Shown in pieces: positions 1-32,316 of a stretch of DNA of 32,316 nucleotides (positions are counted from its first letter, which is position 1; the number at the start of each line of letters is the position of its first letter). This stretch comes from Bdellovibrionales bacterium (GTDB lineage Bacteria; Bdellovibrionota; Bdellovibrionia; Bdellovibrionales; JAGQZY01), in assembly GCA_020435205.1 (NCBI GenBank), contig JAGQZY010000027.1:1-32316 (forward strand), written 5' to 3'. The notes under the pieces were generated by a model that searched no databases, was not told the origin of the DNA, and saw nothing but the letters and a program-made list of their open reading frames with translations. The translations under genes and the position numbers were made by a program.

Positions 1-1110
1 GCCTATCGAAAAGGTGATCTAGAAAAGGGTGAAGATCAAACTCTTGATAATCACAAGCAGATAGTTGAAGAAGATTCAAGAATGTTGTTTTCTGATTTGA
101 TTAAGCGTTTTAAAGATGAGCATTATTGCGTTATCGAAAAAAGCACAAAGCAAAACTATGAAAAGATGATGCCGCATCTTGAGTTTTTACACTCTCAAAG
201 AGTGGATGAAATCAACTCTACTGTGATTAAGAGCCTGGCGAAGCATTGGATAAATGCCCCAAGACGGTTTAACAGAAAGTCGTATGAAAAAGAATGGCAA
301 TTGTTGAGCTGTTTATTGAACTTCTACAGAGAAGAAGTTGAAGAAGGTGCAGATTATTCGGTGCCGAGTTTTAAGAAAGCTCGGAAAATGACAACCTTTG
401 ATCCTTCTAAATTTGTTCCGAGAGTTTTGGAGGACCGCGAGCTGTTAATATTTTTGGATGAGTTGGGGAAGGAAAAAAATCCTCAATATAGAGACGTGGC
501 AGAATGCCAGTATTATTTAAGTTCAAGAATTGGAGAGACTTGTGGACTTCATCCTGACCAGATTGATTTATCAAGAATGGAAGTGATGATTAGTAGAACG
601 GTCCATTGGGACCTGAAGACTTGGAAGGCTTCGATCAAAAATTATCCAAAGAATACGGAGCACAGGATTGTGGAAATACCAGAGCCGCTTGTTCCGACTC
701 TGTTAAGGTTAATGAATTTGTGTGAAGATGGAGGTTTGCTTTTTCGTAGGAGAGATGGAACACCATTAAACCGTAAAACGATTGCAACGGTCTATAATCG
801 AGTTTTAAAAAGATTGGGCTATGATCGTTATGTATCTGGAACTCACTTTATAAGGCGTCAATCGGCAACAGCCATTCAGGATGTAACGGGCGATCTAAGT
901 GTCACTCAAAAAGCATTGGGTCACTCATCGTCGAGAATTACTGAAATGTATATTGCAAATACACGCAAGCAGCGTGGACGAGCGGCATCGGCATTGAACG
1001 ATACTTTTAAAAATGTAGAAAGGGATGGGGGAAAATCCCCCATACAAAACGGAGCTGTCCCACAGTGTCCCACAAGTGAGGGCTTCAAAAAAATTTCTAT
1101 AATAAAATAA
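1..1110 (+). CDS. Tyrosine recombinase (phage-type integrase), 5' end outside window
   Basis: The reading frame is open to the first base of the window, so the gene probably begins further left; an internal ATG at 82 has only a weak ribosome site. The visible 369 residues hold a helical core-binding region (about nt 85-400) and a C-terminal catalytic domain. The catalytic set can be seen: Arg in SSRIGET (about nt 520-540), a lysine in the following beta-hairpin, the H-x-x-R box in HFIRRQ (about nt 845-862), and LGHSSSRIT followed by the Tyr of EMYIAN (about nt 915-960). Such enzymes cut and rejoin DNA at attachment sites. The gene ends 17 nt from the 3' end of a tRNA-Gln gene, the usual position of an island or prophage integrase. 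Frequent AGA/AGG arginine codons and high A+T differ from the rest of the window, which suggests horizontal transfer. Confidence 0.88.
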   Translation, partial: AYRKGDLEKGEDQTLDNHKQIVEEDSRMLFSDLIKRFKDEHYCVIEKSTKQNYEKMMPHLEFLHSQRVDEINSTVIKSLAKHWINAPRRFNRKSYEKEWQLLSCLLNFYREEVEEGADYSVPSFKKARKMTTFDPSKFVPRVLEDRELLIFLDELGKEKNPQYRDVAECQYYLSSRIGETCGLHPDQIDLSRMEVMISRTVHWDLKTWKASIKNYPKNTEHRIVEIPEPLVPTLLRLMNLCEDGGLLFRRRDGTPLNRKTIATVYNRVLKRLGYDRYVSGTHFIRRQSATAIQDVTGDLSVTQKALGHSSSRITEMYIANTRKQRGRAASALNDTFKNVERDGGKSPIQNGAVPQCPTSEGFKKISIIK

Positions 1111-1127
1111 GGGGGTTAGAAGATAAA

Positions 1128-1203
1128 TGGATGGGGTAGCAGGACTCGAACCTGCGAATAACGGAATCAAAATCCGTTGCCTTACCAACTTGGCGATACC
1201 CCA
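1128..1203 (-). tRNA. trnQ: tRNA-Gln (anticodon TTG)
   Basis: On the minus strand the 7-bp acceptor stem TGGGGTA pairs with TACCCCA. It is followed by one unpaired base and an encoded CCA end (1130-1128). The D arm (GCC/GGC), the anticodon arm ACGGA/TCCGT with loop TTTTGAT (anticodon TTG), and the T arm with GGTTCGAATCC are all intact. The sequence is close to enterobacterial tRNA-Gln. Its 3' end faces the integrase gene, so the tRNA 3' half is the likely attachment site. Confidence 0.95.
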
Positions 1204-1220
1204 TTAAAATTTGAGGTCCC

Positions 1221-1249
1221 AAATTAGCCACAATGGGGCCTCGAATCAA
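1221..1249 (-). promoter_or_regulatory. Candidate sigma-70 promoter of tRNA-Gln
   Basis: On the minus strand TTGATT (1249-1244), a 17-nt spacer and TAATTT (1226-1221) precede the tRNA 5' end at 1203 by about 17 nt. Spacing and position fit a housekeeping promoter. Confidence 0.5.
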
Positions 1250-1253
1250 GCAG

Positions 1254-1278
1254 AAAAAAGTAACCCCCTTGCGGGGGC
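1254..1278 (-). terminator. Candidate intrinsic terminator of spoVG
   Basis: Read on the minus strand, CCCCC-GCAA-GGGGG (1277-1264) forms a short GC hairpin with a GNRA loop. After a 4-nt gap it is followed by a run of six T (1259-1254). It lies about 67 nt after the spoVG stop and upstream of the tRNA promoter, where a terminator is expected. The stem is short. Confidence 0.5.
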
Positions 1279-1344
1279 CACCACCAACGGAGCAGGGACC
1301 CCGAAGATGCACGATTTTTAGTCAATCTATAGGTATTTGTAAAT

Positions 1345-1650
1345 TTAAGAATTCAGTTTTTTAGACACTTCGCCCAATGATTCCCCAAGGTTCTTGAGTT
1401 CGTCCTCATAGGCTTGAAATACGGCCTTTTCCACCTCTTCCCGGGTTTCCTGGTTGAGGGGGTGGGCGATATCGCGGAATTGTCCGTCTTTACGCTTCTT
1501 GCTGGGCATGGCGACAAATAGGCCGCTGTGCCCCTGAATGATCTTCAGGTCGCGAATCACAAAGCAATCATTAAGGGTGATGGTGACATAAGCTTTGAGG
1601 CGATCTTCGTTGACTGGAAAGACTTTGATTTCAGTGATTTCCATATTCAT
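1345..1650 (-). CDS. spoVG: SpoVG-family nucleic-acid-binding regulator
   Basis: The 101-residue product has typical SpoVG features: N-terminal [12 protein letters not shown], then [22 protein letters not shown], then [24 protein letters not shown], and a charged C-terminal helix. The length fits the family (about 85-100). SpoVG proteins bind RNA and DNA and act as regulators; in Bacillus the protein affects septation and sporulation, but it is widespread in non-sporulating bacteria, so the target here is unknown. The start ATG at 1650 has a clear AAGGAG 6 nt upstream. A sigma-28-like promoter lies 52 nt upstream (1702-1728), suggesting expression together with motility genes. The gene is monocistronic, bounded by its own promoter and a terminator candidate. 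Confidence 0.93.
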
Positions 1651-1701
1651 GTTGGACTCCTTGGTGTCGTTCGCAGACAGATTCTCTGTCAGTTGAAAAA
1701 A

Positions 1702-1728
1702 CTATCGGAAGGTCCAGGAAAAAGTTTA
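1702..1728 (-). promoter_or_regulatory. Sigma-28 (FliA)-like promoter upstream of spoVG
   Basis: On the minus strand TAAACTTT (1728-1721), 11 nt, then TCCGATAG (1709-1702) matches the FliA consensus TAAAGTTT-N11-GCCGATAA at 7 of 8 and 6 of 8 positions with exact spacing. Predicted transcription start is near 1694, giving a leader of about 45 nt before the spoVG ATG at 1650. Orientation and distance are right for spoVG. Confidence 0.7.
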
Positions 1729-1787
1729 GAGTTCGTCTCAAGATGAGATGAAAAAAGGATTGGGGAATGATTATTTTTTATTTTGAG

Positions 1788-1802
1788 TCAGCCCTTGGCT
1801 GA
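1788..1802 (-). other. Short hairpin just after degP
   Basis: TCAGCC-CTT-GGCTGA forms a perfect 6-bp stem 4 nt beyond the degP stop. On the minus strand it is followed by an A-rich, not T-rich, stretch, so it is a poor intrinsic terminator. It may stabilise the 3' end of the mRNA. Confidence 0.3.
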
Positions 1803-1805
1803 AGG

Positions 1806-3242
1806 TTAGTCATTTTTCAAAATGACTTCGATACGTTCTTTGCCTCGGGCAATTTTGAGTTTGTTCTCACCCTCCTTCAGAGCTTTAATGGCTTCTGTGG
1901 CATTATTCACCTCTTCACCATTGATGCTTAATAAAACATCCCCTTCAAGGAGTCCTGACCTTGAAGCAGGGCTGCCAAATCGAACGTTATTAATGATAGG
2001 GCCAAATGGAGTTTTGAGAGGGATACTAAATGCCTTGCGGGCGCCGCTAGAGCTGTCACTGACTGAAAAACCAAAATCATAGGGCGCATTTTGTCCCACA
2101 TAGATTTTTTTGCGAACGCGATTGGCGCGCCCAGCTTCGGGATACTCGCTAATCACGACATTGAGGCTCACTTCTTTAAATGGTCCTTGCGGAGTTTGGC
2201 GTAAAACTTTAATGGGGTAGGATTTGCCAATTTCCGCATCTTGAATGCTCGTGGTCAAAGACTCCACGTGATGGACAGGGGCTTTATTAAACTCCACAAT
2301 CACATCATCCTTTTGTATTCCTGCCTGATCAGCCGGTGTGTTGTTGATCACTTGGCGAACGAGAACACCACTGGTGGGAAGGCCAAAACGGCTTGCTGCC
2401 ATGGGGTGAAGGGTGGCCATCTGCACTCCGAGAAAACCTCGTTTTACGTAACCATGCTCTTCAAGATCGCGAATGATTTGTTTTACGTAATTTGACGGAA
2501 TGGCAAAGCCAATGCCCTGCGCTCTCGCATCAATGGCACTATTCACGCCAATGACATAACCTTTGGTATTTAAAAGGGGGCCGCCGGAGTTTCCTGGATT
2601 GATGCTGGCATCCGTTTGTAAAAATGGAAAGCGATTGAGTTCACGAATGGCCCGACCTTTGGCAGAAATAATTCCGACTGTCATCGAATCACTGTGCCCA
2701 AAAGGGTTGCCAAAGGCGGCAACGTATTCGCCGACTTCAAGCTTATCGCTGTCACCAAATTCAAGAGGGGTGACTTTCACTTTATCTTTTAATTTTAAAA
2801 GGGCAAGGTCACCGCGCTTGTCTGTGCCGACAATGTCTACGGCATGCAGCTGCTTTTCCCCGTTGACCTGAACTTTTAGGGCGTTGGGGGTGCGGGTGAC
2901 AATAGCGGGTTCAACAACATGGTAGTTAGTTACAATGAGTCCATCGGCGCGAATGACAAAGCCCGTTCCGATGGGTGATGAATTTTGTGGCTCCCCGGGC
3001 ATTTCGTATTCAAAGCCATGGCCAAAAAACTCTTCCATAAAATCAAACATTGGATCGCGAAACCGTCGAGAGGATTGTCTGATTTTAGGAGGTTCAAAAT
3101 AGACGCCAACCACGCCAGGGCGGGTGAGCTTGGCCATTTCAATCCACAGGTTACTAGGGAGAGGCTCTTTCAGATTGGCTTTGTCGATGGGGGCAGCCCA
3201 TGCGCTTATGCTAAAAAAAAGAGGGAGAATCCAACGAATCAT
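1806..3242 (-). CDS. degP: DegP/HtrA-family periplasmic serine protease
   Basis: The 478-residue protein has a signal peptide (about 1-16, cleavage after AWA), a trypsin-fold protease domain and two PDZ domains (about 265-360 and 400-475). The triad is visible: His108 in TNYHVV, Asp145 in RGDLALLKL and Ser219 in NPGNSGGPL. Length and architecture match DegP/DegQ, which degrade or chaperone misfolded envelope proteins. The start ATG overlaps the stop of the upstream DUF1844 gene as ATGA, implying translational coupling. It is the last gene of a three-gene envelope operon read from 4307. A DegP versus DegQ assignment cannot be made from sequence alone. Confidence 0.93.
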   Translation of the reverse strand: MIRWILPLFFSISAWAAPIDKANLKEPLPSNLWIEMAKLTRPGVVGVYFEPPKIRQSSRRFRDPMFDFMEEFFGHGFEYEMPGEPQNSSPIGTGFVIRADGLIVTNYHVVEPAIVTRTPNALKVQVNGEKQLHAVDIVGTDKRGDLALLKLKDKVKVTPLEFGDSDKLEVGEYVAAFGNPFGHSDSMTVGIISAKGRAIRELNRFPFLQTDASINPGNSGGPLLNTKGYVIGVNSAIDARAQGIGFAIPSNYVKQIIRDLEEHGYVKRGFLGVQMATLHPMAASRFGLPTSGVLVRQVINNTPADQAGIQKDDVIVEFNKAPVHHVESLTTSIQDAEIGKSYPIKVLRQTPQGPFKEVSLNVVISEYPEAGRANRVRKKIYVGQNAPYDFGFSVSDSSSGARKAFSIPLKTPFGPIINNVRFGSPASRSGLLEGDVLLSINGEEVNNATEAIKALKEGENKLKIARGKERIEVILKND

Positions 3243-3493
3243 TTCACCGCCACATACTTCATTTTGAGATCAGATAAGAGTTGTTTTAAAAATTTCTCTT
3301 CTTCATCGGTTAAATTGTTTTCTGTTTTTGTCTGTAGGACTTCTAAAAGATCTATATTAAATTTTGCCATTTCTTTATCAATCTCAGTGTTGCCGGTGGA
3401 GGGGTTGGGGGCTAAGCCCAGGCTCATCGCGGCCGAAGAGGCAACAGAAAGAACCAAGGTTGAAAAGCTGGCTTCTAATTTTTGCTGTTCCAT
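3239..3493 (-). CDS. DUF1844 family small protein
   Basis: The 84-residue product MEQQKLEASFSTLVLSVASS... matches the DUF1844 pattern: a hydrophobic N-terminal helix ending in a SLGLAP-like turn, then ID..MAKFNIDLLEVLQTKTENNLTDEEE and a final LKMKYV. Function is unknown. I chose the ATG at 3493 rather than the longer frame from 3544 because AAGGAG lies 6 nt before it and the longer form would overlap the upstream gene. Its stop overlaps the degP start (ATGA), so the two are probably co-translated. Confidence 0.8.
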   Translation of the reverse strand: MEQQKLEASFSTLVLSVASSAAMSLGLAPNPSTGNTEIDKEMAKFNIDLLEVLQTKTENNLTDEEEKFLKQLLSDLKMKYVAVK

Positions 3494-3521
3494 AAAAAAC
3501 TCCTTGTGCATCACCCATACT

Positions 3522-4307
3522 TTAAATTTGTGGGGCTGTCTCACCAGGCCTTGTCATAAAGTAATACTGGCTTTTTCTTTTGAGGATAAGGTCTGGATCT
3601 ATGGTCAAATAAGCTAGGGGCGCTGGTGGCCACTGATCATGGGCTTTAAGAAGTTGTTGAATTTTATCTCTCAGTCTACGCACGAGAATCTCTCCGTAAG
3701 TTTTTTCCATCTCCTCTTTGATTTGTGCAAACTCCCTATTCAGGGGAAAGAACAAGGGGGAGATAGCTGAGTGAAAGGCCCGTTGTAGGGACCTTTTTCC
3801 CTTTTTTACACCTCTCAGGCGGTCAAGGCCATAGGTCAGTAAACTGATTGGAAAGACTAAGAGCGCGATCTGCAGTCCTAGCTGGTGAGCTTGGGCGAGA
3901 GTGAGGCGTCGATGCCAATCCAAGAGCATTTGCTGTTCTTCGGAGTTTAATTTTTTTACGAGGAGTGGTGAAATGAGCCACTGGTGGCGACTTCCCGGTA
4001 TAGCTAAACTGAGAGGCCAATCTGTTGCCAATTCCAACAGTTGAGCGCGGAAGGGTTTTTCATTTTTAGAAAAATCATCCATAATTTTTTGCAGGGGATG
4101 GGCCTTGAGTCGCAATCCTGCATATCTTTTGAGCAAGATTTGTGGGGCCATATAGCGAGACAAGACCTCCCAGATGAAAAGGGCGACCAAAAGCAAAAAG
4201 CCTAACCAGCGGTGAACAAACAGAGTGACGAGGAACATGAGCCCAAAAAAGAACCAGCGGATCCAAGACAAAAGAGTGTAGGGCTTCACAAGCCATGGGG
4301 AGTTCAT
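3522..4307 (-). CDS. Membrane protein resembling a catalytically dead M48 (HtpX-like) peptidase
   Basis: The 261-residue protein has two N-terminal membrane helices (about 14-32 and 35-50), a third hydrophobic segment (about 144-160) and a basic C-terminal region. Residues 100-142 resemble the M48 metallopeptidase core: a PGSRHQWLISPLLVKKL stretch like the strand before the active-site helix, then LNSEEQQMLLDWHRRLTLAQ where M48 enzymes have a helix carrying HEXXH. Here the zinc motif reads HRRLT (His132), so the Glu and second His are missing. Residues 187-203 (PLNREFAQIKEEMEK) resemble the later M48 SR..E..AD segment, also degenerate. The homology is my inference from pattern; a novel family is possible. 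It is the first gene of the operon with DUF1844 and degP, so a role in envelope protein quality control is plausible. A promoter ends 8 nt before the ATG, and no good ribosome site is visible. Confidence 0.7.
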   Translation of the reverse strand: MNSPWLVKPYTLLSWIRWFFFGLMFLVTLFVHRWLGFLLLVALFIWEVLSRYMAPQILLKRYAGLRLKAHPLQKIMDDFSKNEKPFRAQLLELATDWPLSLAIPGSRHQWLISPLLVKKLNSEEQQMLLDWHRRLTLAQAHQLGLQIALLVFPISLLTYGLDRLRGVKKGKRSLQRAFHSAISPLFFPLNREFAQIKEEMEKTYGEILVRRLRDKIQQLLKAHDQWPPAPLAYLTIDPDLILKRKSQYYFMTRPGETAPQI

Positions 4308-4315
4308 GGCGACAG

Positions 4316-4344
4316 ACTCTATTCTCAGGATCCTGGAGCGTCAA
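4316..4344 (-). promoter_or_regulatory. Sigma-70-like promoter of the degP operon
   Basis: On the minus strand TTGACG (4344-4339), a 17-nt spacer and TAGAGT (4321-4316). Only 8 nt separate the -10 element from the ATG at 4307, so transcription would start at or 1-2 nt before the start codon, implying a leaderless mRNA. Confidence 0.55.
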
Positions 4345-4435
4345 CTGTGAGTCCCGGCTCAGAGGCCTTTTGCGGGGCGCAAATAGTTAAAATGATTGAT
4401 TAAGAAGTGGGCTCCTAGAAAAATAGGGAGATCTA

Positions 4436-4441
4436 TATAAT
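4436..4441 (+). promoter_or_regulatory. Candidate -10 element for the moxR-bat operon
   Basis: A perfect TATAAT lies 16 nt before the GTG at 4458 and 31 nt before the ATG at 4473. No good -35 box is seen at 16-18 nt, so another sigma factor contact or an activator may be needed. The 150-bp gap 4308-4457 carries promoters in both directions. Confidence 0.45.
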
Positions 4442-4457
4442 CACGTCAGGGGGATAT

Positions 4458-5447
4458 GTGGAAGTTGATGTAATGGCGCTCAATGCCGCCGTCAAAAAAG
4501 AAAGTGCCTTTGTGGACCTCATGTTCAAAGAGGTGAGCAAGGTCGTGGTTGGTCAAACAGAGATGGTTGAGGGCATTGTTATGGGCCTGCTCACCGGTGG
4601 TCACGTTCTCCTTGAGGGGGTTCCTGGTCTGGCAAAAACTTTGACGATCTCTTCAGTTTCGCAGGCGATCTCCTTGCAGTTCCAAAGAGTGCAGTTCACT
4701 CCTGATCTGCTGCCTTCGGATTTAATTGGTACCATGATTTTTAATCCTAAAACGGGGGAGTTCTCACCTAAAAAAGGGCCGATCTTTACCAACATTCTTC
4801 TGGCTGATGAAATCAACCGGGCCCCAGCAAAAGTGCAAAGTGCCTTGCTTGAGGCTATGGCGGAAAAGCAGGTGACGATTGGTGATACCACCTACGGTCT
4901 GGAGAAACCTTTTCTTGTCCTCGCCACGCAAAATCCGCTAGAGCAAGAAGGGACTTATCCTCTTCCTGAAGCGCAAATGGATCGCTTTATGTTTAAAATT
5001 TTAGTGGGCTATCCCAGCAAAGGCGAAGAGCTCGAGATTATGAATCGTATGGCCACAGATAATACTCCAGAGGTTATGGAAGTCATCACCAAAGAAAATC
5101 TTTTAAAAGCCCGAGAGATGACAGATCAAATTTATGTGGATGAAAATGTAAAAACCTACATTGTTGATATCGTCATGGCCACTCGTAACCCAAGCGAATA
5201 TGGGATGGGCCATTTAGAAAACATGATTCAGGTGGGTGGGTCACCAAGAGCGACGATTAGCCTTATGCGGGCCTCAAAAGCTCACGCCTTTATTCGCGGC
5301 CGAGGCTATGTCACTGCCGAAGATGTGAAAGCTGTAGCTTACAATGTCCTTCGTCACCGTTTGATCCTGACCTTTGAGGCCGAAGCCGAAGAGATGGAGA
5401 GCGATATGGTGATCAAAGACCTTCTCAATGAAATCGAGGTACCTTAA
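4458..5447 (+). CDS. moxR: MoxR-family AAA+ ATPase
   Basis: The 329-residue protein carries the AAA+ core: Walker A GVPGLAKT (54-61), Walker B ILLADEIN with Asp117/Glu118, the MoxR signature around NRAPAKVQSALLEAM, sensor 1 ATQNP and an arginine-finger region EAQMDRFMF. MoxR proteins are chaperone-like ATPases that mature VWA-domain partners, and here VWA/DUF58 genes follow at once. The GTG at 4458 has AGGGGG 4 nt upstream; an ATG at 4473 with GGAAG upstream is an equally good start and would better fit the -10 box at 4436. The stop is directly followed by the TTG of the DUF58 gene. This is the first gene of the Bat operon. Confidence 0.93.
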   Translation: MEVDVMALNAAVKKESAFVDLMFKEVSKVVVGQTEMVEGIVMGLLTGGHVLLEGVPGLAKTLTISSVSQAISLQFQRVQFTPDLLPSDLIGTMIFNPKTGEFSPKKGPIFTNILLADEINRAPAKVQSALLEAMAEKQVTIGDTTYGLEKPFLVLATQNPLEQEGTYPLPEAQMDRFMFKILVGYPSKGEELEIMNRMATDNTPEVMEVITKENLLKAREMTDQIYVDENVKTYIVDIVMATRNPSEYGMGHLENMIQVGGSPRATISLMRASKAHAFIRGRGYVTAEDVKAVAYNVLRHRLILTFEAEAEEMESDMVIKDLLNEIEVP

Positions 5448-6323
5448 TTGACAATACCTGCTGAAGTTTTAAAAAAAATTAAGCTTCTCGAGGTCAATAC
5501 CAAGAAACTTGTGAACACAATTTTTGCCGGGCAATATCACTCGGCGTTCAAAGGGCAGGGGATGACCTTCGCAGATTTTCGCGAGTACGTTCCCGGTGAT
5601 GATGTGCGCTCCATTGCGTGGACTCTTACCGCTCGATCCGGGAATACCTATATTAAAAAGTTTGAGGAAGAGCGGGAGCTCACCTTGATTCTCGCGGTGG
5701 ATGTCAGTGGGTCGGTGGACTTTGGGTCTGATAAATATTTTAAAGGGGAAGTCTTAACCCATTTGTCTGCTCTTCTGTCTTTTGCGGCAGCAAAAAACAA
5801 TGACAATGTTGGCCTCTTGCTTTTTAGCGATCAAGTGGAGCACTATGTGCCACCCAAAAAAGGGCGGGGCCATTTGCAAAGATTGTTACGCGACCTTTAC
5901 TATCATCAACCAAAAAGTCACAGAACGAGCATTCCTTCGCTGGTTGAGTTTCTTTCGGGAGTGTTAAAAAAGCGATCCACGGTTTTTATTTTTAGTGATT
6001 TTATGGATCCCAAACCCTTTGCCACGTCTTTAAAAAGGCTTTCCCGTCGGCACGATACCATTGCGGTTCGGATCAAAGATCCCATTGAAGAGCAATTTCC
6101 ATCTATTGGCATGGTGGACTTTATTGACCCTGAGTCGGGTGAGGTCATGACCTTAGACACGTCCTCTATTGGTTTTAGCAAACATTATAAAAAATATTTT
6201 GAACAGTACAGTCGGAGCATTGAGCAAGAGCTTCGCAAGGCCCGTGTGGATTTGATTGAAGTGGAAAACGGAGAAGATTTTGTACAACCCCTTGCTAACT
6301 ATTTTAAGAAAAGGAATAAGTAG
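5448..6323 (+). CDS. DUF58 (VWA-like) protein of the Bat operon
   Basis: The 291-residue cytoplasmic protein has the DUF58 signature FADFREYVPGDDVRSIAW (41-58) and a von Willebrand A-like metal site DVSGS (Asp85, Ser87, Ser89). No signal peptide or membrane segment is seen. The start is TTG, immediately after the moxR TAA, with GAGGT in the moxR 3' end serving as ribosome site. DUF58 proteins are almost always next to MoxR and are thought to be its partners. The stop overlaps the next start by one base (TAGTG). Confidence 0.9.
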   Translation: MTIPAEVLKKIKLLEVNTKKLVNTIFAGQYHSAFKGQGMTFADFREYVPGDDVRSIAWTLTARSGNTYIKKFEEERELTLILAVDVSGSVDFGSDKYFKGEVLTHLSALLSFAAAKNNDNVGLLLFSDQVEHYVPPKKGRGHLQRLLRDLYYHQPKSHRTSIPSLVEFLSGVLKKRSTVFIFSDFMDPKPFATSLKRLSRRHDTIAVRIKDPIEEQFPSIGMVDFIDPESGEVMTLDTSSIGFSKHYKKYFEQYSRSIEQELRKARVDLIEVENGEDFVQPLANYFKKRNK

Positions 6324-7234
6324 TGGCTGAAGAGCAGGTAAAAGCAGAGACTCAAGCTCCTGATCTTCCCAGTTGGAACTGCCGTGTGCAGGGTGCACCC
6401 AAAAGTAGTCAATGGACCGTCGGTGAAGTTTTTGAAGTGGAGTGTGAAGGTCCCTCGGTAGTGTTTTCTTCGAGTCAGCTGCAAACTCAAATTCCTGAGC
6501 CAGCCAGCTATTCTTTAAAAATTTTAAAGGTCTTGGAACAAAAAGAACACAAAATTGTCGTACAAGCGACCAGCTACAATACGGGTCAACATGATTTTAC
6601 TGGTGCTGTCATTGCCGAGGATGGAGTCCCAAAATTTAAAATGGAGCCTTTGCAGGTTCAGGTAAAAAGTGTATTGGAGCAAAATAAGCCTGACCAAAAA
6701 CCCTTTGGGCCCATTATGGCTATGAAACTCTCCTATCCGTGGTGGTTGTGGTTAGTACTAGCCTCATTTGTTGTGGGTGGCGTCTTTTTTGCCCTTTTTC
6801 GTTGGAAGCGAAAAGCGCAAATGAAGCGAGTGATCGATGAGCTTAAGCAGCACAACACAGCTCTTGGTGCTTACAATCAGTTTAATAAAGATTTACGCAC
6901 CCTCAGTCGGAAAAATATCTTTGGTAAGTCTGGGTCGTGGAATGAAATGCAAAAAGAAAGGTACGTCACGAATTTAGATGAAATTTTTCGTATGTATCTA
7001 CTACGTGAATTTTATATTCCGGCCCTAGAGTGGAATTCAAAATTGGTGTTGAAAGAGGTGAGTAAAAATGACAAAAAGGGTTTTGCCAAGTACGGCGAAG
7101 ATCTCAGAGGTTTTTTAAAAGAGCTCGATCACGCTAAAGATGATATTGAAAAAGTTAAGGTGAATGACTGTCAGCAACTCACTCAGATGGCCAGACGAAC
7201 CACCCAGACCATCTGGCAACAGAGGAGGAACTAG
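6323..7234 (+). CDS. Single-pass membrane protein of the Bat operon (DUF4381-like position)
   Basis: The 303-residue protein has an N-terminal beta-rich domain (about 18-118), one membrane helix (about 139-160) and a C-terminal helical domain (about 165-300) after a positive cluster FRWKRKAQMKR. Gammaproteobacterial Bat operons carry a DUF4381 membrane protein between the DUF58 and VWA genes. Position and topology fit that role, but I cannot assert homology. The positive-inside rule puts the C-terminus in the cytoplasm and the N-terminal domain outside, yet there is no signal peptide. A stop at 6317-6319 in the same frame rules out a longer start. The start is GTG at 6323, one base into the DUF58 stop. 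Confidence 0.75.
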   Translation: MAEEQVKAETQAPDLPSWNCRVQGAPKSSQWTVGEVFEVECEGPSVVFSSSQLQTQIPEPASYSLKILKVLEQKEHKIVVQATSYNTGQHDFTGAVIAEDGVPKFKMEPLQVQVKSVLEQNKPDQKPFGPIMAMKLSYPWWLWLVLASFVVGGVFFALFRWKRKAQMKRVIDELKQHNTALGAYNQFNKDLRTLSRKNIFGKSGSWNEMQKERYVTNLDEIFRMYLLREFYIPALEWNSKLVLKEVSKNDKKGFAKYGEDLRGFLKELDHAKDDIEKVKVNDCQQLTQMARRTTQTIWQQRRN

Positions 7235-8239
7235 ATGATCTGGCAGTCGTGGTGGTTTCTCAGTTTTTTAGTTTTTCTCCTTGCCGCAGCCATTCTTCAT
7301 GTGATTCGTCGAAAGCAGCGCTATGGAGCTTTGCCACTATCAACCCTTTCCATTGCCAAAGAAGTGAGCCGGTCGCCGCGCACCTACCTGAAATCACTTC
7401 CTGAAATATTAAAGTATATAGGGTTAATTCTGGCCGTTCTTGCGTTGGCGCGCCCACAAAAAACAGACGAAAAGATTCAGCGGAATGTAGAAGGGATTGA
7501 TATTATGATGGCGCTGGATATCTCTCACTCCATGCTCATTGAAGATATGAAGCCCGAAAACCGGCTGGAGTCGGCGAAAAAAACCATCCGCGAGTTTATT
7601 GAAAAAAGGATTTCTGATCGTATTGGGCTTGTGGTTTTCTCAGGAGAGTCTTACACTCGAGTTCCGCTGACCTTGGATTACAAAATTCTTAAGCAAAATC
7701 TGAAAGAGGTAGAAACTTCCACTAATATTAAGATGGGAACGGCGATTGGGGTTGCCCTCGGCAATGCTGTGTCTCGATTGAATGAGTCCACTGCAAAGTC
7801 GCGTGTGGTGATTTTACTTACTGATGGTGAAAATAATACCGGACTCATTGACCCACAAACAGCTTTAAAAATTGCAAAAGGTTACGGAGTTCGTATCTAC
7901 ACGATTGGAGTTGGTCGCGATGGACAAGCGCAGTTGCCTATTTATTCTACCGATGTTTTTGGCCGCAAGGTCAAACGCTATCAGCCTATTCACAGTAAGG
8001 TGAATGTTGATTTACTTGAACAGTTAGCGAAAGAAACTGGCGGAAAGTTTTATCGTGCCACCAATACCAACTCCCTCGAGGGCGTATTTACCGACATTGA
8101 TCAATTGGAGAAAACAAAAATCGAAGAGAATAAGTACACTAAGTACACCGAACTTTTTTATAGCTTTTTGTTTTGGGGATTTATTTTTTATATTTTAGGA
8201 ATATTTTTACAGACCACGATTTTGAGGAGGGGAGTCTAG
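7235..8239 (+). CDS. batA: BatA-type VWA-domain membrane protein
   Basis: The 334-residue protein has membrane helices at about 5-22, 58-73 and 308-328 flanking a VWA domain. The metal-ion site is intact: DISHS (Asp95, Ser97, Ser99), a Thr in the TAIG loop and a TDGE segment. The LALARPQ sequence before the domain is characteristic of BatA/BatB. The ATG follows GAGGAGG closely and lies directly after the preceding stop. Bat proteins were named for Bacteroides aerotolerance; their molecular role remains unclear, but they act at the inner membrane facing the periplasm. Confidence 0.92.
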   Translation: MIWQSWWFLSFLVFLLAAAILHVIRRKQRYGALPLSTLSIAKEVSRSPRTYLKSLPEILKYIGLILAVLALARPQKTDEKIQRNVEGIDIMMALDISHSMLIEDMKPENRLESAKKTIREFIEKRISDRIGLVVFSGESYTRVPLTLDYKILKQNLKEVETSTNIKMGTAIGVALGNAVSRLNESTAKSRVVILLTDGENNTGLIDPQTALKIAKGYGVRIYTIGVGRDGQAQLPIYSTDVFGRKVKRYQPIHSKVNVDLLEQLAKETGGKFYRATNTNSLEGVFTDIDQLEKTKIEENKYTKYTELFYSFLFWGFIFYILGIFLQTTILRRGV

Positions 8240-9301
8240 ATGTTTCGCTTTGCTAATCCCGCAGCCTTCTCTTGGTTATTGGCCGTTGTTCTCTTAATCC
8301 TATTGTATTGGTTCACCCAAAGAGCAATTGATCGTAAACTGCAAAAAACCTTTGGGAAAATTATGGCCCCATTTTTTGTGGCTAATATTTCCCGTGGCAA
8401 AAAGTTGATTAAACTCATTTTGACATGTTTCTGTATGGTTTTGATGATTGTGGCTCTGGCGAGGCCACAGCTGGGTAAAGGGAAACAGCGGATCACAAGT
8501 GAAGGCGTGGAATTGATGGTAGCTGTTGATGTATCCAGAAGTATGCTTGCTGAAGATGTCAAACCGAGTCGATTGGACCATGCTAAAAAAGAAATCTCCC
8601 ACCTGCTGAATATCCTAGGCGGAGATAAAGTAGGACTTTTAGCTTTTGCTGGTTCAGCCGTTTTACTTTCTCCAATGACGACGGATAAGTCGGCTCTAAA
8701 GATGTTCTTGGAAACCCTTTCACCAAATTCAGTGGAGACTCAGGGGACAGAGCTTGCCAAAGCTTTATTTGAGGCCAGGGACGCTTTTAAAAGAGGCGGA
8801 GAAGAGGTTGGTCCCAACGAGCGCATGACTCGAGTGGTGATTTTGATTTCTGATGGTGAAGACCATGAAGAAGGAGCTTTGAAGGCCGCGAAGGAGCTTG
8901 CCGATGATGGCATTCGTGTATTCACTATGGCTTTTGGTTCCGATCAGGGAGGAAAGATTCCACAACGGGATCCGCGTGGTGTTTTGCGAGGTTATCAAAA
9001 AGACAAAGGCGGCAAAGAGGTGATTTCTAAAGTGAATGGCGAGGCACTCAAGCAGATTGCCAGGGCTGGGCAAGGAAGTTTCTACCATGTCACCGTCAAT
9101 GGCAGCCAAATGAAGCGTCTTAAAGAAGATCTTGATAAGTTGGAAAAAACAGAGTTTGACACCTTAAGTTCAGAAAATGTTGATGAGAAATATCAACTGC
9201 CATTGTTTTTTGCCTTTTTATTTGGATTGCTAGATCTTTTTATCGGAACCCGTAAACGAAAAGATCCTGAGTGGAAGGGGAGGTTTGCTAATCATGCTTA
9301 A
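8240..9301 (+). CDS. batB: BatB-type VWA-domain membrane protein
   Basis: The 353-residue paralogue of BatA has membrane helices at about 9-25, 55-73 and 320-337, the ALARPQ motif, and a complete metal site DVSRS (Asp97, Ser99, Ser101) with SDGED further on. The ATG directly follows the batA TAG, with AGGAGGGGAG upstream. The 3' end overlaps batC by 8 nt. BatA/BatB assignment follows gene order and the neighbouring TPR gene. Confidence 0.92.
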   Translation: MFRFANPAAFSWLLAVVLLILLYWFTQRAIDRKLQKTFGKIMAPFFVANISRGKKLIKLILTCFCMVLMIVALARPQLGKGKQRITSEGVELMVAVDVSRSMLAEDVKPSRLDHAKKEISHLLNILGGDKVGLLAFAGSAVLLSPMTTDKSALKMFLETLSPNSVETQGTELAKALFEARDAFKRGGEEVGPNERMTRVVILISDGEDHEEGALKAAKELADDGIRVFTMAFGSDQGGKIPQRDPRGVLRGYQKDKGGKEVISKVNGEALKQIARAGQGSFYHVTVNGSQMKRLKEDLDKLEKTEFDTLSSENVDEKYQLPLFFAFLFGLLDLFIGTRKRKDPEWKGRFANHA

Positions 9302-9968
9302 AGCCCTTGCCCTTCTTCTTTTTGTAAGTTTTCCAGCCCAAGCCACTCAAAACTTGGTAGAAATTTGGGAGAACAATCAGGCCGCTGGCTTACTCAACCA
9401 GGGTAAAAAACTAGAGGCCTATGAAGAGTTTTCTAGAATCCTCAGTGAAAAGCCATTCCATCCTCTTTACCAATTCAATATGGGGGTGGCTTTTATCGTC
9501 TCCGAGGAGCCTGACAAGGCCATTAAGATGTACGAAGAGCTTCTCAGGAACTCAACAGCTCCAGATGTTGTTAAGTTTGCAGCCCACTATAACCTTGGAG
9601 TTTTGTATGCTGCTAAAGGTGAAGTGGATCCGGCTCTGGATAATTATCAAAAGGGACTTGCTTTTCAGCCGGAGTCCAAAGAGATCAAGACCAATATAGA
9701 ACTACTCTTCCAGCAACAGCAAGGCAAGGGTAAGGGCGACGGCAAAGATAAAAATAAGGACAAAAATGAGGATGAATCAGAAGGGGAGGATCAAGAACAA
9801 AAAGAGCCCCAGCAGTTCCAGAATCAACCGAAGCAATTCAATAGCAAAGAGATGTCTAAAAGTGACGTAAAGAAAATCCTAGAAGAGTTAAAAAAACAAG
9901 AGCAGCGCATTCGCGCTAAACATGAACGCAAAGGAAAAAAGGAGGGCCCTCGTGATAAAAACTGGTAA
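9294..9968 (+). CDS. batC: BatC-type TPR protein, periplasmic
   Basis: The 224-residue protein has a signal peptide (MLKALALLLFVSFPAQA, cleavage after AQA), two or three TPR motifs (about 30-135, including FNMGVAFIVSEEPDKAIKMY and YNLGVLYAAKGEVDPALDNY), then a highly charged low-complexity tail (GKGKGDGKDKNKDK, then QEQKEP). This is the usual BatC layout. I chose ATG 9294 over the upstream TTG 9285 because AGGGGAGG (9276-9283) is correctly spaced only for 9294. The C-terminus overlaps batD by 17 nt. Confidence 0.88.
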   Translation: MLKALALLLFVSFPAQATQNLVEIWENNQAAGLLNQGKKLEAYEEFSRILSEKPFHPLYQFNMGVAFIVSEEPDKAIKMYEELLRNSTAPDVVKFAAHYNLGVLYAAKGEVDPALDNYQKGLAFQPESKEIKTNIELLFQQQQGKGKGDGKDKNKDKNEDESEGEDQEQKEPQQFQNQPKQFNSKEMSKSDVKKILEELKKQEQRIRAKHERKGKKEGPRDKNW

Positions 9969-11859
9969 TTTTTGGTTGTTTCTCGCCCTAATGTTCCTGC
10001 CTAATATCAGTTTTGCTGATGTGACAGTGCAAAGCACTGTTGACCGCAATCAGATGGCTGTGGGCGACACTTTTACCTTGCAAGTGAAGGTCAGTTCAGA
10101 TCAAGCTGTACCTGTTAATGAACCTAGTCTTCCTGTCATCTCAGGCGTACAATTGATCCACAAGTGGGTGAGCAATCAGACTCAATCCCAAGTGGTATCG
10201 ACACCCCAAGGTATTGACTTCAAAACTGTGCAAACCAAAGTTTTTAACTATCAATTTGCGGTCAGTCGCGATGGGGAGATTCGCATTGACCCGATTTCCG
10301 TGCAAGTGGGTGGCTCTGAATACATCACCAAAGAGATTGCGCTAGAAGTAGCCAAATCTGGCGCCCAGGTTGCGCAACAGCCTCGCCCTCGCCAAAAGCC
10401 TCCGCAAGCAGAGCCCTCTCAGCCTTTTGATTTTCCTGATGATCCGGTGGACTCTATTGAAGAACGATTCAATCAGCTTCTGCAACGTCATTTTGGTGGT
10501 GGTGCGGGTGGTGGCATTAGTGGTGGCTTCATGACGGAACCCCGCAATGCCAAAGAGGCCTTTTTTATTTTAGCAGAAGTGGATAAAACCGAAGCCTATA
10601 AAGGAGAGCAAATTTTAGCCTCTTGGTATCTCTATACTCGCGGCCGGGTTCGGGATATTGATACTTTAAAATACCCGACACTCAAAGGATTTTGGAAAGA
10701 AGACATCCAGATCGCCACCCATTTAAACTTTGAACAAGATGTGATCAATGGGATTGCCTATAACCGAGCTTTACTGGCCTCGTATGCGCTTTTCCCTATT
10801 GAAGAGGGTAAAGCAACCATTGACCCTTATAAAGCGAAAGCCACCATTGTGGGTGGCTTTGGTTTTGGTAAAGGCTTTAGCGCCACCAAGGCCAGTGATA
10901 ATATACCAATTCTGATAAAGCCTTTGCCCACGGAGGGAAAACCAGAGGATTTTACAGGAGCAGTGGGAGAGTTTCAGATGTTGGTCGAAGTGCCTAACAA
11001 ATCTTTGGTCACTCATCAGCCCTTTTCCCTAAAAGTTCGCTTTGAAGGCAAAGGAAACGCTAAATTAATCGAGCTACCGAAACTCCCTATTAGTGAAAAA
11101 CTTGAAGTTTATGACATTAAAAATGAGTCTCAGTTTTTTAAAAATGGTCAGAGTTTTAAGGAGTTTGAAGTTTTGCTTATTCCTAGAGAAGCGGGAGACC
11201 TAACAATCCCTCCATTAGTATCAAGTTTTTTTGACCCTAAAAAACAGAAGTATGTTTCTTTGCAATCGGAAGCCATTCATTTACAGGTTTTGCAGGGAAG
11301 TAAACAAGCCTCCATTGGTGAGGAAAGGCTGAAAGCAGAAGCCAGAGCTTTGCCTTCTTTGGCTGGAACTTGGACCCCAGGCTTTAAAGCCTCAAAACCT
11401 AAGGCCAATTTTTGGATTTTAGCCTTTGCTTTGATGTTGATTGTATTCGTGGTCAGAAGTTTTTATGAGCTTGGTTACTTTGAAAAGAATCCAGATTTGA
11501 AAGATCTCATCCGCCAGCGCTTTAATAAAGTCGACAAGCTACTTGCGGCAGGGGATTTTAGGCAGCTGGGTATTGAGGTGACTAACGCGACTTATCAGGT
11601 CCTTGGAGATCTCAGCGGTGAGGGCGGAGCCAATGAAGAGTTTGAAAAGATCTTAGCTAAAGTGGCGCCCAGTGTGCGCCGTGAGATCGAAGCCCCCTTG
11701 CGTAAACTTTTGGATTATTTTGGAATGCTTGGTTTTGGACCGAAATCCTACGTCGAGAAATTTAATAATAGCAAAGAAGCCCAGGGCAAAGTAAAAGAAC
11801 TCGAAAAGCTATTATTTAAAGCCATTCGTCTCAATCGTGGGGAGCAGGATGAATCTTAG
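9952..11859 (+). CDS. batD: BatD (oxygen-tolerance) protein
   Basis: The 635-residue protein has a signal peptide (MIKTGNFWLFLALMFLPNIS, then FA), repeated beta-sandwich regions (about 22-470) of the BatD family, a glycine-rich patch (GGGAGGGISGG, about 172-182), one membrane helix (about 486-506) and a cytoplasmic helical C-terminus. I chose GTG 9952, 5 nt after GGAGGG, over the frame from 9922, because it places the hydrophobic signal at the true N-terminus. It overlaps batC by 17 nt and slt by 11 nt, so the three are probably translationally coupled. Confidence 0.88.
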   Translation: MIKTGNFWLFLALMFLPNISFADVTVQSTVDRNQMAVGDTFTLQVKVSSDQAVPVNEPSLPVISGVQLIHKWVSNQTQSQVVSTPQGIDFKTVQTKVFNYQFAVSRDGEIRIDPISVQVGGSEYITKEIALEVAKSGAQVAQQPRPRQKPPQAEPSQPFDFPDDPVDSIEERFNQLLQRHFGGGAGGGISGGFMTEPRNAKEAFFILAEVDKTEAYKGEQILASWYLYTRGRVRDIDTLKYPTLKGFWKEDIQIATHLNFEQDVINGIAYNRALLASYALFPIEEGKATIDPYKAKATIVGGFGFGKGFSATKASDNIPILIKPLPTEGKPEDFTGAVGEFQMLVEVPNKSLVTHQPFSLKVRFEGKGNAKLIELPKLPISEKLEVYDIKNESQFFKNGQSFKEFEVLLIPREAGDLTIPPLVSSFFDPKKQKYVSLQSEAIHLQVLQGSKQASIGEERLKAEARALPSLAGTWTPGFKASKPKANFWILAFALMLIVFVVRSFYELGYFEKNPDLKDLIRQRFNKVDKLLAAGDFRQLGIEVTNATYQVLGDLSGEGGANEEFEKILAKVAPSVRREIEAPLRKLLDYFGMLGFGPKSYVEKFNNSKEAQGKVKELEKLLFKAIRLNRGEQDES

Positions 11860-14092
11860 ATCTCTTGTTGTTGTTCTTGCTATTCTATCTTTCTACCCCT
11901 CAGCTTGGTCCAAGCTGGATATCAAAGAGTTTAAGTTAGCTGACAATTTACCTAAAGCTCCGGATCTCAGTGCTGTAAAAAACCCAAAAAATTTGAGTCT
12001 AATGGCCAAGATCAAATGGTTTCAAAAAAAATCTCAATGGCGACAGTGTGTGGATAACATTGAGAAAGCCAAGCATAACTCGGATATTGCTCTTTGGGTG
12101 AATGTGGTTCATCTCAAATGCTTGCGGTCGTGGTTTCAAAGCCGAGATAAAACTCCAGTCAATCGACTTATTAGCTCATTTCGTATGATTGAAGGGGCTA
12201 AAGATATTATCCTCAGTTCTCCCTATGATGAATTTCATGAGTTACTCCAAGAAACTTTTCTCGACATTGCCAATTTTGCTCTGAGCAAAGATCGATCTCA
12301 GCTGGATGTCTTTCTTAACCGCAACCACGATTTGGTGGATCGCATGCAGGAAGAGGAGAGAGGGCGTTATTATGAAATTCTTGGAGAGCTCGCGTGGCTG
12401 AGACAAAAAAATGAGTTGGCCACAAAAAACTATGTGCGAAGCTATTCTTTTTTTAAGGACCCTGGGGTCTATAAAAAATTAAAAGAACTCAATGCTTTAG
12501 GGCTTTTGAAACTAGACAAGTACAAGCAAGAAGAACTTCATACTGAAGCCGAGGAAAAGGCTTGGGGGAAATTTCAGTCCGCATCAAAAAAAGGTCAAAC
12601 CATCAATATTGCTCGCTACGGAATTGATTTTCTAGAAAATTTTCCTGGTTCGGGGCGCGCCAGTGATGTGGAAGATAAAATCAGCCGCACTTTTAAAAGG
12701 CTTCTTTATCGTCGCGGCCAAAAATATGTGTCCTTAAAAAAGGAGTTTATCGGCGAGCTTGAAGAAGCTCCCCCCAGTTATATTTATTTTTGGGCCGATG
12801 TGGCCTTCCAACGTGGTTATTATGACTCGAGCCTTCCTTTAGCACAAAAGGCAGCAAAAAAATGGAAGGACGACAAAGATGCCGCTGGAGCTTTGATTAT
12901 TGCCGGGAGATCGGCCTATTATCAGGCTGACTGGTCGGTGGCAGAAGAAGCCCTCAATCAATTGATGGATAGGTTTTCTGGAACTGAGGCTGCCAACGAA
13001 GCTCACTATCTTTTGGGTCTCCTGTTTTATCGAAATCAGTCGTACAAAAAGGTGATTACCCACTACGAAAAGTTTTTGCAAAGCTCTGGGTCTGATTTGT
13101 GGGAGCTACAGGTGCGCTACTGGCTGTGGCGAGCTCTCAAAATAGAAAAGCTGAGTCGTGCTAGCGAGCAAGCGGATGCTATTTTGAAAAGTTTTCCCCT
13201 CACGTATTATGGCCTTTTGGTTTTGATGGAGACCAAAGGGGATATGCAGCAACTTTTTGGTAAAAAAGTCAAAAAGCTAACGAGCGAATATTGGTGGTCG
13301 GATCATTCTCTACAACGTTGGAAGCGCATCAGAAAATTAGTTGGCTTTGGTTGGTTCGAAGAGGTGGAAAGAGAAGTCGACCAGTTGCCAGCCCCCCAAT
13401 TAGGGGTGGACTTCTTTTTGCGAGCAAGGCTTTGGGATCATATTGGTCTTTATCGTCGAGCTATGATGGATTACTCCGAGGCCGTGGATAAAGATCTCAC
13501 CTTTTTAACTAAAGAGTTTATGGAGCTTGCCTTTCCGCTCAAATACAAAAGCCATGTAGAGCGGTCTTCAAAGAAATTTTCAATGGATTCAGACTTAGTC
13601 TTAGCCATCATCCGCCAGGAAAGCGCTTTTGTTCGCGATGCGGTTAGTCCCTCCAACGCTATGGGCTTGATGCAGCTTTTGCGGAACACCGCTAAAGAAA
13701 CGGCTCGCTGGCTCAGGCACAAAAACTATCGATCCGATGATATTTTTGATCCAAAGACCAACATTAAATTTGGTAGCCACTTTCTTTCGCGAATGATGAA
13801 AAAGTATAAAGGCGTCGTTCCCTTAGCTGTGGCGTCTTACAATGTGGGGCCAGGCAATTTGGACCGCTGGCTGAATCAGCGGCCAGATTTGAAAAACTGG
13901 GCAGAGTTTGGCAAAAATCCCGTGGACGATATGTGGATGGATGAGCTTCCCTGGGGGGAAACCAGCTTTTATGTAAAAGCCATCCTTAGAAATTATTTGC
14001 TCTATGGTATTCTTTACAGTGATTTGAAGACTTTATCTCAGCCAGCTTGGGGCAATGCGCAATCGCTGGTGACCTCGGATAAGGCCGGCTAG
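11849..14092 (+). CDS. slt: Soluble lytic transglycosylase (Slt-like) with TPR-rich superhelix
   Basis: The 747-residue protein has a signal peptide (MNLRSLVVVLAILSFYPSAWS), a long alpha-helical, TPR-like region (about 40-560) and a C-terminal SLT domain. The catalytic glutamate is Glu591 in IIRQESAF, followed by the conserved SNAMGLMQLL and the ASYNVGPGNLDRWL box. These enzymes cleave peptidoglycan glycan strands to 1,6-anhydro-muropeptides. It is about 100 residues longer than E. coli Slt70. ATG 11849 lies inside the end of batD with GGGGAG upstream, so slt belongs to the Bat operon. The longer frame from 11837 lacks a proper ribosome site. Confidence 0.9.
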   Translation: MNLRSLVVVLAILSFYPSAWSKLDIKEFKLADNLPKAPDLSAVKNPKNLSLMAKIKWFQKKSQWRQCVDNIEKAKHNSDIALWVNVVHLKCLRSWFQSRDKTPVNRLISSFRMIEGAKDIILSSPYDEFHELLQETFLDIANFALSKDRSQLDVFLNRNHDLVDRMQEEERGRYYEILGELAWLRQKNELATKNYVRSYSFFKDPGVYKKLKELNALGLLKLDKYKQEELHTEAEEKAWGKFQSASKKGQTINIARYGIDFLENFPGSGRASDVEDKISRTFKRLLYRRGQKYVSLKKEFIGELEEAPPSYIYFWADVAFQRGYYDSSLPLAQKAAKKWKDDKDAAGALIIAGRSAYYQADWSVAEEALNQLMDRFSGTEAANEAHYLLGLLFYRNQSYKKVITHYEKFLQSSGSDLWELQVRYWLWRALKIEKLSRASEQADAILKSFPLTYYGLLVLMETKGDMQQLFGKKVKKLTSEYWWSDHSLQRWKRIRKLVGFGWFEEVEREVDQLPAPQLGVDFFLRARLWDHIGLYRRAMMDYSEAVDKDLTFLTKEFMELAFPLKYKSHVERSSKKFSMDSDLVLAIIRQESAFVRDAVSPSNAMGLMQLLRNTAKETARWLRHKNYRSDDIFDPKTNIKFGSHFLSRMMKKYKGVVPLAVASYNVGPGNLDRWLNQRPDLKNWAEFGKNPVDDMWMDELPWGETSFYVKAILRNYLLYGILYSDLKTLSQPAWGNAQSLVTSDKAG

Positions 14093-14233
14093 ACTGGCTT
14101 TGGACTTTTGGCTAAGCGTTCAAAATTTCGTCATTTTCCAAAAAAATTTTCTGAAGACGATTCGGCTCAGCGAGCCTTCTGTCTTAAGTTGATCGTGGAA
14201 AATGCCATTTGGTGAGATTATGGAGCCGTCAAA

Positions 14234-14262
14234 TTGCTGCAAGCTGTAAAATTCGCTAGAAT
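14234..14262 (+). promoter_or_regulatory. Sigma-70-like promoter of mltD
   Basis: TTGCTG (14234-14239), a 17-nt spacer and TAGAAT (14257-14262) lie 20 nt before the mltD ATG at 14282. It falls in the 189-bp gap after slt, so mltD is probably transcribed separately. Confidence 0.55.
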
Positions 14263-14281
14263 AGAGGGATTGGAGGGTTCT

Positions 14282-15637
14282 ATGAGGGTTATTAGTCTAC
14301 TGAGCGTTGCTCTCATTTTTGTGTCTTGTTCCCATCGTGCGGAAAAGTCGGTGAGTAACCATAGTTTCATTCCTGGTGTCACTCCCATTGAGCCTTTGCA
14401 AAGTTTGGGGGCTGAAAATACTCAAGCTCAGCCTCAAGGCCATCACGGCGACTTGAATGATAATGAAACGGACATGCAAAACCTCCCCTCGGAGCTGAAC
14501 GAGAGGGTCACCCAGTGGCTTGAATACTTTCAGGGCCGTGGTCGACCACATATGGAGAGATACCTGTCGCGCTCCTCTCGTTATTTACCTAAGATGAAAG
14601 AGATCATGAACAAGCATGGTCTTCCTGAAGACTTGGTCTACATTGCACTTATTGAATCCGGTTTTAATTCAAAAGCTCTTAGTCGAGCCCGTGCTGTTGG
14701 CTACTGGCAATTCATTGGTGGCACCGGGCGCCGCTATGGTTTGACTCAAAACTACTATGTGGATGAAAGAAGAGACTTTATTGATTCCACAGAAGCTGCG
14801 GCCAAATATTTAAAAGCTCTCTATAATCTTTTCGGCTCTTGGTATTTAGCCATTGCTTCATACAATGTGGGTGAGAATCGGGTAAAAAATCTGGTCATGA
14901 AGTATTACACCCGCAACTTTTGGGAGTTAGCGCAAAAAGGGCGTTTGCCTCACGAAACTACCAACTATGTTCCAAAGTTTCTAGCGGCACGCTTGATTGC
15001 AAAGCACCCAGAAAAATATGGCTTTGATAACGTGGTTTATGAACCGCCCCTGGATTTTAAAGAAGTTGCCCTAGAAAAGGGAATCCACCTCGATAAATTT
15101 GCTAAGCACATTGGCGTGAGTTTGCCTGTTCTTAAGGGGCTCAATCCGGCTTACAAACGGGGAGTGATCCCGAAGCGAGAGGGTGGAGCAATTGTGCGTG
15201 TGCCCACTAGCATTGAAGATAAAGATATCCTTGTGGCTCTACAAAAAAGTTACTCTAACGCTGAAATGCATGTGATCGCTGCGGGAGCAGGGCATAACTA
15301 CCGCATTCAGCGTGGGGACACTCTTAGCCATATTGCCCAGAAGTTTGGAACGAGTATTGCGGCCCTTCGTGAGGCCAATGATCTTGGTCGGCGTAGCACC
15401 CTCTATCCGGGAAAAAAGTTAATCATTCCCACTGGCAGAAGAGTAGCATCTTCCAGCAAAACTAAAATTGTGACTAAGGCTGGTGAACGCACCTACAAAG
15501 TGCGCAGGGGGGATAACCTCTACACGATCGCTAAGCGCTTTGGCGTATCGATTGCGCAAATTAAAAAGCGAAATAAACTTGGGCGTAAATCTTTACTCAG
15601 TATCGGAAAAGTTTTAGTAATCCCCAGCCGCACATAA
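14282..15637 (+). CDS. mltD: MltD-like membrane-bound lytic transglycosylase, lipoprotein with two LysM domains
   Basis: The 451-residue protein starts with a lipoprotein signal (MRVISLLSVALIFVSC, lipid-bearing Cys16). The SLT domain spans about 100-240, with catalytic Glu125 in LIESGFN, then AVGYWQFIGGTGRRYGL and ASYNVGENRV. Two LysM domains (about 338-383 and 404-450), starting YRIQRGDTLS and YKVRRGDNLY, bind glycan strands. This is the MltD architecture. ATG 14282 has GGAGG 5 nt upstream and yields a proper lipobox, unlike the longer frame from 14234, which overlaps the promoter. Confidence 0.92.
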   Translation: MRVISLLSVALIFVSCSHRAEKSVSNHSFIPGVTPIEPLQSLGAENTQAQPQGHHGDLNDNETDMQNLPSELNERVTQWLEYFQGRGRPHMERYLSRSSRYLPKMKEIMNKHGLPEDLVYIALIESGFNSKALSRARAVGYWQFIGGTGRRYGLTQNYYVDERRDFIDSTEAAAKYLKALYNLFGSWYLAIASYNVGENRVKNLVMKYYTRNFWELAQKGRLPHETTNYVPKFLAARLIAKHPEKYGFDNVVYEPPLDFKEVALEKGIHLDKFAKHIGVSLPVLKGLNPAYKRGVIPKREGGAIVRVPTSIEDKDILVALQKSYSNAEMHVIAAGAGHNYRIQRGDTLSHIAQKFGTSIAALREANDLGRRSTLYPGKKLIIPTGRRVASSSKTKIVTKAGERTYKVRRGDNLYTIAKRFGVSIAQIKKRNKLGRKSLLSIGKVLVIPSRT

Positions 15638-15732
15638 TTCTCGCGTCTCATCTTGAGGCGCAAAACTGTCTGAATATAGAACGCAAAAGCCTCTTTTTTG
15701 TTTTCTTCTGAAACAAAAAAATCAAATTTGTT

Positions 15733-15759
15733 TAAAAGTTTTTCAAAGGACAGAAATAA
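15733..15759 (+). promoter_or_regulatory. Weak sigma-28-like candidate upstream of the riboswitch RNA
   Basis: TAAAAGTT (15733-15740), 11 nt and AGAAATAA (15752-15759) have the FliA spacing, but the -10 half matches GCCGATAA at only the last four positions. The rest of 15638-15824 holds a short hairpin (15643-15661), T-rich tracts and a small inverted repeat ACACT-GAA-AGTGT (15803-15815). No better promoter was found. Confidence 0.25.
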
Positions 15760-15824
15760 GACACTTTGAATTTTTTTTTAGGCGTTGCGACAAAGGTCGA
15801 GTACACTGAAAGTGTTCAATGATG

Positions 15825-16011
15825 CTTTCTTTGCCAAAGGCAACTCCAGGGAAACTTGGATACGCAAAGCTAAAGGGACTAAGGCACAGGATGCTAAGTC
15901 AGCCAGCTACCAAAGAGAGAGACCGATTTGGTGAGGTAAGGAGGTAATCATGGACATCACGCCCATTTTTCGCCCGCCTTACCCCCCCCCAAAGGCGGGC
16001 TTCTTTTTTTT
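15825..16011 (+). ncRNA. Orphan c-di-GMP-I (GEMM-I) riboswitch RNA with its own terminator, merRNA-like
   Basis: The aptamer spans 15825-15919. P1 pairs CTTTCTTTG (15825-15833) with CAAAGAGAG (15911-15919). Next come the conserved GGCAAC, a hairpin CCAGG-GAAA-CTTGG with a GNRA loop, the hallmark ACGCAAAGC (15862-15870), and a second arm GACT...AGTC (15877-15900) containing CTAAGG, a tetraloop-receptor-like sequence. It ends in AGCCAGCTACC before P1 closes. This matches the GEMM-I fold that binds cyclic di-GMP. It is followed by an alternative helix region, a perfect ribosome site AAGGAGGT (15939-15946), a 23-codon frame, and a strong terminator (15972-16011) inside that frame. No real gene follows on this strand; mrp converges from the right. 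Bdellovibrio is known to make a very abundant c-di-GMP riboswitch RNA (merRNA) in attack phase, and this looks like a relative. Exact 5' end unknown. Confidence 0.85.
15972..16011 (+). terminator. Strong intrinsic terminator of the riboswitch RNA
   Basis: GCCCGCC (15972-15978) pairs with GGCGGGC (15994-16000) across a 15-nt C-rich loop with nine consecutive C. A T-rich tail TTCTTTTTTTT (16001-16011) follows. It also separates this RNA from the converging mrp gene. Confidence 0.9.
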
Positions 16012-16057
16012 ACAATACTGAATCCCGAATACAGTTAACCGTATACACAATTCCGGT

Positions 16058-16855
16058 TTAAATTTGTGCCGACAAGCCCTCTGCCATCCTCTTGTAAGCT
16101 CCAGCGACAGCATCATTCTCATTTTTCTGTGCGGTATAGGGAATTCCCATTTCGCAAGCAAGAGCAATGGCAGCCACCATGGGAACTTCAGCGATGAGTT
16201 CAATATTTTTCTCAGCAAGATAATTGCGAAGATCTCCTTTTGGGAACATCTGTAATTTTTCATCGGGGTTTTCAGGGTTCCAAATGTACGACATATTTTC
16301 CACGACACCGAGAATGGGAACATTGACTCGTTCAAACATGTCGATGGATTTTTTCACATCTGCCAAAGCAATATTCTGTGGGGTACATACTGTGATGGCT
16401 CCATTCACCGGGACTTTTTGCACCATACTGAGCTGCACGTCGCCTGTTCCAGGAGGTAAATCAATCACCAAGTAATCAAGCTCACCCCAATCCACTTCGA
16501 AAAACAGTTGGTTCATAGCCTTAAATAGCATGGGGCCTCGCCAAACCACAGCGGTGTCTTCAGGAGTGAGAAGGCCCATGCTCATGATTTTGATCCCGTG
16601 GCGCTCAATGGGTAGGATTTTATTGTCTTTGCTGACTTCAGGGGCCTGGTTGAGGGCGCCCATCATGCGCGGAAGACTGGGGCCATAAATATCAGCATCG
16701 AGGAGCCCCACTCGGTTCTCAAGTTGAGCCAGAGCGACAGCAAGATTTGTCGCCACCGTGCTTTTGCCGACGCCCCCTTTGCCAGAGCTCACGGCAATGA
16801 TTTTTTTCACTCCAGGGATGGGCTGTTGCTGATCAAAAGGGTTTTGGTTTGGCAT
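16058..16855 (-). CDS. mrp: Mrp/NBP35-family P-loop ATPase lacking the CXXC motif
   Basis: The 265-residue protein has the deviant Walker A GKGGVGKST (25-33), LLDADIYGPSLPRMMG, VWRGPM and VIDLPPGTGD, all typical of Mrp/ApbC iron-sulfur cluster carriers. The N-terminal MIP18 (DUF59) domain of many Mrp proteins is absent. More notably, after VVENMSY, where the family has a CXXC pair that holds the bridging Fe-S cluster, the sequence reads WNPEN (192-196). Only two cysteines remain elsewhere (in TVCTP and LACEM). The ATPase should work; Fe-S carrying by the usual mechanism is doubtful. ATG 16855 has GGAGG 5 nt upstream. It is transcribed divergently from the J-like gene. Confidence 0.88.
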   Translation of the reverse strand: MPNQNPFDQQQPIPGVKKIIAVSSGKGGVGKSTVATNLAVALAQLENRVGLLDADIYGPSLPRMMGALNQAPEVSKDNKILPIERHGIKIMSMGLLTPEDTAVVWRGPMLFKAMNQLFFEVDWGELDYLVIDLPPGTGDVQLSMVQKVPVNGAITVCTPQNIALADVKKSIDMFERVNVPILGVVENMSYIWNPENPDEKLQMFPKGDLRNYLAEKNIELIAEVPMVAAIALACEMGIPYTAQKNENDAVAGAYKRMAEGLSAQI

Positions 16856-16921
16856 AGCGACCTCCGACTCGTGGCGTTAAAAACCTTTTAAAATTACAAA
16901 TTGCCGTGCGACAATCAAAAC

Positions 16922-17269
16922 ATGGATGCCAATGACTTCCTAATACTCAACGCTGTGGTTGTCACTATCTTGGTGGGCTTGTTTTTACTCTCAAAGCGAA
17001 GCAAAGCCACACCGACCTCGCTCAATTTGCGCAAGGGCAATTTCACGCCGGTGACTGACATCGATATCAACGATGAGGAAGAGCTCAACGTCTACTTTAA
17101 TTTCAATGGTCACCTTTGGGATGCCTACGAGGTTCTTGGGGTCCCAGCGGGCTGCCCCATGAGTGATGTTGAGATGGCTTATATCAAAGCCCGCATGCGC
17201 ATCGATGATGAGTCTAAAGAGATCCTTGAAATGGCCTATGCAGCCATTCATGAGAAGGTGAAAGCCTAA
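16922..17269 (+). CDS. Small membrane-anchored protein with a degenerate J-like domain
   Basis: The 115-residue product has an N-terminal membrane helix (about 5-23) followed by SKRSK, a linker, and a C-terminal segment WDAYEVLGVPAGCPMSDVEM...ILEMAYAAI (66-109). This resembles the first and last helices of a DnaJ J-domain, but the HPD tripeptide needed to stimulate DnaK is absent (the loop reads RMRIDDESKE). Homology is my inference from pattern. I prefer ATG 16922; a TTG at 16901 is possible, and neither has a clear ribosome site. It is divergent from mrp. Confidence 0.65.
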   Translation: MDANDFLILNAVVVTILVGLFLLSKRSKATPTSLNLRKGNFTPVTDIDINDEEELNVYFNFNGHLWDAYEVLGVPAGCPMSDVEMAYIKARMRIDDESKEILEMAYAAIHEKVKA

Positions 17270-17370
17270 TCCTTGGGCGACCTCTTTTCCCCTAAAAAAT
17301 TGACTATTTAAGGGTGTAGGGGTAGGTCTGTTTTCAAATTAAATTCCATAAATTAAAGAGGTGGTTTCAG

Positions 17371-18705
17371 GTGGAAATCAAAAGATTGGATAGTTTGCAA
17401 ACCTTGGTCTCCCTTTGCAAGCGCAGGGGTTTCGTTTTTCAAAGTAGCGAGATTTATGGCGGACTGAACTCTTGTTGGGACTACGGTCCTCTTGGTGTTG
17501 AGCTAAAATGGAACATTAAACAAGCTTGGTGGAAGTCCATGACTCAAAGACGGGATGTTGTTGGTCTGGATGCCTCCATCCTTATGCACCCCAACGTTTG
17601 GAAAGCTTCTGGTCACGTTGACAACTTTTCAGACCCTTTGGTGGATTGCAAAGATTGCAAAGCTCGCATTCGCGCCGATCATCTTGAAGAAAAGGTTTGC
17701 CCTAACTGTGGTTCTAAAAATTTAACTGAACCTCGCGATTTTAACTTGATGTTCAAAACCTATATGGGGCCGGTTGCGGAAGCGGGCAATGAAGTCTATC
17801 TTCGCCCCGAAACGGCTCAGGGTATTTTTGTAAACTTTGAAAACGTGGCCACCAGCATGCGCATGAAGGTGCCATTTGGTATTGCACAAATTGGTAAGTC
17901 TTTTCGTAACGAGATCACACCGGGGAATTTTATTTTTCGCACCCGTGAATTTGAACAGATGGAGATGCAGTATTTTGTGACTCCGGGGACGGATACAGAC
18001 TTTTTTGACAACTGGAAGCAGACCCGTTGGGATTTTTACAAGAGTTTAGGGTTAAACATGGAAAACCTTCGTTTCCATCCTCATGGCCCGACTGAGCTCG
18101 CTCACTACGCCAAACAAGCCGAAGATATTCAATATAAGCTTCCCATTGGGTGGCAAGAGCTTGAAGGAATCCATAACCGAACTGATTTTGATTTAACCCA
18201 GCACCAAAATCTCAGTGGCAAGAAGCTTGAGTACTTTGATCAGGCCGAAAATAAAAAATATGTTCCTTATGTGATTGAAACTGCAGTGGGTTGTGATCGT
18301 TTGCTATTAACAGTGCTTTGTGATGCTTATCGCGAAGAGGTTACCAACAAAGATGGCAAAGAGGATGTGCGGGTGGTTTTAGGCTTTCATCCGAGTCTCG
18401 CGCCAGTGCAGGTAGCGGTGCTGCCGTTATCAAAAAAGCCTGAACTCCAAGAAGTTTGCTTCCGTATCGACGATGAGCTTCGCGGCAGTGGTTACAAAGT
18501 TCAGTATGATGAATCCCAAAGCATTGGTAAGCGCTACCGTCGCCAAGATGAAATTGGGACTCCGCTTTGTGTGACGGTCGACTTTGACAGTCTTGAGGAT
18601 AAACAGGTGACGGTTCGCCATCGTGATAGCATGGATCAGGAGCGCGTCGGGCAAGATCAATTGGTTGCGTACGTTAAAAAATCACTGCACGGGATGCAAG
18701 GGTAA
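17371..18705 (+). CDS. glyS: Glycyl-tRNA synthetase, single-chain (alpha2) type
   Basis: The 444-residue class II enzyme charges tRNA-Gly with glycine. Features: N-terminal [20 protein letters not shown], a zinc-ribbon-like CKDC...CPNCG (about 91-116), motif 2 around SFRNEITP, motif 3 in [11 protein letters not shown], and a C-terminal anticodon-binding domain ([12 protein letters not shown] onward). It is the archaeal/eukaryote-like dimeric form, not the bacterial GlyQ/GlyS tetramer. Start GTG 17371 follows AGAGGTGG. Ten bases separate it from ppdK. Confidence 0.95.
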
Positions 18706-18715
18706 GGAAATCACT

Positions 18716-21373
18716 ATGAGCCATCAAAAAGAAGTTTATTTTTTCTCTCAAGGAGAGGCTGAAGGCAACGCTTCTATGAAGAACACCCTAGGCGGCAAGG
18801 GGGCTAACCTTGCCGAGATGACAAGTCTGGGGATCCCAGTGCCCCCGGGTTTTACTATCACCACCGACGTTTGCAGTTTATTTTATAAAAATGGCGAAAA
18901 ACTTCCCCAAGAACTATTTGGTCAAGTTGAAGAGGCTTTGGCGAGAGTGGAAGGTAAGATCGGTAAAAAATTTGGTGATGCTAAAAATCCATTGCTAGTG
19001 AGCGTGCGTTCCGGTGGACGCGCTTCCATGCCGGGAATGATGGATACCATTTTGAATTTAGGACTTAATGATGAAACGGTGAAAGGTTTGGCAGACTCTT
19101 CGGGTAATGAGCGCTTTGCCTGGGATTCTTATCGCCGTTTTGTCCAGATGTATTCCAACGTAGTCATGGGCATGAATACCTCTTTTTTGGAAATGACCTT
19201 GGAGGATATGAAGGCTGATCGCGGTTTTGAAAAAGACACTGAACTTACGGCGGATGATCTTAAGCAGCTTGTCGAGCGCTTTAAAGAACAGATTCTAGAC
19301 ACCACAGCAAAATCTTTTCCTATGGACCCTAAAGAACAATTGTGGGGAGCCATCGAGGCCGTGTTTTCTAGCTGGAACAATGATCGTGCGATCACTTATC
19401 GTCGTTTGCACTCCATCCCTGATGAGTGGGGGACGGCGGTGAATGTTCAGTCCATGGTCTTTGGAAACTTAGGTGAAGACTCCGGTACAGGGGTGGCTTT
19501 TACTCGCGATCCTTCTACGGGTGACCAAAGGTTTTTTGGTGAGTATTTAATGAATGCCCAGGGGGAAGATGTGGTGGCGGGGATTCGCACGCCACAACCG
19601 ATCACCAAAGAAGCGGCGAAAGGCACCGGCCTTCCTTCTCTCGAGGAAGAGTGTCCCGAGGCCTTTAAAGAGTTGGTTGAAACCTATAAAAAACTAGAAA
19701 ACCACTATCGCGATATGCAAGATATCGAGTTCACCATTGAAAAGGGTCAACTGTGGATGTTGCAAACCCGGACTGGTAAGCGCACAGCGCGTGCAGCGGT
19801 TAAGATTGCTATGGACATGATTGATGAAGGTTTAATCAACGAGCAAGAAGCTGTCTTGCGCGTAGAACCAGAAAGCCTCGACCAACTTTTGCATCCGACG
19901 CTGGATCCAAAAAGTGAAAAGACTTTGATTGCTAAAGGGCTTCCAGCAAGCCCTGGCGGCGTTTTTGGTAAAGTCGTTTTTGATAGTGATGAGGCTGTCG
20001 ATTGGAAAGCCAAAGGCGAAAAGGTGATTCTCGTTCGTGTGGAGACTTCGCCTGAAGACATCGAAGGTATGGTCGCTGCCGAAGGCATTCTGACCAGTCG
20101 TGGAGGGATGACCTCGCATGCGGCGGTTGTGGCTCGTGGAATGGGAAAATGCTGTGTCGCTGGTTGTGGTGATGTACAAGTCAATGAGCATGCTAAAGAG
20201 TTTCGAGCCAATGGTTATGTGGTGAAAGAGGGTGAGATCATTACTCTTGACGGTGGCAGTGGTGAAGTCTTCCTTGGTGAAGTTAAAACCATTCCTCCTC
20301 AGTTGGACGGAGCCTTTCATCGTTTAATGAAAATTGCTGATAAGAGCCGGAAACTGAAAGTGCGTACCAATGCCGACACGGCTCCTGATGCAAAAACGGC
20401 CATTGAATTTGGTGCAGAAGGCATCGGTCTTTGTCGAACCGAGCATATGTTTTTTGCACCTGAAAGAATTGACTGGGTTCGCCGTATGATTCTTGCGGAA
20501 AATCTAGAGGAGCGGCAAAGAGCTTTAAGCGAACTTCTCCCCATGCAAAGAGAAGACTTTGTACAAATTTTTAAAGTCATGGAAGATCGTCCTGTCACCA
20601 TTCGCTTGCTCGATCCGCCTTTGCATGAGTTTCTCCCGCACAACGATGAAGAAGCCAAAGAGCTAGCGGAGCGCTTGGATGTTCCTTTCAGTGAACTTCG
20701 CACCAAAGTCAAAGTGCTTCACGAATTCAACCCAATGCTAGGACATCGGGGTTGTCGCTTGGCCATCACTTACCCCGAAATTTACCAAATGCAGGCAAGG
20801 GCTATTGCCGAAGCGGCTGCTGAGATCGTTAGCGGCGGGCAAAAGCTTGTCCCCGAAATCATGATCCCCTTGGTGGGTGAAGCCAAGGAGCTGAAGATCC
20901 TGCGCAAGCAAGTGATGGAGACTGTTGAAAAAGTGCAAAAAGAGCGGAGCGTGAGCTATGAGTTCATGGTCGGGACTATGATTGAACTGCCTCGGGCCGC
21001 GGTGACCGCTGATCAAATTGCTGAATATGCTGACTTTTTTAGCTTTGGCACCAATGATTTGACGCAGACCACCTTAGGGCTTTCTCGGGATGATGCCGGC
21101 CGCTTCCTCAATACCTATGTTTCTAAGGGCATTTACGGCACAGATCCCTTTGTCTCCCTGGATCAGTCCGGTGTGGGTAAATTAGTCAAAATGGGCGTTG
21201 ACCTTGGTCGAGGATCAAAGACAAACTTAAAAATCGGTATCTGTGGTGAACATGGCGGAGATCCGGCCAGTATCGAGTTTTTTGCTCAAGCCGGCATGGA
21301 CTATGTCAGTTGTTCCCCCTTTCGGGTGCCGATCGCCCGTTTAGCAGCAGCACAGGCGGCTTTAAAGAATTAA
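18716..21373 (+). CDS. ppdK: Pyruvate, phosphate dikinase
   Basis: The 885-residue enzyme interconverts ATP + phosphate + pyruvate with AMP + PPi + phosphoenolpyruvate. Visible: the N-terminal ATP-grasp domain (KGANLAEMTSLGIPVPPGFT, about 22-41; SVRSGGRASMPGMMDTILNLG), the swivelling domain with catalytic His468 in GGMTSHAAVVARG, and the C-terminal PEP/pyruvate TIM barrel with GICGEHGGDP and the catalytic Cys in SCSPFRVP. Length matches the family (about 880). ATG 18716 with AAGGA upstream is chosen over the longer frame from 18623, which would overlap glyS. It lies in one transcription unit between glyS and smc. Confidence 0.96.
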   Translation: MSHQKEVYFFSQGEAEGNASMKNTLGGKGANLAEMTSLGIPVPPGFTITTDVCSLFYKNGEKLPQELFGQVEEALARVEGKIGKKFGDAKNPLLVSVRSGGRASMPGMMDTILNLGLNDETVKGLADSSGNERFAWDSYRRFVQMYSNVVMGMNTSFLEMTLEDMKADRGFEKDTELTADDLKQLVERFKEQILDTTAKSFPMDPKEQLWGAIEAVFSSWNNDRAITYRRLHSIPDEWGTAVNVQSMVFGNLGEDSGTGVAFTRDPSTGDQRFFGEYLMNAQGEDVVAGIRTPQPITKEAAKGTGLPSLEEECPEAFKELVETYKKLENHYRDMQDIEFTIEKGQLWMLQTRTGKRTARAAVKIAMDMIDEGLINEQEAVLRVEPESLDQLLHPTLDPKSEKTLIAKGLPASPGGVFGKVVFDSDEAVDWKAKGEKVILVRVETSPEDIEGMVAAEGILTSRGGMTSHAAVVARGMGKCCVAGCGDVQVNEHAKEFRANGYVVKEGEIITLDGGSGEVFLGEVKTIPPQLDGAFHRLMKIADKSRKLKVRTNADTAPDAKTAIEFGAEGIGLCRTEHMFFAPERIDWVRRMILAENLEERQRALSELLPMQREDFVQIFKVMEDRPVTIRLLDPPLHEFLPHNDEEAKELAERLDVPFSELRTKVKVLHEFNPMLGHRGCRLAITYPEIYQMQARAIAEAAAEIVSGGQKLVPEIMIPLVGEAKELKILRKQVMETVEKVQKERSVSYEFMVGTMIELPRAAVTADQIAEYADFFSFGTNDLTQTTLGLSRDDAGRFLNTYVSKGIYGTDPFVSLDQSGVGKLVKMGVDLGRGSKTNLKIGICGEHGGDPASIEFFAQAGMDYVSCSPFRVPIARLAAAQAALKN

Positions 21374-21390
21374 AGTGAAGGGATTTCGCC

Positions 21391-24300
21391 TTGAGAATTA
21401 AGAAACTTGAGCTCATTGGATTTAAGTCTTTTAAAGATCGTACCGTGATACAGTTCGACGCTGGAATCACTGGTGTTGTTGGACCTAATGGTTGTGGTAA
21501 ATCCAACATCGTGGACGCTCTCGTTTGGGTGATGGGTGAAATGTCAGCCAAGCATTTGCGCGGTTCGAGCATGGAGGATGTGATCTTTGCTGGTGCTGAA
21601 GGTTATGCCCCTATGGGGATGTGTGAGGTTTCCCTCACTCTTGAAAACGACGGTGGCCCCTTTCCTGTTAAGTATTTGAATCACTCGGAAGTGATGATCA
21701 CAAGGCGTCTGCACAGATCGGGCGAATCAGAATATCTTATTAATAAAGAACCAGCTCGGCTTCGTGATATCCATGAAATCTTTATGGATACGGGGGCTGG
21801 TTCCAAGGGTTTTAGTATTATTGAGCAGGGTGCGATTGGTAAAATTGTAACTGCCAAACCTGAAGATCGCCGAGTTCTCATCGAAGAGGCTGCCGGGATC
21901 ACTAAATTCAAGGCTCGTAAACGCGAATCACAAAGAAAGTTGACAGCGACGGAGGCCAACCTTGTTCGCTTGCAGGACATCATTGGTGAACTCAAGCGTC
22001 AGCTCGATAGTTTGCAAAGGCAGGCGCAAAGAGCCGAGCGCTACAGAAAACTCAAAAAAGAGATGGAAGACATCGATTTGTGGCTTTCCTCAAAAGAGTT
22101 TGTAGAACTTCATCAACGTGTTGAAGACGCGCAAACGGCCTTTAATGAGGCACAGAGCCAAGAAATTGAATCTCAATCGGGATTGACGACGGTTGAAGCT
22201 GAGCTTGCTGAACTCAGGGCGGGATCTCTTGAGGGCGAAAAGGTCATTGAGGATTTCAGAATCGGGCTCAAAACCAACCAAGATTCCGTTCGTGAAAAAG
22301 AAAACTTAATTCAGGAACTTCGTTTTGAAATCGAGCAAGCCAAACGCAGTAAAGAAATGGCTGGTTCTTTGTATGATGAAAACAGAATTCGTGAACAAGC
22401 GATCCTTAATGATTACAACCAAGTGGTTGAAAAGTTAGCTTCTGTTGAGCGATTAGCTGAAGAATTAAAAACGGATTATGAAACTCAAAAAGGCATTTTG
22501 GCCGAGCGCAAAGAGCGCATTGAATCTGCCGATAATGAACTTAGTGACAAGCGTCGTGAACTTTTGACCGTTTCAGGTGCTGAAACCGAAACTCGCGCGA
22601 AGCAGGGAAGTTTGCAAGAGGCTGTGGCTAACCTTGATCGCGAGGTTAATCAGGCCCGCACTGTTCTTGACGAACTACAAATCCAAAAAGAAGAATTTGA
22701 AAAGAATCGCACTAAAGTTTTCAACCAATTTGAGTCTGAGCGACAAATGCAGATGGAGATCATGAATGATGTGGAATCCCTGCAAGCCAGTCGCGACGAG
22801 ATGAATGCCGACTTCGAAAAGAAGGAAGCTGATGTTCTTCAATATAAAGATAAGCTCAATGAAGTGGTTTCGAGGCTTTATGGCCTTGAAAACCTTCGTG
22901 ATAACTTTGAAGGCTTTCAAGAGGGTGTAAAGTCGGTTATGTTTTGGCAAAAGCAAAATCTAGAATCTTTGCCAGAAGATCAGCGCCAGGCTCAAGAAAG
23001 CTTTCGTCCTCTTTCTGAAGTGGTGCAAGTCCCCGAAAAATTTGAAGTGGCATTAGAGGCTGCTCTTGGGCCAAAACTTCAAATGCTCATCAGCAATGAC
23101 GACGAGAAATCTTTGCAAGCTGTAGATTACTTAAAACAACAAAAGTCCGGTCGATCCACTTTTTATTCTGGTCAGAATATGTTGCAAACCCATGACGGCT
23201 CTGAAACTTCGATGGTTCAGCAGTGCCGCGGGGTAGAGTGTTTGCTCACAGATGTCATTCAGATCCCAGAAAAGCATACGCAAGTGGTGAATCATCTTCT
23301 TGATAAAGTGGCTGTGGTTGAAAATATTCGTGACGGCATTGAGCTACATGGGCAATTTCCAGCATGGACTTTTGTGACTTTAGAAGGGGACGTTTTCACT
23401 CGCGAGGGGATGATCAGTGGCGGTCATGCGGCTGATGCTTCGTCCGGAGTGTTAAAGCGTCAACGCGAGATCAAAGAACTGCAGCTGGCTAAAGAAGAAT
23501 GGTCAGGAAAATTGGCTTTAGCACAAACGGCGATGAAGGCTCTACAAGCTAAGCTTAAGCAAGTGAGTGACAACCTGGAAAAGGCTCAGCAGGATCAAAA
23601 AGATAAAGACATTTTAATTGCGGGTCTTAAAAAAGATCTTGAGCGCGCTGAAGCCGAGGTGAAAAATGCTGAACAGGCGTTCACTCGTCAAGAAAGCAGT
23701 TTGGATCAGTCCTTGCAACGGCAAGCCGATAAGCTCAAAGAATACGAAGAGCTCACTCGTTATATTAACGAGATGACAGAAAAGAAAAATGCACTCACCG
23801 ATCGCATTGAAGAACTTGGTAACATTCTAGAAACTGAAAAATTGGGCATTGGTGATCTTCAGGATAAAGTCACTGAACTTCAAGTGGAGTCCGCGAAAAA
23901 ACATCAAGAGCTCATTGGTGTGCGCACTGAGCATGAGCGCCTGGAGCGAACATTAAATGATGTTCGTGAGCAAATGAACAAAATGGATGCGGAGACCAGC
24001 AAAAACACCCAAAGTATGAGTGAGAACCAAGTTCTCATGGAAGAAAAGAAGGTGGAGCTTGAAAATCTGATCCAAAAAGTGAGTGAACAAGAAGCCCAGC
24101 TATCCAAAATGCGCAACGAATTTGAAACTTCCAACGCCCGTATGTTTGAACTGCAAGAGCAGGTCTCGGGTATGATGAGCGAAAAGAACCGTTTGCAATC
24201 CATTATGAATGACTCTCAGTTGGTGCTCGAGCAAGCCAAGATGAAAGAACAAAATCTTCTTGAGCATATTGAAGAGCGCTATCAGAAGAATCTTGCTGAG

Positions 24301-25002
24301 ATCGCTCATCAGTACGCCGACCGCGAAGGTGACGCTGATGCCAGCCGCGAGGAAATGAAATCCCTCAAAGAAAAGCTCAACCGCATTGGTGAAGTGAACC
24401 TGTCTGCCATCGAAGAATACGATGAGCTCGCGGATCGCTATGAATTCTTGAGCAAGCAATATAACGATTTGATTGAAGCTAAAGATCAATTGCGCAAGGT
24501 GATTGATCGTATTAACCGCATTTGTTCAAAACGCTTTAAGGAGACCTTTGAAGCCGTGAACGAGCGTTTTCAGCGCGTATTCCCCGTGCTGTTTGGTGGT
24601 GGTGAGGCTCGCTTGATTCTTATTGAAGACCCAGAAAAGGGCGAGATGGGGATCGATATTGTGTCGAAACCTCCGGGCAAAAAGCTGCAAAGTGTGTCGC
24701 TGCTCTCGGGCGGAGAAAAGGCTTTAACGGCGGTGTCCTTGATCTTCTCGATCTTTTTAGTAAAGCCTTCACCTTATTGTTTGCTGGACGAGGTGGATGC
24801 GCCACTAGATGACGCCAACGTCATGCGCTTTAACGATCTTGTGCGTGAAATGGCGAAGCGTTCGCAAATCATTGTGGTCACCCACAACAAGTACACTATG
24901 GAGATTGCCGAAAAACTTTACGGTGTGACCATGGAGGAAAAGGGTGTTTCCAAAATGGTTTCCGTTGATTTGGGTGCTGCTGATTTAATTACGGCTCGTT
25001 AG
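21391..25002 (+). CDS. smc: Chromosome segregation SMC ATPase
   Basis: The 1203-residue protein has the full SMC layout: an N-terminal ATPase half with Walker A GPNGCGKS (31-38), a long coiled coil (about 165-510), a hinge (about 515-680, ending near EGMISGGHA), a second coiled coil (about 690-1020) and a C-terminal half with signature LLSGGEKALTA (about 1104) and Walker B YCLLDEVDAPLDD. SMC dimers with ScpA/ScpB compact and segregate chromosomes; no scp genes are in this window. Start TTG 21391 follows GAAGGG by 8 nt and is 17 nt after ppdK. The stop overlaps the stop of the converging membrane-protein gene by 3-4 nt. Confidence 0.96.
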   Translation: MRIKKLELIGFKSFKDRTVIQFDAGITGVVGPNGCGKSNIVDALVWVMGEMSAKHLRGSSMEDVIFAGAEGYAPMGMCEVSLTLENDGGPFPVKYLNHSEVMITRRLHRSGESEYLINKEPARLRDIHEIFMDTGAGSKGFSIIEQGAIGKIVTAKPEDRRVLIEEAAGITKFKARKRESQRKLTATEANLVRLQDIIGELKRQLDSLQRQAQRAERYRKLKKEMEDIDLWLSSKEFVELHQRVEDAQTAFNEAQSQEIESQSGLTTVEAELAELRAGSLEGEKVIEDFRIGLKTNQDSVREKENLIQELRFEIEQAKRSKEMAGSLYDENRIREQAILNDYNQVVEKLASVERLAEELKTDYETQKGILAERKERIESADNELSDKRRELLTVSGAETETRAKQGSLQEAVANLDREVNQARTVLDELQIQKEEFEKNRTKVFNQFESERQMQMEIMNDVESLQASRDEMNADFEKKEADVLQYKDKLNEVVSRLYGLENLRDNFEGFQEGVKSVMFWQKQNLESLPEDQRQAQESFRPLSEVVQVPEKFEVALEAALGPKLQMLISNDDEKSLQAVDYLKQQKSGRSTFYSGQNMLQTHDGSETSMVQQCRGVECLLTDVIQIPEKHTQVVNHLLDKVAVVENIRDGIELHGQFPAWTFVTLEGDVFTREGMISGGHAADASSGVLKRQREIKELQLAKEEWSGKLALAQTAMKALQAKLKQVSDNLEKAQQDQKDKDILIAGLKKDLERAEAEVKNAEQAFTRQESSLDQSLQRQADKLKEYEELTRYINEMTEKKNALTDRIEELGNILETEKLGIGDLQDKVTELQVESAKKHQELIGVRTEHERLERTLNDVREQMNKMDAETSKNTQSMSENQVLMEEKKVELENLIQKVSEQEAQLSKMRNEFETSNARMFELQEQVSGMMSEKNRLQSIMNDSQLVLEQAKMKEQNLLEHIEERYQKNLAEIAHQYADREGDADASREEMKSLKEKLNRIGEVNLSAIEEYDELADRYEFLSKQYNDLIEAKDQLRKVIDRINRICSKRFKETFEAVNERFQRVFPVLFGGGEARLILIEDPEKGEMGIDIVSKPPGKKLQSVSLLSGGEKALTAVSLIFSIFLVKPSPYCLLDEVDAPLDDANVMRFNDLVREMAKRSQIIVVTHNKYTMEIAEKLYGVTMEEKGVSKMVSVDLGAADLITAR

Positions 25003-25406
25003 TTAAGAACTTTGAGGCTGCCAAGGATGAGATTAACGGTAAGCCTCAAAAAGTAACCAACCAAAATTCCAACCAACATGATGCCAGCAAGAATGCCAAA
25101 CCAAGCAAAGGTGTGGCTGATCACTTGGCTAAATTGCATAAGATTGAACTCCACTCCAAGATAACTCAAAACGCCAACCATAAGCACGCTGCCAACAGCG
25201 CCTCCAAAAAGGTAACAAAGGGGCCATTCGATAATTTGGTGGGAAGCTTGGATGATGAATCCCAGTAGAATAGCGACAACAAAGGGGATTGCAAAAAACT
25301 CGACGGCAGGAATTTTATTCAAATGCCCGGTCATGGCCACAGCCACTGCATAGTAAATCATCCCAAACAGGGATATAAGAATGAGGTCTCGGCTTTTTTG
25401 GTACAT
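24999..25406 (-). CDS. Small four-helix membrane protein, unknown function
   Basis: The 135-residue product MYQKSRDLILISLFG... has about four hydrophobic helices (about 7-26, 35-53, 61-84 and 98-125). I do not recognise a family. ATG 25406 is preferred to 25436 because AAGGTG lies 5 nt before it. It is transcribed toward smc and shares overlapping stop codons with it. The next gene to its right (25607) is divergent, so 25407-25606 contains both promoters. Confidence 0.7.
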   Translation of the reverse strand: MYQKSRDLILISLFGMIYYAVAVAMTGHLNKIPAVEFFAIPFVVAILLGFIIQASHQIIEWPLCYLFGGAVGSVLMVGVLSYLGVEFNLMQFSQVISHTFAWFGILAGIMLVGILVGYFLRLTVNLILGSLKVLN

Positions 25407-25557
25407 AGTCACCTTCCTAGACAATTTCCGTATCAATATGGAGCAATTTGGGTGCCGGCCTCAGATGCTATCTAAGCCTCCTGGTGGGGGTGGGGTGGGA
25501 AAAAAATAGAAACTATGACAATTTTCGTCTCTTTTTAGGAACTTATCTATACAGCCC

Positions 25558-25584
25558 TAAAGTCCTAAGTCTTTAGGCCGATAC
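25558..25584 (+). promoter_or_regulatory. Sigma-28 (FliA)-like promoter of the giant Calx-beta lipoprotein
   Basis: TAAAGTCC (25558-25565), 11 nt, then GCCGATAC (25577-25584) matches the FliA consensus TAAAGTTT-N11-GCCGATAA at 6 of 8 and 7 of 8 positions with exact spacing. Predicted start near 25592 leaves about 15 nt before the GTG at 25607, which includes a GAGGGG ribosome site (25595-25600 region). Confidence 0.8.
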
Positions 25585-25606
25585 GTCCATATATAGAGGG
25601 GCTTTA

Positions 25607-28600
25607 GTGAAATTCACAGTACGTGTGCTCATTGTGATGTTAACTGCAATTTCGTGTGCAAAACGCGAAAGAAGTTCACGCATGTACATTCAGCTCCCCA
25701 ATCAAGACCTTTCCATGTCTACAAAGGTTAGCGTTTTAGAAAATTCCAATTTTTGGTTTCTTACTGCGCCAGAAGTGATTAACGATGTTTCTTGCTATGC
25801 AGTCATGCTCAAGGCGAGCGATGGTGGCGAAGTGAATCAAAAATTTGTCTGTAAAAACCTCGCGGGTCATGACGTGGCTGAGGTTGATGAAATCTATGGG
25901 CTTTATCCTGCCGGTGCCCAAGTGGAGCTCAATGTTTTTCCTGGTGATCAAAAATCAATTTACCTTGTTGGTCTGCGTGGAATGGCTGGTCAAGTTTGCC
26001 CGAAGTTGCCTACGACTGATGGCGGTAAACTTTCCTCCCCACAAATTTTAGCTTCAGCCATTGCCGATCTTCCTCCTGGGGAAGAGGTCGTGGTTAACAT
26101 GGTTGTCGACTTTCAAAAGAAGGTGGCTTTTGAAGATTGTGGCGGCACTTTTATTGATGGTGAAGAGCAAAGCCCTGCTCCCAAAATTAATCTTGCTTCC
26201 GTCGTAGTGTCAGAAGCGGCTCCGAATCCAGTTATGGTCATCAGTTTAGATCGTTCTGCTAGCCAAGATATCACTGTTGACTATAACTTCAATTTTACCT
26301 CGACAGCGGATGCCTCCGATGTTTCTACAACCAGTGGCACAATCACTATTTTACAGGGAGAAAGCTCTGCGGCTATCCCTTTGGCCTTGGTGAACGATAG
26401 CATTTTAGAGGGCACTGAAGAATTTCAAGTGGTTATAACGAATCCAAGTTGGGGGCAGCTAGAAACGGCCATTGCTACGGCTACCATCAGTGATGATGAG
26501 TCCGGTAATGTGATTTTATCTATGGCGTCCAGCACTGCTAACGTGAATGAAGGGAGCACGGCGACTTTGACTGTGAACCTTAATCAAGCCATGGCATCCC
26601 CTTTTGATGTCAATTATAAAGTGCTTTTGGTTTCAGCTGAAGCTAATGACCTTGATGCTGGGATCAGCACGGGAGCGACGCTCAATACAGTCAGTGTTGC
26701 GGCGGGCGCAACCTCCTTCGACATTAGCATTCCGACAACAGCAGCAGATGGGATTTTTGAAGGCGGTGCTGAAGATGTAACCGTTCAGCTCTTTTCAACC
26801 TCAGATGTAAACGCGGTCGTGAATGGAAGTGCTGACTCAGCCACTTTGACTATTAATGATGACATTTCTTCGGGCTCATTCTCTTGGAGCTTGGCATTAA
26901 CTAGTAGTAACCCACAGACGGAAGGTTTAGATGTTATCGCTAGGGTCAGCCTTTCTCATCAAGTCGAATCAGACTTTACTTTTAAATGGAAAACTATTGC
27001 CGGTGGATCAGAAACCGCTGAAACCTCTGATATCGTTGAACAGGCGACATTGAAACAAGAAACGATCTTAGCTGGAAACCAAACTTTTGATATCACAATC
27101 AACACGGTTGACGACACCATCGACGAGATTTTTGATGGCGGTAACGAAAGTTTCAAGATTTATATAGATAACGCTAGCTACGGGGCTTTGTCTGCCTCAC
27201 AGGTGGTGGCGAGTCTTTTGGATAACGATTCTGCGCCTCAAGTTTCCATTGTTAGCAATGGTTCTGTGACAGAAGGTCCCGGAGCCAATTTAGATTTCAC
27301 GATCGGAGTGGATCACCCCTCTGACGTAGATATTACTGTGGACTATCTCGCTTCTGATCTCGGTGCACTCGTGGGGCAAGATTACACCGCCACCAGTGGC
27401 ACGGCGACGATCACCGCCGGTACACCCAGTACGGTGATCCAAGTCCCAGTGATTGACGACAATATATATGAAGTATCGACTCAGGATGTACGGGTGACCT
27501 TATCCAACGTCTCGGCAAATGCTAGCTTAGGCACGCCTTTTGCCGATGGGGTTATTGATGAAGGAGACTCTGAGCCCACCTTAACTCTGGTCGCTTCGGC
27601 AACCACTGTAGCTGAGGGCTCTTCTGTGAATTTTCATGCTCAGCTCAGCCATCCGTCTGAACAAAATATTAACTTTAATATCAACCCTGTGTTTTCTGGT
27701 CTCGCTTCCCTTCTTGATATCACGTCCTCCAGTCTTGAGAATAGTAAAACCATTCCAGCGGGTTCGACCACGAGCGCTACTTACAATGTTCCTATTCTTA
27801 ATGATATACTTTTTGAAGGCGCTCAGGTTTTCAATGTGGCCCTCACGGCGCCGACCAACGCCACTTTGGATGGTGGTTCGCAAAGCATTGCCATTACCAT
27901 TACGGATTCAGATAGCGTTCCAAATATTGAATTCGCCTCAGCAACGTCTTCAGCGATGGCTGAGAACGGATCGATAGTTATTACTTTAAGTTTGAGCTAT
28001 CCCTGTGAAAATGACACTGTTTCTGTGACGGTTAATAGAAATGTCTCTTCTGGTGCCGTATCGAGTGACTTTAATATTAACGGTGGATCCATTCCACAAG
28101 TTGTGACTATCGCTCCAGGGAATACCTCTGGCAGCTTCACTCTCAATGCTATTGATGATGCCACTCCGGAAGACATAGAAACTGTGGTTCTTGAACTAGG
28201 TTCTCTGATTCATGCCGGTCCAGGAAGTCAAATGACCCATTCTGTTGATATCATGGATAATGATTTTCCTATATTGAGCTTCGGTAGCTCCACTTATAAT
28301 GCCGTCGAAGGCGGTTCGAGCATGAACATCGTTGTAAATATGGCGCAACCAGCTCCTTACGACGTTACTTTTTATTTAGATGATAGTGGTTCCTCGGCTA
28401 CGCTTGGTACTGACTATATGCTCAACGCAGGCGGGTCTTTAGGGCCTTTCACCATGACAGCGGGTCTGACCACAATGAATATATCCTTTGATCCACAAGA
28501 TGATGGATCCACTATTGAGGGTGATGAAATTGCCCAGTTTAATTTTGGTACTATTGATAATGGTGGAAGCGGATCAGGAAGCACAACAGTCACTTTGAAC

Positions 28601-30022
28601 GACAATGATTTTTACTACATTGACCTCCCCTCTTCCTGGAGTTTCACAGAGAGTGAGACGGGTGTGAGTGCTCCGATAACGATCAGTCCATCTCCGGGCC
28701 CAGGCACGGTTGATTTCAAGTGGCGAACTGTGGATGACACAGCTCTTGCTGGCGTTGATTATAGCGCTGTTGGCTGGACAACGGTGAATGCTAGCTCGGG
28801 AAGTCACAACTTAGATGTGGTTCTTAGTGCAGAGGATGGAAATTATGAAGGGACAGAATCCTTTAAAATTCAAGTTCAGTCCTTAGACACTTCAAAGTTT
28901 GTCGTTCGCTGGAATAGCAGTGTTGCTGGCATGAAAGAGGCTCCTGTTCATATTAACGATAACGATACGCCCGGAAATCTGCAAATTTCAGAAGCGGATA
29001 CCTACTCATTTGGTAGTATTACGGTGGGCGCCACGAACGCACAGACTTTTACCATTACTAACACTGGCGGTAGTGACGTTACTTTAAGTGGCGTTAGTTT
29101 AATTAACTCAGCTTTCCGCTTCACTGGGGGATCGTTCCCCGGGGTCGGCGGGGATTGTATTGTTGGCACTGTTAGTATGGGTAACAACTGTTCAATTGAA
29201 GTGGAGTTTGCTCCAGGTACTATTGGCAGCAAGGCGGGAAGTATCCAAGTTGACTACAATGATGGTGTTAATTCTCAGCAGTCAGTGCGTTTGATCAGTG
29301 GTGATGGTCTAGCGGTGGCTTTACTAGATATTAGTGAAAGCAATCCTTATGATTATGGTGTGCAGACGGGAATTGTATCCAAAACCTTCACAGTAGATAA
29401 CATTGGCGGTTCTCCAGCCAATATTACATCAGTCGTCTCTGGGTTGCCTGCCAAGTTCTCAATTACTGCAGATAATTGTACTGGAGTTCTCGCAGCTGGC
29501 GCTAACTGTACTATTGACATAAATTTCAATGGGTCTGGTACTACAGCGCAGTCGACGAACTTAACAATTACCTACGATAATGGTGCTTCTAACGGGATCA
29601 ACTATGTCCATGGCTTGCTTGGGGATCAAGCAGCCCCTATTGATGCGCTGTTTGGCTTTCTGGGTGCTGATAACAACGGAACACAAAGCTCAGGATCCAA
29701 TACCTGTACAACCAGTGTCCGCTATGATGTTGTCCTTGCAAGCCCCGTTACTCAGGATACAGTGTTAGAGTTCAACACAACGGTGTCAACAGGCCGCAAT
29801 TGGATTATTAATGATAAATGGAACATGATTGCTGGTGCTACAAACACGCCATTGCAAGTCACGCTTACGACTGGGCAAAGCGAAGCAAGAGCCAATGTGC
29901 AGGTAACATCTAATTGCAGCTCAAGCTGGAGTGGAAACTTGACAGTCTCTTGGGTTAGTGGGGACCCAGTTAACTGGACAACGACGACTTCGCGTCCAGT
30001 TGGCTACGGCTATGCTCCTTAA
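25607..30022 (+). CDS. Giant Calx-beta repeat lipoprotein, putative surface adhesin
   Basis: The 1471-residue protein starts with a lipoprotein signal (MKFTVRVLIVMLTAISC, lipid-bearing Cys17). After a unique N-terminal region (about 18-190) come eight Calx-beta-like domains of about 110-120 residues (about 192-1122), each ending in a T-I-x-D-x-D type motif such as TISDDES, TLNDNDF or HINDNDTP. Then follow two choice-of-anchor-D-like domains (about 1125-1232 and 1233-1337; FGSITVGATNAQTFTITNTGG, CSIEVEFAP), and a 134-residue C-terminal domain I do not recognise. Calx-beta domains bind calcium and are common in large surface adhesins. The start is GTG 25607 with GAGGGG upstream. The near-consensus sigma-28 promoter suggests expression with flagellar genes, so a contact or motility role is plausible but inferred. 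The stop overlaps the ftsY stop. Confidence 0.88.
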   Translation: MKFTVRVLIVMLTAISCAKRERSSRMYIQLPNQDLSMSTKVSVLENSNFWFLTAPEVINDVSCYAVMLKASDGGEVNQKFVCKNLAGHDVAEVDEIYGLYPAGAQVELNVFPGDQKSIYLVGLRGMAGQVCPKLPTTDGGKLSSPQILASAIADLPPGEEVVVNMVVDFQKKVAFEDCGGTFIDGEEQSPAPKINLASVVVSEAAPNPVMVISLDRSASQDITVDYNFNFTSTADASDVSTTSGTITILQGESSAAIPLALVNDSILEGTEEFQVVITNPSWGQLETAIATATISDDESGNVILSMASSTANVNEGSTATLTVNLNQAMASPFDVNYKVLLVSAEANDLDAGISTGATLNTVSVAAGATSFDISIPTTAADGIFEGGAEDVTVQLFSTSDVNAVVNGSADSATLTINDDISSGSFSWSLALTSSNPQTEGLDVIARVSLSHQVESDFTFKWKTIAGGSETAETSDIVEQATLKQETILAGNQTFDITINTVDDTIDEIFDGGNESFKIYIDNASYGALSASQVVASLLDNDSAPQVSIVSNGSVTEGPGANLDFTIGVDHPSDVDITVDYLASDLGALVGQDYTATSGTATITAGTPSTVIQVPVIDDNIYEVSTQDVRVTLSNVSANASLGTPFADGVIDEGDSEPTLTLVASATTVAEGSSVNFHAQLSHPSEQNINFNINPVFSGLASLLDITSSSLENSKTIPAGSTTSATYNVPILNDILFEGAQVFNVALTAPTNATLDGGSQSIAITITDSDSVPNIEFASATSSAMAENGSIVITLSLSYPCENDTVSVTVNRNVSSGAVSSDFNINGGSIPQVVTIAPGNTSGSFTLNAIDDATPEDIETVVLELGSLIHAGPGSQMTHSVDIMDNDFPILSFGSSTYNAVEGGSSMNIVVNMAQPAPYDVTFYLDDSGSSATLGTDYMLNAGGSLGPFTMTAGLTTMNISFDPQDDGSTIEGDEIAQFNFGTIDNGGSGSGSTTVTLNDNDFYYIDLPSSWSFTESETGVSAPITISPSPGPGTVDFKWRTVDDTALAGVDYSAVGWTTVNASSGSHNLDVVLSAEDGNYEGTESFKIQVQSLDTSKFVVRWNSSVAGMKEAPVHINDNDTPGNLQISEADTYSFGSITVGATNAQTFTITNTGGSDVTLSGVSLINSAFRFTGGSFPGVGGDCIVGTVSMGNNCSIEVEFAPGTIGSKAGSIQVDYNDGVNSQQSVRLISGDGLAVALLDISESNPYDYGVQTGIVSKTFTVDNIGGSPANITSVVSGLPAKFSITADNCTGVLAAGANCTIDINFNGSGTTAQSTNLTITYDNGASNGINYVHGLLGDQAAPIDALFGFLGADNNGTQSSGSNTCTTSVRYDVVLASPVTQDTVLEFNTTVSTGRNWIINDKWNMIAGATNTPLQVTLTTGQSEARANVQVTSNCSSSWSGNLTVSWVSGDPVNWTTTTSRPVGYGYAP
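26180..28972 (+). repeat. Eight tandem, diverged Calx-beta-like protein repeats
   Basis: Each unit of about 330-370 nt encodes a beta-sandwich with recurrent landmarks: xxVxEG near the start, ATSGTITI-like strands, a VxDDxxxEGxExFxVxL motif and a closing D-D/N-D. Units are well diverged at DNA level, so this is an old duplication rather than a recent expansion. Confidence 0.75.
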
Positions 30023-31071
30023 AGAATCGAATCCACAAAAGCCTGGGGCTCAAAGGGCCTAAGGTCTTCGATCTTTTCACCCACACCAATCATCTTAATG
30101 GGCAGTTGATGTTCGCAGGCGATACCTACGGCGACACCACCTTTAGCCGATCCGTCCATTTTAGTCAGGATGACTCCCGTTACGTCTAAAGCACCGTGAA
30201 ATTGCTCGGTTTGCATCAAGGCATTTTGCCCAGAGTTGGCATCAAGAACCAGTAAGGTTTCGTGGGGCGCTCCAGGTAAGGCTTTATCCATAACCCGTTT
30301 CATCTTTTTGAGTTCTTCCATTAAATTTTTTTGGGTGTGCAGTCTTCCTGCGGTATCAATGATGACTAGGTCAAAGCTGTTGGCTTCCGCTTTTTTAATT
30401 GCATCAAATGCGACGGCGCTGGGATCTTTGATGCCCTCAGGGCTAAAAATTTCCACTTGAGCTCGCTCGGCCCAAACTTTAAGTTGAGCGTCGGCCGCCG
30501 CCCTAAAGGTGTCGCCAGCCGCGATCATCACTTTTTTGCCAAGGGCCACTTGCTGGGAGGCTAGCTTTCCGATGGTGGTGGTTTTACCAGCGCCATTGAC
30601 TCCGACCACCATCCACACCGTCATGTTGTCTTTGGTTTTTAGTTTTTGTAGATCCCCATTCACTTCAGAAAAGATTTTATTGAGTTCTAATTTTAAGGAT
30701 TCATGGAGGGCGGCTACTGTACTCTCATCACCCATAGCCATGGATACTTTTGAAATGAGATGGTCCACGGTTTTAGGGCCAAGATCACTGGTGTAAAGGA
30801 TCTCTTCTAAGTCTTCGAGATCCGATTTGTTGAGCGAGCTTTTACCAGAAAGTCTTTGGCTCATCCGCCCCCAAAAACTTTCTTTGGTTTTCAACAGGGC
30901 GTCTTCAAGCGATTTATAATCTTTGCGTGAGGTTTTTTCTAGGGTGCCTTCCGCACCTTTTAGCGGGGGGTGGGGCGTTTTTGCTTTTTGTGGTTTTCGT
31001 AAAAAAACAAAACCCACGCCAGAAATGGCAACAATCGCAGCACCAATGGCCAATAGGATTTCTAATTCCAT
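30019..31071 (-). CDS. ftsY: Signal recognition particle receptor FtsY
   Basis: The 350-residue GTPase receives SRP-ribosome complexes at the inner membrane. NG-domain motifs are intact: G1 GVNGAGKTTTIGKLA, AAGDTFRAAA, G3 DTAGRL, G4 TKMDGSAKGG and the closing GVGEKIEDLRPF. Instead of the long acidic A domain of E. coli FtsY it has one N-terminal membrane helix (about 4-24, LLAIGAAIVAISGVGFVF) and a short basic linker, so it is probably a fixed membrane protein. ATG 31071 follows AAGG. The stop overlaps the stop of the converging Calx-beta gene. Confidence 0.95.
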   Translation of the reverse strand: MELEILLAIGAAIVAISGVGFVFLRKPQKAKTPHPPLKGAEGTLEKTSRKDYKSLEDALLKTKESFWGRMSQRLSGKSSLNKSDLEDLEEILYTSDLGPKTVDHLISKVSMAMGDESTVAALHESLKLELNKIFSEVNGDLQKLKTKDNMTVWMVVGVNGAGKTTTIGKLASQQVALGKKVMIAAGDTFRAAADAQLKVWAERAQVEIFSPEGIKDPSAVAFDAIKKAEANSFDLVIIDTAGRLHTQKNLMEELKKMKRVMDKALPGAPHETLLVLDANSGQNALMQTEQFHGALDVTGVILTKMDGSAKGGVAVGIACEHQLPIKMIGVGEKIEDLRPFEPQAFVDSIL

Positions 31072-31130
31072 AAACCTTCACCTCGAGTCAAAACTTAAGA
31101 TTGGGGTATAGCATAGACCTATTTTCTAGG

Positions 31131-31182
31131 ATAGGGGCTTTAGGATTTTTGCGGTTTTAGCAAAAATCCTAAAATACCCTAT
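31131..31182 (-). terminator. Long inverted repeat between the trypsin-like gene and ftsY
   Basis: TTTAGGATTTTTGC (31139-31152) and GCAAAAATCCTAAA (31160-31173) form a perfect 14-bp stem with a 7-nt loop. An outer ATAGGG/CCCTAT (31131-31136, 31177-31182) extends it into the protease stop codon. It lies at the 3' end of the protease gene. There is no clean T run after it, so termination is likely but not certain; it could instead be an mRNA-stabilising hairpin. Confidence 0.5.
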
Positions 31183-32316
31183 TCACAGGGGGGCATGGCG
31201 GTGGAGTGGCTGAAATAACCCGTGAATATATAATCTTTTCCATCTGGGCTGCCTGGTAAGCTATCTTCGCGCACGATGACAAACTCCGTGTCGGAGTTTT
31301 TGTGGATTCGTCCTTTAATTTCAAGGAGCTTAATTTCGGGGCGAGCTCTTCCGCGGTTCTGGCGATTGAACTTGAGCTCCAGCACAGGAATGATGATCTC
31401 CTTGTTTTTAGCAGTAGCGGGGTCTTTCACGCACTTGGCAAAGGAGGGCACAACAATTTGAGCATACTCGTTGGTTTCTTCGCCCTCGAGGTCTTGAAAG
31501 CCTTTTTCCTGGAATTTTTTAAAGTATTGCTCATAAGACTCTGGCAACTGATTCCAGTTGTCTTTATCAATTTTTGTCCACTCAATGGGTGAATCGGCGA
31601 CCTTTTCCCAATCGGCAAATAGCTCATCAGCCTTTTCTTTGAGCTTTGGTAAAAATCGTTTCCATAGGCGTTTCCCCTTGTCATGGCGCTCACCTTTTTT
31701 AAACTGGCATTCATCCGGAATTGGTTTTTTAGGGTCAGCAAGAATGCAGGATAGGTTGCTAGCAATGACTTTGTCAGAAAGATGAACCTCTTGGCCACGG
31801 GCGTCTGGATTGTAAATGTGGCTAACGGCTCCAACCACCTTGGCGTCCTTCCCTTTGCTGTCAAAAAGTAATGTGCCTGAAAAGCCATTGGTCATCTTTT
31901 GGCTGCAATAAAGGTACATCATTATGCTCGAGCGCTTGCTAAAATTTGGAAATTCCAAACTGTTTTGCACAGCTTCGCATTCAATGGTGCGAGTGGTGAT
32001 GGTGTTATTGCGTGGATCCCACAGCGGGGCAAAAGCATAAAGCTTTTCACCGTCTTCGGCACCCTCTGTCGTGGTTGCAGAAACCCGTTGTGGTAGTTTT
32101 TTACTGAGCTTTAAAATAGCCCAATCTGGCTGTGGAGCCTGTGGATTAAGACCATCAACAATAGGAGCTAGATCTTCAATGGATTCGCAGCCCACTTCTT
32201 CAATGGGCATTTGGTGGCCTATTCCAGGAAAAATGACTTTGATGCGCCCGGCACAGGAAGCCCCTTTTTCTAGAAGATCATTAGGGACACAGTGACGGCT
32301 GGTGAAAAAGAGATCC
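31179..32316 (-). CDS. Trypsin-like serine protease, 5' end outside window
   Basis: The frame is open to the window edge, so the N-terminus (probably with a signal peptide) is missing. The 378 visible codons show a trypsin-type triad: His in LFFTSRHCV (visible codon 8; equals the TAAHC box), Asp in QPDWAILKL (codon 64) and Ser in NGFSGTLLF (codon 146; a variant of GDSGGP). An ATG at 32210 is in frame but lies after the catalytic His, so it cannot be the true start. The C-terminal half (about codon 175 onward) is charged and not recognised. It is probably exported; in a predator it could act on the envelope or prey, which is speculation. Confidence 0.8.
   Translation of the reverse strand, partial: DLFFTSRHCVPNDLLEKGASCAGRIKVIFPGIGHQMPIEEVGCESIEDLAPIVDGLNPQAPQPDWAILKLSKKLPQRVSATTTEGAEDGEKLYAFAPLWDPRNNTITTRTIECEAVQNSLEFPNFSKRSSIMMYLYCSQKMTNGFSGTLLFDSKGKDAKVVGAVSHIYNPDARGQEVHLSDKVIASNLSCILADPKKPIPDECQFKKGERHDKGKRLWKRFLPKLKEKADELFADWEKVADSPIEWTKIDKDNWNQLPESYEQYFKKFQEKGFQDLEGEETNEYAQIVVPSFAKCVKDPATAKNKEIIIPVLELKFNRQNRGRARPEIKLLEIKGRIHKNSDTEFVIVREDSLPGSPDGKDYIFTGYFSHSTAMPPCE

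Follow-up and report, generated by a model that had tools for sequence, protein, structure and literature searches.

The RNA encoded between mltD and mrp in the window, that is, in the whole stretch of 32,316 nucleotides of Bdellovibrionales DNA analysed here, is a short, leaderless and inverted variant of the known merRNA, and we are highly confident that it is a stand-alone merRNA ortholog. The explanation that we favour, and that we regard as fairly probable as a whole, is that of an independent RNA gene, related to Bdellovibrio merRNA as a short ortholog, the product of which acts as a free c-di-GMP-binding RNA. Transcription would start at a promoter belonging to the gene, directly before the aptamer, and stop at the gene's own terminator. 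The product would be an RNA of about 200 nt, in the body of which a long helix, P0, closes a single GEMM-I aptamer. The free RNA would bind c-di-GMP, either to buffer or store the signal or to act as an RNA gated by its ligand, with no neighbouring gene under its control. The promoter, the ligand binding, the abundance and the buffering role are the parts of this scheme that we infer, and a main role as a buffer or sponge for c-di-GMP is put forward only tentatively. The elements concerned are:

14234-15637, forward strand: mltD-like lytic transglycosylase gene (SLT and LysM domain matches), the upstream codirectional neighbour
15756-15807, forward strand: putative promoter region, with a ATAAGACACT block at 15756-15765 and a -10-like TACACT at 15802-15807, conserved in the same-genus relative L031; the sequence further upstream is not
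15812-15835, forward strand: 5' strand of the P0 helix (MFE fold, z -3.3; the helix also occurs in other families)
15829-15914, forward strand: c-di-GMP-I (GEMM-I) riboswitch aptamer (cmscan, RF01051)
15908-15933, forward strand: predicted hairpin ACCAAA...UUUGGU, taking up the 3' strand of the aptamer's P1 stem once P0 is formed
15935-15957, forward strand: 3' strand of the P0 helix, with AAGGAGG (15938-15944) and AUG (15950-15952), both predicted to be paired
15950-16021, forward strand: small ORF MDITPIFRPPYPPPKAGFFFLQY with a perfect SD, passing through the terminator to a stop codon beyond the T-run; coding not supported
15972-16010, forward strand: intrinsic terminator with a 9-bp stem, an 11-nt loop and a T-run (-17.2 kcal/mol), strongly conserved in L031
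16058-16855, reverse strand: mrp/ApbC-type (NUBPL/ApbC) Fe-S carrier ATPase gene, the convergent neighbour

The original prediction of a c-di-GMP-I aptamer followed by a strong terminator is borne out, and its anatomy and coordinates prove correct within a few bases. The RF01051 covariance search returns a match at 15829-15914 on the forward strand that spans the full model (1-87) with 69.1 bits (E 9.4e-12), as compared to a gathering score of 35 bits, and this is the sole copy in the 2.83 Mb genome, which also holds five GGDEF matches. The aptamer retains its GAAA-capped stem, ACGCAAAGC and the conserved ends. Among the aptamers listed for the compared loci, the GGC core and the G at the ligand-specifying position are kept, and the AAAGGC element of the window keeps this G. 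A G at that core position characterises the c-di-GMP type rather than the cGAMP type, and on the strength of the conserved core and of the G of the AAAGGC element, the ligand is very probably c-di-GMP.

The terminator (GCCCGCCUU, 11 nt, AAGGCGGGC) occupies about 15972-16001, with a T-run reaching to about 16010. A simple scan of the window for sigma-70 consensus promoters and for terminators found nothing, and it overlooked this terminator because the loop is longer than 8 nt. On the 5' side, the -10-like element reads TACACT in the window and TATACT in L031, and the RNA probably has a promoter of its own just upstream of the aptamer. Counted from the probable -10 at 15802-15807, the transcript length suggested is about 195-200 nt. 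A dyad TTCAAAG...CTTTGAA, at 15743-15770, lies 5' of the putative promoter and could be an operator.

Both flanks are as had been predicted, the RNA being placed between mltD and mrp, with mrp, the next gene, on the opposite strand. What follows the aptamer is thus a terminator and then a convergent gene, and no codirectional downstream gene is under its cis control. Elsewhere in the window, a tRNA gene is found at 1131-1203 on the reverse strand (Rfam RF00005, 65.4 bits). The comparison of synteny with merRNA shows that the mrp/mltD neighbourhood is common to the window, to B. bacteriovorus HD100 and to most of the order. In HD100, the sole RF01051 match, at 1,073,868-1,073,951 on the minus strand, is consistent with the published coordinates of merRNA and adjoins mrp, as in the window. 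The accessible text of the merRNA paper gives an RNA of 445 nt at 1,073,741-1,074,185 on the minus strand, raised about 5000-fold during attack phase, and describes it as non-coding, without a conserved downstream ORF and without conservation beyond the Bdellovibrio lineage (PMC3627812).

RF01051 is found in 89 of the 141 genomes of the order and in 80 of the 192 sampled genomes of the phylum, exactly one copy each. The commonest layout in the order is mrp(+) - RNA(+) - mltD(-), sometimes with other genes intervening, and the mrp/RNA/mltD order is seen in families f1, f2, f3, f27 and f28 (labels from our genome searches; the window belongs to f1 and HD100 to f2). A terminator follows at 84 of the 89 loci of the order (f1 5/5, f2 56/59, f3 13/15, f28 8/8, f7 1/1, f27 1/1), counted when lying at most 230 nt after the aptamer, several of the misses being contig ends. 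The next gene is convergent at 61 of the 83 scorable loci and codirectional at the other 22, and no family is common to these 22 codirectional genes. As the downstream genes share no family, there is no conserved cis target, and this candidate was rejected. Genomes of the order that have no RF01051 match also carry GGDEF proteins and CsrA, so that the RNA appears dispensable in some lineages, and the presence of neither protein separates the genomes that have the RNA from those that do not. Outside the order, in f13, f17 and f19, another single-copy GEMM-I arrangement is seen (including loci L069, L071, L072, L074, L075, L076 and L078): the aptamer is followed by a conserved hairpin AAAGGGGGGUCC...GGACCCCCUCUUC, a terminator and then, in several but not all cases, a same-strand queE, the product of which was confirmed by NCBIfam for two loci of this type.

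The orientation of the RNA differs even within the genus of the window. In L031 (contig JAUHWH010000009.1, a Bdellovibrionia MAG), it is codirectional with mrp and points to mltD, whereas in the window it is codirectional with mltD and points to mrp. It is reversed relative to mrp in L156 and L066 as well, and relative to mltD in L117. As the orientation varies with respect to both genes, the RNA is tied to neither and serves no fixed neighbour. The alignment of the window with L031 is conserved from ATAAGACACT (15756) to the T-run of the terminator, with diverged flanks, and its simplest reading is that a self-contained unit, 15756-16010, has been inverted whole. The single copy, the frequency of terminators and of convergent next genes, and the inversion as a block all agree with the stand-alone RNA akin to merRNA that had been proposed from the window.

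The helix closing the aptamer is part of this unit. It is predicted to comprise 21 bp in the window, where the fold of 15811-15962 has a z-score of -3.3 and none of 200 shuffled sequences folds as well. At the same place in other families, the aptamer is flanked by pyrimidines immediately on its 5' side and by a run of purines on its 3' side, with the pairings CCUUCC:GGAAGG in HD100, UACUUCC:GGAAGUA in genomes like G005, and CCUCUCU:AGAGAGG in L115. As about half of the flank-shuffled controls also form a helix of at least 5 bp, its occurrence in a single sequence counts for little, and the claim is carried by a swap test. At the 28 loci outside f2, own pairs give -18.1 and deranged pairs -15.1 (p = 0.0002), and f3 alone gives p = 0.0002; covariation is not significant within f2 alone (p = 0.21), within f28 alone or within f1, f7 and f27 taken alone together. 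P0 thus covaries across families outside the Bdellovibrionaceae. In the predicted fold of the window, forcing P1 costs 7.6 kcal/mol without ligand, so that the two helices P0 and P1 may represent alternative states, and a form able to bind may depend on co-transcriptional folding or on the ligand itself.

One alternative is that merRNA is a dual-function RNA, of which the family ancestrally encodes a micro-peptide too, the window lineage having kept the RNA core only; in the relatives, the peptide as well as the aptamer would then belong to the function. We consider this a plausible alternative, though we lean against it. It draws on a micro-ORF with its own SD, sORF1, located 110-260 nt 5' of the aptamer in HD100 (L040), where it lies inside the transcript as mapped in the published account, and at about 60 other loci. 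sORF1 has 9-19 residues and typically ends in DPPPK/E or EPPK; its peptide is MRTHEHHDDELK in HD100, MKNRIHDHHDEPPK in related Bdellovibrio, and MAKRPKDWRLDPPPK, MKVNPMEWRRDPPPE, MPSRSIRISDPPPE and MAKVKIFRLDPPPE in f3, f28 and f7. In these three families, the synonymous fraction of single-base codon differences is 0.85, against 0.29 expected, and it is still 0.75, against 0.27, when the last codons, which were used to pick the ORFs, are omitted. In f2, it reaches 60%, against 12% expected, and it stays near or below expectation in the other frames of the region. Related sequences enter these pairwise counts as if they were independent, which inflates the sample size without affecting the direction. 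Of 82 leaders, 55 contain an SD-preceded ORF bearing the motif, and the 820 shuffled controls yielded not one. A search of nine genomes for the DPPP[KE]-stop pattern gave five matches, every one of them within a merRNA leader. Strong purifying selection on sORF1 in most relatives is what these figures suggest.

A second micro-ORF, sORF2, is found in f2 (Bdellovibrionaceae), 35-80 nt 3' of the aptamer. It encodes MEG...DWFHSP peptides of mostly 14-22 residues, starts in or beside the P0 helix and, for instance in L040, stops against the terminator stem. Its frame is kept in 30 of 32 distinct variants with seven in-frame lengths, about 11 being expected by chance. Candidate merRNA micro-peptides are MRTHEHHDDELK (sORF1, HD100) and MEGTNTYKDWFHSP. 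One leader (L066, G188:C25:77393-77499) has two DPPPE-stop motifs and a further ORF, MKLHSKQWNLFPPPI, apparently as tandem micro-ORFs. Leaders of f2, f3 and f28 also carry, about 30-50 nt 5' of the aptamer, a conserved SD-like AAAGGAGG that in most genomes precedes no ORF; UUCCUA often comes after it. The accessible text of the 2013 merRNA paper makes no mention of either micro-ORF (PMC3627812). As most members of the family carry conserved small ORFs, the 'non-coding' label needs revising for the family.

Translation of the micro-ORFs is nevertheless putative. Moreover, the window has no sORF1, nor the long leader with a micro-ORF, which is not part of the published definition of merRNA, and the DPPP[KE]-stop pattern is absent from all four f1 genomes searched, its own included, so that this peptide cannot be what the window copy is for. 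The window lineage looks like a stripped-down core RNA. That merRNA would be an ancient, order-wide dual-function RNA gene, combining a free c-di-GMP aptamer with the translation of one or two micro-peptides (about 9-22 residues), and that the window lineage, which has no leader peptide, kept the RNA, seems to us to fall just short of an even chance. If true, the RNA and peptide functions are separable, as shown by the window lineage.

Another alternative is that the RNA is a cis riboswitch after all: by favouring P1, c-di-GMP would release the SD (15938-15944) from its pairing in P0 and so allow translation of the ORF that begins at 15950, or the effect would have the opposite sign. The SD and start (AAGGAGGT-AATC-ATG, 15938-15952) combine a perfect AAGGAGG with a correct AUG spacing, are retained in L031 and L117, and are predicted to be buried in P0 in a way that looks like a translational expression platform; at the matching place, the Bdellovibrionaceae have the frame-conserved sORF2. 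In the genus of the window, however, the ORF has no stop inside the transcript and its differences between the window and L031 are mostly nonsynonymous, for which reasons it was rejected as coding. The conservation of the SD and AUG is accounted for by their pairing in P0, and in f3 and f28 the purine run persists without a start codon behind it. We therefore hold this alternative to be unlikely.

Still less probable is a CsrA sponge, i.e. an sRNA that would display GGA motifs and be switched by c-di-GMP. All 20 genomes tested, including that of the window, have csrA, and several GGA motifs are present, some of them in predicted loops of the relatives. This candidate was rejected, since csrA occurs just as regularly where the RNA is missing and its distribution does not track the RNA, and since the conserved purines are base-paired within P0 and not displayed in a loop. 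Least probable of all is a transcription switch in which GGUAAGGAGG, once released by P0, would pair with CCGCCUUACC as an antiterminator, the read-through being antisense to the 3' end of mrp: the alternative pairing is possible in the window and mrp ends about 48 bases past the T-run on the other strand, but regulated antitermination was rejected, as the 3' module of multi-locus families pairs with the terminator arm no better, on average, than shuffled sequences do, and the convergent gene in relatives is mostly mltD or another gene, not mrp.

The stand-alone, c-di-GMP-binding RNA remains the reading that we favour for the window. A free riboswitch forming an abundant store of second messenger was, according to the accessible text, a proposal from one species (PMC3627812), and the follow-up on merRNA function that we found in the literature consists of a mention of its down-regulation in stator mutants (PMC11323537). 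An RNA that is order-wide, single-copy and free of its neighbours in orientation points to a general feature of Bdellovibrio-like bacteria, including model predators. What is new to the specialist is that the RNA gene extends across the order and, in most lineages, comes with conserved micro-peptides. The leader micro-peptides would be a concrete and testable second function, phenotypes of merRNA deletions must separate the RNA from the peptide, and the leaderless form of the window offers a natural comparison.

The RNA of the window can be compared to three known systems. It shares with RF01051 riboswitches the full aptamer, the consensus core and the G at the ligand-specifying position; the usual members lie in a 5' UTR and control the downstream gene, whereas the window RNA has no such gene. 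Listeria SreA and the B12-riboswitch sRNAs are riboswitch-containing, trans-acting sRNAs, and the window RNA resembles them in having its aptamer inside an RNA that would act apart from a cis gene. They differ from the window RNA in that they arise from or beside regulated genes and have known targets. The closest system is HD100 merRNA, which likewise has one GEMM-I aptamer and its own terminator, lies beside mrp in a single copy, and has no conserved downstream gene. The two RNAs differ in length (445 nt in HD100, about 200 nt predicted in the window), in the 5' leader of about 234 nt holding sORF1 and the 3' sORF2 of the HD100 RNA, of which the window RNA has no sORF1, and in the orientation relative to mrp, which is reversed in the window.
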